Shown: one piece after another, positions 1 through 59,877 of the stretch
Numbering within the stretch: position 1 is the stretch's first letter
Layout of the letters: every line of letters starts with the position of its first letter
DNA from: Eubacteriales bacterium
GTDB lineage: Bacteria > Bacillota > Clostridia > Lachnospirales > Lachnospiraceae
Length of the DNA stretch: 59,877 nt
Reading direction: 5' to 3'
Assembly: GCA_030527665.1 (NCBI GenBank)
Contig: JAUNAK010000007.1
Span: forward strand, 1-59,877
Made by a program: the position numbers and the translations under genes
Notes under the pieces: model-generated
Database searches by the model: none
Told to the model about the DNA's origin: nothing
Seen by the model: only the letters and a program-made list of their open reading frames with translations

Positions 1-91
1 CGGAAAAAACATTATTTTAAAAGGTATGAATTTTGAAGAAGGTGCCACCATGCGTGACCGTAACGGTCAGGTCGGCGGCCATAAAGCGTAA
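1..91 (+). CDS. Y-family DNA polymerase (UvrX/UmuC-like), C-terminal end only
   Basis: An open frame enters from the left edge (first full codon at base 2) and stops at 89-91. The 29 visible residues end in GGHKA and contain ILKGMNFEEGATMRDRN, which resembles the extreme C-terminus of Firmicutes Y-family translesion polymerases. No catalytic part is visible, so the call rests on this tail and on the YolD-like gene 20 bases downstream, which commonly follows such polymerases in Lachnospiraceae. Confidence 0.6.
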   Translation, partial: GKNIILKGMNFEEGATMRDRNGQVGGHKA

Positions 92-111
92 AACAAGGAG
101 ACAGCACACAA

Positions 112-516
112 ATGGGAAAATACGATGCAATCATCCACAGGAACCGACCGGTCGACAGCAAACATCCGGCCATGTCCCTGCATAACCGTGCTGCTCAGTT
201 TGCTCCCTTTGATGCTCTGACCGGCTTCGGCAATCAGATCTTCGAGACGGCCCGTCTGACACAGGCACGCATGGAAATATCCGAAGATGTCCGGCAGGTG
301 ATCAACGGCCGTCTCCGGCAGATCGAAGACCGGATCAAAGAGCAGCCCACAGTAACTGTCACCTACTTTCTTCCGGACAAAACAAAGGACGGTGGGTCTT
401 ATCCGACCGTCACCGCCCGTGTATTAAAGATCGATATCTATAAGGAACGTCTCCGTCTGGAAGACGATCTCAGCATTGCCTTTGATGATATCGTGCAATT
501 GGATATTATTTCCTGA
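112..516 (+). CDS. YolD-like family protein
   Basis: A 134-residue soluble protein. The N-terminal part (MGKYDAIIHRNRP, then SLHNRAAQFAPFDALTGF at about 21-40) is typical of the YolD-like proteins encoded beside translesion polymerases in Clostridia. The second half (VTVTYFLPDKTKDGGSY, then RLEDDLSIAFDDIVQLDI) is a small beta-rich domain. AAGGAG lies about a dozen bases before the ATG. The gene follows the polymerase stop by 20 bases and is probably co-transcribed with it. The biochemical role of the family is not settled; a DNA-damage-response link is inferred from this pairing. Confidence 0.75.
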   Translation: MGKYDAIIHRNRPVDSKHPAMSLHNRAAQFAPFDALTGFGNQIFETARLTQARMEISEDVRQVINGRLRQIEDRIKEQPTVTVTYFLPDKTKDGGSYPTVTARVLKIDIYKERLRLEDDLSIAFDDIVQLDIIS

Positions 517-581
517 TAACCGATTGCTGTTTTCCCGTTTCTTTTTATAATTCGCAAATCCCGATAGAATCCGTGCTTTCC

Positions 582-1061
582 TTATTTCTCATTGACCAGC
601 TTTCCGGTCATATGTTCAATTTCAATCGCAATCATCTGCACAGCTTTAATTGACGGAGTCTGCATTTCCGCCTCCGCCTCTTCTCTGCTCGGATAGTACT
701 TAATGGTCAGCTTCCGCAGTTTATCTTCCCAGACGGTCCGGTCTTCCAGCAGCTTTGCCCGTCCGAATGCCACAACACTGGTCGAATTCCATTCCCAGTT
801 TCCTTCTGTCTTATATCCCTGGTTCCATGTCGTCAGACATACCTTATCGCATTTTCTGATTGCATCGATCTTGTGTCCGCTTCTGGCACCATGAATATAG
901 ATGCAGTTATCCTCTTCCTCATAATAGAAATCCACCGGTATCGCATACGGATATCCGTCATCACCGATCACCGATAATGCAGCCCGCTTCTCTTCCTTCA
1001 GAATTCGTCTGCATTCCTCTTCAGACACCTGCTGTTTTATTCTTCTCATTGGTCTGAACAT
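582..1061 (-). CDS. pyridoxamine 5'-phosphate oxidase-family flavin-binding protein
   Basis: A 159-residue protein with the split-barrel FMN-binding fold of the PNPOx-like family. An N-terminal helix is followed by ALSVIGDDGYPYAIPVDFYY (about 28-47), then the strand IYIHGARSGHKIDAIRK (about 54-70), which normally contacts the flavin phosphate, then KVCLTTW. The ATG follows a GAAGGAGGAGTGAAGAT ribosome site. Members of this subfamily act as small flavin-dependent reductases, or as nitroimidazole-resistance (NimA-like) proteins. The substrate cannot be told from sequence. It appears to be monocistronic. Confidence 0.8.
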   Translation of the reverse strand: MFRPMRRIKQQVSEEECRRILKEEKRAALSVIGDDGYPYAIPVDFYYEEEDNCIYIHGARSGHKIDAIRKCDKVCLTTWNQGYKTEGNWEWNSTSVVAFGRAKLLEDRTVWEDKLRKLTIKYYPSREEAEAEMQTPSIKAVQMIAIEIEHMTGKLVNEK

Positions 1062-1166
1062 ATCTTCACTCCTCCTTCGATCTGTTCATGGTATACCCTC
1101 TTCCCTTGTCGATAGTTATACCTTATCGCACCAAAGGGTAGCTCCTCAACTGTGATGAACCCGGGT

Positions 1167-1364
1167 CTACTCAACCATTTCCCACTTCGTCGGCGTCTTT
1201 GCCCGGATTTCTTCCTGTGACAGATCATGCAGATCACTTATGGCAATCAATTTGCCGTGGTATACAATATCCCCCCACTCATTGACATCAAAAAAGCTCC
1301 GAATATGCTGATATGTCGGGTACATATGGCAGAAACCATTTACAACATCCTGTCTGTTCATCAT
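1167..1364 (-). CDS. small conserved-looking hypothetical protein (65 aa)
   Basis: A 65-codon frame starting with two consecutive ATGs behind a strong site (GTAAGGAGAAATAAAA). The product (MMNRQDVVNGFCHMYPTY, later DVNEWGDIVYHGKL and a TPTKWEMVE end) is acidic and soluble, with no signal peptide, membrane segment or metal motif. I do not recognise a family. The good ribosome site and normal codon use argue that it is real. The gene just downstream on the same strand (582-1061) begins about 105 bases further on. Confidence 0.6.
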   Translation of the reverse strand: MMNRQDVVNGFCHMYPTYQHIRSFFDVNEWGDIVYHGKLIAISDLHDLSQEEIRAKTPTKWEMVE

Positions 1365-1463
1365 TTTTATTTCTCCTTACTGCTGTTTCACAGCTATATC
1401 TGCTGTGCAGGTTTTCATTGTATCATATTTTCCCGTATTACAAACTCTGTGTTTTATTCCATT

Positions 1464-1500
1464 CCACTTACAGAAGTGGGAGTCTTCTCGGCTGAGATAA
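1464..1500 (+). repeat. hairpin motif copy 1 (GTGGGAGTCTTCTCG-CTGAGATAA)
   Basis: A short dyad (CCACTTACAGAAGTGG, 1464-1479) runs straight into GGAGTCTTCTCGGCTGAGATAA. The same module occurs twice more, in opposite orientations, at 8769-8860. It lies about 130 bases before the GH3 gene. Its hairpin-plus-conserved-tail form resembles the subterminal hairpins at the ends of IS200/IS605-type elements; that link is inference only. Confidence 0.6.
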
Positions 1501-1629
1501 AAAATGTCGTACACTTCTCAAAAAAGAATATCGCTGTTTCCCGCTTCTTTTGTTATAGTATTTCTAGCAGTTTAAAACCTGGATCTCAAAAAACCATGTC
1601 GTTTTTTGCATACAAAAGGAGCATGTCTT

Positions 1630-4437
1630 ATGGAAGAAAAAATTTTTGATGTTGACCGCTATGCTGCCTGTGCCCGCCGGGCCGCTGCAGAAGGAGCGGT
1701 ACTCTTGAAAAATGATTCGGTTCTGCCGCTGCAGGAAGGTGCAAAGGTCGCCTTCTTCGGCAGAAGCCTTTACAACTATTACAAGAGCGGTACCGGTTCC
1801 GGCGGTCTGGTGAATGTGACACATGTCACCGATATTCTGGATGCAGTAAAGGAAAGCGGTCGTTTTGACTATAACCGTACCGTAGACGAAGCCTATCAGA
1901 CCTGGCTGGAGGACCATCCCTACGATGCCGGTGCCGGCTGGGGACAGGAGCCCTGGTTCCAGGAGGAAATGCCTCTTTCCGGGGAACTTCTGACCGCTGC
2001 TGCAGCCGAAAGCGAAACGGCAGTGATCGTGATCGGACGTACCGCCGGCGAGGATCAGGACAATAAGATCGAGGCCGGAAGCTGGCTGCTCACCGACGGT
2101 GAAAAAGCCATGCTGGATGCGGTAACAAAGGCATTCTCCCGCACCGTCGTTCTTCTGAATGTTGGCAATATCATCGACATGAGCTGGTTGGATACTTATA
2201 AGCCTTCTGCTGTTCTGTATGTATGGCAGGGGGGACAGGAAGGCGGCTGGGGCGTGCTGGATGTCCTGGATGGAACTGTCACTCCCTGCGGTCATCTGAC
2301 TGACACCATCGCCGCTTCCATTGCTGATTATCCCTCTACATCTAATTACGGAGATCCTGACCGCAACTTTTATAAAGAAGATATCTATGTCGGCTACCGC
2401 TACTTCGAGACCTTCTGCCCGGACAAAGTACTCTACCCCTTCGGTTTCGGTCTGTCCTACACCGATTTTTCCATGCAGAGTACCATGACAGAAGATGCCG
2501 ATGTGATCCGCTTCTCCGTTCAGGTTACCAATACCGGTTCCTTCCACGGAAGAGAAGTCGTACAGGCCTATGTATCCAAACCGCAGGGCAGACTCGGACA
2601 GCCGTCCCGCATTCTTTGCGGTTTTGCAAAAACAAAGGATCTTCAGCCCGGCGAATCCGATACGATTACGATTTCTGTTTCCCGCAGCAGCCTTGCTTCC
2701 TATGATGACAGCGGCTGCACCGGTCACTGTAACTGCTATGTACTGGAAGCAGGCACCTACACCTTCTATTTAGGAGAGAATGTTCGTGATGCCGCTGCCA
2801 TTGGAAGCGTATCCGAATCCGAAACAAAAGTAATCGCTCAGCTGGAGGAAATTCTTGCACCTACAGAAGCCTTTGACCGTATGCATCCGGGTATCGACGG
2901 CAGTATAACCATGGAACCGGTTCCGCTTCGTACCATTTCTCCTATGGACCGCCGTGCAGAACGGATGCCTGCGGAAATCCCCTGTACCGGAGATCAGGGA
3001 ATCCGTCTGGTCGATGTCCGGGATGGAAAAGCATCCATGGAAGACTTTATTGCCCAGCTGTCCGATGAGGATCTGATTCAGATCCATCGCGGCGAAGGCA
3101 TGGGCTCCCCGAAGGTTACACCGGGTACCGGCGGTGCGTTCGGCGGTGTTACTGAAAGTCTGAAAGCCTTCGGCATTCCGATCGGCTGCTGCTCCGACGG
3201 TCCCAGCGGTATCCGTATGGACTGCGGTACCAAAGCCTTCTCTCTGCCCAACGGCACCTGCCTGGCCTGCACCTTCGATGAGGCACTGAATGAAGAACTG
3301 TATGCCTGGGAAGGTCTGGAACTGCGCAAAAACAAAATCGATATCCTGCTCGGACCCGGCATGAATATTCACCGCAATCCGCTGAACGGAAGAAACTTTG
3401 AATATTTTTCCGAAGATCCGCTTCTGACCGGACGTACCGCAGCCGCTCAGCTGCGCGGTATGCATCGCTATAATGTAACCGGAACCATCAAACATTTTGC
3501 CTGCAACAACCAGGAATTCCGCCGCAACTTTGTGGATCCGGTGGTTTCCCAGCGTGCCCTTCGCGAGATCTATCTCCGCGGATTTGAAATTGCCGTAAAA
3601 GAAGGCGGAGCCTATGCACTGATGAGTACCTACGGTCCGCTCAACGGCATCTATACTGCCGGAAATTATGACCTTCTGACTACCCTTCTCCGCAAAGAAT
3701 GGGGATTTACCGGCATCGTCATGACCGACTGGTGGGCAAAAGCCAATGAGGAAGGACAGCCCGGAAGCGGTAAGAACACACCGCAGATCGTACGTGCACA
3801 GAACGATCTCTACATGGTTACCCCGGATTCCGCATCCAATGCGGGCGGTGACCGTTCTTCTGAGGGACTGGCAAACGGCATTGTTTCACGCAGCGAATTC
3901 CAGCAGATCGCAGCAAATATCTGCCGCAATCTGATTCGCATGCCTGCTTTCACCCATTTCCTCGGCGAGCACGATGATCTGGATGAGCAGCTCAGCAAAT
4001 GCCTGAGCGCAGAGGATGAAGCACTGGCAAATTCGATCACTTTGCATATTACGGATGGTGTTCTGGATGTCGATCCTTCACTGCTGAATACCGAAAAGGG
4101 CTCCACCAACCTGATGCAGGTATTTACCGCTCCCCGCGGCGTCTATCTGCTTCACATTACCTGCAAGGCTGATACCGACAATGTTCTGGCGCAGCTTCCG
4201 CTGTCTGTTTTCCAGGAGAAAAAACTGGCAGGTTCCATCAACCTGACCGGTGCGGACCAGGAGGAGCAGACCTTTACCTTCACCCTGGATCCTGCTTTCA
4301 TGGGCAATTTCTATCTGAAGCTGTTCTTTGGTCAGAGCGGTATGCGTATTACCGGTATCCGCATGGAGATCATAAAGAACATGGAGGAAGAGATCACCCG
4401 GATCCTTGGAGAGATGAACGGTTCCGACAATGACTGA
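1630..4437 (+). CDS. beta-glucosidase, GH3 family, with inverted domain order
   Basis: A 935-residue glycoside hydrolase. Start: the ATG at 1630 follows AAAAGGAG by 7 bases; an in-frame ATG at 1606 has no ribosome site. Domain order is unusual. The GH3 C-terminal (alpha/beta sandwich) domain comes first (about 1-290, beginning EGAVLLKNDSVLPL). A fibronectin III-like domain follows (about 290-380, VQVTNTGSFHGREVVQAYVS). The catalytic TIM barrel comes last (about 465-720), with the KHFACNN motif at 621-627 and the nucleophile Asp700 in GIVMTDWW. No signal peptide, so probably cytoplasmic. This inverted arrangement is known in a group of rumen and gut clostridial enzymes. It should release terminal beta-glucosyl, or a related sugar, from oligosaccharides. 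The gene stands alone and ends before two hairpin terminators. Confidence 0.93.
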   Translation: MEEKIFDVDRYAACARRAAAEGAVLLKNDSVLPLQEGAKVAFFGRSLYNYYKSGTGSGGLVNVTHVTDILDAVKESGRFDYNRTVDEAYQTWLEDHPYDAGAGWGQEPWFQEEMPLSGELLTAAAAESETAVIVIGRTAGEDQDNKIEAGSWLLTDGEKAMLDAVTKAFSRTVVLLNVGNIIDMSWLDTYKPSAVLYVWQGGQEGGWGVLDVLDGTVTPCGHLTDTIAASIADYPSTSNYGDPDRNFYKEDIYVGYRYFETFCPDKVLYPFGFGLSYTDFSMQSTMTEDADVIRFSVQVTNTGSFHGREVVQAYVSKPQGRLGQPSRILCGFAKTKDLQPGESDTITISVSRSSLASYDDSGCTGHCNCYVLEAGTYTFYLGENVRDAAAIGSVSESETKVIAQLEEILAPTEAFDRMHPGIDGSITMEPVPLRTISPMDRRAERMPAEIPCTGDQGIRLVDVRDGKASMEDFIAQLSDEDLIQIHRGEGMGSPKVTPGTGGAFGGVTESLKAFGIPIGCCSDGPSGIRMDCGTKAFSLPNGTCLACTFDEALNEELYAWEGLELRKNKIDILLGPGMNIHRNPLNGRNFEYFSEDPLLTGRTAAAQLRGMHRYNVTGTIKHFACNNQEFRRNFVDPVVSQRALREIYLRGFEIAVKEGGAYALMSTYGPLNGIYTAGNYDLLTTLLRKEWGFTGIVMTDWWAKANEEGQPGSGKNTPQIVRAQNDLYMVTPDSASNAGGDRSSEGLANGIVSRSEFQQIAANICRNLIRMPAFTHFLGEHDDLDEQLSKCLSAEDEALANSITLHITDGVLDVDPSLLNTEKGSTNLMQVFTAPRGVYLLHITCKADTDNVLAQLPLSVFQEKKLAGSINLTGADQEEQTFTFTLDPAFMGNFYLKLFFGQSGMRITGIRMEIIKNMEEEITRILGEMNGSDND

Positions 4438-4550
4438 ATAAAACCATGAATCTCGAGAAGGTTTCCCACGCAGCACGGCAGTTTCGGGAGATCTGCCTCA
4501 CTGACTGCAGCGCAGCAGCAATATAATCTCCCTGCATGACAGCATATCCG

Positions 4551-4575
4551 GGCCCGCATTCTATGCGGGCCTTTT
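4551..4575 (+). terminator. intrinsic terminator after GH3 gene
   Basis: A perfect 9-bp stem (GGCCCGCAT / ATGCGGGCC) with a 3-base loop, followed by TTTT, about 110 bases downstream of the beta-glucosidase stop. Confidence 0.8.
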
Positions 4576-4601
4576 CGATACTATATCGTAATAAAATACA
4601 C

Positions 4602-4651
4602 AGACCGGACTGAGCAGACGCATTTTTCGCACCGCAGTCCGGTCTTATTTC
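4602..4651 (+). terminator. second hairpin terminator downstream of GH3 gene
   Basis: An 11-bp perfect stem (AGACCGGACTG / CAGTCCGGTCT) around a 22-base loop, followed by TATTT. It probably acts as back-up to the preceding hairpin and insulates the peptide genes downstream. Confidence 0.6.
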
Positions 4652-4742
4652 CCCTTAAATTCGCCATCTTTTCATCGCTTTAGGGTTAATTTCGACTTTC
4701 TTTCAGTTAAAATTCAACCTGTTTGCCGGGTCATAAGCGGAA

Positions 4743-4748
4743 TATAAT
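4743..4748 (+). promoter_or_regulatory. -10 element of the small-peptide promoter
   Basis: A consensus TATAAT lies 56 bases before the first 45-codon peptide gene, after a long A+T-rich stretch. The -35 is weak (TGTTTG with 17-base spacing is the best fit), so an activator may be needed. It is the only good promoter seen for the pair. Confidence 0.5.
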
Positions 4749-4803
4749 ACAATCATCCGATCGGGAAACAAACAAAATTTAAGAAAGGATGGTGACAAAA
4801 ACT

Positions 4804-4941
4804 ATGATGAACTTTGTCAAAAAATATTTCACCGAGAACGAGGATGCAATTCTTCTTGCATGCGCATCCATGGCTAGCATGACATCTGGCGCTAATGCAC
4901 CGGAATTTCTGCTTGATTCTTTTAGAAAACTGAATGACTAA
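4804..4941 (+). CDS. orphan small peptide, copy 1 (45 aa)
   Basis: A 45-residue peptide: MMNFVKKYFTENEDA, then a hydrophobic/small-residue stretch with ASMASMTSG, then NAPEFLLDSFRKLND. AAAGGAT sits well placed before the double ATG. 34 of 45 residues match the second copy, and substitutions are mostly conservative, so the pair looks under selection. There is no double-glycine leader, lipobox or recognisable modifying enzyme nearby. It could be a secreted or modified peptide, a small toxin or a membrane-associated peptide. Function unknown. Confidence 0.75.
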   Translation: MMNFVKKYFTENEDAILLACASMASMTSGANAPEFLLDSFRKLND

Positions 4942-5005
4942 TACTTACCTGATATAAATTTTTATATAAGCACCAAAAATTTTGAGAAAGGATGGTGACA
5001 ATACT

Positions 5006-5143
5006 ATGATGAACTTTGTTAAAAACTATATGAAAAAAAATGAGGACGCACTTATTCTTGCATTCGCATCCATGGCTAGTCTGACATCTGGCGTAAATGC
5101 ACCGGAATTTCTGCTTGATTCTTACAGAAATCTTAACGACTAA
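5006..5143 (+). CDS. orphan small peptide, copy 2 (45 aa)
   Basis: A paralogue of the preceding gene, with the same length and leader. It differs at 11 positions, concentrated at 7-20 (K/N, F/M, T/K, E/K and so on). The C-terminal block NAPEFLLDS is identical apart from one preceding residue. Copy 1 has a single cysteine (residue 20) that is phenylalanine here, so disulfide or thioether chemistry is not shared. A strong terminator follows. Confidence 0.75.
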   Translation: MMNFVKNYMKKNEDALILAFASMASLTSGVNAPEFLLDSYRNLND

Positions 5144-5180
5144 TATATAAACAGCATTAAATTTCATATAAGCAGTAAAA

Positions 5181-5211
5181 AAGAGGAACCGCATTGCGGT
5201 TCCTCTTTTTT
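5181..5211 (+). terminator. terminator of the peptide-gene pair
   Basis: A perfect 12-bp stem (AAGAGGAACCGC / GCGGTTCCTCTT) with a 3-base loop, followed by a T run. Confidence 0.9.
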
Positions 5212-5326
5212 GTATCAATTTACTATTGTAATGTAAAAGCGCCCTCAGCTATGCTGCCTCATCTTCTGCAGATGGGGCATCCATACATTCGCTCAGTTAA
5301 GCTGACTCACCGGCTGTGATGCCAAT

Positions 5327-6775
5327 TTATCTCATTTGCGGCAGTCCCCAGCGATCGATCTCTTCCTGCGTCGTGTCATCGCCGATCGTAATAAGCTCGG
5401 TTCCTGTCAGTTTTGCAAACAGAATGATATCCGAACGATTCAGTGCAGTGGATACAACGGAATGATGTGCGCCGCCTGCGTAGCACCATGCAGCTGTTCC
5501 GATTGCAAAGTTCGGTTTGTGTCTGTACATCACTCTTGCAACAGGAAGCTTCGGCATAACCTCCGGCTGCTCGACCAGTTCGATATCCGCACAAATAATA
5601 CGGAAATGATCGCCCAGATCCACCAGTGTAACCTGAATACCGTCTCCGGTAACACCATCAAATACCAGACGTGCCGGATCCGCCTTGCCGCCGATTCCCA
5701 GCGGATGTACCTGGATCTCCGGTTTTCCGGCTGCGAAGGATGCCGGTACCTCCAGCATATGGGAAGCCAGCTCCAGCTCTCTTCCCGGAACCATATCATA
5801 GGTATAATCCTCGATAAATCCGGTTGCACCTTCTCTTCCTTCTGCCATCTTCATCAGTACCTGAGAAAATGCGGAGATCTTGTAATCGCCCTCCGGTCCG
5901 AAGCCTACGCCCTTTGCCATCAGGTTCTGTGCAGCCAGACCCGGCAGCTGTTTCATTCCGTGCAGATCCTGGAAAGTATCTGTGAAGGAAGTTGCGCCTG
6001 TTTTTTCCATGAATTTTTCGATTGCCACCTCATAACGAGCCTGCTCGCGTACAGCTTCGATATTATCGGTAGCCATCGTGTATTTGCTTTCATACTCAGC
6101 CATCTTGGCATCGATCTCTGCCTCGGAAGCAGCATCAGCCAGATCAGCGATCTCACCGATTCCCCAGTATTTGATCTCCCAGCCGTATTTGATCTCACAG
6201 CCCAGACGGTTTCCGTCGGTGACAGCAACATCACGCATGTTATTTCCGAATGTTGCTACCAGTGTATTTCTGGAGGAGTCGATTGCCTTTGCCACCTGTG
6301 CAAACTGTCTGATTCTGGCAATTACATCCTCATGTTTGTAAAATCCTGCAACTACCTCATGTGCAATACCCAGTCTGGAAAGAATAAATCCATACTCACG
6401 ATCGCCGTGTGCAGCCTGATTCAGGTTCATGAAGTCCATGTCGATCTCGCTGTACGGCAGTGCCTCATTGGCCTGTGTATGCAGATGCAGAAGCGGCTTG
6501 TTCAGCAGCTGCAGACCTTTGATCCACATTTTTGCCGGTGAGAAGGTGTGCATCCAGGTAATAACACCGACACAGTCATCGTCAACAACGACTTTCTTCA
6601 TATCCTCTACACAGATCCTGGATGTCTCCACGGTCGGAAGCAGCTCGATCGTGATGGTATCTGCCAGCTTCTCATTCAGAAAATCCACCATTTCCTGTGT
6701 ATCTGCCGCAACCTGCTTCAGACATTCCTCTCCGTACAGATCCTGGCTTCCGACGATAAAGTACAATTTGCTCAT
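5327..6775 (-). CDS. araA: L-arabinose isomerase
   Basis: A 482-residue enzyme converting L-arabinose to L-ribulose (EC 5.3.1.4), a Mn-dependent cytoplasmic isomerase. Full family length. The N-terminus MSKLYFIVGSQDLYG, the HTFSPAKMWIKGL motif (about 76-88) and the C-terminal GTAAWCYAGGAHHSV are diagnostic. The ATG follows GGGAGGTTTTGTATT. No kinase (araB), epimerase (araD) or transporter gene is adjacent; the only neighbour is the divergent AraC-type regulator. An imperfect hairpin lies between 5250 and 5275, downstream of the stop. Confidence 0.97.
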   Translation of the reverse strand: MSKLYFIVGSQDLYGEECLKQVAADTQEMVDFLNEKLADTITIELLPTVETSRICVEDMKKVVVDDDCVGVITWMHTFSPAKMWIKGLQLLNKPLLHLHTQANEALPYSEIDMDFMNLNQAAHGDREYGFILSRLGIAHEVVAGFYKHEDVIARIRQFAQVAKAIDSSRNTLVATFGNNMRDVAVTDGNRLGCEIKYGWEIKYWGIGEIADLADAASEAEIDAKMAEYESKYTMATDNIEAVREQARYEVAIEKFMEKTGATSFTDTFQDLHGMKQLPGLAAQNLMAKGVGFGPEGDYKISAFSQVLMKMAEGREGATGFIEDYTYDMVPGRELELASHMLEVPASFAAGKPEIQVHPLGIGGKADPARLVFDGVTGDGIQVTLVDLGDHFRIICADIELVEQPEVMPKLPVARVMYRHKPNFAIGTAAWCYAGGAHHSVVSTALNRSDIILFAKLTGTELITIGDDTTQEEIDRWGLPQMR

Positions 6776-6895
6776 AATACAAAACCTCCCTGTTCATTAT
6801 AATAGTGACGCCTCACACGACTGTTTTGAAGTCCCGAGAATGCGGCGGCAGTTTTTTCAAATGCCGATACCGCCACGGTGATCTGCTTTTCTCTC

Positions 6896-6942
6896 ACTCA
6901 GCTCTTTCTAAAAGATCCACCTGACTCAGCTCTTTCTAAAAG
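6896..6942. repeat. two 19-base direct repeats in the araA/AraC intergenic region
   Basis: ACTCAGCTCTTTCTAAAAG occurs at 6896-6914 and again at 6924-6942, a 28-base period. It lies in the leader side of araA, between araA and the divergent regulator. It could be a pair of regulator half-sites or a simple local duplication. Confidence 0.6.
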
Positions 6943-7093
6943 CTCCATCTGCAAAAACAAAATCATCGTTTTCCTATACTTGAAGAATACCATTCCGGGC
7001 ATAGGAATAAAAGACATTATATGATATAGTATAGACAGTTATTGACATTGCTGTTTCCTGCAGTAAACTCTGTAAGCCGCCGGAGGAAATACT

Positions 7094-7945
7094 ATGCTGG
7101 TTCGTTATGAGCACAGACCTTTTGAGACCGGATGTGAAGTCTGGATCAAAAAATACCGCAAACTGAATAATCTGCCGCACTGGCATTCCGAAGCGGAGCT
7201 GATCACGGTTACAAGAGGGACAGCCCATATCACGGTCGATGGCAAAAGCTATCCTGTCTCTGAGGGTTTCTGTATCTTCGCTGCTGCCGGCTGTGTTCAC
7301 ACCATTTTGCTGGAACCGGAAAGTTCCATTCTGGTTGCACAGTTTGCACGCCCGGGCGGTATACGGATCAACTCCCTGCAGTCGGAGGAAGTTCTGTTTC
7401 CGGATCAGTATCGAATTGCCGAACGAATGAATGCCATTTATGCAGAATTTCGATCTGCAGGCCCCTATATGACCGAACGGGTCAATGCTCTCTCCGTTCT
7501 TCTGCTGACCGATCTGCTGTCCGCAATGCCTTTTACTGAATCGACAGCTCACAGATACGGGATCGAACGGTTCAACTCCATGCTTGCCTATGCCGCAGCA
7601 CACTGCGAGGATTTTGATTACCGGGCGGCGGTTCAGTATATGTACATGTCCGAAGGACATTTTTCCCGCTACTTCAAAGCCCGAACCGGTACAACCTTTA
7701 CCCGATACATGAATGCACTGCGGATCTCCCGTGCCGTCGATCTCCTGCACCGGATGCCATCCATATCCGTCACCGACCTGGCCGCCCAATGCGGCTTCAA
7801 CACGCTGCGGAGCTTCAACCGGGTCTTCAAGGAGATGACCGGTTATACCTGTACGACACTTCCGGAAGATTATACCTTCCATATCCGTTCCCATCCAACG
7901 AACGGCATCGATTTTGATCCCACTCTGGAGTACCTGGAAGAGTAA
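7094..7945 (+). CDS. AraC-family transcriptional regulator with cupin sensor domain
   Basis: A 283-residue regulator. The N-terminal cupin-type sugar-sensing domain (about 20-100) contains NLPHWHSEAELITVTRG and YPVSEGFCIFAAAGCVHTI. The C-terminal AraC DNA-binding domain (about 165-260) has two helix-turn-helix units, the second in TDLAAQCGFNTLRSFNRVFKEMTG. The start follows CCGGAGGAAATACT. It is divergent from araA across about 320 bases, so control of arabinose isomerase is the simplest inference. It could equally be a general AraC regulator. Confidence 0.9.
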   Translation: MLVRYEHRPFETGCEVWIKKYRKLNNLPHWHSEAELITVTRGTAHITVDGKSYPVSEGFCIFAAAGCVHTILLEPESSILVAQFARPGGIRINSLQSEEVLFPDQYRIAERMNAIYAEFRSAGPYMTERVNALSVLLLTDLLSAMPFTESTAHRYGIERFNSMLAYAAAHCEDFDYRAAVQYMYMSEGHFSRYFKARTGTTFTRYMNALRISRAVDLLHRMPSISVTDLAAQCGFNTLRSFNRVFKEMTGYTCTTLPEDYTFHIRSHPTNGIDFDPTLEYLEE

Positions 7946-7968
7946 ACAGAAAAAGCAAAAATCAGGAA

Positions 7969-7997
7969 TCGACCAACCGCTTCCGGCATGATATAGT
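7969..7997 (+). promoter_or_regulatory. candidate hisB promoter
   Basis: TCGACC (7969-7974), a 17-base spacer and TATAGT (7992-7997), 39 bases before the hisB start. Confidence 0.5.
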
Positions 7998-8036
7998 ATA
8001 GACATTAGAATCACATGGAAATACGAGGAATAAAAA

Positions 8037-8627
8037 ATGGAAAAACGTACAGCGACAATTGAGAGAAATACAAAAGAAACAAAGATCAAAGTAACTCTTG
8101 ATCTGGACGGAAGCGGAAAAAGCAGTCTGAATACCGGTATCGGCTTTTTCGATCACATGCTGGACGGTTTTACCCGCCACGGTCTGTTTGATCTGGATGC
8201 TGTCTGCGACGGTGATACCGAAGTAGACTGCCACCACTCCATCGAAGATACCGGCATCGTACTCGGAACCGCTATCAAGGAAGCCGTCGGCGATAAAAAA
8301 GGGATCCGCCGCTACGGAAGCTGCATGCTCCCAATGGACGAAGCTCTCGTTCTCTGTGCCGTTGACCTGAGCGGTCGGCCATATCTGGTATATGATGCCG
8401 AATTCAAAGCTCCCAGCTGCGGAGACATGGATACCCAGATGGCCCGTGAGTTCTTCTATGCCATCAGCTATGCAGCCGGCATGAATCTGCACATCAAAGT
8501 TCTCTACGGCGAGAACGATCACCATATCATGGAAGCTATGTTCAAAGCCTTTGCCAAAGCTCTGGATCAGGCTGTTCAGTACGATCCGCGCATTACGGAT
8601 GTGCTCTCTACAAAGGGAAGCCTGTAA
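8037..8627 (+). CDS. hisB: imidazoleglycerol-phosphate dehydratase
   Basis: A 196-residue enzyme, the usual length for monofunctional HisB (EC 4.2.1.19), which dehydrates imidazole glycerol phosphate in histidine synthesis. The metal-binding histidine motifs are visible: FFDHMLDGFTRHG (about 38-50), DCHHSIEDTGI (about 64-74) and GENDHHIMEAMFKAFAKAL near 160-180. The start follows ACGAGGAATAAAAA. No other his gene is in the window, so the gene is isolated from its pathway here. Confidence 0.97.
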   Translation: MEKRTATIERNTKETKIKVTLDLDGSGKSSLNTGIGFFDHMLDGFTRHGLFDLDAVCDGDTEVDCHHSIEDTGIVLGTAIKEAVGDKKGIRRYGSCMLPMDEALVLCAVDLSGRPYLVYDAEFKAPSCGDMDTQMAREFFYAISYAAGMNLHIKVLYGENDHHIMEAMFKAFAKALDQAVQYDPRITDVLSTKGSL

Positions 8628-8706
8628 TGCATTCAGCCCCAAGACTGTGCACGAATCTTCTTATAGAAGCTATATTTTAAACCGCAAAACTAAAAACTTT
8701 GTTTTT

Positions 8707-8771
8707 AACTGCAAAACGAGAGGATGTTCATCCCCGATCTGTCCGGGCGAACCTCCTCTCGTTTTGTAGTT
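8707..8771 (+). terminator. long hairpin downstream of hisB
   Basis: A perfect 17-bp stem (AACTGCAAAACGAGAGG, 8707-8723, with its complement at 8755-8771) around a 31-base loop. No clean T run follows, so it may be an RNA stabiliser or part of the structured block beyond it rather than a classical terminator. Confidence 0.6.
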
Positions 8772-8860
8772 TATCTCAGTCGAGAAGACTCCCACTTCTG
8801 CAAGTGGTGAGTAATTACAAGATCATCTCTGTGGGAGTCCAATCTCCGACTGAGATAAAC
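8769..8860. repeat. inverted pair of the hairpin motif (copies 2 and 3)
   Basis: The left arm at 8769-8799 (TTTATCTCAGTCGAGAAG, then ACTCCCAC) is the reverse complement of the motif at 1464-1500. The right arm at 8831-8860 (GTGGGAGTCCAATCTC, then CGACTGAGATAAA) repeats it in the forward sense. The arms form an imperfect 30-base inverted repeat with a 31-base centre. Confidence 0.75.
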
Positions 8861-8878
8861 GCTCCGCAGGGATGCACA

Positions 8879-8922
8879 GGGATTCGGATGGGTAGATGTC
8901 AGCTAATACTGACCCGAATCCC
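8879..8922. other. hairpin inside the non-coding block after hisB
   Basis: A 9-bp stem (GGGATTCGG, 8879-8887, with CCGAATCCC, 8914-8922). The block 8628-8995 contains no plausible gene but has at least three stable inverted repeats in a row. This suggests a structured RNA or the remnant of a small transposable element. Confidence 0.5.
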
Positions 8923-8995
8923 GCGCCAAGTTTCGCAGCGCTCGACTTGAATGATATGGATCGATGAATCGCATCCCCAACATTTATTTTAGAGC

Positions 8996-9039
8996 AAAAA
9001 AATCCTGCTGCGGAGACTAACAGGCAGCAGGATTTTTTT
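8996..9039. terminator. bidirectional terminator
   Basis: AATCCTGCTGC / GCAGCAGGATT stem (11 bp), preceded by an A tract and followed by a T tract. It can therefore serve both the rightward hisB side and the leftward 39-codon gene. Confidence 0.9.
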
Positions 9040-9066
9040 ATATGTTATATACAAATATGGTATGAA

Positions 9067-9186
9067 TTACTGTACGTAGAAATCAGAGAAGTGATCTTTG
9101 TTTCCCTCAAACTGCAGATACTCTTTCAGCTCATTTACATTAAATCCACCAAAGCAAACGTTGAATAATTTCTCAATCTTTCTCAT
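9067..9186 (-). CDS. orphan small peptide (39 aa)
   Basis: A 39-codon frame: MRKIEKLFNVCFGGFNVNE, ending DHFSDFYVQ. It starts 8 bases after TAAGGAGAGATGGGTT, an excellent ribosome site. It has its own promoter and terminator, which argues strongly for a real gene. The peptide is aromatic-rich with one cysteine and a central Gly-Gly. No processing protease, transporter or modifying enzyme is near. Function unknown. Confidence 0.65.
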   Translation of the reverse strand: MRKIEKLFNVCFGGFNVNELKEYLQFEGNKDHFSDFYVQ

Positions 9187-9283
9187 AACCCATCTCTCCT
9201 TAATAATTTGATCTTATATATGAATTTGAACCCGAACTTTTGTTGAGTTCAAGGTGTTGTGTTCCTTACATGTATAATCATAT

Positions 9284-9311
9284 ATTATCTTTTGAGATTG
9301 GTTTAGGTCAA
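9284..9311 (-). promoter_or_regulatory. promoter of the 39-codon peptide gene
   Basis: On the minus strand, TTGACC (9306-9311), a 16-base spacer and GATAAT (9284-9289), about 100 bases before the start codon. The dyad GTCAAAA/TTTTGAC around 9307-9341 overlaps its -35 and could be the end of the Nudix transcript or an operator. Confidence 0.5.
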
Positions 9312-9414
9312 AAACCGACCGATGATACGTCGATTTTGACTTTTTATTTCTGATAGAAATTCCTCCATCTTCTGCAGGACGGACAAATGCGCTCCTTCGG
9401 GATCAGCTATTTGA

Positions 9415-9936
9415 TCAGCTGACTGAATATCCCTCCGCATCAAATGCCTGCAGAATTCTCTCATAATGCATAAATCCAGCACTGTTGAATAGCTCTGTGA
9501 TCTCCTTCCAGTCTGCGATCCTGTAGGCAATCGCCTCGGACTCCTGAATGATCACGTCTGCGTCTGTGAAATCCATGTGGAAGTGATAGATATCTACGAA
9601 GTAATTATCGCCTCGTTCCAGATCCACATTGGAATAAGTATAAACGCATCGTCCTTCGGCTTTGCTGACATCCAAACCGGTCTCTTCCTGTACTTCCCGG
9701 CATACCGCCTCAAAGGAACTCTCACCGGCATGCACGCCGCCGCCGGAAACCTCCCAGACACCGGCCGCCCACTTCTTGTCCAGAGAGCGCTGTGTGATCA
9801 GAAAACGATGATCCGGCCGTTCAATGATCGCCAGTACGATCAGCTGGTACTCTCCCTCCTTCAGAAAGCTTCCTTTTCTCGGAAGGGTCCGACCTGTTTT
9901 TTCTTTTTTATCATTATAAATATCAAAGTATTCCAT
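9415..9936 (-). CDS. Nudix hydrolase
   Basis: A 173-residue protein. The ATG at 9936 follows AAGAGG; the frame remains open 51 codons further upstream, but that part is low-quality and lacks a ribosome site. A complete Nudix box at 66-88 fits GX5EX7REUXEEXGU (G66, E72, R80, E81, E84, E85, G87), so it should be a metal-dependent pyrophosphohydrolase. The N-terminus MEYFDIYNDKKEKTGRTLPR resembles the isopentenyl-diphosphate isomerase-like/YfcD group of Nudix enzymes. The substrate cannot be assigned. Confidence 0.92.
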   Translation of the reverse strand: MEYFDIYNDKKEKTGRTLPRKGSFLKEGEYQLIVLAIIERPDHRFLITQRSLDKKWAAGVWEVSGGGVHAGESSFEAVCREVQEETGLDVSKAEGRCVYTYSNVDLERGDNYFVDIYHFHMDFTDADVIIQESEAIAYRIADWKEITELFNSAGFMHYERILQAFDAEGYSVS

Positions 9937-10355
9937 ATGGTACAACCTCTTTTGCTCTGTTCTATGTGTTTGATACACGCGCCTATTATAATAAAAAAAG
10001 CAGGAAACTACAATTGCAACTTGCACGCAAAAAACTGTACCTGAAACTGTACCCAAAAGCTGCATCTGAAGTAACAGAAACTCTCGCACAAAGGGCTCAT
10101 CACGACGCTCTTTTCATCTGAAGCAGCAGAAAGAGTCACATGAGGGCATATTACGGCTCTTTTTTATGAATACGATCACAATACAAGTCCCAATTAAAAA
10201 TTTTATATCAATATTATTTTCGTTCATATTTTGTTTGCAAATTCTTCATTTTACGAACAAGAAGTGCACACAATTCCCCTGTATCATAAAGACCATAGAA
10301 ACAAGCAAGTTTCTTTTCATATGACCCGGGGAACCGGGTATTCTCCTTCCTTATT
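9937..10355. other. intergenic region without a supported gene
   Basis: About 420 bases upstream of the Nudix gene. It holds short direct repeats (CTGTACCTGAAACTGTACC near 10035) and a weak hairpin followed by a T run near 10130-10170. The few open frames lack ribosome sites and family resemblance. Confidence 0.6.
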
Positions 10356-10395
10356 AAAAAACGGAACCGCTATTGCTGGAGCGGTTCCGTTTTTA
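10356..10395. terminator. terminator of the SGNH hydrolase gene
   Basis: AAAAAACGGAACCGC / GCGGTTCCGTTTTTA, a near-perfect 15-bp stem with A and T tracts on both sides, 35 bases beyond the minus-strand stop. Confidence 0.9.
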
Positions 10396-10430
10396 TATGC
10401 AAAATTATCACTTCTCGTGGCAGAAGCCTG

Positions 10431-11324
10431 TCACTCAAACAGCTTCATCAGTACTTTCGCATAGACTTCATGTCCCTCTACCGATGGATGATTGATTCCA
10501 TTGGCCAGCAGTTTTTCCCAGGGACATCCGGCTTTTTCCGCAGCATCCCAGACTGCACGAACATCTGCAAGACATACATTCTCCTCTGCAGCAACTTCCC
10601 GGATCTTTTCCGCCCGAAGAGCGGTTGTCGGCTCAGCTGCAGCATCTCCCAAAAGTGTGTTGGGAAGATCCCCGTTCGGCGTCAGCAGAATGATATCTGC
10701 ATCCGTTGTCTCCTTGATTCTTCTGACCATACTCTGAAGCAGCGTTTTATAATAGTCTGCATCTCCAAAATGCGTATCATCCCAGTTCAGCGATCCATTG
10801 ATCAGCACCAGATCCGGACTGTAACGAAGTACATCCCTCTCCAGACGGTCCATCATGGAAATCAGATGATCCCCGGCAATTCCCGAATTAATAACCGAGA
10901 CCGATGTATATTCATATTTATCGATCAAAGCTGTTCTGAATTTTTCAATGTAGCTTTCTCTTGCATCATAAACTTCAACAGCAGGTACGCCCCCCATCTT
11001 CTCTATGATCTCTTTGATCCGTTCCGGACCTTCTCCTGCACCGATTGCAGCAAAAATACTGCCCATTTTCGCTTTGATTTCTTCCGTCATCAATGCTTCA
11101 AAATGTCCTGCAGTGACCGAGTCTCCGATGGCCGCGATCAGCGGATTCTTTTTTTCAAGCCCGTCTTCATCCGCAAAGCCAAATACAGCTCCGGCCATTC
11201 CGGTATTTTCTTTCATTTTCCGAATAAACCGCTCCGGTCTTGCCGGACTTGGATTCACAAACTCCTCTGCGCATTTCAAAAAAATCTCCTGATACGGCTG
11301 TGCGATTCTGAATGTTGTTTTCAT
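10431..11324 (-). CDS. SGNH/GDSL-family hydrolase
   Basis: A 297-residue esterase/lipase-like enzyme without signal peptide. The catalytic blocks are visible: IAAIGDSVTAGHFE (block I serine, about 64-77), NSGIAGDHL (block II), LVLINGSLNWDD (block III-like) and GINHPSVEGHEVYAKVL (block V Asx-His, about 275-291). The first 60 residues form an extra N-terminal segment not usual in minimal SGNH enzymes. The ATG follows CCAGGAGGATAAT. Likely a carbohydrate or acyl-ester deacylase. Monocistronic. Confidence 0.85.
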   Translation of the reverse strand: MKTTFRIAQPYQEIFLKCAEEFVNPSPARPERFIRKMKENTGMAGAVFGFADEDGLEKKNPLIAAIGDSVTAGHFEALMTEEIKAKMGSIFAAIGAGEGPERIKEIIEKMGGVPAVEVYDARESYIEKFRTALIDKYEYTSVSVINSGIAGDHLISMMDRLERDVLRYSPDLVLINGSLNWDDTHFGDADYYKTLLQSMVRRIKETTDADIILLTPNGDLPNTLLGDAAAEPTTALRAEKIREVAAEENVCLADVRAVWDAAEKAGCPWEKLLANGINHPSVEGHEVYAKVLMKLFE

Positions 11325-11842
11325 ATTATCCTCCTGGTATTCTTCTCAAAGGTCTGTCTCCGACAGTTCTGCGTGCAAACGCTCCTGTAAGCTTCACGCT
11401 CAAGATACTAGGAATATAATACTACTTATTCTCATTCTATGTATACGCCAACACCGATTATTTCTATCGCACGATCCACATCGCAGCCGGGATGCCCACC
11501 TCTTCTGCAAACCGAAATCACTCCGACTGAGAGCAGCCTTCAGCTCCGTGTGCAGATCCTCTTTGAGATTCTCGCTTTGATTAGGAATTTGCACGCATAC
11601 TTGTGACTTAAGTCATGTGAGGTTCAGTTTACGGTAATATAAAATCTCCTGTATAAAAAAGCGGAACCGCTGCTTTTCAGGCGGTTCCGTTTTCATAAAT
11701 ATATATAGCTATTTATCGTGTTATATAGCTATTTATCACGTTATACAGTTATTGTGAAGCCTTGCAAACCGGCATGGGGCAGTCATTCATCAGCTACGCC
11801 GGATTGCTGCTGATTCGATTGCTGCCCTGTTCACATAGAAGT
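11325..11842. other. intergenic region between SGNH and hcp genes
   Basis: About 500 bases. Apart from the terminator at 11657-11693 and a duplicated TTATATAGCTATTTATC(A/G)CG phrase near 11700-11745, nothing convincing is seen. A minus-strand stretch at 11400-11594 reads as protein only with frameshifts. Confidence 0.6.
11657..11693. terminator. terminator downstream of hcp
   Basis: AAAAGCGGAACCGC / GCGGTTCCGTTTT stem with one bulge and flanking A/T tracts. It shares its GGAACCGC core with the terminators at 5181 and 10356. Confidence 0.8.
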
Positions 11843-13441
11843 TTAGTTATTCAGCAGCTGTGCCAGATCCTGCTCCGGTGTGGTGATCGGCGCGATGCCG
11901 TAATTCTCAACCAGAACATTCAGTACGTTCGGAGAGATAAATGCCGGCAGTGACGGTCCCAGCTTGATATTTTTGATTCCGAGATGCAGCAGTGTCAGCA
12001 GGATACATACCGCTTTCTGCTCATACCAGGAAAGTACGAAGGACAGAGGAAGCTCATTAACAGAGCATCCAAATACTTCTGCCAGTGCCACAGCAACCTG
12101 AATTGCACCGTATGCATCGTTGCACTGTCCCATATCCATCAGTCTCGGAAGTCCGCCGATCTCTCCCAGATCCAGATCATTGAAACGGAATTTGCCGCAG
12201 GCCAGTGTCAGTACAATGCTGTCTGCCGGTGTCTGCTTCACAAACTCGGTATAATAGTTTCTGCCCGGTTTTGCACCATCACAGCCTGCCACCAGGAAAA
12301 AGTGACGGATCGCACCAGCCTTTACAGCCTCTACGACCGTGCCGGCATGAGACAGGATCGCTGCATGACCGAAACCGGTGGTAACTTCGTTTCCTCCATT
12401 GATGCCGGTGAATTCCTGATCCTCCGCATATCCGCCGAGCTCCAGAGCCTTCGCGATGACCGGCGAGAAATCCTTTTTCTCATCGATATGTACGGCACCC
12501 GGAAAAGCGACTACTTCGGTTGTAAATACACGGTCAGCATAGCTTGCTTTCGGCGGCATCAGGCAGTTGGTAGTGAAGAGGACGGCACCCGGCATGTTGT
12601 CAAATTCTTTACGCTGGTTCTGCCATGCGGTACCGAAATTACCCTTCAGATGTGCATATTTTTTCAGTTCCGGATAGGCATGTGCCGGCAGCATCTCCCC
12701 GTGGGTATAGATATTGATTCCCTTTCCTTCGGTCTGCTCCAGCAGCATCTGCAGGTCCTTCAGATCATGTCCGGTAACTACAATGAACGGTCCCTTTTCC
12801 ACCTTCAGCGGTACGGCAGTCGGTTCCGGTGTTCCGTATGTCTGTGTATTTGCCTTATCCAGAAGTGCCATGCATTTCAGGTTGATCTCACCAACCTTCA
12901 GAACTGCAGCAAGCAGCTCATCCGCGCTTTCTTCATATCCAATCTTGAACAGAGCTTCACAGAAGAAGCGGTTGACATCCTCGTCATGATAACCGAGTAC
13001 ATCCGCATGATAGGCATAGGCAGCCATACCGCGGATTCCGAAAAGAATCAGAGACTTCAGTGAACGAATATCTTCATTCGCAGTCCACAGATTCCGCATG
13101 TCATACTCATCGGTTCTGCCGCAGGCCGTTGCACAGGTATCACAGTCCGGTGCAAAAACTGCCTTTTCTGCTCTGACCCTGCTGATCATTTCACGAATGG
13201 CATCATCATCGAAGCTTACATTGGTAATTGTTGTAAACAGGCCTTCAATAATTGTCCGCCAGGTATTTTCTGTCGGAGTCACATTTCCATCCATGGCTCT
13301 TGCAAGTCCGATCAGCGCTCCTGTCAGCTCATCCTGTAATCCTGCCGTAGCTGCAGACTTGCCGCATACACCGGCTTTTCCCATACAGCCCGTACATCCT
13401 GCTGTCTGCTCACACTGATAACAAAACATATTTTCACTCAT
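11843..13441 (-). CDS. hcp: hydroxylamine reductase (hybrid-cluster protein)
   Basis: A 532-residue Hcp. The N-terminal cysteine cluster (Cys7, 10, 16, 19, 26 in CYQCEQTAGCTGC, later GVCGK) binds the cubane-type iron-sulfur cluster. The C-terminal two thirds hold the hybrid-cluster ligands, including DTCATACGR (about 99-107), TTNCLMPP, VAGCDGAKPGR and LACGKFRFND. Hcp handles nitrosative stress (NO or hydroxylamine reduction) in the cytoplasm. It overlaps the preceding zinc-ribbon gene by 4 bases (ATGA), so the two are translationally coupled. The divergent Crp/Fnr gene is the probable regulator. Confidence 0.96.
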   Translation of the reverse strand: MSENMFCYQCEQTAGCTGCMGKAGVCGKSAATAGLQDELTGALIGLARAMDGNVTPTENTWRTIIEGLFTTITNVSFDDDAIREMISRVRAEKAVFAPDCDTCATACGRTDEYDMRNLWTANEDIRSLKSLILFGIRGMAAYAYHADVLGYHDEDVNRFFCEALFKIGYEESADELLAAVLKVGEINLKCMALLDKANTQTYGTPEPTAVPLKVEKGPFIVVTGHDLKDLQMLLEQTEGKGINIYTHGEMLPAHAYPELKKYAHLKGNFGTAWQNQRKEFDNMPGAVLFTTNCLMPPKASYADRVFTTEVVAFPGAVHIDEKKDFSPVIAKALELGGYAEDQEFTGINGGNEVTTGFGHAAILSHAGTVVEAVKAGAIRHFFLVAGCDGAKPGRNYYTEFVKQTPADSIVLTLACGKFRFNDLDLGEIGGLPRLMDMGQCNDAYGAIQVAVALAEVFGCSVNELPLSFVLSWYEQKAVCILLTLLHLGIKNIKLGPSLPAFISPNVLNVLVENYGIAPITTPEQDLAQLLNN

Positions 13442-13707
13442 GCCCCTGCTCCTCTGCTCATTTTTTCTCTTTCTTTCTGACTGTTGGCAACCTTCATCAG
13501 CTGCTCATACATCGTCTCACCCACACATTTCTTTGCATACTGGCACCAGCGTACACAGTTTAAAGATTCATTGTATGCAACAAAACCACAATGCTCACAG
13601 ACTACCTCTGTGTCCACTGAAAAGATTTCAATTTCATGTCCGCACTGCGGGCAGATCCGTTCTTCGATCGTAATATCTTTTTTTCCCTGACATCCTTCAA
13701 ATATCAT
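13438..13707 (-). CDS. small zinc-ribbon/cysteine-rich protein coupled to hcp
   Basis: 89 residues from the ATG at 13707, which has GGGGTG seven bases upstream; an in-frame GTG at 13716 would add three residues. It contains a rubredoxin/zinc-ribbon pair CPQCGHEIEIFSVDTEVVCEHCG (about 19-41) and a second cysteine group CVRWCQYAKKC (about 51-61), suggesting one zinc plus possibly an iron-sulfur site. It overlaps hcp by 4 bases. An electron-transfer or accessory role for Hcp is inferred from this coupling. I do not recognise a named family. Confidence 0.8.
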   Translation of the reverse strand: MIFEGCQGKKDITIEERICPQCGHEIEIFSVDTEVVCEHCGFVAYNESLNCVRWCQYAKKCVGETMYEQLMKVANSQKEREKMSRGAGA

Positions 13708-13751
13708 CGTATGCACCCCATTTCCAATTGCGTTTGCGAGTATGTCTATAC

Positions 13752-13757
13752 TATAAT
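13752..13757 (+). promoter_or_regulatory. -10 element of the Crp/Fnr gene
   Basis: TATAAT, 49 bases before the regulator's start. On the opposite strand, TTGTTG-N17-TATAGA in the same interval is a candidate promoter for the zinc-ribbon/hcp operon. Confidence 0.5.
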
Positions 13758-13768
13758 GGATTCATTCC

Positions 13769-13793
13769 AACAAATATGTTTGTTTTCCAACAA
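13769..13793. promoter_or_regulatory. candidate Crp/Fnr operator between crp-like and hcp genes
   Basis: Two overlapping palindromes: AACAAATATGTTTGTT (13769-13784) and TTGTTTTCCAACAA (13780-13793). They sit just downstream of the regulator's -10 and over the -35 side of the divergent hcp promoter. This fits autorepression plus control of hcp. Confidence 0.55.
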
Positions 13794-13805
13794 AAAGAGG
13801 GATTT

Positions 13806-14486
13806 ATGAAAAAATATTTACCGGTATTCCGCAGAAGCTCCTTTTTCACCGGCATGGAGGATACGGAGATCCTCTCGATCCTGCACTGTGTGAATGCAGC
13901 ACTTCTGAAAAAAAAGAAAAATGAATATATTTTCCGGGCAGGAGATTCGACCGAAGTCATGGGACTTGTTCTGTCCGGCTCGGTACTGGTCATTCAGGAG
14001 GACCTGTGGGGACACCGCAACATTCTGTCCCACTGCATTCCCGGCGAGTTTTTCGGTGAACCCTACGCGGCAAAGCCGGGTTCCGTTCTGAATGTCAGTG
14101 TTGTTGCCGAAGAGGATTGTGAGATCCTGCTGCTCAATGTACGCCGGATGCTGACCACCTGTTCCACTGCCTGTGACCAGCACCAGAAGCTGATCCGCAA
14201 TCTGGTCAGCGTACTGGCTAACAAGATCCTGCTCTTCAATGACAAGATCACCCACATCAGCAAGCGCTCCACGAGGGATAAACTTCTCTCCTATCTGTCT
14301 TCGGAATCGCTCCGGCATTCGTCTCTTTCTTTTGACATCCCCTATGACCGTCAGGAGCTTGCCGACTATCTCTGTGTCGAACGTGCAGCCATGTCTGCAG
14401 AGCTGTCACGACTGCAGAAAGAAGGCATTCTGCTGACGAAACGGAATCATTTTGAACTTCTGGTCTCCCCGGATGATGCAACATAA
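13806..14486 (+). CDS. Crp/Fnr-family transcriptional regulator
   Basis: 226 residues from the ATG at 13806, which follows AGAGGGATTT; the frame is open further upstream but crosses the promoter. The N-terminal cyclic-nucleotide-type sensor fold spans about 1-125 (NEYIFRAGDSTEVMGLVLSG, then HCIPGEFFGEP). The C-terminal winged helix-turn-helix spans about 150-215 (YDRQELADYLCVERAAMSAELSRLQKEG). There is no Fnr-type cysteine cluster at the N-terminus, so a haem or other effector is possible. Divergent from hcp. Functionally it resembles HcpR-type nitrosative-stress regulators, by context only. Confidence 0.92.
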   Translation: MKKYLPVFRRSSFFTGMEDTEILSILHCVNAALLKKKKNEYIFRAGDSTEVMGLVLSGSVLVIQEDLWGHRNILSHCIPGEFFGEPYAAKPGSVLNVSVVAEEDCEILLLNVRRMLTTCSTACDQHQKLIRNLVSVLANKILLFNDKITHISKRSTRDKLLSYLSSESLRHSSLSFDIPYDRQELADYLCVERAAMSAELSRLQKEGILLTKRNHFELLVSPDDAT

Positions 14487-14546
14487 ACCTCTGCTTTCTC
14501 CGGATGGTACCTGATCAAAAACAACAGCAGCTTCAGCCTTTGATAC

Positions 14547-14590
14547 AAAAAAGCGCAGAGAACTTTGTATGGTTCCCTGCGCTGTTTTTT
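14547..14590. terminator. bidirectional terminator between convergent genes
   Basis: AAAAAAGCGCAGAGAAC pairs with GTTCCCTGCGCTGTTTTTT (one mismatch). A and T tracts serve both the Crp gene and the D-aminoacylase gene. Confidence 0.85.
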
Positions 14591-14614
14591 CTTCTTATAA
14601 ATTTTCTGATTATA

Positions 14615-16204
14615 TCATTTCTTGAGAATTACCTCTCCTGCGGTTCCTCCCAGATACTTTCCTTCCGCAATGACGGCCTTTCCGTTCACATAGACATAAT
14701 GGATGCCGGTCGGTCTGGTATCCGGCTTCTTCTCATTCACACGCATTTCATCCACGTTCAGAACCGTGATATCCGCTTTATATCCTTCTCGCAGATATCC
14801 CCGCTCCCGGATACCGTATCGATCGACCGTCGCTCCGGTCATCTTGTTGACGATCTTCTCATAGGGAATTCCATACTGCTTTGCCAGCAGAAAAAACTGC
14901 GGGAAGGTCTGGAATGCGGCAATGTTCTGCAGTCCTTTTTCTTCTACCCAGGCATCGGTCATAAAGATTGACAGATCATCTTCCATCAGTGTGCGAACGA
15001 TATCCGCATTGTAATATTTGCCAAGGTAAATGCTGCCGCTTCGATTGGACAGCTCCACCAGCTTCAGATAGGCGTCCAGCTTGGACAAGCCTTCGGTTTC
15101 TGCGATCTCTGCGACGGTTCTGCCTTCGTATTCAGGATGTTCATCGGAGATATAAGCAACGACCAGATCCTCCCAGTCGATTCCCAGCACCTTTCGATAC
15201 ATGAGGATCGTCAGCTCCAGTTTCAGACGATTGATCGGCTTTGCCGCCTCCTCTTTGGAGAGGGATGCATACCATTCCGGATATACAACGGTGATAACCG
15301 AAGCACCATAGTGGAATGCGTAATTGTCAAAAGCCAGTCTGGAACCTGCTGCAGCCTCCTTGTGGAATACGGTCAGCATCTTGTCCTTGAGCTTCCAGCT
15401 GCGTGCTCCGGTGAAGATCAGATGGGAGTACTCCAGCCGGCAGCCGGATTTTTTCATAATATTCACAGCCTCATCCAGTCCCAGCTCCAGATGGGATTTG
15501 GATGTAAAAAGCGGATAATCCGCACTGACTGCGGAACAGGCACGGGGATGAATGGTCAGAATACCGTCATATCTGGCGATCTCCGAAGCAAAAGCAAGAA
15601 TCTCGTCCTCTTTTGCATACCGGTCCGGCTCATACATGAAGCCAAGTGAACCGCCAAAGGCACCGCCTTCCATGGCCTCCCGTACATAGGTCAGCTCCTT
15701 TTCGATCTGTTCCTTTGTGTAAGGCGTCGGATCAAAACCGGTCATGCCTGCACGAACCGATCCCTGTCCGATCAGCGGAACCAGATTAACATAGAGTTTT
15801 CCTTTTGCCCTCTTCTTGAAATCCGCAAAGCTTCCCGGATGCAGTGCATCGAATAAGCCTCCGCCGATCTTGTCCCGATACGGCGTATCCGGATCCATTC
15901 CGAACGGAGAAAAACTGCAGTTCCCGGTGATCTGTGTGGTGATTCCCTGTTCGATAAAGGGTCTGTAATATTTTTCCGCATTCTCTCTGTCATAGAAAAA
16001 ATCGTTATGTGAATGCGCATCGATCAGACCGGGACAGACCATCAGTCCCTCGGCATCAATGATCCGATCCTGTGCCTCCAGACGCCCTTCCTCAATGGAT
16101 CCTCCCACCTGAAGGATACGATCGTCCTCGATAAGAAGATCGCCCTTCACCGGTGCCTTCTGCGTACCGTCGTATAAGAATCCGTTTTTAAACAGTGTTT
16201 TCAT
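14615..16204 (-). CDS. N-acyl-D-amino-acid deacylase (D-aminoacylase family amidohydrolase)
   Basis: A 529-residue member of the amidohydrolase superfamily that hydrolyses N-acyl-D-amino acids. The beta-sandwich N-terminus (KTLFKNGFLYDGTQKAPVKGDLLIEDDRI) leads into the metal motif PGLIDAHSHNDF (about 58-69) and the family signature cysteine in TGNCSFSPFG. A Lys/His-bearing barrel follows. The C-terminal RGYLREGYKADITVLN and KPDTRPTGIHYVYVNGKAV are typical of D-aminoacylases. The ATG follows GAGAGGGAAAGC. It lies 30 bases after a DMT-transporter remnant and beyond the CPBP gene on the same strand. Confidence 0.9.
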   Translation of the reverse strand: MKTLFKNGFLYDGTQKAPVKGDLLIEDDRILQVGGSIEEGRLEAQDRIIDAEGLMVCPGLIDAHSHNDFFYDRENAEKYYRPFIEQGITTQITGNCSFSPFGMDPDTPYRDKIGGGLFDALHPGSFADFKKRAKGKLYVNLVPLIGQGSVRAGMTGFDPTPYTKEQIEKELTYVREAMEGGAFGGSLGFMYEPDRYAKEDEILAFASEIARYDGILTIHPRACSAVSADYPLFTSKSHLELGLDEAVNIMKKSGCRLEYSHLIFTGARSWKLKDKMLTVFHKEAAAGSRLAFDNYAFHYGASVITVVYPEWYASLSKEEAAKPINRLKLELTILMYRKVLGIDWEDLVVAYISDEHPEYEGRTVAEIAETEGLSKLDAYLKLVELSNRSGSIYLGKYYNADIVRTLMEDDLSIFMTDAWVEEKGLQNIAAFQTFPQFFLLAKQYGIPYEKIVNKMTGATVDRYGIRERGYLREGYKADITVLNVDEMRVNEKKPDTRPTGIHYVYVNGKAVIAEGKYLGGTAGEVILKK

Positions 16205-16234
16205 GCTTTCCCTCTCAATACACGCTTACCCGTA

Positions 16235-16360
16235 TTACTTTAAATTGATCAGTGCCAGTCCTCCCAGACAGACTGCAGCACCGGCGATCTTGTTCCATGT
16301 AATCGCCTCGTGAAACAGAAAATATCCGACCAGGGCCAGCGGCCAGACATATTGAAACAT
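16235..16360 (-). pseudogene. DMT/EamA transporter, C-terminal remnant (41 codons)
   Basis: A 41-codon frame, MFQYVWPLALVGYFLFHEA, then an amphipathic turn and AGAAVCLGGLALINLK. It matches the last two membrane helices of EamA/DMT exporters, including the LFHEAITW (usually LGE) element. The remaining eight helices are absent: the stretch immediately upstream is the intact end of the CPBP gene. It could still be translated by coupling (the ATG lies 5 bases after the CPBP stop, with GGAGGAAG in the preceding codons), but it cannot be a transporter. Confidence 0.7.
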
Positions 16361-16364
16361 TCGA

Positions 16365-17192
16365 TTACTTCCTCCAGGTTCCTTCTTTTTTGGCTATGCT
16401 GCGGATCAGCAGCAGACTGAGTATTACTCCGACAGCTGCCAGTATACCATAGATGCCAAGCCCTGAAAAATAGCTTTCGCTTGCTCTGGCCTCTTCGGCA
16501 GCCTCTGCCAGATCCTGTCCAAGCGCTTCCGAAGCCAGCGTTCCCATATACAGCGTTGCCGTACCGATGGTATTGATCACCGCATGCATGATCATCGATG
16601 TATAAATGCTGCCGCTGGCGGCATTTGTCAATCCAAAGAAGATTCCCAGTACAAAGGCATAGCAGAACTGGTTTAGATTCAGATGGATGATTCCAAAAAA
16701 AAGTGCTGAGATCACAACAGCCGGCACAAGTGAACTTACCCTGCGGATCCGGTTCAGAAATACGCCGCGGAAACACAGTTCCTCACAGATCGGTGCAACG
16801 ACTACGGTGAACAGGAACGTCAGCCACACACCATCTGCCAGCAGAGAATTTGCAGCCTGCACCACGGTATTGGGAACCAGCAGCTGCGACAGAACATTGG
16901 CAAACATATAGACCGGTGTAACGGTAAGTGACAAAAGCAGCGTTTTGAAGATCGTGCTGCCATGAACTCTGCGGAAATGTACCGTTGACAGGATCGAGCC
17001 GCCTTTTACCTTTACATATATGAAAGCCGGCAGAACGATCGCCGCTTCACACAGGAGACTGGGAAGCCACCAGGGGATGTCCACATCACTGCGGGCATCG
17101 AGGATCCCCGCTCCAAAGCCAATCGCCAGATTCAAACCAACCGAAATAATAAATAAGATAAACAGTCCGATGTATTCCCTTTTCTTTAACAT
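16365..17192 (-). CDS. CPBP-family intramembrane metalloprotease
   Basis: A 275-residue membrane protein with about eight hydrophobic helices. The CPBP/CAAX-protease motifs are complete: APICEELCFRGVFLNRI (EExxxR, about 145-160), SALFFGIIHLN (FxxxH) and MIMHAVIN (HxxxN). Such proteins are glutamate/histidine intramembrane proteases, often linked to peptide maturation or self-immunity. The start follows GAAAGGAGCAGTAT. It precedes the D-aminoacylase gene on the same strand. No bacteriocin precursor is adjacent. Confidence 0.92.
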   Translation of the reverse strand: MLKKREYIGLFILFIISVGLNLAIGFGAGILDARSDVDIPWWLPSLLCEAAIVLPAFIYVKVKGGSILSTVHFRRVHGSTIFKTLLLSLTVTPVYMFANVLSQLLVPNTVVQAANSLLADGVWLTFLFTVVVAPICEELCFRGVFLNRIRRVSSLVPAVVISALFFGIIHLNLNQFCYAFVLGIFFGLTNAASGSIYTSMIMHAVINTIGTATLYMGTLASEALGQDLAEAAEEARASESYFSGLGIYGILAAVGVILSLLLIRSIAKKEGTWRK

Positions 17193-17233
17193 ATACTGCT
17201 CCTTTCTTCATAAGACTGTTCCGCATGACTGTA

Positions 17234-17325
17234 CTCTGCATACATGTGCGTTGTATGTATATTTTCCTGATCGAGAGCGTTTTTTTGCGTCAAAGCTCTC
17301 TGCATGCACTTTGTATGTATTTTTT
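17234..17325. repeat. imperfect direct repeat upstream of the CPBP gene
   Basis: CTCTGCATACATGTGCGTTGTATGTAT (17234-17260) recurs as CTCTGCATGCACTTTGTATGTAT (17298-17320), a 64-base period. It lies in the 177-base gap between the AraC gene and the CPBP gene. Confidence 0.5.
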
Positions 17326-17369
17326 CTGCGTACCTGCATTTCTGCATGTCTTTGTGCTCTGTATCTGCC

Positions 17370-18218
17370 TTACCTGATCTTATGCTGATTCCGCCATTCC
17401 CGCGGAGGAAGTCCGTAAATATTTTTGAACGCCCGCGAGAAATGCAGCTGATTCTCATACCCGACGGCATTGCCAATATCCGCAACACTCATGGCTGTCA
17501 GTTTCAGCAGCTCCGCTGCTTTTGCCATTCGATAGGAAAGAATGAATTCCTGCGGTGTTTTTCCGATTGCATCCTTGAAGATCTTGCCGAAATAGCTGCG
17601 GTTCAGTCCGCATTTTTCCGCCACCGTCTCGACACTGATCGCATTTTGATAATTGTGCTCGATATAGGCGATGGCTTCCTGAATATAAAAATCCCGAAGC
17701 TTGCTTCCCGTCGTTACTTTCAGTTCAGCAATCGACCGGACCAGTGCATCCAGAAACAGATACAGATGTCCGATCAGATGAAACGGTGAAGAATCCGCAT
17801 GATCGACAATATAGGCCATTTCTCCGAACATTTCCTCTCTCACATCCTTAAACCGCGGACGATAAACCGGATCATCTTCTGTCAGCCGGGTCATTTCCAG
17901 AAGACTTTTTACCCGAAGACCGTCAAATTCGATCCAGATATACTCCCAGGGATTCCGCTCATCCGCAATATAGGTATTGATCTGGTCAGGAAAGATCATG
18001 AACCCCTGGTTGCTCTTGATATGATAGGTCCTTGTCTCCCCTTTTGAATCATCTGCAAGAAGTGTCCCCGCTCCGGATATGACATAGTGAAACAAAAAGT
18101 GATTCCGCTTCGCCGGTCCATAGGAATGCGCCGCCTCGCACTGCTCCCTTCCATATTGAAACAGGCCGAGATCCACGAAATTTTCATTCGGAAAGATGGA
18201 AAAAAAGATATCACTCAT
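17370..18218 (-). CDS. AraC-family regulator of the alpha-galactoside operon (MsmR-like)
   Basis: 282 residues from the ATG at 18218, which follows AAGGAGGGCAGGGGG. The N-terminal arabinose-type cupin domain spans about 20-130 (NHFLFHYVISGAGTLL, then IKSNQGFMIFPDQINTY). The C-terminal AraC DNA-binding domain spans about 180-280 (VETVAEKCGLNRSYFGKIFKDAIGKTPQEF, then VADIGNAVGYENQLHFSRAFKNIYG). It is divergent from the sugar ABC/alpha-galactosidase operon. By position and domain type it is the likely activator of that operon in response to an alpha-galactoside. Confidence 0.92.
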   Translation of the reverse strand: MSDIFFSIFPNENFVDLGLFQYGREQCEAAHSYGPAKRNHFLFHYVISGAGTLLADDSKGETRTYHIKSNQGFMIFPDQINTYIADERNPWEYIWIEFDGLRVKSLLEMTRLTEDDPVYRPRFKDVREEMFGEMAYIVDHADSSPFHLIGHLYLFLDALVRSIAELKVTTGSKLRDFYIQEAIAYIEHNYQNAISVETVAEKCGLNRSYFGKIFKDAIGKTPQEFILSYRMAKAAELLKLTAMSVADIGNAVGYENQLHFSRAFKNIYGLPPREWRNQHKIR

Positions 18219-18300
18219 CCCCCTGCCCTCCTTCTTATTTTTTATTAGAACACGCAATATACCATAATGCAACCTCATTTTCCGTTACATCGATTAATAT

Positions 18301-18356
18301 CGCATAATGGGTGAAAAATCATGGAAACCTGCCATTTACCGATTGCAAAATGGGTG
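18301..18356 (+). promoter_or_regulatory. candidate AraC-type operator (two direct repeats)
   Basis: CGCATAATGGGTG (18301-18313) and TGCAAAATGGGTG (18344-18356) are direct repeats with a 43-base period, about four helical turns. They lie upstream of the binding-protein gene and face the AraC gene. Spaced direct half-sites are typical of AraC-family binding. Confidence 0.55.
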
Positions 18357-18454
18357 TTTTAATAAAATCAACGAAGAAAGAGAGCACCTGACCGTCTGAC
18401 CGGATATCTCTTTTTTATACATGATACTGCAGAATACTTCGAGGAGGTATACAA

Positions 18455-19744
18455 ATGAGAGGGAAACAGATTCTGGCTGTATTCACAGCCCTTACGACTG
18501 CACTTTCCATAGGTTCGCTGAGCGGATGCGGAACGGAGAGCAGCAGCGGAAAAACCGTGATCCGCATGCTTCAGTACAAACCGGAAGCCGTTAAGGCCTT
18601 TGAAGAAATGGAAGCCCGCTTCAATGCAGCTCATGATGACATCGAGCTGAAGATCGAATCTCCCAATGAGGCCATGACCGTTCTGAAGACACGGCTCATC
18701 AAGGAAGACTATCCGGACATCGTAGGAATCGGCGGCGACATCAACTACTCCAACTTCCTGGACGCCGAGCTGTTCATGGATATATCCGATTTTGACGGCA
18801 TCGAATCGATCAAGCCAGCCTATATGCAGATCGAGAAGGATCTGGAATTTATTCCGCAGGACGGCATCTATGCCCTTCCTTATGTGGCTAACGCAGCCGG
18901 CATCCTGTACAACCGGGAAATGTTCCGGGAAAACGGCTGGGAGATCCCGACGACATGGACCGAATTCAATGAACTTTGTCAAACGATCCGTCAGACCTCG
19001 GATGTGTACCCGCTCTACCTTGGCTACAAGGATACCTGGACCACCCTTGCTCCCTGGAATGCACTTGCGGTCGGCCTGTCAGATGCCTCGATCTGTGCAC
19101 AGGTAAACGCCGGAAAAACAACATTCTCCGAAGGATACGCGGAAACCGCAGATAAGATCAAGGTCCTTCTGGATTATGCAGAACCCAATCCCTATGCCTA
19201 CAGCTACAACGATGCCTGCACAGCCTTCGCCCGCGGCGAATCGGCCATGTATCCCATCGGAAGCTATGCGGTTCCGCAGATTCTGTCCGTAAATCCGGAT
19301 ATGGACATCGACTCCTTCCCCTTCCCCGCCAATGAGGATGAGGCAGACAATGTTCTCAATTCCGGTGTGGATCTGCAGTTCTCCGTTATGAAGGAATGCA
19401 AAAACAAGGAAGCAGCCTATGAAGTACTTCGTTTCCTGTACGAGGATGAAACCATCCAGATCTATCTGGATGACCAAAGTGCCGTTCCCTGTAAAAAAGG
19501 TAACTTCACGCTTCCATCCATGCTTGACGGAATGAAAACTTACATTGAAGCGGATCGGATGTCCGATTTCCACGATCATCATTATCCAAGCGAAATGAGT
19601 GTGGATGCCATGATCCAGACCTATCTCATGGATACATCCGACAACGCAGCCGGGACCTTCCTGGCAAGATTCGACAGCGAATGGATCCGCTACAACCGTG
19701 ACCTGATCGAAAAGGTAAGGAAATATGAGGAGGGACAGAAATGA
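18455..19744 (+). CDS. sugar ABC transporter substrate-binding lipoprotein
   Basis: A 429-residue lipoprotein with signal peptide (MRGKQILAVFTALTTALSIG) and lipobox LSGC, lipid-anchored at Cys25. The rest is a family-1 extracellular solute-binding fold (TVIRMLQYKPEAVKAFEEME, then YALPYVANAAGILYNREMF and GESAMYPIGSYAVPQIL). It presents an oligosaccharide, probably raffinose/melibiose-type given the neighbouring GH36, to the two permeases. The ATG follows CGAGGAGGTATACAA. It overlaps the next gene by 4 bases. Confidence 0.95.
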   Translation: MRGKQILAVFTALTTALSIGSLSGCGTESSSGKTVIRMLQYKPEAVKAFEEMEARFNAAHDDIELKIESPNEAMTVLKTRLIKEDYPDIVGIGGDINYSNFLDAELFMDISDFDGIESIKPAYMQIEKDLEFIPQDGIYALPYVANAAGILYNREMFRENGWEIPTTWTEFNELCQTIRQTSDVYPLYLGYKDTWTTLAPWNALAVGLSDASICAQVNAGKTTFSEGYAETADKIKVLLDYAEPNPYAYSYNDACTAFARGESAMYPIGSYAVPQILSVNPDMDIDSFPFPANEDEADNVLNSGVDLQFSVMKECKNKEAAYEVLRFLYEDETIQIYLDDQSAVPCKKGNFTLPSMLDGMKTYIEADRMSDFHDHHYPSEMSVDAMIQTYLMDTSDNAAGTFLARFDSEWIRYNRDLIEKVRKYEEGQK

Positions 19745-20616
19745 ACAAGACCATGTCCAAACGAACAAAAACCTATCTGCTGATGCTTCTGCCGGCGCTC
19801 ATTCTCTTTATTGCCTTCAATACGGTTCCGCTGATCACCGGTGCCTACTACAGCCTGACCAATTACCGCGGCTACGGCAGCTACGATTTTGTCGGTCTTC
19901 GAAACTTCCGGGATCTGTTTCAGGACGCAAGGATCGGCAAATCCTACCTGTTTACCTTCAAATATGCCCTTTGCGGTACTGTGCTGGTCAATGTTCTCTC
20001 CCTGCTTCTCGCTCTTGGACTGAACAGCAAGATTAAATTCAAAAATACGCTCCGCGGCCTGTATTTCCTTCCGAATATTCTCGGCGGACTGGTTGTCGGC
20101 TACATCTTCAGCTTTATTTTTACCTACATCATCCCGACCGCTGCAAAAGCCCTTGGCATCGGCTTCCTCAGCAGCAGTGTCCTGGCAAGTGAAAAGTGGG
20201 CATGGGTCGGTGTCCTCATCGTCGGCGTATGGCAGAGTGTTGCAATGAATACGATCATCTTCATCTCCGGTCTGCAGACGATCCCCACCGAGATCTATGA
20301 AGCATCCTCCATCGACGGAGCCGGCAGATGGTATACCTTCCGCAAGCTTACGCTTCCGCTGCTGCTTCCATTCGTATCGACGAATCTGATCCTCAGTACC
20401 AAGAACATGCTCATGGTATTTGACCAGATCATGGCCCTTACAAAGGGAGGTCCCGCGCAGAGTACCGAATCCATCTCCTACCTGATCTACCGCAACGGTA
20501 TGGACGGCGGACAGTTCGGTTTCCAGAGTGCAAATGCTGTCGTTTTCTTTGTTGTGATCGTCAGCATCTCTGTATTACAGCTTGTTATCTCTAACAGAAA
20601 GGAGCAGCAGTTATGA
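19741..20616 (+). CDS. sugar ABC transporter permease 1 (MsmF/MalF type)
   Basis: A 291-residue inner-membrane permease with six predicted helices. The N-terminal RTKTYLLMLLPALILFIAF helix and the EAA loop EIYEASSIDGAGRWYTFRKLTLPLLLP (about 189-215) are standard for carbohydrate-uptake family 1 permeases. It overlaps the binding-protein and second-permease genes by 4 bases each, so expression is tightly coupled. Confidence 0.95.
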   Translation: MNKTMSKRTKTYLLMLLPALILFIAFNTVPLITGAYYSLTNYRGYGSYDFVGLRNFRDLFQDARIGKSYLFTFKYALCGTVLVNVLSLLLALGLNSKIKFKNTLRGLYFLPNILGGLVVGYIFSFIFTYIIPTAAKALGIGFLSSSVLASEKWAWVGVLIVGVWQSVAMNTIIFISGLQTIPTEIYEASSIDGAGRWYTFRKLTLPLLLPFVSTNLILSTKNMLMVFDQIMALTKGGPAQSTESISYLIYRNGMDGGQFGFQSANAVVFFVVIVSISVLQLVISNRKEQQL

Positions 20617-21485
20617 GTACAAATACAAAGCCGCTTTCCGGCAGCAAACCCAAAAAAGAAAAAGCAAATATTCCGGTTACCGTTCTTCTTATTATCGGCA
20701 GCATAACGATCCTGTTTCCGCTGTATATGACCGTTGTCATCGCACTCAAATCGCCCTCCTCCATGACCAATGACATTGCCGGAGCACTGAGCCTGCCGAA
20801 AACCTTTTCGCTGGCAAACTTTGCAGAAGCCATGCGTGTCACCAATTTCTGGAGATCCCTGGCAAACAGTGTGATCATCACCGGCGGAACGATCCTGCTT
20901 TCTCTGCTGATCCATTCCATGGCCGGTTATGCACTTGGCAGAGCCATGGGGAAAAGCAAAAAGATCCGCATGGTCTACTTCTACATCGTAAGCGGAATGT
21001 TCGTCCCCTTTGCGATCCTCATGATGCCGCTGGTTAAGGAAACTGCACGCCTTGGCATTGACAACATGTTTGGTGTGATCCTCCTCTATGTGGTATTCTA
21101 TATGCCGATGAACGTTATGCTCTACAGCAGCTATCTCAAAAATGTTCCTGTGGCAATGGAAGAGGCTGCGGATATCGACGGTGCGTCCGCATGGAAAACG
21201 TACTGGACGATCATTTTTCCGATGATGAAACCCATGCATGCAACGGTTGCCATCCTTACCGCTCTCGGCACCTGGAACGATGCAATGACACCGCTGGTCA
21301 TCATGTCCGGTTCGGAAAGCACAACGCTTCCGCTTGCACAGCTGAACTTCCAGACACAGTTCGGTACAAACTACAACCTGGCATTTGCTTCCTATCTGCT
21401 GGCACTGATCCCGATCCTTATCTTCTACATTCTCTGTCAGAAGAGCATCATCGGCGGCGTTGCCAACGGTGCAGTCAAAGGCTGA
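20613..21485 (+). CDS. sugar ABC transporter permease 2 (MsmG/MalG type)
   Basis: A 290-residue permease with six helices. An unusual basic N-terminal extension (GSKPKKEKANIP) precedes helix 1. The EAA loop AMEEAADIDGASAWKTYWTIIFPMMKP is at about 180-206. No ATPase gene follows: as in many Firmicutes, a shared MsmK/MalK-type ATPase encoded elsewhere must energise the system. Confidence 0.95.
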   Translation: MSTNTKPLSGSKPKKEKANIPVTVLLIIGSITILFPLYMTVVIALKSPSSMTNDIAGALSLPKTFSLANFAEAMRVTNFWRSLANSVIITGGTILLSLLIHSMAGYALGRAMGKSKKIRMVYFYIVSGMFVPFAILMMPLVKETARLGIDNMFGVILLYVVFYMPMNVMLYSSYLKNVPVAMEEAADIDGASAWKTYWTIIFPMMKPMHATVAILTALGTWNDAMTPLVIMSGSESTTLPLAQLNFQTQFGTNYNLAFASYLLALIPILIFYILCQKSIIGGVANGAVKG

Positions 21486-21534
21486 ATACATGAACAGAAA
21501 GGCCCTTAGCCTTCCCAAACAGTTTCAAAACAAC

Positions 21535-21562
21535 AGCAGCAGGCGCGAGCGCGTCTGCTGCT
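21535..21562 (+). other. intercistronic hairpin
   Basis: A 12-bp stem (AGCAGCAGGCGC / GCGTCTGCTGCT, with one G-T pair) and a 4-base loop, with no T run. It lies between the second permease and the GH36 gene and probably stabilises the upstream mRNA or tunes expression within the operon. Confidence 0.6.
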
Positions 21563-21587
21563 ATCCCACTATACAGAGGTTATTACT

Positions 21588-23783
21588 ATGGCAGTTATTA
21601 TTAATGAAGAAAACAGAATGTTTCAGCTTATTACCGACAATACCGAATACCAGTTTCAGGCGGATGAATACGATGTGCTGCGCCATCTGTGGTATGGCGA
21701 AAAAGTCGGCACACCGATGTCCTATCTGCTCTCCTATCCCGATGTAGGTTTTGCAGGAAATCCCTACGATGCCGGAAATGACCGTACCTATTCGCTCCAC
21801 ACACAGCCGCTGGAATACGCCTGCGAAGGCATCGGTGACTACCGGAGCGCTGCCGTTTCGATCACTCATGCTGACGGAAGCACCGCCCTGGATCTGCGTT
21901 ATACCGGCTATACCCTTCACAAAGGAAAATACTCCCTCACCGGTCTTCCGGCTGTCTATGCAGACGAAGACGAAGCAGAAACGCTGGAGATCTATCTGAA
22001 AGACACGGCAAGTGAAACGGAAGTCACCCTCCGTTACGGAATCCTTGCCGGATACGATGTCATTACCCGCTGCGCCGTCATCCGCAATGCAGGAACCGAA
22101 CCGATCCGCCTCCGGAAAGCAGCCAGCCTCTGTCTGGATCTCCCGTATGGCAGCTGGGAGCAGCTGCATTTCCACGGCCGGCATGCCATGGAACGGCAGG
22201 CGGAGCGCCTTCCTCTTCTGCATGGCGTACAGGAGATTTCCAGCAGCCGCGGAACCTCCAGCCACCAGCAGAACCCTTCGGTCATCCTGTGCTCCCCCGA
22301 CTGTACCGAACAGAGCGGCCGATGCATCGGTGCCTTCTTCGTATACAGCGGCAGTTTTAAGATCCGGACTGAGCTTGATGAGCTGAATCAGGTCCGTCTG
22401 CTTCTGGGACTCAACCCGGATACCTTCACATGGACGCTGAACAGCAGTGAAATCTTCGAGACACCGGAGGCCGTCATGACCTACAGCGGCAGCGGCTTTG
22501 CGGAAATGTCCCATCATTTCCACAGCATCATTCGCCGCCATATCTGCCGCGGAAAGTATAAGCTGATCGAGCGCCCGGTACTTCTCAACAACTGGGAGGC
22601 AACCTATTTTGATTTCAACGAAGAAAAGATCCTGCAGATTGCCGAGAGTGCTTCCGAACTTGGCGTGGACATGCTGGTTCTGGATGACGGCTGGTTCGGA
22701 AAGCGTGACTCCGATACCTCCGGACTGGGTGACTGGTTTGTAAATGAACAAAAACTGAAGGGGGGCCTCCCGGAACTGGTAAAACGTATCAATGCACTCG
22801 GTATGCAGTTTGGTCTCTGGTTCGAGCCGGAGATGATCTCGGAGGACAGTGAGCTGTACCGGCAGCATCCCGACTGGGCGATCCGCATTCCCGGGAGAGC
22901 CCCCATGCGCGGCCGCTTCCAGCTGGTACTGGATCTGTCCCGAACCGATGTACAGGACTATCTGTTCAGGGTAATGAGCGGCATTCTCGACAGTGCCAAT
23001 ATCACCTACATCAAATGGGATATGAACCGCAGCATCAGCGACCTGTATTCCCATGCGCTTTCCCCTGAGCGGCAGGGCGAACTGTCTCACCGGTATGTTC
23101 TGGGACTCTACGCCCTCCTTGAACGCCTTGTACAGAAATATCCGGATGTTCTGTTTGAAGGATGCAGCGGCGGCGGCGGACGTTTCGATGCCGGCATGCT
23201 CTACTACTGTCCGCAGATCTGGTGCAGCGACGATACCGATGCCTATGAACGAACAAAGATCCAGTACGGAACCTCCTTTATCTACCCGATCTCGGCTGTT
23301 GGTTCCCATGTATCTGTCGTTCCCAACCACCAGACCGGCAGAATTACCCCGCTTACTTCCAGAGCAGTCACTGCCATGGCCGGAAGTTTCGGCTACGAAC
23401 TGGATCTGGGTCTGCTTTCCGAAGAGGAAAAAAATGCTGTTTCCGAACAGATTCGCAGCTTCAAGTCCATCGGTCCGCTTATTCATAACGGCAGCTATTA
23501 CCGCCTCTCCGATCCCACAAAGGACAATTATGCATGCTGGAGCTATGTATCCGACGACAAGGAAACCGTCCTTGTTCACGGTATGCTCTTCCATGCTCAG
23601 CCGAATATGAAGCAGGCCGCCCTTCGGCTGCAGGGACTGGATGCACAAGCATGCTATACGCTTTCGGGCACTGACGCCGTCTACACGGGTGCTGCCCTGA
23701 TGAACGGAGGCATTCTCCTTCCGCCTTATTGGGGAGACTATTCACCGGTAGAAATGCAGTTCCGGAAGGTGCATGAAATCTGA
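21588..23783 (+). CDS. alpha-galactosidase, GH36 family
   Basis: A 731-residue cytoplasmic alpha-galactosidase (EC 3.2.1.22), full length for the tetrameric bacterial GH36 group. An N-terminal beta-supersandwich precedes the TIM barrel (about 330-650). The nucleophile is Asp478 in YIKWDMNRS and the acid/base is Asp548 in IWCSDDTDAYERT. FEGCSGGGGRFD contributes sugar-binding residues. It cleaves terminal alpha-1,6-galactose from melibiose or raffinose taken up by the adjacent ABC system. Confidence 0.96.
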   Translation: MAVIINEENRMFQLITDNTEYQFQADEYDVLRHLWYGEKVGTPMSYLLSYPDVGFAGNPYDAGNDRTYSLHTQPLEYACEGIGDYRSAAVSITHADGSTALDLRYTGYTLHKGKYSLTGLPAVYADEDEAETLEIYLKDTASETEVTLRYGILAGYDVITRCAVIRNAGTEPIRLRKAASLCLDLPYGSWEQLHFHGRHAMERQAERLPLLHGVQEISSSRGTSSHQQNPSVILCSPDCTEQSGRCIGAFFVYSGSFKIRTELDELNQVRLLLGLNPDTFTWTLNSSEIFETPEAVMTYSGSGFAEMSHHFHSIIRRHICRGKYKLIERPVLLNNWEATYFDFNEEKILQIAESASELGVDMLVLDDGWFGKRDSDTSGLGDWFVNEQKLKGGLPELVKRINALGMQFGLWFEPEMISEDSELYRQHPDWAIRIPGRAPMRGRFQLVLDLSRTDVQDYLFRVMSGILDSANITYIKWDMNRSISDLYSHALSPERQGELSHRYVLGLYALLERLVQKYPDVLFEGCSGGGGRFDAGMLYYCPQIWCSDDTDAYERTKIQYGTSFIYPISAVGSHVSVVPNHQTGRITPLTSRAVTAMAGSFGYELDLGLLSEEEKNAVSEQIRSFKSIGPLIHNGSYYRLSDPTKDNYACWSYVSDDKETVLVHGMLFHAQPNMKQAALRLQGLDAQACYTLSGTDAVYTGAALMNGGILLPPYWGDYSPVEMQFRKVHEI

Positions 23784-23904
23784 AACAGGATTTCTGCATA
23801 TGCGATTCCTACATGTACGACTCATGCATGCACAAGCTGTACCTGCATACACGAGCTATCGGCGCAAGCTGTCCATGCATCCTTCACACAATTAATTTAC
23901 TGAA

Positions 23905-23965
23905 AAAGAAACCGCAGTGCTCTCATACAGCCGTTTAAACGGTATGAGAGCACTGCGGTTTCTTT
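23905..23965. terminator. strong bidirectional terminator after the alpha-galactosidase gene
   Basis: A perfect 24-bp stem (23905-23928 with 23942-23965; core ACCGCAGTGCTCTCATAC) with a 13-base loop and A/T tracts. It separates the convergent alpha-galactosidase and GTPase genes. Confidence 0.92.
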
Positions 23966-23981
23966 CACGCAAGCAATTCCA

Positions 23982-24968
23982 TTATATTATTTTTTTTCCG
24001 CCGAACGTCTCCATCCACTTTCTTCGTTCGATTCTTTTTCCTATGAGCACAAGCTGTCCGCAAATTTCATCCGCAGCAGCCTCCTGCTCCCTTTCGTACA
24101 GATCTCCAAAAGTCAGATCCAGCCTGCGCTTTTCTCCGTTTTCCATCGAAACAATTCCCTTTGCCCTCCACAGATCCCCATATGCCGGATCCGCCAGACA
24201 TTGCTTCCATTCCCGATATTCCGCTTCCGAAAAAGGATGCTCCTGCGTCATCGTCCACGTATAGAGAACATCTCTCTGTTTTCCGATTCCCTGCATCCGT
24301 ATACGCTTCTCCTCATCCAGAGACTGTATCTCCGGAAACCGGTTCTTTCTCTTTGTCAGGCTTCCTTTTTCTGTACTGCCTTGGTGAAATCCTGCATCTG
24401 CAAACGTATCCGCTGTGATCTCTGCCACCGGAATCCGAATCAGCAATGCCTCCGGATTGATCCGGCGAATTGCCGTTTCTGCTTCCCGCTTTGCCTCTTC
24501 CGTCATCGTTTCCGTGAAATTCATATAAATACAGGAAGCTGTTTCGATCTGCTCCTTATAAAAAGGACCAACCACCTGCAGTAAAGGCAGAAGCCTTCGT
24601 GCATTCACGATCATTACCAGCCGGCGCGGCTCTGCATGTTCCGGTTCTCTGCATGCCTCGATCATTCCTCTGATATCTGCTGCTCCCGTAGGCTCAATCA
24701 CAATATACTCCGGATCGACCTCACGAACCAGCCGCTCAACGGCTGCAGTAAAATCGCCTTTTACCGTACAGCATACACAGCCGCCTGTCATGGGTCGGAT
24801 CGTCAGGTCATCCGCCTGAAAAGTCCCTGCGTCCAGATTTACTTTTCCGATCTCATTTTCGATGATTGCCACTTTCTTTCCCGCATATTCCGTCTGCAGA
24901 AGCCGGTTGATCAGCGTTGTTTTACCGCAGCCCAGAAGCCCTGCATACATATCGATCTGACATTTCAT
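23982..24968 (-). CDS. G3E-family (CobW-like) GTPase
   Basis: A 328-residue P-loop GTPase. Walker A is GLLGCGKTT (10-18). The family signature cysteines are in MTGGCVCCTV (about 59-68), followed by the Walker B-like YIVIEPTGAADI. The C-terminus is a CobW_C-like domain. G3E GTPases chaperone metals or cofactors (zinc, cobalt, nickel) or reactivate B12 enzymes. Here the gene overlaps the PucR-like regulator by 4 bases and faces a URO-D/MtaA-like methyltransferase, so a role in loading a metal or corrinoid methyl-transfer protein is the best inference. Confidence 0.88.
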   Translation of the reverse strand: MKCQIDMYAGLLGCGKTTLINRLLQTEYAGKKVAIIENEIGKVNLDAGTFQADDLTIRPMTGGCVCCTVKGDFTAAVERLVREVDPEYIVIEPTGAADIRGMIEACREPEHAEPRRLVMIVNARRLLPLLQVVGPFYKEQIETASCIYMNFTETMTEEAKREAETAIRRINPEALLIRIPVAEITADTFADAGFHQGSTEKGSLTKRKNRFPEIQSLDEEKRIRMQGIGKQRDVLYTWTMTQEHPFSEAEYREWKQCLADPAYGDLWRAKGIVSMENGEKRRLDLTFGDLYEREQEAAADEICGQLVLIGKRIERRKWMETFGGKKII

Positions 24969-26446
24969 TCTGTTGTCTCTCCTCTTTGTTTATCTGCTGC
25001 TTCCTGCAGCGCATAGGACAATTCCAGATAGAAGATCTCGTTCCGATCCTCAAAATCAATATGTCCAAGTTCCCGGATGCGGCGGATCCGATATTTCAAT
25101 GTATTCAGATGTACATACAATGCTTCCGCCGTCTGTGTCTGACTCATTCCTGTATGAATATACAGATGCAGGGTCTCGTACAGACAGGTATGATTTTGCT
25201 CATCATACTGCCGAAGCATCGGCAGCGCAGGATGCAGAAGCTTCATTGTCATCTCTTTTTCCGATAAGGCAGAAAGCATATACGGAAGTGCCACGTCCTT
25301 ACAGTACCATACCCCCGGCTTTCCGCCGGTCCGCAATGCAAAGAGTGCCTGCTGGTATGCCGTATAGATCTCTTCGATCTCCCGGATCGGCATGGAAACA
25401 CCGACAATGAACCTTCTTCCTCCCAGCTCACTGCGCAGATTTTCAAGAATCGTATCAGCATGCCGATCATCCGTCAGTGCAACGACAAAATTGTCAAACT
25501 CACAGGATATACCCGGAATCTTCCGTTTCTGTATCTGCCGGATCAGCATATGCCGGAACGTATAATTTTGAATTGCCGTACTGTAGAAGACAAGCAGAAT
25601 CGCTTCGCCCTCCACCGCCAGATTCTCCCGGAATCCCTGCAGAACCATTTCATCCAGCGATTCCTGCTGCAAAAGCCGCAGCAGAATCGAATGTGAACTC
25701 TGACTCAGTGAATCTTTCGCCGTAAACTCTGCCGCCTGTGCAAACACCGACGCAAGCAGCGGCTCCAGAACAAAAGCCGCTTCTATTCCCAGCCTGCTTA
25801 CAGGAAAAAACATAACAAACCCTGCATGTTCCTCCTTCTGTGACAGATACATTGCTACACATTCTATATCAGGTGCCTCTGCTCTGTGCAGGATCTGCGG
25901 CTGATCGGTCAGATCATGGCTGATTCCACCCTCCCGGTTCAGGAACACATCTTCCAGTACCGTCTGGTTCAAAAAACGGCTGTCCTGTACCATGGACAGC
26001 AAAGCCGGATCATTCAGATATTCCCCGTTTCTTTCCTCTGCCAGCCGGCCGCGGATATCAAAAACAAAGACCGGATCGTCGATCACCGCATCGAGTACCT
26101 GCAGCATGTCTTTTAAAGGTGCATGCTCCGAGGCCAGGTACAGCAGCCTCTGTTCGATTCTTCCGTAAAATTCAAATGCTGCCAGTACATCATTCAGCAG
26201 CTGCTCATTGTCCTGCCCAAAGCACAGGATCTGATTCTGCCCGCTTGCAAGAAGCATCGCTCCCTGATAACGCGGATCCTCAAAATATCCGGCTGCAGCT
26301 CCGACATATACATACTCCGTTGAGTATTCTGTCTGCAGCTCCGAAAACATACGTACTCCCTTAATTGTCGCTGCATCTTCCAAAATATGACACTCCTGCC
26401 GATATGATTTCAGATACCGGGAGAGCAATGACATACTCAGTCTCAT
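24965..26446 (-). CDS. PucR/CdaR-type transcriptional regulator
   Basis: A 493-residue regulator. A long N-terminal sensory region (GAF-like segments, about 60-300) precedes a GGDEF-like central domain and the C-terminal PucR helix-turn-helix (about 425-485: HTGMSQTQTAEALYVHLNTLKYRIRRIRELGHIDF). It lies immediately upstream of and overlaps the G3E GTPase gene, and is divergent from the URO-D gene across a 229-base spacer. It probably controls both transcription units in response to a metabolite such as a methylated substrate. Confidence 0.88.
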   Translation of the reverse strand: MRLSMSLLSRYLKSYRQECHILEDAATIKGVRMFSELQTEYSTEYVYVGAAAGYFEDPRYQGAMLLASGQNQILCFGQDNEQLLNDVLAAFEFYGRIEQRLLYLASEHAPLKDMLQVLDAVIDDPVFVFDIRGRLAEERNGEYLNDPALLSMVQDSRFLNQTVLEDVFLNREGGISHDLTDQPQILHRAEAPDIECVAMYLSQKEEHAGFVMFFPVSRLGIEAAFVLEPLLASVFAQAAEFTAKDSLSQSSHSILLRLLQQESLDEMVLQGFRENLAVEGEAILLVFYSTAIQNYTFRHMLIRQIQKRKIPGISCEFDNFVVALTDDRHADTILENLRSELGGRRFIVGVSMPIREIEEIYTAYQQALFALRTGGKPGVWYCKDVALPYMLSALSEKEMTMKLLHPALPMLRQYDEQNHTCLYETLHLYIHTGMSQTQTAEALYVHLNTLKYRIRRIRELGHIDFEDRNEIFYLELSYALQEAADKQRGETTE

Positions 26447-26597
26447 TTCTTCCTCTTTCCGTTCTTATCCGTTTCTTCCATTTGTCCATATTAGACAACC
26501 ATTTCTATTTCTCTCCTATATATGAATCGTTATTTCAGGACATTCTCATTCCTTATACACATATATATACTTTAATTAACAGTATAACTGCAAAAAA

Positions 26598-26629
26598 ACA
26601 GGGACTCAACCCTGTAAACGGAAGTCCCT
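26598..26629 (+). promoter_or_regulatory. mutually exclusive hairpins in the URO-D gene leader
   Basis: ACAGGG/CCCTGT (26598-26603 with 26610-26615) and AGGGACT/AGTCCCT (26600-26606 with 26623-26629) share the same left arm, so only one can form. The second lies about 47 bases before the start codon. This could be a small switch or chance. Confidence 0.35.
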
Positions 26630-26675
26630 TATGTATTTAACAACTTGTCTTTTATCAACAAAGGAGAGTACTATT

Positions 26676-27710
26676 ATGCCGGAAATGCCAAAATTTGATT
26701 TCAAAAGCAACTACGTGAACTTTCTTAACCACAAACCGACAACTCTTGTTCCCAATTCTTTCGTTGGAAATAAAGTAATGGGCTTCGGTGCAATCAACGG
26801 TCCTTCCATCGAAAAAGGTGACCAGTTCGGTGACTGCATGGACGGCTTCGGCATTCGCTGGGAGTATCCGTCCACCGGCGGCGGTGCTGCAATTCCGGAC
26901 TGCAACAGCACGATCCTGGATGATGTAACCGAATGGCGTGATAAAGTACACATCCCGAATCCTGCAGATTTCGACTGGAAAGCTGCATATGAAGCCGAAT
27001 GCAAGATGATTGGTGAGCCGAACCGTGATTTTGAAACCGTTGATTTCGGTTTCGGAAACGGTGTATTCGAGCGTCTGGCTGCATTGATGGGATTTGAAAA
27101 TGCTCTGATCTCCCTGGCAGCAGAACCGGATGACACATATGAACTGATGGAAGCCATTACCGATTACAAGATTGCCGCTCTGGATTACATCATCGACGCT
27201 TATCATCCGGATACGATCACCTATTTTGATGACTGTGCAACACAGAGAAACCTGTTCATGTCTCCGAACACCTATCGTGAGCTGATCAAACCGCATCACA
27301 AACGCTTCGCACAGGAATGCATCAAACGCGGTGTGATTCCGCTTTTCCACTGCTGCGGCTATGCAGAAGCAATTGTTGAAGATATGATCGACTGCGGCTG
27401 GGCTGCATGGACCTCCGTTCAGATCAGCAACGATATCTGCGGACTTATTGAAAAATACGGTGACCGCATCGGCTTTATCGGCGGATATGACACCAATGGT
27501 GAACCGGCTCGTATCGATGCTTCCAATGAAATCATTGAAACAGAAGTAAAACGCTGTCTGGATACCTACGGAAAATATCACAAAGGTTACTGCTTCTTCG
27601 GTTTCCGCTATGCAGACTCCCTGGATCCTGCAGAACAGGGAAAGGCAATCGCACCGATCGTTGAAAACTGCCTGGCTTACAGCTTCCAGCTGCTTGCCGC
27701 AGGAAAATAA
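26676..27710 (+). CDS. uroporphyrinogen decarboxylase-family methyltransferase (MtaA-like)
   Basis: 344 residues from the ATG at 26676, which follows AAAGGAGAGTACTATT. It is a URO-D TIM-barrel protein, but the N-terminus lacks the RxPxWxMRQAGR substrate motif of true haem-pathway UroD. The zinc-site signature VIPLFHCCGYAEAI (about 213-226) and the late IGFIGGYDTNG resemble methylcobamide:thiol methyltransferases (MtaA/MtbA, acetogen demethylases). It should transfer a methyl group from a corrinoid protein or similar donor. No corrinoid protein gene is adjacent. It is the only gene of its transcript, ending at a terminator. Confidence 0.85.
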   Translation: MPEMPKFDFKSNYVNFLNHKPTTLVPNSFVGNKVMGFGAINGPSIEKGDQFGDCMDGFGIRWEYPSTGGGAAIPDCNSTILDDVTEWRDKVHIPNPADFDWKAAYEAECKMIGEPNRDFETVDFGFGNGVFERLAALMGFENALISLAAEPDDTYELMEAITDYKIAALDYIIDAYHPDTITYFDDCATQRNLFMSPNTYRELIKPHHKRFAQECIKRGVIPLFHCCGYAEAIVEDMIDCGWAAWTSVQISNDICGLIEKYGDRIGFIGGYDTNGEPARIDASNEIIETEVKRCLDTYGKYHKGYCFFGFRYADSLDPAEQGKAIAPIVENCLAYSFQLLAAGK

Positions 27711-27723
27711 CTTACGCCATCCG

Positions 27724-27757
27724 CTCCGCAAGGGTTCTCCCCCTGCGGAGTTTTTTT
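27724..27757 (+). terminator. terminator of the URO-D-family gene
   Basis: CTCCGCA / TGCGGAG stem with additional G-C pairs inside the loop, followed by seven T residues, 13 bases after the stop. Confidence 0.88.
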
Positions 27758-27772
27758 GAATAATAAATACTT

Positions 27773-27810
27773 ACGCAAAAAAATCGGAAGCCCTTACGGG
27801 TTTCCGATTT
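27773..27810 (-). terminator. terminator of the tRNA-Ser gene
   Basis: AAATCGGAAGCCC / GGGTTTCCGATTT (13 bp, one G-T pair) with a U tract on the minus strand, just beyond the tRNA 3' end. Confidence 0.85.
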
Positions 27811-27817
27811 TCTGAAG

Positions 27818-27903
27818 CGCAGAGGATGGGATTCGAACCCATGTGGGGTTGCCCCCAAACGGTTTTCAAGACCGCCTCGTTATGGCCACTTCGATACCTC
27901 TGC
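27818..27903 (-). tRNA. tRNA-Ser (anticodon UGA)
   Basis: An 86-base cloverleaf on the minus strand. Acceptor arms GCAGAGG/CCTCTGC pair fully, with discriminator base G. The anticodon loop CTTGAAA gives TGA. A long variable arm (TTTGGGGGCAACCCCAC) marks class II serine. The T loop is GGTTCGAATCC. CCA is not encoded. Confidence 0.96.
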
Positions 27904-27991
27904 ATGTATGAAATTCACAACACTTGTATGCTAGCAAAAAAACACACGTTTGTCAATCACTTCTGTATCCGTTGTTTCCTCTCATTGATTT

Positions 27992-29026
27992 TCATTGATT
28001 TTTTCTCAGAATGCTTCGCATACGGATCCGATATCCAAACAGCTGCATTTTATTCCAGCTGAACGTAAATACTGCCGCCAAAAGCAATCCGAGCAGCAGA
28101 TCGATCAGATATCCCTTGAACAGCTGCACCGGCTGATCCATGTATTGCAGCAGAAAGGCTGTACTCAGATAGATCAGAAAATGGTGACACAGATAGAGTC
28201 CGTAAGAAATCTCACTGAAGTAACCGGCCACCCAGCCGAATCTGCTCTCTCCGTTGATTTCGTCAAACAGACGAAGACAGACCGTAAAGATCACAAATGC
28301 CAGCGGAACAGACCAATACACCTGACGAAAATCCTGTCCCGGCATTTTTACTGTCAGTTCCAGCAGCAGTACAGCCGCTGCAGCTGCCAGAAATCCATTG
28401 CTGCTCACAAAGAATCGATGATACCTGCGAATCAGCATACCGATCCACACGAGAAACAGACCGGTCAGCAATGTGGCATCTGCCGGAACATAGATATGCT
28501 GCCGGACCCCCTGCAGCACAAACAGGATCGTCAGCACAACAGTCGTAATACGAATGTGGCAGTTATACCCTTTGCGAAGCAGCGGAAACAGCAGATATAC
28601 TCCGATGATCACAGCGGTAAACCATTCACCGACCACATAATAGCAGTCGTATTCAAACCACTGCATATAACCGTCCACGCCCAGAACCGTCAGGATCAGT
28701 TTCCACGGCTCCCCGCCCCAGAAATAGCTTTGATAACGATGCACCTGCACCGCATATCCAACGATCCAGTTCATATAAAACAGCGGAAAGATCGCCAGAA
28801 AACGGCTTTTATAAAACTTCCGGATATGAAATTCCCGATGGCATTTGCCCTCCAGCAGATAGCCGGACAGCATGAAAAACATCGCCGTTCCGATGATTCC
28901 CCAGCTTCCGTTCGGTGTTGTACAGAATACAGAATCCGTCTGCTGCATAATAACGCAAAAATGATAGGTTACGATCATCAGAATCGCTATGCACCGGATC
29001 AGGTCCAGACTGGTCTTTCTCTTCAT
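27992..29026 (-). CDS. acyltransferase-3 family membrane protein
   Basis: A 344-residue integral membrane protein with about ten helices. The N-terminal signature RKTSLDLIRCIAILMIVTYHF (about 3-23) and NGSWGIIGTAMFFMLSGYLL (about 38-57) are typical of the OafA/YrhL-like acyltransferase-3 family, which O-acetylates surface or exopolysaccharides. The catalytic His of TYHF is present. Its start lies 26 bases after the ispD stop, so it can be the last gene of the rnz-tsaD-ispD transcript. Confidence 0.9.
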   Translation of the reverse strand: MKRKTSLDLIRCIAILMIVTYHFCVIMQQTDSVFCTTPNGSWGIIGTAMFFMLSGYLLEGKCHREFHIRKFYKSRFLAIFPLFYMNWIVGYAVQVHRYQSYFWGGEPWKLILTVLGVDGYMQWFEYDCYYVVGEWFTAVIIGVYLLFPLLRKGYNCHIRITTVVLTILFVLQGVRQHIYVPADATLLTGLFLVWIGMLIRRYHRFFVSSNGFLAAAAAVLLLELTVKMPGQDFRQVYWSVPLAFVIFTVCLRLFDEINGESRFGWVAGYFSEISYGLYLCHHFLIYLSTAFLLQYMDQPVQLFKGYLIDLLLGLLLAAVFTFSWNKMQLFGYRIRMRSILRKNQ

Positions 29027-29052
29027 TTTCGTCTCCTATCATCGTTTTGCTG

Positions 29053-29751
29053 TTACTCTCGTCCGGCAAAAAAACGCTCGGCGATATCCAGATCCTCCGG
29101 TGTTGTAATCTTGATATTGGTGTAATCACCCATAAACATCCGCACCGGAATACGTCCCATCCGTTCCATGACCATCGCATCATCCGTGATGCCGGTCCGG
29201 TCGGCACTCTGCAATTTATCATAAGCTTCCCGAATCAGCTCATATCGGAAGATCTGCGGTGTCTGTACGCTCCACACACCGGAGCGGGGAGGAGTGTCCT
29301 TTACCACTCCGTTTTCATCCACGATCTTTACCGTATCCTTGGACGGAACACCGGCAATGGCACAGCCGCTTTCACGGGCCATCTCAAAGCCCCTCTGCAG
29401 CATGGCGTCATCCACAAAAGGACGGACGCCGTCCTGAATAAAGACATAGTCGCTGCCCTCTGCCTCCAGCAGACCGCGATAGACCGATTCGTACCGTTCC
29501 GAACCGCCGGGGACGATCTTCGTCACCTTCCGGATACCGAATGCATCCACGATCTCCTTCTGCACATACTCCAGCAGGTCTGCACCTGTCACCACGATCA
29601 TATCCGTAATGATCGGTGACGCTGCAAATGCCAGCAGTGTATGTGCCAGGATCGGCTTTCCATTCACTTCCAGAAACTGCTTTTTCACTTTTCCGCCCAT
29701 GCGCGTGCCGCTGCCTGCAGCGACAACGATCGCCGTACATCTGTCTGCCAT
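29053..29751 (-). CDS. ispD: 2-C-methyl-D-erythritol 4-phosphate cytidylyltransferase
   Basis: 232 residues, normal family length (EC 2.7.7.60), third step of the MEP isoprenoid pathway. The CTP-binding N-terminus VVAAGSGTRMGGKVKKQF (about 9-26), the QDGVRPF motif (about 104-110) and the C-terminal ITTPEDLDIAERF are diagnostic. A related possibility is a TarI-type ribitol-phosphate cytidylyltransferase, but no teichoic genes are adjacent. The ATG follows GAAGGAGTACAGG. 61 bases downstream of tsaD. Confidence 0.9.
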   Translation of the reverse strand: MADRCTAIVVAAGSGTRMGGKVKKQFLEVNGKPILAHTLLAFAASPIITDMIVVTGADLLEYVQKEIVDAFGIRKVTKIVPGGSERYESVYRGLLEAEGSDYVFIQDGVRPFVDDAMLQRGFEMARESGCAIAGVPSKDTVKIVDENGVVKDTPPRSGVWSVQTPQIFRYELIREAYDKLQSADRTGITDDAMVMERMGRIPVRMFMGDYTNIKITTPEDLDIAERFFAGRE

Positions 29752-29812
29752 CCTGTACTCCTTCCGCTTTTGTGTAAAAAAAATATGTCCCTCAAGATGA
29801 ACAGCAAATCTG

Positions 29813-30889
29813 TTACCGCTCTCCCAGCTTCAGGTTCGGGATCGCATTCAGATCCCAGCCACTGCTGTAATTGCCCTTGATATATTCATAATACGCCGCA
29901 GTTCCGATCATCGCCGCATTGTCGGTACAGAGGATCGGTGACGGATAATAGAAATCCACCTTATTCTTTGCACAGGCTTCTGCCATAGCTGCTCGAAGTG
30001 CAGAATTGGATGCCACACCGCCGGCGATGGCGAACTTTTTCACTCCGTAATCTTTTACGGCACGCATGGCATTGTCCACCAGCGTATCCACCACTGCCTG
30101 CTGGAAGGACGCGGCAACATCTGCCTGGTTCCACTCCTCACCGGTCATCTGACATTTATTCAGATAATTCAGTACGGCGGATTTCAGACCGCTGAAACTG
30201 AAGTCATACGGGCTCATCTGATGCTCGCCTCTGGCAAAGGTCAGTGTACTGATTCCCTTGTCTACCACCTTTGCACGCGGGAACTCGATGGCATGCGGAT
30301 CCCCTTCTTTAGACACCTTATCGATCTTCGGTCCGCCCGGATAACCCAGTCCGATGGCCCTTGCCACCTTATCAAAAGCCTCACCGGCCGCATCATCACG
30401 GGTACGTCCCAGAATCTCGAACTCACCGTAATCCTTGACGATCACCAGATGGGTATGTCCGCCCGAAATGATCTCACACATAAACGGCGGTTCCAGATCC
30501 GGATGCTCGATATAGTTGGCCGATACATGACCTTCGATATGGTGAACGCCGATCAGCGGCAGCTTTCTTGCCCAGGCAATTGCCTTGGCTTCTGCCACAC
30601 CGACCAGAAGTGCACCTACCAGTCCCGGTCCGTAGGTCACCGCAATGGCATCTATATCATCCAGAGTAACTCCTGCCTTATCCAGAGCCATCTGAATGAC
30701 CGAATTGATCTTCTCCGTATGCTTACGGGATGCGATCTCCGGAACAACGCCTCCAAACAATGTATGCAGATCGATCTGCGAAGAAATAACATTGGATAGT
30801 ACGGTTCGGCCGTTTCTGGTAACCGCTGCCGCTGTCTCGTCACAGGAGCTCTCGATACTCAGGATCAGAACATCTTTTTTCTCTTCCAT
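29813..30889 (-). CDS. tsaD: tRNA N6-adenosine threonylcarbamoyltransferase
   Basis: A 358-residue ASKHA-fold protein (Kae1/YgjD family) that makes t6A at position 37 of ANN-decoding tRNAs with TsaB/TsaE. The N-terminal [15 protein letters not shown] (about 9-23), the metal-binding [10 protein letters not shown] (about 110-119) and [10 protein letters not shown] motifs, and C-terminal [15 protein letters not shown] are complete. It starts 17 bases after the rnz stop, so the two are co-transcribed. Confidence 0.97.
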
Positions 30890-30906
30890 TTCTTTCTGTC
30901 TTCTCC

Positions 30907-31821
30907 TTATTCTTCGTCTTCAAAATCCAGTTCCAGAAAACGTCCGTCGCTTCCCAGTTCTGCTTTTTCGAAGATCTTCTTCACATTCTTCATATACCAT
31001 TCCGGATGGATCATCGACGGTGAGAAATGTGTCAGCCACAAACGTGCCGGCTGTGCGACTTTTGCCAGTCCTGCAGCTTCGTACACGGTCATATGTTTAT
31101 GCTCTCTCGCCTTCGCATCCTTATCCGGTTCGCCGTACATACCTTCCAGAATCATAAGGTCTGCATTTTTTCCCATTTCCGAAATGACCGGAATCGGACG
31201 GGTATCGGTACAATAGGTTATTTTCAGTCCCTTTCGGCTTGCACCGAGAACCATATCCGGCGTATAGGTGTGTTCTCCGTCAACGATTACCGAGCCTTTC
31301 TGCAGCGGATTCCAGTACTTCAGCGGAATTCCCTGCTCTCTGGCACGAACCGGATCGAATTTTCCATTTCGCTTGATCTCGACGGAGTATCCGTAGCAAA
31401 CCATATTGTGACGCACACGAAAAGCCGTGATGTGATAGCCATTGATCTCCAGCTTCTCCTCCGGCTCCGTCAATTCTATATACCGGATCTCAAAGGGCAG
31501 TTCCGGTGCGATCACTCGCAGACCGTTGACCACGCGGGCAAGTCCCCTCGGTCCGACCATTGTCAGCGGTTCACTTCGCTCCGCATTGGCCATGGCCAGA
31601 AGAATACCCGGCAGACCGCTGATATGATCCGCATGAAAATGCGTAAAACACATAATGTCGATCGACTTGAATGTCCAGCCGTTCTTCTTCAGTGAGATCT
31701 GCGTTCCCTCTCCGCAGTCGATCAACAGACTGCTTCCGTTATATCTGGTCAGAAGAGATGTCAGCCACCGATCCGGCAGCGGCATCATTCCCCCTGTTCC
31801 CAACAGACATACATCCAGCAT
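30907..31821 (-). CDS. rnz: ribonuclease Z
   Basis: A 304-residue metallo-beta-lactamase-fold tRNA 3'-processing endonuclease. Zinc-ligand motif [11 protein letters not shown] (about 60-70), further ligands in RHN and [12 protein letters not shown], and the N-terminal [15 protein letters not shown] are characteristic. It is needed where tRNAs lack an encoded CCA, as for the tRNA-Ser in this window. First gene of the apparent rnz-tsaD-ispD operon. Confidence 0.95.
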
Positions 31822-31882
31822 TCGATTTCCTCTTCTTTCTGCTAAAGCAATTGTTTATAAGTATTCCATTGCGGGATTTGCG

Positions 31883-31970
31883 TTTTCGCTTAGCCGGAGA
31901 ATCCTCATCTTCTGACATGATTCTCATTTTCGCTTAGCCGGAGAATCCCCATCTTCTGACATAATTCTCG
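31883..31970. repeat. 44-base tandem duplication upstream of rnz
   Basis: Two near-identical head-to-tail 44-base units, each beginning TTTTCGCTTAGCCGGAGAAT and containing CATCTTCTGACAT followed by ATTCTC. GAGAATC/GATTCTC dyads within each unit allow a hairpin. The surrounding 31822-32272 stretch has no supported gene. Confidence 0.8.
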
Positions 31971-32010
31971 TTTTTACTCCCGCAAACAGAAGAGCTTTAT
32001 TTTTTGCAAC

Positions 32011-32046
32011 AAAGAAACGGGTCGTAAAAACGCCCGTTTCCTTTCG
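32011..32046. terminator. terminator downstream of the antiporter gene
   Basis: AAAGAAACGGG / CCCGTTTCCTTT stem with an 11-base loop, flanked by A/T-rich tracts. It lies about 230 bases beyond the antiporter stop. Confidence 0.7.
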
Positions 32047-32272
32047 TTTTTTATACTATAACATACTTATTTCACAGGTGCTACTGCATTCCCTGTCGAT
32101 TCCCTGCAATTGACATACCTCTGTTACGGTTCATGCCATCCCTGCAGCACCACACGCGGATCCTTTTCTATCAGATCTGCGATCCGATCCGTATGTAAGG
32201 AACCGGCTGCCGCTGCCGGAAAGACCCGGAATCAAGGCTGGTCTCCTGCAAGGACAGGCAGACTGCATCCCC

Positions 32273-33451
32273 TTACACCAGCTCCGGTCCTTTGGAAATT
32301 GCTGCCTTCAGCAGGATCGGTGTTACCAGACCGGATACAACAACACTGAGAACGATTGCCGGAAGGATCTTCGCATCGATCATTCCCGCATCGATACCCT
32401 TCTGTGCAACCATCAGGGCCACCTCACTTCTTGCCACCATACCGATACCTACGACCAGCGACTGGTGGGATGTCATGCCGCAGACTTTTGCACCCAGTCC
32501 GCAGCCGGCGATCTTGCTGATGACGCCGAAAATCGCAAGGATCAGTGCAAACAGCAAAATGGAGGAATTCATAGTCGTCAGATCCGTCTTCATACCTACA
32601 CTGGCAAAGAATACCGGTGCAAAAAGCAGATAGGAAGATACGGTGATCTTCTTGGCTACAAACTGTCTGGATTTGGAAATATTGCAGAGGATCAGACCGG
32701 CAAAGAATGCACCGGTAATATCGGCAACTCCGAAAAATTCCTCCGCACAGTAAGCCATCAGGAACGCAAAGGCCAGTGCCCAGATCGCCACACGGCGGCT
32801 GTGCCAGTGTTCCTTGGAGATCATCACAAATACCCAGTGGAAAACAAATCCGGCAACAAGTACAAATACAAAGAACAGAGCGATCAGCAGCAGTACGACC
32901 AGAACATTGCCGGAACCGTTGGCAAATCCGGTCAGTACAGACAGCACGATAATGCCGAGTACATCATCGATCAGGGCCGCACTCAGAAGCGTCGTACCTG
33001 TTCTTGTCTTGATCTTGCCCATCTCATTCAGCGTCTCTACGGTAATACTTACCGAAGTAGCCGAGAAAACAGAACCTACGAATGATGCGCGGAGCACATT
33101 TACTGTATTGAACTCGCCCTCAAAGAAAAAGAAATAAAGAGCACCGCACATAATAAGCGGAATCAGAACACCCATACAGGCCACAACAAAAGCCTGCAGC
33201 CCGGTATGCTTCAGCTCTTCCATATCGGTATCGATACCCGCCGTAAACATCAGCATGATAACACCGATCTCCGCGGCCTTCACAAAGAAATCCGTACTGC
33301 TCAAAACGCCAAAGCCGCTGGGACCGAGAATAATACCCGCCAGTAATGCACCAACGACCTGCGGCATATGTACTTTCGCACTGGCAACACCCAGAAGCTT
33401 CGTAGAAACCAGAATGATCGCCAATGTCAGTAAGAAACCAAAATCCTGCAT
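32273..33451 (-). CDS. CPA2-family cation:proton antiporter
   Basis: 392 residues from the ATG at 33451, chosen because AAGGGTGG lies 6 bases before it; ATGs at 33457 and 33475 are alternatives. About 12 membrane helices. The N-terminal MPQVVGALLAGIILGPSGFG (about 28-47), FTAGIDTDMEELK and the LIDDVLGIIVLSVL helix with the paired acidic residues are typical of Na+/H+ or K+/H+ exchangers (KefB/NapA type). It lacks the C-terminal RCK nucleotide-binding domain of Kef proteins. Probable role: ion and pH homeostasis. Confidence 0.92.
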   Translation of the reverse strand: MQDFGFLLTLAIILVSTKLLGVASAKVHMPQVVGALLAGIILGPSGFGVLSSTDFFVKAAEIGVIMLMFTAGIDTDMEELKHTGLQAFVVACMGVLIPLIMCGALYFFFFEGEFNTVNVLRASFVGSVFSATSVSITVETLNEMGKIKTRTGTTLLSAALIDDVLGIIVLSVLTGFANGSGNVLVVLLLIALFFVFVLVAGFVFHWVFVMISKEHWHSRRVAIWALAFAFLMAYCAEEFFGVADITGAFFAGLILCNISKSRQFVAKKITVSSYLLFAPVFFASVGMKTDLTTMNSSILLFALILAIFGVISKIAGCGLGAKVCGMTSHQSLVVGIGMVARSEVALMVAQKGIDAGMIDAKILPAIVLSVVVSGLVTPILLKAAISKGPELV

Positions 33452-33753
33452 GTTCATCCACCCTTTCCATGCCAAATACAGATCCGCTTCCGGATCTGCA
33501 TTTCCGACTGCAGTTAACAGCCTGTTTCATACATAAATTCATCGTTATTCAACTAAAAAATACGATGCATACACGTTTTAACTCCGGTTACTGATTATAC
33601 ACCTATACATCCGGTAATCAACCATGAAATTCCCGAATTGCGGGAAAATCCCCGGATGTAGTATACTGTAGAAGTTAAATCAGAATCACAATTAACTTTG
33701 CAATTAACTGCAGCCGCAAAGCGGCATGTTTATGATACACGGAGCATCAATAT

Positions 33754-35568
33754 ATGAAAATACTATTGGTACAGACAGCCAACAAAAACCTCGGGGATTC
33801 TGTTCTCGCAGATAACAATGCCTGGCTGATCCGTCAGATTCTCGGTGATGAGGCTGAGATCTTTCGGTACAGCATCGTCACCGAAGATCTTGATCAGATA
33901 AAATATGTGGATGCCGTCATTTTTGCAGGCGGCATTCTCAAGATCACCAATGAAAAATTCTTCCGCTATATTCCGGACATTATCGAAGAAGCCGAAAAAT
34001 ACCATATCCCGGTATTCCTGAGTGCGATCGGCGTGGAAAACTGCGATCCGGACAGCGAACTGACCCAGCGGCTGAAAGCAGCTGTCAATCTCCCCTGCGT
34101 CAAGGGCATCAGCATCCGGGATGATATCCAGACCTTTCTGAATACCCTTCTGACCCGTGAAGACCTGCGGGTAAAGCCTGTCAAGGATCCTGCCGTATGG
34201 AGCAGCCGCTGCTACGAGATCCGAAGAGACAGACACGCCAAAACGATCGGACTGGGCATTACCAGACATAAACTATTTGCCGATTACGGTCACCCGGAAG
34301 TGACCAAAGAAATGCAGATCACCTTCTGGACCGATGTGATCAGTGAACTGGAAGCCCGCGGCTGTTCCTGGCAGCTGTTTACCAACGGTGACCGCTTTGA
34401 TGAATTGTTTGCCGAGGAGCTGCTTACGATCGTCGGCCACGGTTCCAAGCTTCCCTGTCCGGTGGACAGCCGTGCTCTGGTAGAAAATATCTCCACCTAC
34501 AGAGGTGTTATCGCCGGACGTATGCATTCCAATATTATTGCTTATGCCCTTGGAATTCCCAGCATCGGCTTCATCTGGAATCAGAAGCTTCGCTTCTGGA
34601 GCGAGAAGATCCGTCATCCGGAGCGCTTTATGGAAGTCGCCGATATCGATGGACGCAAAGCGGTTGATCTGCTGCAGCGGGCACTGAAAAACTGGAACCG
34701 GGTTCCCGGATACCGCATGTGCCATCCGGTCAAATCCGAACTTGCCTGGTTTCTCAACACTCTGCAGCCGCAGCCGCTTACCAAACCGGAGAAGATCGAC
34801 TATGCGGAGAAGCTCCTTGCTCCCGCACTCGGCGGCATCCAGTACCGTTATAAAAATACCAACTGCATGGAAGCCTTTACACAGACCCTTCAGCACGGCT
34901 ACAAGTGGTTCTGCCTCCGTATGCGCATGACCAGTGACGGACATGTCGTATGCGTGCAGGCCTGGGATAAGGCAACACTGGAAGCTCTCGAGAAGCCGAC
35001 CGCACATCCGGCTCCTCTGTCCTACGACGAATTCATGCATTCCGTTTATTACCAGCGCTTTGCCGCCATGGATCTGGATCAGTTCATGACTGCTCTTGCT
35101 GCCGCCCGGCAGGAGGCACATATCATCCTGTCCGTCGGCAAACCGGACACCTCCACTTTTCTGTCCATGCTGGAACAGATCCGTACTTCCATACAGGCGC
35201 ACGGACTGCAGGAGAGCGACTTCTATATGCGGATCGATGTTCTTGAACAGCTGGAGCTGTACAATACGCTTTCCTATACCATGAAACCACTGTATTTCCT
35301 CACCAATCCGAAGAAAAACAGTGCAGACAAAAAAGAGTTTCTGCGTGCCCAGATCCAGGGAGCAAAAGAAGCCGGCATTGATACGATCGGCATGATGCCG
35401 GAAACGCTCAGCAGGGACTGCCTTTCTATACTGAAGGAAGAAAACATGCAATACTACATCGATGCCTACACTTCCGTCGGCAAGGTCATCAAGGCCATCC
35501 GCGGCGGTGCCTGGCTTACCGGCAGCCGGTATTATACGGTCGATTATCTCGATAAGCTGACAAACTGA
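33754..35568 (+). CDS. polysaccharide pyruvyltransferase fused to degenerate GDPD-like domain
   Basis: A 604-residue cytoplasmic protein. Residues 1-330 form a polysaccharide pyruvyltransferase (CsaB-like) GT-B fold: KILLVQTANKNLGDSVLADNNAW at the N-terminus, then DAVIFAGGILK and the later GVIAGRMHSNIIAYALGIPSIG. Residues 340-604 look like a glycerophosphodiester phosphodiesterase barrel (YKNTNCMEAFTQTLQHGYKWFCLRMRMTSDGHVVCVQAWD). The hallmark HRG, ExD and HD residues are replaced (GGI, RMR, AWD), so the second domain is probably non-catalytic. It may add pyruvate ketals to cell-wall glycan, which SLH proteins bind; the next gene encodes one. Confidence 0.82.
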   Translation: MKILLVQTANKNLGDSVLADNNAWLIRQILGDEAEIFRYSIVTEDLDQIKYVDAVIFAGGILKITNEKFFRYIPDIIEEAEKYHIPVFLSAIGVENCDPDSELTQRLKAAVNLPCVKGISIRDDIQTFLNTLLTREDLRVKPVKDPAVWSSRCYEIRRDRHAKTIGLGITRHKLFADYGHPEVTKEMQITFWTDVISELEARGCSWQLFTNGDRFDELFAEELLTIVGHGSKLPCPVDSRALVENISTYRGVIAGRMHSNIIAYALGIPSIGFIWNQKLRFWSEKIRHPERFMEVADIDGRKAVDLLQRALKNWNRVPGYRMCHPVKSELAWFLNTLQPQPLTKPEKIDYAEKLLAPALGGIQYRYKNTNCMEAFTQTLQHGYKWFCLRMRMTSDGHVVCVQAWDKATLEALEKPTAHPAPLSYDEFMHSVYYQRFAAMDLDQFMTALAAARQEAHIILSVGKPDTSTFLSMLEQIRTSIQAHGLQESDFYMRIDVLEQLELYNTLSYTMKPLYFLTNPKKNSADKKEFLRAQIQGAKEAGIDTIGMMPETLSRDCLSILKEENMQYYIDAYTSVGKVIKAIRGGAWLTGSRYYTVDYLDKLTN

Positions 35569-35612
35569 AACCGGGTCCAAAATGAATGAACGTGCGCACC
35601 AGACGCACAACA

Positions 35613-35652
35613 CAAGGGTCCCTTCTTCGATCACTCGAAGAAGGGACCCTTG
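35613..35652. terminator. hairpin between convergent genes
   Basis: A perfect 18-bp stem (CAAGGGTCCCTTCTTCGA, with its complement at 35635-35652) and a 4-base loop, without a T tract. It separates the pyruvyltransferase and SLH-protein genes. Confidence 0.8.
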
Positions 35653-35707
35653 CTGCATTATCTGCCGGTGTACGAATCATACGTACTCCCTGCAAGTATG
35701 ATACCCA

Positions 35708-38700
35708 TCATTTCCTTCCAATATTGTTATTGAAACGATAGATAATTACAGACATCTGGAATCTCAGACAATTGCCGTTCGGCTCAAATTTTCCATTGCT
35801 GTAGCCGTTTACAAGTTTTTCCGAAGATGCCCATTTGATAGCATCTACCATATTGGCCGTAATACCTGTCGCCTTATCCACCTTAACGTCCGGGAAATTC
35901 TTAGCAGTTCCGCTTACTTTCGGTTTACCCGCATATCTCCAGAGCATAATAGCTACCTGACCGCGTGTTACCGGGTCTGTCGGCTTAAATGTTCCATCAC
36001 CGTATCCGTTGATAATACCGTTGGAAACACCCCAGGCGATTGCCTTGTATGTTGCGGAATTCCTGTTGTATTTTCCTTCAATATCCGAAAATTTCTTCTG
36101 GCTGTTAGCATTTGCCGCCGGCATTCCCGCATATCTCCAAAGGAAGATAATGAAATCCGCACGGGAAGTTGTCCGGAAAGAACCAAAGTTTACTCTGTCA
36201 TATCCTGAGGTAATTCCTTCATCTGCCATCCAGCTGATGGAATCCTCGATATTCTGCGTAATAACATTTCTTCCTTCTCTGACACCGACAACCGCATCAT
36301 AGAATTTTGTCCTAACCTCACAGGACGCAGAATACTTACCGTCTTCTGTTGATGCCGTAATCACAGCCGTACCATAGCGAAGTGCCTTGACCAGACCATT
36401 CTGATCTACTGTCGCAATTTTCTCATCACTGGATTTCCAGATTACGTTTTTGTTATCTGCATTCTCCGGAAGCACTGCTGCAAGCAGCTGCTTTGTGGAA
36501 TCTTTTTCATTATTGGAAGCAGAATCATAAGTCAACAGTTCGATCTGAGATTCATTCAGTTCGATTCCGGATGCTTCTACCGGTTTCTCCTCGTCAGAGT
36601 AAATGATACCATCCGAAGTATCCAGTGAATAATACCGCCTCAAACCTCTCTCGCCGATACAGATTTCTCCGATGTAATATGTTCCATAGGGCTGATCCGC
36701 AGTATGTGTAAACGGATATTCAGCAGTATACTCTCCGCTTTTCTCATCATAGGTAAAATCAATTCTGCCGCCTACCTGTTTCTCGGTTCCATCTGCTTCT
36801 ATTACATGCATATATCCAAAGCACTCATAGTCCTCTGTTAGTATTGGATCAATTCCAACAGAAAAATGACCAGTGGAACCGGTTTTAACCGTTTGTCCAG
36901 CTTCAGCAGCCTTCACATCCGAAATTTTTCTCCAACTTATTTCCTTCTTCTCGGTCTCAACAAATACATAATTTGTATCATTTATGTCAGATACTTCGTA
37001 TGTAGTGTGGCCATAGTAATCACTTGCAATTAACTCATAAATATAAACTCTTCCGCTAACATCGCTGTCAGGAATTGTATATTCGCCCTCAAAGCGCCCT
37101 GTTTCATTATTCCTTATGAGAGTTAACCAGCCGCCGGAAATCCAGGAATGCCCATCCTGAGACATCGTTCTTAGATATGCATGAGCCATATAATACAATT
37201 CTGTTTCATCTGTGATTACGGCTGAAAAATGAATTGTATCACCGGCATGCAGCGTCTGACCCGCTTCCTCCATTCTCGCATCCGTGATTACCGGAAAATC
37301 TTCATCCGTTACTCCACCTTCAAAAGTTACAGTATCGGTATCTGTATTCGCAAGCTCCACATAACTATCATTACCATATTGGTCCCTTAGACTAATACTA
37401 CTTATATAATATATCCCATTCAAATCTGTATCGGAAAATGTATACGTACCTTCAAAACGACCGGTTTCCTTATTCAATTCAAAACTGATCCATTTTCTAT
37501 AATTCCCTTTATCCTGTAAAACCCCAAAATAACCGTCAACAAATTTTACTCCACTCTCATCAACAGCTGATACAGAATAATGAACCGTGTCTCCCGGATG
37601 CAGTATCTGGCCGATTTCTTCTAATCTCACATCCGTAATTTCCGGACCGGTACGGTCATCTACTCCGCCCTCAAAAGTCACCATATTTGTACTGCTTTGT
37701 TCCAAGTCTTCCGTAGCACCGTTATAAAACGTATCCCATGCTCTAATCTGAGAAATCGAATAAATTCCACTCAGATCCGTATCAGAGAGAGTATAACAGC
37801 CTTCAAATCGACCGGTCTCTTCATTCAGCTCCAATTCACCACCTATGGTATTTGTCCGGCCCTCGCCACAATCAACATTGAAGATTAGCTCTGTTGAAAT
37901 AATTTCTTTAACAGCTGTAATCACTACAGAATAATGAATTGAATCTCCCGGATGCAGTGTCTGTCCAGCTTCTTCGATTCTGACATCTGTAATTTTCGGA
38001 CCAATTCCATCATTTACTCCACCTTCAAAAGTCACGATATCATTGGTTAGGAAGTAATAATTCTTATCCGAATAATTGTCAAACTTATCCGCTGTACGCA
38101 CGTCAGCAATACTATATTGTCCATTTGAATCTTTCTCGGAAAGTATATAACTTCCTTCATACAAACCAGTCTCTTCGTTCCATTCAAGTTTAACCTCAGC
38201 CAAACGCCAATACTCACTTATCTCGTTATTCGTAAAGCCAAGACATGCCGTTACGTACTGTATTCCATTTACATCTGTGACAGGAACTGAAAAATGAATG
38301 GTATCTCCCGGATGCAGCGTCTGGCCGGCTTCCGCAATTGTATAATCACCAATTTCCGGTCCCATTTCATCATTCCCGTCGTCGTAGTTAATTGCATTGG
38401 AACTATCCTTCTCCATTTCCAATCTTGCTTCATAGGAATTATTATCAGTTACTATGATTTCATGCACATAATATATTCCACCGAAATCGTTTTCAGAAAA
38501 TGTATATGTACCTTCATAGAGTCCCGTCTCTTCATTTAATTCTAATGATGCGAAACGATAATCATCGGTATCGTCATAATAAATATAACAAACCGCCTCT
38601 CTGACTCCGTTTTCAGCAGTGATTGCAGCCGAACAATGAATAGAATCGCCCAGATGCAGTGTTTGTCCGACTTCATCCACTCTGACATCCGTAATCACCG

Positions 38701-39970
38701 GAACATTGACTCCGCCGGTAAAACTAACCGTATTCGAACTATTCTGTTCCATTTCCATTATTGTTTTATTCTCGTATATATCTTCGGCCTCAAGTTCTCC
38801 GATAAAGTGTACTCCATTTACATCCTCTTCCGAAAATGTATAACTTCCCTCATAACGCCCTGTCTCTTCATTCAGTTCCAGATAATATCCAGATGCAGCA
38901 TCATCATATTCTCGACGCAGGTAAGCAATCACATTATTCCCCATATGCTCATCAGCAATCAATGCGGAAAAATGAACCGTTTCTCCCGGATGTAATGTCT
39001 GTCCGGCTTCTTCTACTCTTACATCCGTAATAACCGGGGCGGTGTCATCGGTTACTCCGCCTTCAAAAGCTATTCCATTCTGTTCATTCTGTTCGATTTC
39101 CGCCTCTGTAGTATTGCCATGAGTATCCCAGCCGGTAATGCTACCAATATAGTACATGCCATTCAGATCTGTATCTGAGAAAGTATTGCTATACTCAAAA
39201 CGTCCAGTCTTTTCGTTCCGATCAAACTCAACACAGACTTTTGCGATTCTTCCGCTTTCTGTTTTTGTATAGATATAACAGTTAATATCTCTGACTCCAC
39301 TTTCATCGGTAAGCAATACCGAATAATGAACCGTTTCTCCCGGATGCAGCGTCTGACCGGCTTCTTCGATTCTCACATCCATGATTTCCGGACCGGTTTG
39401 GTCATTTGATCCCCCTTCAAAAGTCACTGTATTGCTGCTGTTCTGTTCGAAATCAGCATATCCCCAATTACCATACGGATCATATGCCTCCATCTGCGAA
39501 ATATAATACACTCCATTCAAATCTTTCTCCGAAAGAGTGTAGCTGCCCTCAAAACGGCCATTCTCTTCATTCAGTTCAATTTCCGTGTTTAATGTGTGAT
39601 ACCCTCCATCTTCACTCTCAATACAAAAAACAACGCTTGTACCAGAAACTCCGTTAACATCTGTAATCAATGCCGAATAATGAATAGTATCTCCCGGATG
39701 CAGGGTCCGGCCGGACTCTTCGATTCTCACGTCTGTGATCTCCGGACCGGTTCCATCGTCTTCTGTTGTATCTTCGTCATCGTCTGAACCGACAATGACC
39801 TCTGTGTCTTCCACTGCCTCAGTAACTCCGGATGAAGCTGCAGAATCTTCCTCTTCGACACTGAGGTTCTCTTCCACACTGTCCGCGTGTACAACCGCTA
39901 ATGACGTTCCATTTAAAGACGTCATTACCATTGCTGCCGACAAAAGTACAGATATCCATTTCTTTTTCAT
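35708..39970 (-). CDS. large secreted SLH-anchored repeat protein
   Basis: 1420 residues from the ATG at 39970 (site GTGAGGAGGAACCAT). Order: signal peptide (1-29, ending SLAVVHA); acidic linker (30-70); nine tandem repeats of about 117 residues (about 71-1130) with the pattern ITDVRIEEAGQTLHPGDTIH, later LNEETGRFEGSYTFSDTDLNG and TVTFEGGV, the ninth diverged; a Big2-type Ig-like domain (about 1132-1225); three SLH motifs (SGYDRVNFGSFRTTSRADF, NGYGDGTFKPTDPVTRGQ, NGYSNGKFEPNGNCLRFQ). It should be exported and held non-covalently on pyruvylated cell-wall polymer. The third SLH motif is weak. The gene is A+T-richer than its neighbours, which fits a fast-evolving surface protein. Confidence 0.93.
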   Translation of the reverse strand: MKKKWISVLLSAAMVMTSLNGTSLAVVHADSVEENLSVEEEDSAASSGVTEAVEDTEVIVGSDDDEDTTEDDGTGPEITDVRIEESGRTLHPGDTIHYSALITDVNGVSGTSVVFCIESEDGGYHTLNTEIELNEENGRFEGSYTLSEKDLNGVYYISQMEAYDPYGNWGYADFEQNSSNTVTFEGGSNDQTGPEIMDVRIEEAGQTLHPGETVHYSVLLTDESGVRDINCYIYTKTESGRIAKVCVEFDRNEKTGRFEYSNTFSDTDLNGMYYIGSITGWDTHGNTTEAEIEQNEQNGIAFEGGVTDDTAPVITDVRVEEAGQTLHPGETVHFSALIADEHMGNNVIAYLRREYDDAASGYYLELNEETGRYEGSYTFSEEDVNGVHFIGELEAEDIYENKTIMEMEQNSSNTVSFTGGVNVPVITDVRVDEVGQTLHLGDSIHCSAAITAENGVREAVCYIYYDDTDDYRFASLELNEETGLYEGTYTFSENDFGGIYYVHEIIVTDNNSYEARLEMEKDSSNAINYDDGNDEMGPEIGDYTIAEAGQTLHPGDTIHFSVPVTDVNGIQYVTACLGFTNNEISEYWRLAEVKLEWNEETGLYEGSYILSEKDSNGQYSIADVRTADKFDNYSDKNYYFLTNDIVTFEGGVNDGIGPKITDVRIEEAGQTLHPGDSIHYSVVITAVKEIISTELIFNVDCGEGRTNTIGGELELNEETGRFEGCYTLSDTDLSGIYSISQIRAWDTFYNGATEDLEQSSTNMVTFEGGVDDRTGPEITDVRLEEIGQILHPGDTVHYSVSAVDESGVKFVDGYFGVLQDKGNYRKWISFELNKETGRFEGTYTFSDTDLNGIYYISSISLRDQYGNDSYVELANTDTDTVTFEGGVTDEDFPVITDARMEEAGQTLHAGDTIHFSAVITDETELYYMAHAYLRTMSQDGHSWISGGWLTLIRNNETGRFEGEYTIPDSDVSGRVYIYELIASDYYGHTTYEVSDINDTNYVFVETEKKEISWRKISDVKAAEAGQTVKTGSTGHFSVGIDPILTEDYECFGYMHVIEADGTEKQVGGRIDFTYDEKSGEYTAEYPFTHTADQPYGTYYIGEICIGERGLRRYYSLDTSDGIIYSDEEKPVEASGIELNESQIELLTYDSASNNEKDSTKQLLAAVLPENADNKNVIWKSSDEKIATVDQNGLVKALRYGTAVITASTEDGKYSASCEVRTKFYDAVVGVREGRNVITQNIEDSISWMADEGITSGYDRVNFGSFRTTSRADFIIFLWRYAGMPAANANSQKKFSDIEGKYNRNSATYKAIAWGVSNGIINGYGDGTFKPTDPVTRGQVAIMLWRYAGKPKVSGTAKNFPDVKVDKATGITANMVDAIKWASSEKLVNGYSNGKFEPNGNCLRFQMSVIIYRFNNNIGRK
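36585..39760 (-). repeat. nine coding tandem repeats (about 353 bp each)
   Basis: The repeat array of the SLH protein. Units differ substantially in sequence but keep two conserved blocks, GQTLHPGD and NEETGRFEG. Each unit has the length of an Ig-like or CalX-beta-like fold with two strands of acidic residues. Units are not near-identical, so this is old duplication rather than recent slippage. Confidence 0.85.
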
Positions 39971-40167
39971 ATGGTTCCTCCTCACTTTGTTCTTCCCACA
40001 TGTACACATTGGAAATAAAATACTTCTATTCCTATACATAACATTTTAAAACCCGTCTTCCGTTTGTCAATAAACGCACCGTTTAATCACGAAAAAATCC
40101 GCTGCGTATATATTGTTATATTACGGATATGGGATATATGTAGTATACTAACGAATAGTTTAAAAAA

Positions 40168-40812
40168 ATGAGCAGCAGAATGGAGATCAAGACTATTATG
40201 TGTGGAAATGCAGATACCATGACAGAGACTTCCCGTCAGCTGTTCCTGACTCTCGATCAGGAACAGCTGATTCAAAAGTTTTCTCTGGATGCAGATGAAG
40301 AAAATATCTATATTTCTTTTCTCGGACAGACCTATGCCGTGAATCGGGTACTTGGAAATGTCGTTATTCCTGGAAGCTTTCAGCCGCTTCCGGTAGACGT
40401 GGTGATGGCGATCTATAACGTCCTCACCCACTCAGCAGAAGTCCAGGAGCTTCCGGTTCTCTCCGGAACCTGGTACACCCTTAATCAGCTGGGCGGACTG
40501 CTTGCTGCCGGACATACGGCAAAGCTGCAGACGCCGGAGGTTCTCAAACCCTTCGAAGGAAAAGTCGATGAACTGCGTAAAGTCTGTGAAGATATGGGAG
40601 GAATTCCCGCGAAAGGCGGAGACGTCAGTTACCAGCTTCCGGTCTTTCCCTTCCTTCCCATGTGGTTTCAGTACTGGGATGCCGACGATGAATTCCCGGC
40701 AAGCGTCCAGTTCCTGTGGGATAAGGATGCGGAGAAACTTCTGCACTTTGAGATTCTGCATCATACAACTGCCTATATAGAAAGCCTGCTGGCTAACCTC
40801 GTCAGCAAATAA
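40168..40812 (+). CDS. DUF3786-family protein
   Basis: Up to 214 residues. The fold matches the DUF3786 family found in anaerobes: FSLDADEENIYISFLGQTYAVNR, then a central TWYTLNQLGGLLAAGHTAKLQTPE and FPFLPMWFQYWDADDEFPASVQFLWD. The start is uncertain: the ATG at 40168 has no clear ribosome site, and ATGs at 40183 and 40198 are alternatives. The family is often encoded near corrinoid/iron-sulfur methyl-transfer genes in acetogens, but its role is unknown. It precedes a large hairpin terminator and is convergent with the ferredoxin-domain gene. Confidence 0.8.
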   Translation: MSSRMEIKTIMCGNADTMTETSRQLFLTLDQEQLIQKFSLDADEENIYISFLGQTYAVNRVLGNVVIPGSFQPLPVDVVMAIYNVLTHSAEVQELPVLSGTWYTLNQLGGLLAAGHTAKLQTPEVLKPFEGKVDELRKVCEDMGGIPAKGGDVSYQLPVFPFLPMWFQYWDADDEFPASVQFLWDKDAEKLLHFEILHHTTAYIESLLANLVSK

Positions 40813-40842
40813 GCCGTCAATCACCCCAAATCCTTATACAGT

Positions 40843-40945
40843 AAAAGAAGGAACGAAGCATCCTGCATCACTCCTGTCCGTCAGACCGTAAAGTCTGATC
40901 AACAGAAGGTTGATCCAGTCATTTAACCGCTTCGTTCCTTCTTTT
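40843..40945. terminator. long-loop terminator after the DUF3786 gene
   Basis: A 17-bp perfect stem (AAAAGAAGGAACGAAGC / GCTTCGTTCCTTCTTTT) around a 69-base loop that holds a smaller TCAGAC/GTCTGA hairpin, with a T run. Confidence 0.75.
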
Positions 40946-41055
40946 TCATTTCAATCAGAGAGACTCCCTTTTCAATAAGAAGGGGGAATCAGCCGACTCA
41001 GGGAGACACTCCCCTTTTCCAAAAGACACAGCTCATCCCTTTCTAACGCTGGTTC

Positions 41056-41787
41056 TCACCCCAGGATCTCACCCTCAACAGAGATGGTCACAACCTGCCA
41101 CGGAATAAACTTTCCACTGTCCTTCAGTGCATTCTTTGCTGCCCATTCCAGACCGCCGCAGCACGGCACTTCCATCCGAACGATCGTTACGCTCTTGATA
41201 TCATTCTGTGCAATGATCTGTGTCAGCTTTTCACTGTAATCTACACTGTCCAGTTTCGGACATCCGACAAGAACTACTCTGCCCTTGATAAAGTCCTCAT
41301 GAAAACGAGCATAGCTGTAGGCTGTACAGTCTGCAGCAATCAGCAGATTTGCACCGTCAAAATACGGAGCATGGATCGGTGCCAGCTTGATCTGTACCGG
41401 CCAGTTCTGCAGCTGCGATCTATTTACAGCTGTCTGCTCTGCAGCAACCGGAATCGGAGCAGCTGCAGCCGGCTGATTCAGCACACGCGCACGAGAACCC
41501 GGGCATCCTCCGCCCGGATGGAGCGCACTGCCGTTTGCTTCTGCAGCTTTTTTCTGCTGATTTGCCTTAACCGCTGCCTCATCATAGGCAGCAGCCTCTC
41601 TCTGTACAAAGGTAATGGCACCTGTCGGACACTCCGGCAGACAGTCACCCATACCGTCACAATAATCATCACGAAGCAGTTTTGCTTTTCCGTTGACCAT
41701 GCCGATCGCACTCTCATGGCAGGCCGATGCACAGGCACCGCAGCCGTTGCATTTTTCTTCATCTATCTGAATGATCTGTCTAATCAT
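41056..41787 (-). CDS. two-[4Fe-4S] ferredoxin-domain protein
   Basis: 243 residues from the ATG at 41787 (site GATGGAGGAAGAGAT). The N-terminus is a bacterial dicluster ferredoxin: CNGCGACASACHESA (about 13-27) and CDGMGDCLPECPTGA (about 43-57). A low-complexity linker (about 70-120) leads to a C-terminal domain with CTAY, GCPKLD and VPCCGGLEW cysteines, which could hold a further cluster. It probably shuttles electrons in the cytoplasm. Its upstream region carries the same TTCCAACAAA decamer (41943-41952) as the Crp/hcp operator, suggesting a shared regulon. Confidence 0.88.
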   Translation of the reverse strand: MIRQIIQIDEEKCNGCGACASACHESAIGMVNGKAKLLRDDYCDGMGDCLPECPTGAITFVQREAAAYDEAAVKANQQKKAAEANGSALHPGGGCPGSRARVLNQPAAAAPIPVAAEQTAVNRSQLQNWPVQIKLAPIHAPYFDGANLLIAADCTAYSYARFHEDFIKGRVVLVGCPKLDSVDYSEKLTQIIAQNDIKSVTIVRMEVPCCGGLEWAAKNALKDSGKFIPWQVVTISVEGEILG

Positions 41788-42085
41788 ATCTCTTCCTCCA
41801 TCTGATCCCATATACCTGTTTATTATCTCCACCCAGAGCCCCTTAGAACCCGTGATTCACCTCGATGAACGAATCCTCCTGCGAAGCTTTCTTTTTCTGA
41901 TATGCACATCATACCTCCGGATTCCTGTTCCGTATGTTGTAATTCCAACAAAACAAAGAAAAAGTCAAAATGCTTTCATAAAGTAGAATTTCCACTCCCT
42001 TTCCTGTATACTGATAACCAGTAAGATGTCGGGACAAAGTATTGCTCCGCATCACTTCAACCATCAATTCCAGGAGGAAAAAACA

Positions 42086-42922
42086 ATGGCATTTATTCAG
42101 ATGAATTTATTTTCAGACAAGCTGGTTCGTACCGTACCGGTCTATGTTATTCTTCCGGCCGACAAAGCCGTGATCCCGGGCATGCCGAAACGTCCGGACA
42201 AGCCTTTCAAAACCCTCTATCTGCTGCATGGTATTCTTGGCAGCCACGTTGACTGGACGCTGAACACCCGCATCCAGCGTTTTGCCGAAGAACACGATCT
42301 GGCAGTTGTTATGCCCGCAGGTGAAAATGCATTCTATGTTGACCAGCCAAAGAGCCATAACCTTTACGGTGAATTCGTCGGCGAAGAACTGGTAGAACTT
42401 ACCAGAAAGATCTTCCCGCTTTCTCATAAGAGAGAAGACACCTTCATCGGCGGCTTATCCATGGGCGGCTTCGGTGCCATGCGCAACGGTCTGAAATACA
42501 GTGATACCTTCGGCTACATTGTTTCTCTGTCCGGTGCCTACGTTGTAGAAGGCTTCCCGGAGCGCGACAACAGCAGCCCGATGTTCATGGAGACCAGAGA
42601 TTATGCAGAAGCCTTTTTCGGTGACCTTGACAAGGTTCTCGAATCCGACAAGAACCCGCGCTGGCTCATCAAGAAACTGAAAGAAGAAGGAAAAGACATT
42701 CCGAAGATCTTCATGGCCTGCGGACAGGAGGATTCCCTCCTCGGAGCAAACGAATCTCTCCGTGACTATCTGATCGAGAATGATGTTCCGGTTGATTACT
42801 TCACCGGCCCGGGAAATCACGAATGGGATTTCTGGGAAACCTACATCAAAAAAGCCATCTACGAGTGGCTGCCCACCGAGAAATCCGAAGCCGGATTCAA
42901 CAGCGGAAATATCGGACTGTAA
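42086..42922 (+). CDS. alpha/beta-hydrolase esterase (tributyrin esterase/EstA type)
   Basis: 278 residues from the ATG at 42086 (site CAGGAGGAAAAAACA). Esterase-D-like fold. The oxyanion segment LLHGILGSHVDW is at about 48-59, the nucleophile serine is in FIGGLSMGGFGAMRNG (about 129-144), and the catalytic His is in GPGNHEWDFW near the C-terminus. No signal peptide. Likely hydrolyses short-chain acyl esters, possibly acetylated sugars or feruloyl-type esters. Monocistronic with its own terminator. Confidence 0.9.
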   Translation: MAFIQMNLFSDKLVRTVPVYVILPADKAVIPGMPKRPDKPFKTLYLLHGILGSHVDWTLNTRIQRFAEEHDLAVVMPAGENAFYVDQPKSHNLYGEFVGEELVELTRKIFPLSHKREDTFIGGLSMGGFGAMRNGLKYSDTFGYIVSLSGAYVVEGFPERDNSSPMFMETRDYAEAFFGDLDKVLESDKNPRWLIKKLKEEGKDIPKIFMACGQEDSLLGANESLRDYLIENDVPVDYFTGPGNHEWDFWETYIKKAIYEWLPTEKSEAGFNSGNIGL

Positions 42923-42991
42923 CTACACAGTTCTCTAATCACCATCTGCATGATATGCATCTGCTGTAAATTAAATAATCATTTTAACCAT

Positions 42992-43025
42992 GGAGTAATT
43001 CGAGTGCTCGAATTACTCCTTTTTT
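42992..43025 (+). terminator. terminator of the esterase gene
   Basis: A perfect 13-bp stem (GGAGTAATTCGAG / CTCGAATTACTCC), 2-base loop, then six T residues. Confidence 0.92.
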
Positions 43026-43470
43026 GAATACAGAACTACACTGCTTTGATAGAAAATCCTCTTTTCCCCAATACCGACTCCAGGATGGAACACATAAGAT
43101 TTTTCTATGTACTGACCGAACAAACGATGTCGGAATCTCTAACGAACTAAAAGATTTTCTTGATTTTGTTGCAGGTAATTCACCCAGGACAGGATTGACA
43201 CAAAAGCTCTCAAATGAAGTAAAAAATGCCAAAAAGAGAGGGCGCTGGAGGAGAGAATATATGGATTCATTAGAACGTGAAGAATTTGCCCGTGCTGAAG
43301 GTCGTGCTGAAGCAATAACCCTTTTCATAAACGATAAATTAGAGGATCATATTTCTCAATCGGTTATCGAAGAAAAATTAATCAGACATTTTAATCTATC
43401 ATCCGCCGAGGCACGTTCATTTATTGATACTTGTATGCACACCCAAAAACAGGAAAACACATCTATCTGA
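43024..43470 (+). pseudogene. Rpn-family recombination-promoting nuclease/transposase remnant
   Basis: A frame of about 148 codons with no good start or ribosome site. It matches the C-terminal half of Rpn/PD-(D/E)XK putative transposases: DGTHKIFLCTDRTNDVGISN, then ELKDFLDFVAGNSP and RREYMDSLEREEFARAEGRAEA. The nuclease core that should precede it is missing, and the frame begins inside the esterase terminator. A truncated mobile-element gene, A+T-richer than its surroundings. Confidence 0.75.
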
Positions 43471-43656
43471 TGTGTATCCATAGCACCAAGGATCAGTTGA
43501 TAACTAACCAGGAAGCCGATTTTCTGTGCAGGAACCTGGCCACTGCCTCAATGACTTTCGCCATTTCCTCTACGGCATCAGATACATCATTCCCCATTCC
43601 CCCCTACGGCATCGGTACGGTTTTCACCATCCCCCACGGCATCGGGTGTGGCGTAA

Positions 43657-43892
43657 GAGTCGGCGGAGCCTCCCCAAAACAAAATAGAGCCGGGTATCGT
43701 ACACATGGCTGCGCGACTTGCGTCATGTTTCCGTCCGCTGTGAAGATACGCTTTCCCCGGGTCTCGACTGTCTGAGCTTGCGAGTTTCGAGACCCGGGGA
43801 TAAAAAAGCGTGTCTGAACAGCAGGAAACATAGCCCGAGCGCTGACATGCGTACGATACCCGGCTCTCCAGTTTCTACCGCTCCGCCGACTC
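43657..43892. mobile_element. 236-bp nested foldback (hairpin) element
   Basis: Nested perfect inverted repeats: GAGTCGGCGGAGC (43657-43669 with 43880-43892), AGAGCCGGGTATCGTAC (43686-43702 with 43851-43867), ATGTTTCC (43725-43732 with 43824-43831) and TCCCCGGGTCTCGA (43754-43767 with 43787-43800). The whole stretch can fold into one long stem. It lies between an Rpn remnant and the ABC gene, and its right end contains that gene's stop codon. It codes for nothing visible. It may be a MITE-like foldback transposon or a large RNA structure. Confidence 0.75.
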
Positions 43893-45639
43893 AGGGAAGT
43901 AATTTCTGCGCATGGATCAACGCCGCATACTCCCCATCCACCTTCATCAACTCTTCATGTGTTCCCAGCTCAATGATCTTTCCCCCTTCAATTACCGCGA
44001 TCCTGGAAGCATTCCGCACGGTCGACAGCCGATGTGCGATCACGATCGTCGTTCTTCCCTTCGACAGTTCCTCAAAAGTCTTCTGGATCTTTGCCTCGGT
44101 CACACTGTCCAAGGCGGAAGTCGCTTCATCGAGGATCAGGATCGGCGGATTCTTCAGGAAGTTCCTTGCAATGGAGATCCGCTGTTTCTGACCGCCGGAC
44201 AGCAGTACGCCCCGTTCTCCCACGTAGGTATCAAAGCCGTCCTGCATGCTGCAGATATCCTCATAGACCTCTGCTGCCTTTGCTGCTCTTTCGATTTCCT
44301 CCTGCGTGGCCTCCGGTTTTCCGTATCGGATATTATCGGCAACCGATCCCGGAAACAGGAACACATCCTGCTGTACCACACCGATCGCCTTGTGCAGGGA
44401 TTCCTGTGTCACCTGGCGGATATCCCTGCCGTCGATCCGAATACTTCCCTCCGTTGCTTCATAGAACCTTGGAATCAGCTGACTCAATGTCGTTTTTCCG
44501 CCTCCGGAGGAACCTACAAAGGCGATCGTTTCACCGGCTTTGATCTCCAGAGACACTTCTTCCAGCACTTCTTTTCCTTCTCTGTAAGAAAAGCTTACAT
44601 GCTCGATGTCAATTGCACCTTTCACCTCGGACAGCTCAGCTGCATCCTTCGCATCTGCGATCTCCGGATCCAGACGCATGACCTCGGTAAAACGGTGCAG
44701 ACCGGCCATGCCGTTTGCCACCAGCTCCATCGTCTGTGTCAGCTTCCGCATCGGATTCAGAAAAGTCGCAATGTACAGACTGAAAGTGATCAGATCAATG
44801 ACCGTCAGCTGTTCTTTCATGATCAGCAGACCTCCGACACTGATCACGGCCAGCTGCAGCAGACAGAGTGAAAACTCCATACCTGCGTTAAACTGTCCCA
44901 TAACCTTATGAAACGCATATTTCGATCTTCCGTATGCAACATTTGCCGTATCGAATTTTCCAAACTCCTGCTCTTCATTGGCAAAGGCCTTTGCCGTGCG
45001 CATGCCGGACAGACCGGATTCAAACTCGGCATTCAGAGCCGCTGTTTTTGCCTTTACCACACGGGAAGTATCCCGCATATGCCGCCGCATTTTCCAGAAG
45101 ATCAGCAGCATGACCGGTACCATGACAGCAAGAACAAGTGCCAGCCGCCACTGGATCGTGAACATAATGATGAGTGCACCCAGAATCGTTGTAACCGAGA
45201 TCAGAATGTCCTCCGGTGCATGATGTGAAAACTCGGTAACATCAAACAGATCCGTCGTCAGGGAACTCAGCTGCTGTCCCACCCGTGTCCGGTCATAATA
45301 GCTGCAGCTCAGTCTCTGCAGCTGTCGAAACATATCTCTTCGCATATCCGTCTCGACCAGCACACCGAAGCGGTGTCCCCAGTACACATTGATAAAATGG
45401 AAGATTGACCGCAGAATATAGGCTGCCAGCAGAACCGCCATAACAATAAAAAATGTACGGTATGCCTGCTCCGGAAGGAGGGTATACATACACGCTCTGG
45501 ATATATATGGAAAAGCCAGATCGATCGCGGCAATTCCGGCCGCACATAGCAGATCCAGCAGAAACAGTCCCTGGTGGGGAACAAAATAACCGGCAAGGAT
45601 ACGTAAGTCTCCCTGCGTTTTAAAATTCTTTTCCTGCAT
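43891..45639 (-). CDS. ABC exporter (fused membrane and ATPase domains)
   Basis: 582 residues from the ATG at 45639; a TTG at 45660 is an alternative start, and neither has an ideal ribosome site. The N-terminal type-I exporter domain has six helices (about 15-310). The ATPase domain (about 335-580) has Walker A FVGSSGGGKTT, signature VLLSGGQKQR and Walker B ILILDEATSALD, then the H-loop IVIAHRLST. Such half-transporters act as dimers, exporting lipids, peptides or drugs. It is the third minus-strand gene after the nitrogenase-like pair, 87 bases beyond the NifK-like stop, so co-transcription is possible. Its stop codon lies inside the foldback element. Confidence 0.92.
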   Translation of the reverse strand: MQEKNFKTQGDLRILAGYFVPHQGLFLLDLLCAAGIAAIDLAFPYISRACMYTLLPEQAYRTFFIVMAVLLAAYILRSIFHFINVYWGHRFGVLVETDMRRDMFRQLQRLSCSYYDRTRVGQQLSSLTTDLFDVTEFSHHAPEDILISVTTILGALIIMFTIQWRLALVLAVMVPVMLLIFWKMRRHMRDTSRVVKAKTAALNAEFESGLSGMRTAKAFANEEQEFGKFDTANVAYGRSKYAFHKVMGQFNAGMEFSLCLLQLAVISVGGLLIMKEQLTVIDLITFSLYIATFLNPMRKLTQTMELVANGMAGLHRFTEVMRLDPEIADAKDAAELSEVKGAIDIEHVSFSYREGKEVLEEVSLEIKAGETIAFVGSSGGGKTTLSQLIPRFYEATEGSIRIDGRDIRQVTQESLHKAIGVVQQDVFLFPGSVADNIRYGKPEATQEEIERAAKAAEVYEDICSMQDGFDTYVGERGVLLSGGQKQRISIARNFLKNPPILILDEATSALDSVTEAKIQKTFEELSKGRTTIVIAHRLSTVRNASRIAVIEGGKIIELGTHEELMKVDGEYAALIHAQKLLP

Positions 45640-45726
45640 TTCTTTGTTTTTTCGCTCCAAACTCTCTGATTTTATGTTTGTCTCCCGTGTGCAGATTCTC
45701 TTACCAGATCTCTCTGCACACGCTTT

Positions 45727-47127
45727 TTATAATTTGGACATCAGCCCGTTCAGCACCTGCTCTACAAGGAACATGGCACCGTGAACCCCCATCTGGGTCT
45801 TCGGGATCACATCGGTATAGCCCATCCCCGGGTTATTGATCTCAATGCCGCAGAAGACATGATTTCCCTTTTCCAGCAGTTTCAGCTGTGCAATGGTATT
45901 GGCATCGCCGAAAACAAGCTCTGCCTCCTCCTTCGGCACCTCCCGCATTTTCAGATAGCTGCGCAGGAAGCTTCCGAATGCCCGTTTCTGACCTTCACTT
46001 CCTGCAACAGCAAAGGATGCCTCATTCGGAAGTCCGCACATATCATAGATATCCCGGATCTTCCCGTAGCACACCGCTCTTGCCCTTCGGCTGTCTTCGG
46101 CAAAAGCTTTGTTCTCTGCCTGCAGCAGACTGCAGATATCGCCGATGATCCGCTCAGCCGCCGCAAAACCGACCGGCAGCCCCGGGCAGCTATAAAACGG
46201 CTGTCCATATGTTTCCTGCAGATACTGTGCAGCAGCCCGTCCGCGGGCTGTGTCAATGACCACATTCAGATCCGCTTCCGGTATGCGAAGCAGCTCTTCC
46301 ATCGTATTTCCCGAACACAGACAGCAGTTTACCTCAATGCCGCACAGCCCCAGCATACGCTTCCACTCATTCCGGTCACCTTCCGCATAACGATCCCAGA
46401 TTGAGGAACCGATCAGGTTTACCGATTTTCTTCGCTCGTTCTGTTCCCCCACCGTTATTTCCGACTGCCCCGGAGCACTGCCGCTTTGCTCGGCAGCAGA
46501 GCCGCCGCATTCGGTCGGAATAAGCAGATTCTCAGCTGCCGGACTCACATACGGATTTTCCTTCAGATTTCGCGCTTTTAATTTTCCGCCCATCTGCTTC
46601 AGCAGTTCCACCACGGCATCCTCATAGCCATTGTCAAACTCCATGGAAAAACCCGGTGACTCCAGCATGATACAGTTTCTGTCAGGCAGTATCCTTTTGA
46701 CGAGCTCCTGCAGATGATCGCCAATGAGACAGGCACCGGGAGAATTGATGACAGCAAGCAGGTCAAAGGACACGTGCTCCCGTATATATACCAGAGCCGC
46801 CTCCACCTTCTCCGCTGTCCCATAGACGTAATCCTGTCCATCCAGTGAGGTACTCGGCACCCGCGGCTGGCGGAAAAACCAGTCATTCAGATAATTGTAA
46901 TCCACCGGAACCTTCCGACCGGTACTTTTCTCCGGCAGATACAGTGCGGGACGCATCGTCAAAAACTGGGAGGTCGTGCTGTGATAAAACTTGCAGCCCA
47001 TCGGACCGTTCAGAAGCACCATGGCCCCGTGAATGCCTTCCATGGCAAAGATCATTCCGGTCAGACTGTCCGGACGAATGCATTCCCTTTTATCCAAAGT
47101 ACTGCTCAAACAATTGTTTATCATCCT
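45727..47127 (-). CDS. nitrogenase-like component 1 subunit, NifK/NifE-N type
   Basis: 466 residues from the ATG at 47127, which has AAAGGAGG 8 bases upstream. The frame is open further, but that part lies within the preceding gene's repetitive tail. Nitrogenase component-1 fold. P-cluster-type cysteines: Cys15 (RECIRPDSLTG), Cys44 (LNGPMGCKFYHS) and Cys132 (NSPGACLIGD), spaced as in NifK. A Glu/Gly/Ser-rich insertion (about 203-237) replaces compact core sequence. The gene starts 38 bases before the NifH-NifD stop, so translation is coupled. It likely forms a heterotetramer with the NifD part of that protein. Confidence 0.88.
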   Translation of the reverse strand, partial: RMINNCLSSTLDKRECIRPDSLTGMIFAMEGIHGAMVLLNGPMGCKFYHSTTSQFLTMRPALYLPEKSTGRKVPVDYNYLNDWFFRQPRVPSTSLDGQDYVYGTAEKVEAALVYIREHVSFDLLAVINSPGACLIGDHLQELVKRILPDRNCIMLESPGFSMEFDNGYEDAVVELLKQMGGKLKARNLKENPYVSPAAENLLIPTECGGSAAEQSGSAPGQSEITVGEQNERRKSVNLIGSSIWDRYAEGDRNEWKRMLGLCGIEVNCCLCSGNTMEELLRIPEADLNVVIDTARGRAAAQYLQETYGQPFYSCPGLPVGFAAAERIIGDICSLLQAENKAFAEDSRRARAVCYGKIRDIYDMCGLPNEASFAVAGSEGQKRAFGSFLRSYLKMREVPKEEAELVFGDANTIAQLKLLEKGNHVFCGIEINNPGMGYTDVIPKTQMGVHGAMFLVEQVLNGLMSKL

Positions 47128-49675
47128 GCCAGCCTCCTTTCCCGGTATTATTTTCTGACGCATTTTTTCCTTCTGTGTAATTTTCGTCCGCAGTATTTCC
47201 TGACACAGCATCACTTGCCGCAGCCTTTCCTGACACAGCATTTTCTGTCGCAGCGTTTTGAGCCGCCTCAGTTTCATCCGCAGCATTTCCTGCCGCATCG
47301 TTTTGAACTGTCTCATTTCCATCCGCAGTGTATTCTGCCGCAGCATTTTCTGCTGCTTTTTTCTTCAGCAGCTCCACCCAGTGCTCCAGTACATGCAGAC
47401 CGGATCGGAAGCCGATTACCTGCGTCATGGACAGAGAATCCTTGACAAAATCCCCCTCTCCGATCAGGGATACATAATTGGACAGTACGATGTCCGCCTT
47501 TGTCTTCTGTATCTGTTCCTGAATGATCGGCACGCTGACTTCCTCCGTCGCAAGCCTCTGGAACCTATCATGATTGGAGATATGCAGAGGCATCTGCAGA
47601 TAGTTCAGAACACCGATCCATGTCACCTCCATGCCCAGGTCATCTGCCGTCTCCAGCAGCCAGTCCATATTGGTGTTGATGGTGGTCATCAGAAGCCGTT
47701 TGCCCTTCAGGTACGGACGCAGCTTTTCCAGTTCTTCCCGATATCGTGCCTCTTCTTTTTCCAGAATTGCCGGTACACGATCTACGCAGTCAAATTCCTC
47801 TGCGATCTCATACAGCCACCGCTTCGTCTCCCGAAAACCGACCGGCAGGCAGCTCTGTGCAAACTGACAGTGGTACTTTTCCTCCAGCCACGTCTGCAGT
47901 TCTCTACCGTCCGGACTGTCTGCTGCCAGAATATTCAGCGGTGCAGCCAGAAAGTTTTTCATCCGGTCACAGGTCGTATCTCCCAGAAACCTGGCATTGA
48001 TCCGGATATCCAGCTGTTTCAGCAGGTTCTCCACAATACGATAGTTGACTTCCACATTGTTGGAGACACCTGCTTCATTAATCAGATTGACACAGCGTCC
48101 GGACGGCTTCACCTCCGGATCGATCAGCTTCTCAGCAATGCGATGCAGAGAAAGACGTATTCCCTCCATATAATCTCCGCCGATCACGCCGTCTGCTTCC
48201 ATAATAATGACCGGCATCTCCGGCGTGGACAGTTCTTCCAGGCTTCTGACATCATCTCCTATGATTCCGCTGACGCAGGAACTGATAACGATAACGGCAC
48301 CCGGCTTCTCTTTCCTCGCTTCCAAAACTGCCTCACGGACCTTCTCTGTTCCTCCGAACACCGCCTCTGTCTGTCCGATCTCCGTACAGGAAAAATTCGG
48401 ACTGATGGCAGAAGGCATCAGAATGCCCCGGTTGAACAGATTTTTTCTGCCGGAGGAGCTGATATTCTGCCAGGTAAAAAAGGCACAGGACCGGGGCGAA
48501 TGGGCAATGATATGCGCATCCGTCAGATGCACCGCACTGGTCGCTGCTCCGTTAAAGGCACAGCCGTACAGAGTCTTTCTGACTGTCCTCTGTCCAGCAT
48601 CCGTCTGCCATCTTTTTTCCGTGTTCTCTGCGGTCTGCCCCTTGAACCGCTCTGCATTATCCGCAGCATCCTTCCATGCCGCCTTTTCCTTTCTGCCTGT
48701 CTGCAGAGTATCCCGCTCATTCCTTCCCGCCTGTCCGGTACTACCTGCCTGCAGAACCGCCTGTCCGCTGCCTCCTGCCTGCAGAACCGCCTGCTCATTT
48801 CTTCCCGTTTCCAGAACCGCCTGTCCGGTCTTCCCCGGCTGCAGAGCCGCCTGCCCATTCCTGCCCGGCTGCAGCACTACCTGCTCCAATTCATCATCAC
48901 TCAGCGGCTTTGCGGCGTACAGCGGAAGATCTCCGCAGATCCGGTCTGCAAGAGAGGCAAATACCTCCTGCACTTCCGGAAAGCCGTCCAGTTCCATTGC
49001 CGTACATTTTTCCCGCTCGGCGATTGCAAAGGCTTCGCTTCGGGGAACCCTTGCCACAACCGGAAGATCGACAGCCGCAGCAAAGCGCATCACCCGCTCT
49101 TCTTCATCTGCCAGCTTCCTCTCGTTGAAAATAATTCCCGCAACACGTTTATAGATATCCCTATCATAATTGCAGATGCCCCGAAGAATGTTGTTGGCTG
49201 CATACAGCGCCATATATTCTCCGCTGGTCACCAGAAAAACTGCATCGGCATACTCCCGCCGAACCGGAACCGCAAAACCACCGCAGACAACATCGCCCAG
49301 TACATCATAAACAATCGTATCGTAGGCTTCCTTTGCGTGATGGATCTCCAGAAATTCAAAAGCAGAAATAATTCCCCTGCCGGCACAGCCCACACCCGGT
49401 TTCGGTCCCCCGGCCTCTACACAGCCGATTCCGTACGCACCGGTGTACAGAACTTCCTCCAGTTTTCCCTGATGTTTATCATGATCCTTTAAATAATCCA
49501 GAACCGTTTGTATCTCTTTCCCGTGCATCAGCAGCCGGGTGGAATCGTGCTTCGGGTCACAGCCGATCTGAAGCACACGCACGCCCTGTTTTGCCAGTGC
49601 AGTAGTCACATTTGCACTGATCGTGGATTTTCCGATCCCGCCTTTTCCATAGACGGCAATTTCCATCGATTTCAC
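47090..49675 (-). CDS. NifH-NifD fusion: nitrogenase-like Fe protein joined to component 1 subunit
   Basis: 861 residues; GTG start at 49675 behind AAAGGAGAAACGCAAA. Residues 1-265 are a complete NifH/BchL-type Fe protein: P-loop GKGGIGKST (10-18), switch GCDPKHDST (38-46), cluster ligands Cys97 (GVGCAGRGI) and Cys131 (DVVCGGF). Residues 266-335 are a repetitive Gln/Gly linker. Residues 365-775 are NifD-like, with Cys372 (YGCAFNGA), Cys397 (PRSCAFF) and Cys467 (SSCVSGIIGDD) matching the P-cluster ligands. The position of NifD's FeMo-cofactor cysteine reads NILAADS, so that ligand is absent. The C-terminal 90 residues are an Ala/Asn/Glu repeat tail. Predicted: ATP-driven, low-potential reductase on an unknown substrate; not a nitrogen-fixing enzyme. 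Confidence 0.9.
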   Translation of the reverse strand: MKSMEIAVYGKGGIGKSTISANVTTALAKQGVRVLQIGCDPKHDSTRLLMHGKEIQTVLDYLKDHDKHQGKLEEVLYTGAYGIGCVEAGGPKPGVGCAGRGIISAFEFLEIHHAKEAYDTIVYDVLGDVVCGGFAVPVRREYADAVFLVTSGEYMALYAANNILRGICNYDRDIYKRVAGIIFNERKLADEEERVMRFAAAVDLPVVARVPRSEAFAIAEREKCTAMELDGFPEVQEVFASLADRICGDLPLYAAKPLSDDELEQVVLQPGRNGQAALQPGKTGQAVLETGRNEQAVLQAGGSGQAVLQAGSTGQAGRNERDTLQTGRKEKAAWKDAADNAERFKGQTAENTEKRWQTDAGQRTVRKTLYGCAFNGAATSAVHLTDAHIIAHSPRSCAFFTWQNISSSGRKNLFNRGILMPSAISPNFSCTEIGQTEAVFGGTEKVREAVLEARKEKPGAVIVISSCVSGIIGDDVRSLEELSTPEMPVIIMEADGVIGGDYMEGIRLSLHRIAEKLIDPEVKPSGRCVNLINEAGVSNNVEVNYRIVENLLKQLDIRINARFLGDTTCDRMKNFLAAPLNILAADSPDGRELQTWLEEKYHCQFAQSCLPVGFRETKRWLYEIAEEFDCVDRVPAILEKEEARYREELEKLRPYLKGKRLLMTTINTNMDWLLETADDLGMEVTWIGVLNYLQMPLHISNHDRFQRLATEEVSVPIIQEQIQKTKADIVLSNYVSLIGEGDFVKDSLSMTQVIGFRSGLHVLEHWVELLKKKAAENAAAEYTADGNETVQNDAAGNAADETEAAQNAATENAVSGKAAASDAVSGNTADENYTEGKNASENNTGKGGWQDDKQLFEQYFG

Positions 49676-49945
49676 TTTGCGTTTCTCCTTTGTTTTATTC
49701 TTTTAAGCCCTAATTGCAATACGCTTTTCTCTTCCGTTCATTTGCTCCTGATGAAACGTTTTGCAGCCATTTCCTCTAAATGTGCTGTACTAGCTTCAGG
49801 CTTCCCTTCGGTCGCTTTGCTGTGTATACGTTCGACTACGAAAATCGAAGATTTTCTGTCTCACTTATCGCCATGTGCATCTGCATAGTTCGTACTTACC
49901 TCGACTTTCGCCTTCGGCTCTGCAGACGTAAGTGCTCATCCTAAC
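49676..49945. other. intergenic region upstream of the nitrogenase-like operon
   Basis: Contains a weak candidate promoter on the minus strand near 49690-49725 (TTGCAA, then TAAAAC). From 49780 to 49940 the sequence is unexplained and non-coding, with several CTTCGG/CGAAAATCGAAG-like mini-dyads. No gene or riboswitch could be recognised. Confidence 0.5.
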
Positions 49946-49948
49946 ACA

Positions 49949-49976
49949 AATCGCAGAGGGAAATCCCTCTGCGATT
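49949..49976. terminator. hairpin terminator downstream of the AgcS gene
   Basis: A perfect 13-bp stem (AATCGCAGAGGGA / TCCCTCTGCGATT) with a 2-base loop, lacking a long T run. It isolates the nitrogenase-like operon from the symporter gene. Confidence 0.75.
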
Positions 49977-50017
49977 GATGATAGCATTTATTCTGTTTCG
50001 GTGTCAAAAATCCCGAC

Positions 50018-51403
50018 TCATTTACCTGTTTTTTCAAAATACGCTTTTGTCAGCTTTACAACTGTTCCGGACAGCAGGAACAGGGCAATCAGGTTGGGGA
50101 TCGCCATCAGTCCGTTGAAGGTATCGGCGATATCCCACAGCAGTCCCAGGTCGATGGTTGCACCAAGGATCGCAACGAAGGAATAGATAACCAGGAAAGG
50201 ACGAACCACTTTATCGGTGGAGAACAGGAACTCCGCACAGCGGGAACCGTACAGACCCCAGCCGATGATCGTTGAAAAGGCAAAGCAGCAAAGAGCTACC
50301 GCAGTAAAGAGGGATACCCAGCTGCCGTAGGTTGCCGTGAATCCGGAAATCGTCAGCTCCGCACCTGCTGCCTGTCCGTAGGTAATGGATGTACCGCTGC
50401 AGAGAATAACCAGTGCAGTCAGTGTACAGATAACGATGGTATCCGCAAATACTTCGAAGATACCGAAGAGTCCCTGTGCAACCGGTTCCTTTGTATCTGC
50501 ACATGCATGTGCGATCGATCCGGTACCAAGGCCGGCCTCATTGGAGAAGATACCGCGAGATACACCTTTTTTCAGGCTCAGGAACATGCTTCCGACAATT
50601 CCGCCGGTAAATGCCTGCGGAGAAAAAGCGCCTGCGAAAATCGAAGTAAATACTGCCGGAATATTACCGATATGCATGATTACAACACCGATTGCAAGAA
50701 TGACATACAGCAGTGCCATAAACGGAACCAGCTTCTCGGTTACGGTACCGATACGTTTGATTCCTCCCAGAAGAACCATGGCTACCAGAAGGGCGATAAT
50801 AATACCGATTGCCAGATTCAGCTTCGACAGATCAAACTGTGCACCGAACTGGAGCAGTGCGGAATCAATGGCGGTCGTGATCGTATTTACCTGTGTGGCA
50901 TTACCGGTACCAAAAACAGTCAGCACGCCGAACAGGGAATACAGAAAGGCAAGCCAGGTCCATTTCTTTCCCAGACCGTTGCGGATGTAATACATCGGTC
51001 CGCCTACATAGTCTCCCTGTTTGTTTCTCTCACGGAAGTGAACCGCAAGGGTAACCTCCGAGAACTTGGTTGCCATACCCAGAAGTGCCGAGCACCACAT
51101 CCAGAATACCGCTCCCGGTCCGCCGATGGCAATCGCTCCGGCAACACCGGCAATGTTTCCGGTTCCTACCGTTGCCGCCAGTGCGGTACAAACGGCCTGG
51201 AAGGGAGTCATCGAACCGTCCGATGCATCCTTTTTTGCAAACATACGGCCGATGGTGGATTTCAGTGCCACCTTAAACTTGCGGATCTGAATGAAACGGG
51301 TCCGAATACTCAGAAGAAGGCCGACACCGATGATGCAGATCATAGCCGGCACACCCCAGATAAAACCATTTACCAAACTGTTGATTTGTGCAATTTTTTC
51401 CAT
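50018..51403 (-). CDS. sodium:alanine/glycine symporter (AgcS family)
   Basis: A 461-residue membrane transporter with about 11 helices. The family signature TPFQAVCTALAATVGTGNIAGVAGAIAIGGPGAVFWMW (about 65-101) and GGPMYYIRNGLGKKW are unmistakable. It imports small neutral amino acids with Na+. The site GGAAGTAGGGTAG precedes the ATG. It lies 22 bases downstream of the tyrosine-kinase gene, so transcription may extend from the exopolysaccharide operon. Confidence 0.95.
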   Translation of the reverse strand: MEKIAQINSLVNGFIWGVPAMICIIGVGLLLSIRTRFIQIRKFKVALKSTIGRMFAKKDASDGSMTPFQAVCTALAATVGTGNIAGVAGAIAIGGPGAVFWMWCSALLGMATKFSEVTLAVHFRERNKQGDYVGGPMYYIRNGLGKKWTWLAFLYSLFGVLTVFGTGNATQVNTITTAIDSALLQFGAQFDLSKLNLAIGIIIALLVAMVLLGGIKRIGTVTEKLVPFMALLYVILAIGVVIMHIGNIPAVFTSIFAGAFSPQAFTGGIVGSMFLSLKKGVSRGIFSNEAGLGTGSIAHACADTKEPVAQGLFGIFEVFADTIVICTLTALVILCSGTSITYGQAAGAELTISGFTATYGSWVSLFTAVALCCFAFSTIIGWGLYGSRCAEFLFSTDKVVRPFLVIYSFVAILGATIDLGLLWDIADTFNGLMAIPNLIALFLLSGTVVKLTKAYFEKTGK

Positions 51404-51425
51404 AAAACTACCCTACTTCCTTTTG

Positions 51426-52820
51426 CTATTTTTTAGCCTTTGTTTCCTTGCCTCCGTTGATCACGCAGCCGGCAATATGAATGCCGATCTCATGCAGCTC
51501 CTGAATACCCTTCAGAATATACTGCCGTCTCGCATAATCATACATGACAACATACAGTGCCAGATCCACATGTTTTACAAGCATCATGGCATCTACCAGC
51601 ATCGCTGACGGCGGTGTATCCAGAATCAGAATATCACACATTCCCTCCAGCGACCGGATCAGTTCGCCCATGCGGCTGCTGCCAAGGATCTCCACTCGAT
51701 TGGACGGCTTGCTTTTTCCATACAGGACACGAAGATCCAGTTCCCTGCTTCCATCCTGTACGGCACCCAGCGCATCTTCGATCTCACATTTTCCGTTAAT
51801 GACCGCTTCCAGTCCCGGAAACTCACCTTCTTCTCCAAAAATCGCTCTCTGAGACGGATTACGAAGGTCACAGTCGACCAGAATAACTTTCTTTCCTCTT
51901 CTCGCCATCGAGATCGCAAGATTCGATGCAACCGTAGATTTTCCTTCACCCGGAATGGAACTGGTAACCATAAGCGTTTTGGTCTCCCGTTCCTCCATCC
52001 GCCGCTCCACACGGGTCCGGAGCAGACGCATGGCATCCACATATCCGGGGGCCGGATTTTCTTCCAGAATATTGATAACATTTTCTGCCGAACGCTTTCG
52101 TTTCTTTGTCCGATAGAAAGGAAGACTTCCCAGATACGGTGCATTGACCAGAGAACGCAGATCCTCTGCCGAACGGATCGTTCGGAATGTCATCATATAT
52201 ACAGCCAGGATCATCAGACCAAGCACCAGACCAATAAACGCACCCCTTCGCATGGATCCGCGTTCCACCCGCAGCTGGCCTCCGTCCTGCGGAATGCCGT
52301 TGTCATCGATCACTTCCAGCTCGGTCTGTCCGACAACATACTGGGCAACATCCGGATACTTCCGAATGACAGACTGCAGGATCTCATATGCCCTGGGGCC
52401 ATCGGAAGCAGTTACCCGTATCGTCAGCAGGTTGGTTCCGTCGATACTGTTAACCGAGATATCTCCGCCAACCCCGTTCGTTCCCAGATCCTCGGCGACA
52501 ATTTCCGATAAGGCGCCGCTGGTCAGGATATACGGAAAGATCTTGCCCAGCTGACTGGCCGTGTTACCGTTCTGTGTATCGTTGTTATTGGCATTTCCCG
52601 CCATCCGCACAGAGACCGTTGCCTCCGCTGTAAAAACCGGATTGTAATTGTAGCGTACCCGAAGGAAAAACAGGCCTGCCAGCAGCACCGCTGTCACTAC
52701 AGGAATCCACCACAGGCGCTTCATGGTGTTCATATAATCCATCAAAAAAGAGATCAGATCAATTTTTCCTGCTTCGTCCGGAGATTCCGTCATGTTTTTC
52801 TGCGTGGTATATTCACTCAT
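51426..52820 (-). CDS. polysaccharide co-polymerase/tyrosine autokinase 1 (Wzz-CpsD fusion)
   Basis: 464 residues. Two membrane helices (about 38-58 and 193-213) flank a Wzz chain-length domain. The cytoplasmic BY-kinase ATPase (about 250-460) has Walker A TSSIPGEGKSTVAS, A' KVILVDCDLRNPSQ and Walker B DILILDTPPSAM. The C-terminus (GKETKAKK) has no tyrosine cluster, so it may transfer phosphate or act structurally with its partner. The first codon overlaps the preceding kinase gene by 4 bases. Role: control of exopolysaccharide chain length and export. Confidence 0.92.
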   Translation of the reverse strand: MSEYTTQKNMTESPDEAGKIDLISFLMDYMNTMKRLWWIPVVTAVLLAGLFFLRVRYNYNPVFTAEATVSVRMAGNANNNDTQNGNTASQLGKIFPYILTSGALSEIVAEDLGTNGVGGDISVNSIDGTNLLTIRVTASDGPRAYEILQSVIRKYPDVAQYVVGQTELEVIDDNGIPQDGGQLRVERGSMRRGAFIGLVLGLMILAVYMMTFRTIRSAEDLRSLVNAPYLGSLPFYRTKKRKRSAENVINILEENPAPGYVDAMRLLRTRVERRMEERETKTLMVTSSIPGEGKSTVASNLAISMARRGKKVILVDCDLRNPSQRAIFGEEGEFPGLEAVINGKCEIEDALGAVQDGSRELDLRVLYGKSKPSNRVEILGSSRMGELIRSLEGMCDILILDTPPSAMLVDAMMLVKHVDLALYVVMYDYARRQYILKGIQELHEIGIHIAGCVINGGKETKAKK

Positions 52821-54355
52821 GCCTTACTCTCCTTCCTGCTTTTCTTTTTATTTTCTGCATGCTCTTCTTTCATTGCTGCTGCCCCGTAATGTCCGTAGGC
52901 ACCATAGCGGCCATAAGCACCGTAACCGCCATATCCGCCGTAACCACCGTAACGACCGTAGCGTCCATAGCGGCCGTAGCTGCCGTATCCGGCAGTTGCT
53001 CTTCGACCGCCCGGAAGTGTTTTCACCTCATTCAGTATACATCCGCCGAATTTTGCATTGCAGTCCCGAAGAGAGTCGATCGCATCGTTGATGTCCTGCG
53101 CTTCCAGTCGATTGTAGCGAACGACCAGAAGGCTCATGTCCGCATAGCTGGCAATTGCCTCTGCATCCGCCGCCTGCGACATCGCCGGACTGTCGATAAT
53201 AATGTAGTCCAGATGTTTCTTCAATGTTTGAATGATTCGGATCATACGATCGGAAGTCACGATATCGGTAGAGTTTTTTCTGGCCTGTGATTCCAGTCCC
53301 AGATACAGCTTCTTGTCTGCATCATAGGTGATACTTCTTCCCGCTTGACTGCTCTGATTACCGATAGACTGTTCCTCAGTCACTTCCTTATGCAGGATCG
53401 ACGCAAGAGATGGATTACGGAAGTTGGCATCGATCAATGCAACCTTGTAATCCTGTTTGGCAAGTGTCAACGCAAGGTTGGCTGCAATGGTGGACTTTCC
53501 TTCCCCTTTCACAACACTGGTGACAAGAAGTGTCCGGGCCTCATGGCTGCGTGCCTGGGAACTGACCAGTGCAGATGTCTTTTTGAAGCGTTCCACGTAT
53601 TCGAATCCCGCGTTCACATCTGTAATGAGAAGCGGTTCCTTTTTCCGTTTCAGCGGAAAACCTTTCTGCCGTTCATGGTAGATCATTCCCAGATCCTTGG
53701 TGATCAGCTTCTCTGTCAGATCCTGTTCCGCCTTGATCGTATCATGCTGATAGGAAAGCACCATGAACAGAAGCGTAAACAGAAGGAATGCATAGACAAA
53801 CCATCGCAGTGTTTTATTTAACGCACTGAAGGACGTATCGGCACCGGTGGGAACCGCCGGCTGCTGCAGCACCTGCATGATCATATTTCCGGATACATAC
53901 TGCGTCAGTGAAGTATAGTTCTTCATGATCGACCGGATGATCCGATATGCCTTCTCAGGTGTACTGGAAGTAACCGTAAGTGTCAGCAGGTTTGTTTCTG
54001 CAATTACAGATGCCGATGCCGTCGCATCGAATTCACTGATAGACAGATCCTGACAGACCTTTTTCTTCAGCAGGGCACTGTTCAGAATATTCGTAAAAGA
54101 ATCCGCCATCGTCTGTGCCGCATTCAGGTTTACATAGGTATAATTTCCTGAGTCTTTGGAGGTAACAACAAAGGTCGCCGTCGTCGTATAGGTACTGGAG
54201 TAATTGGCCCATTCCATCATGTTGACGATCATCGCAACCGCCGCAGCACCCAGAATAATCGCCCACAGACTCTTCAATACATCGGTTACCATACTGTATC
54301 CGTCTATACTCTCCACAATGGGGGAAGACAGATCTCGATTTTTCATTTCAGCCAT
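52817..54355 (-). CDS. polysaccharide co-polymerase/tyrosine autokinase 2 with Gly-Tyr-rich tail
   Basis: 512 residues with the same architecture as the adjacent kinase: Wzz domain with two membrane helices (about 25-45 and 185-205), then a BY-kinase domain (about 260-440; Walker A TSVVKGEGKSTIAAN, A' KVALIDANFRNPS, B DYIIIDSPAMSQ). The C-terminal tail (456-491) is twelve consecutive xYG triplets, giving 12 tyrosines for autophosphorylation, followed by a Lys-rich end. It starts 3 bases after the Ig-like protein's stop. With CpsB it forms the phosphorylation switch of the operon. Confidence 0.92.
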   Translation of the reverse strand: MAEMKNRDLSSPIVESIDGYSMVTDVLKSLWAIILGAAAVAMIVNMMEWANYSSTYTTTATFVVTSKDSGNYTYVNLNAAQTMADSFTNILNSALLKKKVCQDLSISEFDATASASVIAETNLLTLTVTSSTPEKAYRIIRSIMKNYTSLTQYVSGNMIMQVLQQPAVPTGADTSFSALNKTLRWFVYAFLLFTLLFMVLSYQHDTIKAEQDLTEKLITKDLGMIYHERQKGFPLKRKKEPLLITDVNAGFEYVERFKKTSALVSSQARSHEARTLLVTSVVKGEGKSTIAANLALTLAKQDYKVALIDANFRNPSLASILHKEVTEEQSIGNQSSQAGRSITYDADKKLYLGLESQARKNSTDIVTSDRMIRIIQTLKKHLDYIIIDSPAMSQAADAEAIASYADMSLLVVRYNRLEAQDINDAIDSLRDCNAKFGGCILNEVKTLPGGRRATAGYGSYGRYGRYGRYGGYGGYGGYGAYGRYGAYGHYGAAAMKEEHAENKKKSRKESKA

Positions 54356-54358
54356 CAG

Positions 54359-55270
54359 TTATTCCTCCACCACTACATACAGTATATTGGAACCAAGATC
54401 CGACTTGGTGCGGATCTCTTCGCCGTCTTCGTCCTTCTCTACTTTTGTTTCCCTCAGCCGAAACTCTACTTCATACACGCCCGGTGTATTGTAATCCGGT
54501 TCATCGGAAACGATCTTCACATCCGATTTGGAATAGGTATTGCCCTCTCCGAATCCACGGGTATTTCCGGCATACCAGATTCCTTCTATATACGATCTGA
54601 GTTTTACCTTTTTCCCGACCGTGGTATAGACCAGATATTCGGACAATGCAGGTGCTGCCTGATCATAGAGCTTATCCGGCAGATATCGCACATGGACCGG
54701 AACACTGATCGTATCCCCCACACTGTTGGTGACACTGAGTTCGATTCCTGCCGTCACCTCGGAATCCGAAGCAGTCATAACAAAACGGGAGTTGCCGTTT
54801 TCATAGGTCATCCGCACCTGACCGGTAATATCCCCGTCGATACAGTCCTCTGCTCTGACTCCTTCCAGGATATCGTAGGAACTGCTGCTCTGCCGTACCA
54901 CCATTGGCTGCTTCATGGAAAACTGAGGTCTGGTATAATCGGTATAGACCAGTTTGCGGCTGAAGGTTCCTACATTGTTATGGCTGTCGAATGCCGCATA
55001 GTTCACTTTCAGAACACCGGGCTCAATGAATTTGGATTTGGATACAACGACCAGTGTATGCGTTACATCCCCGTCCCGGTTATCCGATGCCTTCATGCCT
55101 TTCAGCAATTCCTCATCGGTAACATCCACCGAAACCTCAATCGTATCTTTGTCGGCAGTGATCTCCGGTGCTTTTACATCCTTTGTCAGGTAATTTCGAA
55201 TCCATCGAATCCCAAAGACTATCGACACGATGATAAAAAATACCAGAAGCGTTATTTTAAGTTTCTTCAT
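54359..55270 (-). CDS. membrane-anchored Ig/cadherin-like protein of the exopolysaccharide operon
   Basis: 303 residues from the ATG at 55270 (site GAAGGGGAGAAA). One N-terminal helix (about 4-24, KITLLVFFIIVSIVFGI) anchors an extracellular part with two DxxxGD-type Ig-like domains (KASDNRDGDVTHTLVV, about 60-75; RAEDCIDGDITG) and a C-terminal beta domain. The domains resemble HYR/bacterial Ig repeats. No enzymatic motif. It lies between the CpsB phosphatase and the kinase genes, so a scaffold in glycan export or attachment is inferred. Confidence 0.75.
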   Translation of the reverse strand: MKKLKITLLVFFIIVSIVFGIRWIRNYLTKDVKAPEITADKDTIEVSVDVTDEELLKGMKASDNRDGDVTHTLVVVSKSKFIEPGVLKVNYAAFDSHNNVGTFSRKLVYTDYTRPQFSMKQPMVVRQSSSSYDILEGVRAEDCIDGDITGQVRMTYENGNSRFVMTASDSEVTAGIELSVTNSVGDTISVPVHVRYLPDKLYDQAAPALSEYLVYTTVGKKVKLRSYIEGIWYAGNTRGFGEGNTYSKSDVKIVSDEPDYNTPGVYEVEFRLRETKVEKDEDGEEIRTKSDLGSNILYVVVEE

Positions 55271-55296
55271 TTTCTCCCCTTCCAGGTGCTCAGACA

Positions 55297-56046
55297 CTAT
55301 GTATATGGAATCGGTTCATACCCGATCAGATCCTGTCCCTTCAGGATCCGAATCGGATTCTCCTCTGTCAGCATCCATGTATATTCTTCCCCGTAATCAG
55401 CCCGGAGCAAAGCATACACTTCGCCCATATTCGTGCTTCTCCACTGCGGTTTATGCGCATCACTCGCCACGCAGGCAGCCAGTCCGTGATGGAGCAGGCT
55501 GTGTGCCATATATTCCTCTTCCGGTCCAAAGGCTCCCAGCACACTTCCCTTATTGATCTGAAGTGCATATCCGCGGGTACACCAGTCAAAAGCGATCTGC
55601 GGATCCTCCTGTACAAAATAGTACCGCTCCGGATGCGCGATCACCGGCTGATATCCCCATGCCGTACAGGCGGCAAGTATCCGATTGCAAAATCCCGGAT
55701 CTTCATCAAACCGGAATTCGCACAGAAACCGCGTCGTCCCGTTTATGGTCCATACCCGTCCGTCCTCCAGCTGCTGCGGCAGCTCACTCGTGGCAAAAAT
55801 CTCCATGCCCCGATAGATACGAATCGGAATCTTCTGTTCCTTCACTCTGTTCCGCAGCCTCTGCAGCCGTTCCTCCATGCTGGCATCCGCAAAATTCTGA
55901 TACTCTCCCGGAATGCTGCAATGCGGTGTGGCAGCAATCCCGCGGACACCGCTGTCCGCAGCGGCGGCTGCCATCTCCAATGCCATTTCCATGGAATCCG
56001 CACCGTCATCGACTCCCGGAAGTATATGTGCATGAATATCTATCAT
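55297..56046 (-). CDS. CpsB-type tyrosine-protein phosphatase (PHP fold)
   Basis: 249 residues. The metal-binding PHP motifs are all visible: MIDIHAHILPGVDDGADS (1-18), ATPHCSIPGEY (about 39-49), RGMEIF, VIAHPERYYF (about 135-144) and VASDAHKPQWRS (about 198-209). It dephosphorylates the tyrosine tail of the BY-kinases in Gram-positive capsule systems. Its coding region is directly followed by the Ig-like protein gene. Confidence 0.95.
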   Translation of the reverse strand: MIDIHAHILPGVDDGADSMEMALEMAAAAADSGVRGIAATPHCSIPGEYQNFADASMEERLQRLRNRVKEQKIPIRIYRGMEIFATSELPQQLEDGRVWTINGTTRFLCEFRFDEDPGFCNRILAACTAWGYQPVIAHPERYYFVQEDPQIAFDWCTRGYALQINKGSVLGAFGPEEEYMAHSLLHHGLAACVASDAHKPQWRSTNMGEVYALLRADYGEEYTWMLTEENPIRILKGQDLIGYEPIPYT

Positions 56047-56099
56047 AGTAGTAACTCACATACGAATCCGCCTGCGGATTCGTGTCCCAACAACTGTTC

Positions 56100-57887
56100 T
56101 TAAAAATCCATTGCCATCCGGCTGGACTCTTCCTCCGTTAATTCCGTGACCCGTGTATCCATGACCCGATAGACCCTGCTGCACATGTTCAGCACCGTCG
56201 GCCGATGGGTCGTCACAATACAGGTACGATTAGGGTCATGCTGAATGATACTTCGCAGAACCTGCCGCTCCGTCTGCACATCCAGTGCAGAAGTTGCCTC
56301 ATCCAGAAGCATGATCGGAGCATCCCGAAGGATTGCCCTGGCAATAGCAATTCTCTGTGCCTGCCCTTCCGACAAGCCCTTTCCCTTCTCTCCCACCGGA
56401 TGCTGAAGGGTATCCGGAAACCGGCTGACAAACTCCCAGGCACAGGCCGCCTGCAGAGCATCGATCAATTCTTCATCCGCTGCTTCCTCTTTTACAATAC
56501 GAAGATTCTCTGCAATCGTACCCTGCAGGATCGTATTTCCCTGCGGTACGTAAGAAAACAGACAACGGCTGTCTGCATTCGTTTCCAGCTCGGATCCGTC
56601 TGCTGTCTGCAGAAAGACTTTTCCCCGGTCCGGCTGCACCAGACCCAGAATCAGACGGATCATCGTCGTTTTTCCCTCACCGGACGGTCCGACGATGGCA
56701 ACGATCTCACCCGGCTGTGCATAGAAGGAAGATGCTCCAATGACCTGTTCCTCCTCGTCTGCATAGGAAAAATCAACCTTTTCCATGCACACGGAGAATC
56801 CCTGCCCCGTATCTGCGGAAGTCAGACCGCTGTCCGAAGCATGCGGTTCTCTCTCCAGCTGCATCAGTTCCCGGATACGATGTGCAGAAACCGAACTGTT
56901 TAAAAAGGAAGGAATGACGCCGACTACTTCATTAAAAGAAGCCGACAGCCTTGCCCTCTGTTCCAGAAAAAGCGTCATGGTTCCGTAGGTGATCCGGCTG
57001 CTCCAAAGCAGATACAGACCATAGCCGAATGCAGAATACTGCACCAGAAGCCCCAGAACCGACAGCAGAATATTGGTCCGGATCGCAAACATATTATATT
57101 GAAGATTTGTATTTTTATAATTCTTCTGCCATTCCCGAAGTCTGCGGCTGTAAAACGGCATAATTCCAAAGGATTTGATCGTATCCAGATTATACATGGC
57201 TTCTACTTCAAAGCTCATCATATCGGAATTCAGTTCTTTTACCTTCTGCGCAAACTGCCGCTGCTTCCGAATCAGATACCGGCTGCAGAACAGCATGACC
57301 GGTGCACTTCCGAAAGCAATCAGCGACATGATCCGGCTGTAGTGCCAGATGATCAGAAACGTTGCAATAAAACTGTATACAGACACAACGATCGAAGGCA
57401 GCCAGCTGACGGCATTCGCACTCACCGTACTCACATCCGAATTGAAGCGGTTCACCAGATCACCATTGGGAAAGCGATTCAGTTCCATCCATCCGGCATC
57501 CAGAACCCGGTCAAAAACATCCGCCTGAATATCATTGTTGATCGCAATACTGAGCTTTGCCAGCATCCTGCTTCGCAGATTTGCCAGTCCGATACTGATC
57601 ACTGCACTTCCAAGCATCCATCCCAATGCCAGCCACAGCTTATCCTTCTGAAAGCCGGTGATGATATCGATCAGATATTTACTTGCCACACTGGCAGCAA
57701 GTCCGAAACTGGTTCCGATTATTCCGATCAGTGTATATAAAACGATAGCCGCCTTATGGCCGGAACCGTAACGAAAGATCCATTTCCAATCATCCAGGAT
57801 CTCCGAAAAGGTACCATCCTTCCATCTGCCGATCAGGGTATGTATCGACGACGAGGTAGATCGAATCGGTTCATTCTCTGTTTTCAC
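56100..57887 (-). CDS. ABC exporter heading the exopolysaccharide operon
   Basis: 595 residues from the GTG at 57887, which follows GGAGGGGAAT; a TTG at 57899 is an alternative start. Six-helix type-I exporter domain (about 40-325), then the ATPase: Walker A IVGPSGEGKTTM, signature GLSEGQAQR, Walker B IMLLDEATSALD, H-loop IVTTHRPTV. The signature has E in place of the second G, seen in some families. Its position next to capsule-type genes suggests export of a glycolipid, peptide or polysaccharide precursor. The proposed promoter lies about 60 bases upstream. Confidence 0.92.
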   Translation of the reverse strand: MKTENEPIRSTSSSIHTLIGRWKDGTFSEILDDWKWIFRYGSGHKAAIVLYTLIGIIGTSFGLAASVASKYLIDIITGFQKDKLWLALGWMLGSAVISIGLANLRSRMLAKLSIAINNDIQADVFDRVLDAGWMELNRFPNGDLVNRFNSDVSTVSANAVSWLPSIVVSVYSFIATFLIIWHYSRIMSLIAFGSAPVMLFCSRYLIRKQRQFAQKVKELNSDMMSFEVEAMYNLDTIKSFGIMPFYSRRLREWQKNYKNTNLQYNMFAIRTNILLSVLGLLVQYSAFGYGLYLLWSSRITYGTMTLFLEQRARLSASFNEVVGVIPSFLNSSVSAHRIRELMQLEREPHASDSGLTSADTGQGFSVCMEKVDFSYADEEEQVIGASSFYAQPGEIVAIVGPSGEGKTTMIRLILGLVQPDRGKVFLQTADGSELETNADSRCLFSYVPQGNTILQGTIAENLRIVKEEAADEELIDALQAACAWEFVSRFPDTLQHPVGEKGKGLSEGQAQRIAIARAILRDAPIMLLDEATSALDVQTERQVLRSIIQHDPNRTCIVTTHRPTVLNMCSRVYRVMDTRVTELTEEESSRMAMDF

Positions 57888-57948
57888 ATTCCCCTCCAAA
57901 CAGCATTATCAGATTGAGGCATATCTTTTAAGCAGCTCTATGTCCCGT

Positions 57949-57977
57949 ATGTACAGACCGGACAGCTTCTCTGTCAA
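57949..57977 (-). promoter_or_regulatory. candidate promoter of the exopolysaccharide operon
   Basis: On the minus strand, a consensus TTGACA (57972-57977), then TACATA or GTACAT as -10 with 18- or 17-base spacing, about 60 bases before the ABC gene start. Confidence 0.5.
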
Positions 57978-58110
57978 GATGTTAAAAATCCCCAATATGC
58001 ATCTATTATCAACATATATGCAGGATTGTGCAAGGCAAAACTGCAGGAATTAAGCCAAAATCCGAAAAGAATGAAATATTTCTTCCTGAAAGTCAGTAAA
58101 ACAGGATAAA

Positions 58111-58174
58111 AAAAGAGCAAAGTCCACTTCGTGCAGGCGGGATTTCCCACCGCACAAACGTCCTTTGCTCTTTT
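58111..58174. terminator. terminator of the coiled-coil/3D-like protein gene
   Basis: A perfect 12-bp stem (AAAAGAGCAAAG / CTTTGCTCTTTT) with a structured 40-base loop (CGTGCAGGCGGG/CCCACCGCACAA) and A/T tracts, 25 bases beyond the stop. Confidence 0.85.
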
Positions 58175-58198
58175 GCTTCTGTTTTTGTCTGCTGTCTG

Positions 58199-59518
58199 TT
58201 ACCAGTTAACAGCTACATCGATTCGATCCGGATGATCCACCGCAAAGCCGCCGGTATCACATACGATCGCCATTCCGAGCGAACTCTGCACCAGAGAGCC
58301 GCGCGGATGCTCATCCAGGTTGGCTGCAACCATTACGTAATCACCAAGCATTTTTACACCGTCATCACGCACCCAGTAGTCATCGGTATTGCCCATATTT
58401 CTCATGATATCAACAACGCCGGACATCTCCAGACTGTAATAGGTTTCTTCACATTCCGGTCCGCGGATCTTGCCGGCCTGACGGTCAAGCACCGGTCCGC
58501 CGTAATCACTTCCTGTCAAAGCCGTGCTGCCCGAATCGGATACCGTGTTATCCGCAGCCGTACTGTCTGCGGCAGCAGCCGGTGTACTTACCGGTGTCTC
58601 AGATACATTCGAAGCCGCAGGTGTCTCAACTGCCGTTGTATCGGCTGCACCTGTATCCGCTGTTTCTGATGCCGCTGCACTGTTATCGGAGATCTCCGCT
58701 GTTGATCCGGAAGAATCGGATGCCGTCTGGATCGTCTGCCCTGCAGCCGCATCTGCAGCCGCAATTTCCTCCGCAACATTACGGGTCATCACCTCAATGG
58801 CCGACTGCTGTGCCAGAATATTCTGAACCAGTATAGCTGCTTCCGTCTGTGAACTCTTCAGCGAAGCAGCGATCTCATCCACACGTGCACGAGTCTCATT
58901 ATATACCGTCTGCAGTTCATCCTTCTTGGAACGGCTCTTATCCCGAAGTACATCGATCGCCGCCTGCTCTTCCTGCAGACGCGCTTTTGTATCTTCGATC
59001 TGCTGGCAGATCGTTACATAATTCTGCAGCATCTCCCGGTCATACGACTCCAGTTCTGCAATGTCATTTACAGACGACAATGCATTCATAAAGTCTGCAC
59101 CGGCAAAAACAGCTGTAAAAGCATCTGCCGAATCAGAATTCTCATACATATACTGAATACGTACTTTCATATTGTCATGCTGTACCGCTTTATCCGCCTC
59201 TGCAGCTGCCAGATCCAGGTTGATACTGTCAATCTCCTTCTGCTTATCGGAATACTGAACCTCCAGCTCCTTCAGCTGGTTCGTCAGCTCTGCAAGCTGA
59301 TTATTGACCTCTTTCAGATATTCCTCCGTCTGGTCCTTCTTCGCTTCCAGATTTGCAATACGTGTTTCCACATTCATCAAGCTTGTCTCGGTACTGTCTA
59401 CGTACTGCTGAGCAGAATCAATTTCATCCTGTGGAGTTGCATACGCAGGCATACCGGATAGCATAACCGCTGCAGTCAATATGGCTGCGATGCCTGTTTT
59501 TGTAAACTTTTTCATCAT
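58199..59518 (-). CDS. secreted coiled-coil cell-wall protein with C-terminal 3D-like domain
   Basis: 439 residues. Signal peptide (1-27, ending SGMPAYA). A long PcsB/CwlO-like coiled coil (about 30-255) is rich in Leu/Glu heptads (IANLEAKKDQTEEYLKEVNN and similar). A Ser/Ala/Thr-rich linker spans about 256-335. The C-terminal domain (about 380-439) has LGDYVMVAANLDEHPRG, then GMAIVCDTGGFAV and DRIDVAVNW, resembling the 3D/double-psi barrel of Clostridial cell-wall lytic proteins, including the paired Asp residues. Probably a secreted peptidoglycan-remodelling enzyme or its regulator. Start follows GTGAGGGAACA; ATG-ATG. Confidence 0.85.
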   Translation of the reverse strand: MMKKFTKTGIAAILTAAVMLSGMPAYATPQDEIDSAQQYVDSTETSLMNVETRIANLEAKKDQTEEYLKEVNNQLAELTNQLKELEVQYSDKQKEIDSINLDLAAAEADKAVQHDNMKVRIQYMYENSDSADAFTAVFAGADFMNALSSVNDIAELESYDREMLQNYVTICQQIEDTKARLQEEQAAIDVLRDKSRSKKDELQTVYNETRARVDEIAASLKSSQTEAAILVQNILAQQSAIEVMTRNVAEEIAAADAAAGQTIQTASDSSGSTAEISDNSAAASETADTGAADTTAVETPAASNVSETPVSTPAAAADSTAADNTVSDSGSTALTGSDYGGPVLDRQAGKIRGPECEETYYSLEMSGVVDIMRNMGNTDDYWVRDDGVKMLGDYVMVAANLDEHPRGSLVQSSLGMAIVCDTGGFAVDHPDRIDVAVNW

Positions 59519-59573
59519 TGTTCCCTCACTCGTTTTTTTCTACACTCCGCGAGCGTAAATACTACCGATAACA

Positions 59574-59579
59574 ATTATA
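59574..59579 (-). promoter_or_regulatory. extended -10 promoter element
   Basis: On the minus strand, TGGTATAAT (extended -10), about 56 bases before the coiled-coil protein start. The -35 is weak. The rest of 59580-59877 is A+T-rich with a TTGACA/TGTCA dyad near 59692-59716 and no gene. Confidence 0.55.
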
Positions 59580-59877
59580 CCACATATTTTTAATATTTAA
59601 ATACCTATTTTAACTCATTTGTAACATTTGGTAATTATCCCTTAATTCAAGGCAACGCATTGGAAACAATATACAAATCAAGTTGACATAAATTTTATTT
59701 TTGTCACTTTTTACATGTGTTTTTCTGTTCATTTTCTCTTGCAGCGAATTATGTCACCGTCACATTTACTTAACCGCTCGCAATCTTTTTGTTAAAAACA
59801 GCAGGTTACATAATTCCGCACAGCTGTTGATCTGCCGCTCCGTATGCTTTCTATTCGCCTCTCGTACGCATCCTATT

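Follow-up and report, generated by a model that had tools for sequence, protein, structure and literature searches.

Members of the nitrogenase family perform several non-nitrogen jobs: DPOR, COR and CfbCD reduce tetrapyrroles, namely protochlorophyllide, chlorophyllide and Ni-sirohydrochlorin diamide (PMC7242693), and methylthio-alkane reduction (PMC12552129) and, in 2024, isethionate assimilation (PMC11423573) have also been assigned to the family. Fused NifH/NifE-like proteins, together with NifN-like ones, were mentioned by Dos Santos et al. in 2012 as 'data not shown' and excluded from their tree; the passages concerned describe neither their cysteine pattern nor their context or function (PMC3464626). 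A 'fused nifH/nifE' has likewise been listed for Ca. Methanomassiliicoccus intestinalis (PMC4153887). Here we describe a fusion gene and the adjoining K-type gene from a Lachnospiraceae bacterium, contained in a window of 59,877 nt (contig JAUNAK010000007.1 of assembly GCA_030527665.1, positions 1 to 59,877).

The fusion gene and its K-type partner

All features described below lie on the minus strand. The fusion gene (47090-49675) is a single open reading frame of 861 amino acids, with the ribosome-binding site AAAGGAG and a GTG start read directly at 49673..49691. As the preliminary description had it, one protein carries both a NifH-type and a NifD-type domain, and Pfam matches both: residues 4-269 (48869..49666) form an Fe-protein domain (PF00142 Fer4_NifH, E 9.8e-92) with the P-loop GKGGIGKS and the [4Fe-4S] ligands C97 and C131, and residues 372-769 (47369..48562) form a NifD/E-type catalytic domain (PF00148 Oxidored_nitro, E 4.2e-59). 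Between them lies a low-complexity linker (residues 270-365; 48581..48868), expanded in the window by tandem repeats (48727-48874): the stretch separating the H model's end from GCAF is 99 residues long, versus a median of 46 among the 69 of 72 fusions in which it was measured. The C-terminal tail (47093..47368) consists of a repeat-rich insertion followed by the end motif WxxDxxLFxxYF, which a strict pattern finds in the final 30 residues of 50 of the 72 fusions. Both the linker and the tail of the window's chain contain low-complexity tandem repeats.

The K-type subunit (465 aa; 45727..47124; PF00148 Oxidored_nitro, E 9.6e-40) is encoded by a gene that shares 35 bp with the fusion gene. Its start is most likely the ATG at 47124, ahead of which AAAGGAGG is read directly at 47133-47140; a longer K frame of 539 aa is an out-of-phase reading of the low-complexity repeats.

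A contig scan with the single fusion protein as query gave 11 pattern matches and no relatives, and was then repeated with an alignment, using patterns that demanded a match to the sequence around C372 or C467. H and D share one frame at 75 of the 81 loci found, across Bacillota, Actinomycetota, Chloroflexota and one Treponema, and also in the complete Formimonas chromosome NZ_CP017634; the K gene is present at 79, the other two loci lying at contig ends. The fusion is thus genuine, not the sequencing artefact that had been allowed for. As the hosts also include Syntrophomonas, Anaerovirgula, Marinisporobacter, Formimonas and Chloroflexales, the pair is not confined to the gut-anaerobe context in which it was first noted. 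H and D occupy separate frames at three loci (L098, L108 and L114, the last with one stop within the linker, as judged by eye) and H starts are broken at two more (L113, L137), which could be taken for assembly error or a decaying gene; the in-frame loci and the cluster cysteines, kept in 72 of 72 fusions, refute this reading, to which we give practically no credence.

Predicted cluster ligands and enzyme class

C97, C131, C372, C397 and C467 of the fusion chain stand where the preliminary description placed them and are invariant in all 72 full-length fusions, an invariance that the search patterns partly selected for at C372 and C467 and not at C97, C131 and C397. The K-type subunit had been credited with three cluster cysteines of its own (15, 44 and 132). 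Only C44 is invariant (72/72): position 15, which lies in an insertion that 70 of the 72 lack, holds a cysteine in a single one, position 132 does so in 3 of 72, and the third P-cluster position of K aligns with an invariant proline. The trio is therefore no family trait, and a 3+3 reading of the D/K pair is not supported: where nitrogenase has three P-cluster cysteines per subunit, D conserves 3/3 and K 1/3. Because three D cysteines face the single conserved C44 of K, the sequences predict a NifEN/COR-like 3+1 [4Fe-4S] site at the D/K interface, not a P-cluster; C44 presumably occupies the position of the BchB Asp ligand and of the BchZ cysteine.

At the position of the FeMo-co ligand cysteine of the alpha chain the protein reads NILAADS, as first reported, and none of 7 aligned members has a cysteine there. 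In the window's genome, a search with PF00148 at E 0.001 yielded nothing beyond the fusion's D domain and K, and the best nifB score was 26.5 bits versus a cut-off of 343.65; the absence of nifB and nifE/N described for the window thus holds genome-wide, in a genome that is 94% complete and where a missing gene is not proof of absence. The H and D/K domains form their own clades in trees built without labelled CfbC/D, BchXYZ, NifEN or group I-VI references, placement relative to these being by HMM scores, which fall under every NCBIfam cut-off tested.

These results make it very improbable that the pair is a nitrogenase, a FeMo-co scaffold of the NifEN kind or a methylthio-alkane reductase. 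While the top NCBIfam component-1 model for D is NifE (133 bits) and K matches a chain of 9d9u/9fmg, presumably methylthio-alkane reductase, at E 1.5e-32, the K of locus L058 reaches 9.5e-111 where the K profile stays at that value against 9d9u_C. The scores far below the cut-offs, the separate clades, a K without the P-cluster cysteines, and the lack of a FeMo-co cysteine, of a NifB over cut-off and of a second DK pair in the genome all argue in the same direction.

Neighbouring genes and cobalamin riboswitches

The suggested survey for a conserved substrate gene returned none: when the neighbours at the 81 loci were clustered, K alone turned up in more than 7 loci, with ABC ATPases coming next (7 of 81). 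In the window, an ABC exporter-like gene lies 66 bp downstream of K on the same strand (43891..45660); it is probably outside the system, because 5 of the 81 loci have such a gene no more than 7 genes away and its position varies among them.

New here is that cobalamin riboswitches crowd round the fusion and K genes. Rfam scans of 80 of the 81 loci (1.168 Mb) revealed 13 RF00174 sites in 9 loci, versus 2.7 sites expected (background: 353 RF00174 sites in 152.6 Mb, 57 host genomes), plus one AdoCbl-II. A riboswitch lies within 2 kb of the pair at 7 of 80 loci (0.74 expected, P 1.3e-5) and within 400 bp at 5 (0.15 expected), both limits having been picked after the data were seen. A same-strand cobalamin riboswitch directly precedes the fusion gene in L127, where a terminator-like hairpin is discernible by eye, and in L141; in L119 a riboswitch heads a run made up of a TIM-barrel gene, the fusion gene and K. 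Among the riboswitches within 400 bp, those of L125 and L128 face away, and that of L139 is downstream of the pair.

Equally new is the location of the pair inside an ECF uptake operon with DUF4430 (L168), a co-directional run of ECF T, ECF ATPase, SLH/toroid protein, DUF4430, the fusion, K and ECF S; this ECF T has no Pfam match but shares 40% identity with the CbiQ-type T protein of L141. BtuR/CobO is a neighbour in L141 and, by 50% identity, in L114. CbiG follows K by 25 bp in L091, with CbiF and HemL a few kb away; the neighbours in L119 are HemL, CbiL and a CfbA/CbiX-like protein (the last below its cut-off), and, with query names assigned by eye, CbiB-like and CobD-like genes lie near the pair in L133 and a CobT-like gene in L151. 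Any B12-specific feature is found in the fetched flanks of 14 of 82 loci: 1 of the 42 loci L072-L113, in which D is 45-69% identical to the window's, versus 13 of the 40 others. In the window, an Rfam scan of 45593-51175 detected no riboswitch near the pair, a simpler pattern found no B12 riboswitch over the whole stretch, and no B12 genes were seen.

As controls we used 24 loci with separate H, D and K genes, scanned with a pattern that recovers 10 of the 13 Rfam sites. The overall difference is not significant, be it for any B12 feature (14/82 versus 2/24, P 0.52), B12 genes alone (11/82 versus 2/24, P 0.73) or riboswitch loci (9/80 versus 0/24, P 0.11), and therefore the density test carries the B12 case; for the 40 more distant loci only, B12 features number 13 versus 2/24 (P 0.034). 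At the level of the host genomes, RF00174 is present in 57 of 57 (56 over cut-off). CobS is encoded in 50 of 57, versus 247 of 394 genomes of the window's family (Fisher P 8e-5), in a comparison that, like that for CbiJ below, mixes taxa and includes incomplete MAGs; CobS and CbiJ are both missing from G412, G434 and G437.

A candidate corrinoid substrate

The riboswitches and some of the neighbours point to corrinoids, and since at some hosts the genes are under B12 control, our data suggest that the pair handles B12-type cofactors, not nitrogen. The sequence features still agree with the earlier reading, a low-potential reductase that is driven by ATP and has its Fe protein tethered; the substrate, then left 'unknown', can now be narrowed. 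We propose a two-gene ATP-driven reductase with a corrinoid substrate, and put the chances of this reading just short of even. In the mechanism, in which we infer cluster type, stoichiometry, substrate and redox step, two H-D chains and two K chains would assemble into a D2K2 core, and the two H domains tethered to it would pair with each other. The paired H domains would take electrons from ferredoxin or flavodoxin, with ATP hydrolysis, and single electrons would pass from the H [4Fe-4S] to a second [4Fe-4S] at the D/K interface, to which D would contribute three cysteine ligands and K one. The cavity occupied by FeMo-co in nitrogenase may here hold a cobalt corrinoid, whose reduction, in the likeliest case that of Co(II) to Co(I), would enable an adenosyltransferase to act; strict anaerobes would thereby obtain the Co(I) that adenosylation requires when they make or salvage B12.

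The family membership of the tetrapyrrole reducers DPOR, COR and CfbCD supports the corrinoid reading. Against it stand the lack of any B12 link at the window, its rarity among the 42 nearer loci (1 of 42), neighbour genes that by themselves do not exceed the controls, and the three hosts devoid of both CbiJ and CobS. The Co(II) to Co(I) step taken by itself we hold to be rather unlikely: only 41 of the 57 host genomes yielded a BtuR- or PduO/EutT-type adenosyltransferase (34 and 19, respectively), which counts against it. For free cobalamin, the Co(II)/Co(I) potential is about -0.6 V. For some corrinoids it is about -0.5 V (PMC12176620). That the pair is the first ATP-driven corrinoid reductase of the nitrogenase family, with the Fe protein in the catalytic chain and giving Co(I) for adenosylation, is a tentative idea, possible and still short of probable.

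Three other readings share part of this evidence. The pair might reduce a C=C bond in a corrin or other tetrapyrrole precursor, for instance as a stand-in for CbiJ or at some step not yet assigned, just as DPOR, COR and CfbCD perform ring chemistry (PMC7242693). Its position inside a hem/cbi region in L091 and beside one in L119 would suit this, but CbiJ itself is present in 45 of the 57 host genomes, there are hosts with CobS and without CbiJ, such as G447 (Eubacterium minutum; locus on the 1.9 Mb record CP016202), and in L168 the pair is accompanied by uptake-type, not synthesis, genes; we consider ring reduction unlikely. General replacement of CbiJ is ruled out by the same 45 genomes. B12 riboswitches can also govern B12-independent isozymes, and many loci have neither a close co-directional neighbour nor a B12 gene, as might be expected of a B12-sparing low-potential reductase with an unrelated substrate that is on when B12 is short and replaces a B12-dependent enzyme. 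However, the L168 run with ECF and DUF4430 and the BtuR, CbiG and CbiB-, CobD- and CobT-like neighbours suit corrinoid supply, leaving the sparing function a little more unlikely still.

The remaining reading is ATP-driven repair of cobalt in corrinoid enzymes (methyltransferases, mutases, dehalogenases), to which we assign a small probability. No corrinoid-protein or methyltransferase gene recurs beside the pair (apart from K, nothing does so at over 7 of the 81 loci), and control by B12 riboswitches suits supply better than repair, even though many hosts are, going by our assignment from organism names, acetogens, syntrophs or demethylating anaerobes, and a DUF1638 gene follows K in L131. 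ATP-driven corrinoid activation as such does exist (PMC12176620).

If the corrinoid proposal is true, a corrinoid-reducing branch would tie the nitrogenase family to vitamin B12 and provide a candidate for the reductant that anaerobes use before adenosylation, a role given to free flavin in a review; this would be relevant to gut, rumen and termite bacteria. The permanent tether leaves one H per D and not two, so that presumably only one of the two D2K2 docking sites could be filled at a time, and the enzyme would lend itself well to testing half-of-sites electron delivery.

Among known systems, the class of Dos Santos et al. has the same arrangement, an H-D/E fusion with a K/N-type gene after it, and Firmicutes among its hosts (PMC3464626); we liken our loci, 75/81 fused and 79/81 with K, to it by architecture, not sequence by sequence. 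DPOR (BchL-BchNB) and COR (BchX-BchYZ) are ATP-driven, with an interface [4Fe-4S] and no FeMo-co, as the pair would be, and its cysteine pattern appears compatible with their 3+1-ligand cluster; unlike in the fusion, their Fe protein is separate and their hosts are photosynthetic, and the scores stay far below cut-off (BchL 210/345 bits, BchB 69/490 bits). The top score of the H domain is with CfbC (308 bits, cut-off 402; NifH 305), while the CfbD model gives 28 bits for D and 33 for K versus a cut-off of 268. The proposed likeness to CfbCD, the Ni-sirohydrochlorin a,c-diamide reductase, lies in a tetrapyrrole substrate; CfbD is one homomeric chain (PMC12552129), whereas D and K are separate here. 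The best alignments of D are to nitrogenase alpha and NifE chains, with which it shares three cysteines, but the pair differs from NifEN and NifDK in its fused Fe protein and in lacking the cofactor cysteine, nifB and the K P-cluster ligands. The reaction we propose, Co(II) to Co(I) in a corrinoid, is that of CobR, PduS and free-flavin corrin reductases, none of which belongs to the nitrogenase family; PduS is flavin-based. CobR is flavin-based too (PMC7242693). The nearest working analogy is, in our view, methyl-CoM reductase activation, in which an ATP-driven complex with nitrogenase-type clusters takes Ni(II) to Ni(I) in F430, using an ABC-type ATPase and McrC/Mmp, not NifH/D/K homologues (PMC12176620).

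The fused gene and its distribution

The H-D fusion is real. In the window, the fusion gene (HD; 47090-49675, minus strand) is one frame of 861 residues, in which a low-complexity linker joins a NifH-type domain (H; residues 4-269, Pfam E 9.8e-92) to a nitrogenase component-1 domain (D; residues 372-769, Pfam E 4.2e-59), with a repeat-rich tail at the end. Tandem repeats of 15 to 60 bp swell the tail (47093-47368) and the linker (48581-48868), the latter being about twice the median linker length of the fusions. The gene for the K-type partner (K) overlaps HD by 35 bp, its probable start at 47124 being preceded by AAAGGAGG; HD and K account for all PF00148 matches in the whole 2.95 Mb genome. 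About 4 kb downstream of this pair, on the same strand (41056-41832, minus), lies the gene for a small iron-sulphur protein with ferredoxin-like CxxCxxCxxxC motifs (by eye), which could be a candidate electron donor to the pair.

Scanning 84,980 species genomes with an alignment gave 120 relatives. We kept the best 80, six of them already known from our genome samples (G-numbers), and added the window to give a set of 81 loci (L-numbers). H and D share a single frame in 75/81 loci, two of which have a broken H start (L113, L137), while three are truncated in H/D at a contig end and three carry separate frames (L098, L108 and L114, the last split, as judged by eye, by one stop codon within the linker). 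This bears out the preliminary description, which had proposed NifH fused to NifD in one protein, and refutes the alternative of an assembly artefact. K follows the fusion in 79/81 loci; the remaining two run out at the contig edge. Hosts among the best 80 include Lachnospiraceae and Oscillospiraceae MAGs, Acetitomaculum ruminis, Sporobacter termitidis, Anaerovirgula multivorans, Clostridium tetanomorphum, Eubacterium minutum, Syntrophomonas, Candidatus Formimonas warabiya, Coriobacteriales, a Chloroflexales MAG and a Treponema MAG.

Closer to the window, one of 15 other genomes of the genus has the fusion (G003). Scoring the two best candidates per genome in 397 genomes of the family, we obtained some match at 1e-10 in 121, mostly separate H genes (40-54% identity), and six fusions among the matches listed (G000, G244, G073, G169, G218, G231). 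In a phylum-wide sample the D profile matched at 1e-40 in 10/398 genomes, four of which hold the whole fusion as judged by frame length (G000, G666, G774, G486); in G772 of this sample it is split across two contigs. A 2012 paper reports the fused arrangement as data not shown, filtered from its tree (PMC3464626), and another lists a fused nifH/nifE for a Methanomassiliicoccales genome (PMC4153887). Among the matches listed, covering titles and abstract openings with most subscription journals outside coverage, no paper links the fused family to B12.

Cysteine pattern and kinship

C39, C85, C97, C131, C372, C397 and C467 (numbered as in the window's HD) are invariant in 72/72 full fusions, the conservation of C372 and C467 being partly preselected, as the search asked for LxGCAFNGA and S[ST]C[VP][SA]GIIG. 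The Fe-protein cysteines (97, 131) and the three P-cluster-type cysteines of D (372, 397, 467) are at the places originally described and are conserved, and alignments confirm that D lacks the FeMo-cofactor cysteine. Beyond the window, no nifB reaches the cut-off in the genome either (best score 26.5 vs 343.65 bits needed). The three cysteines ascribed to K (15, 44, 132) fared differently: the sole invariant one is C44, numbered C118 in the long frame (72/72), C15 being cysteine in 1/72 and C132 in 3/72 proteins, and an invariant proline of K aligns by profile with the third cysteine of the K-type chain of 9d9u. Dos Santos et al. (PMC3464626) describe other nitrogenase-like clades whose K/N partner has just one conserved cysteine.

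All NCBIfam scores fall below curated cut-offs (H: CfbC 308 vs 402, NifH 305 vs 394; D: NifE 133 vs 505; K: BchB 69 vs 490). In the H tree (82 rows), 38 fused H domains lie together on one side of one branch with modest support (SH-aLRT 83). In the joint D/K tree (65 rows), the 23 fused D group into one clade and the 22 partner K into another (SH-aLRT 100 for both), and the separate-gene K of L171 adjoins the latter (support 86). The phylogeny proposed earlier thus sets both of these clades apart from the NifDK, MarDK-like, BchNB and Hyp-linked rows, with CfbCD, BchXYZ and NifEN outside the trees. A single fusion event is the simplest reading.

Other nitrogenase-like arrangements were also seen. 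A distinct system, with separate H, D and K genes often in two sets around hypF-hypD-hypE, is carried by L062 (hypF: TIGR00143, 726 bits; hypD and hypE by eye) and, judged by frame size and order, probably also by L063, L064, L060, L067 and L177-L179; an Fe(CN)2CO-type centre might be its product or its cofactor. For Coprococcus catus, PMC3464626 reports NifHEN-like genes alongside genes of hydrogenase maturation. Frames of 924 aa (L069:10622-13396) and 812 aa (L182:8354-10792) adjoin separate H genes and match the D and K profiles weakly, perhaps being D and K fused to one another. At L127:7492-10828, in a Peptococcaceae MAG, the pair is followed by two further frames, the second matching K weakly, and by a separate H gene; together these may form another nitrogenase-like set that is not fused.

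Cobalamin features around the pair

The survey for conserved substrate genes, suggested in the preliminary description, returned nothing common to the loci in general: neighbour clustering gave no generally common neighbour across the 81 loci, and the adjacent gene is on the opposite strand or >100 bp off upstream in 45 and downstream in 46. Rfam scans of 80/81 loci (L085 left out; the window as L003, 45593-51175) detected 13 cobalamin riboswitches (RF00174) in nine loci (L091, L119, L125, L127, L128, L139 with two, L141 with four, L147, L151), and an AdoCbl-II riboswitch in L148. The density in 57 host genomes (353 sites over 152.6 Mb), which may be low because the genome count used stricter filters, predicts 2.7 sites vs the 13 observed. 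A riboswitch lies ≤2 kb from the pair in seven loci vs 0.74 expected (P 1.3e-5) and ≤400 bp in five vs 0.15, both limits having been set after looking at the data. In L127 the riboswitch is followed by a terminator-like hairpin (by eye) and directly by the fusion gene; in L141 one lies 268 bp upstream of it, behind btuR; in L125 and L128 it is oriented to a divergent gene, and in L139 it lies behind K.

The clearest locus, L168 (genome G486, outside the Rfam-scanned set), is a co-directional run with gaps of ≤18 bp: ECF T, ECF ATPase, SLH protein (weak alpha-alpha toroid match), DUF4430 protein, HD, K and ECF S component. Since DUF4430 is found at the C-terminus of vertebrate transcobalamins (PMC4350170), this operon looks like one for corrinoid uptake; homologues of its genes flank the pair in L114, L115, L125, L128, L139 and L141. 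Other flanks hold CbiG, 25 bp downstream of K, plus CbiF and HemL on the opposite strand at a distance of 2-4 kb (L091); HemL, CbiL and a CfbA/CbiX-like protein below its cut-off (L119); BtuR (L141, L114); and, from query names by eye, CbiB- and CobD-like (L133) and CobT-like (L151) genes. Xylose-isomerase-like TIM-barrel proteins, 37% identical, sit beside cobalamin riboswitches at L119:845-1882, between riboswitch and pair, and L139:16774-17790. A fluoride riboswitch at L119:6167-6240 perhaps belongs to a crcB-like frame (5678-6097, by eye).

The host genomes (7 by G handle, 50 through loci) were selected from among those that carry the 81 loci. CobS is found in 50/57 vs 247/394 genomes of the window's family and CbiJ in 45/57 vs 228/397, a comparison that mixes taxa and incomplete MAGs. 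RF00174 occurs in 57/57 (56 over cut-off), BtuR in 34/57, PduO/EutT-type adenosyltransferase in 19/57 and either in 41/57. The window genome has CbiJ, CobS, a PduO-type adenosyltransferase and five cobalamin riboswitches; the profile search found no BtuR in it.

At least one B12-specific feature lies in the fetched flanks of 14/82 loci (the 80 plus L166 and L168): L091, L114, L115, L119, L125, L127, L128, L133, L139, L141, L147, L148, L151 and L168. None is near the pair in the window; one falls among the 42 loci L072-L113 (D identity to the window 45-69%) and 13 among the other 40 (mostly 32-42%). In 24 control loci where H, D and K are unfused (445 kb), a B12- or heme-type gene is present in two (L059, L176) and a B12-box pattern that recovers 10/13 Rfam sites of the fused set in none. 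Fisher's test against these controls gives P 0.52 for any feature, 0.73 for genes alone (11/82), 0.11 for riboswitch loci (9/80 vs 0/24) and 0.034 when just the 40 distant loci are compared. The controls are few, and it is the riboswitch density test that speaks for a link of the pair to B12.

Proposed electron route

Family knowledge suggests that the route probably runs as follows: ferredoxin or flavodoxin would pass electrons into the H cluster, and ATP hydrolysis would drive them through a predicted [4Fe-4S] cluster between D and K to a corrinoid housed in the otherwise empty cofactor cavity. Because there is one H per D, the H2 dimer would serve the two halves of a D2K2 core only in turn, unless H domains are shared between cores. 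The 3+1 cysteine pattern of fused D and K is that of NifEN and COR and, with an Asp, of DPOR. For the chemistry, F430 offers a working analogy: its nickel is likewise lowered in an ATP-driven manner, by other proteins (PMC12176620).
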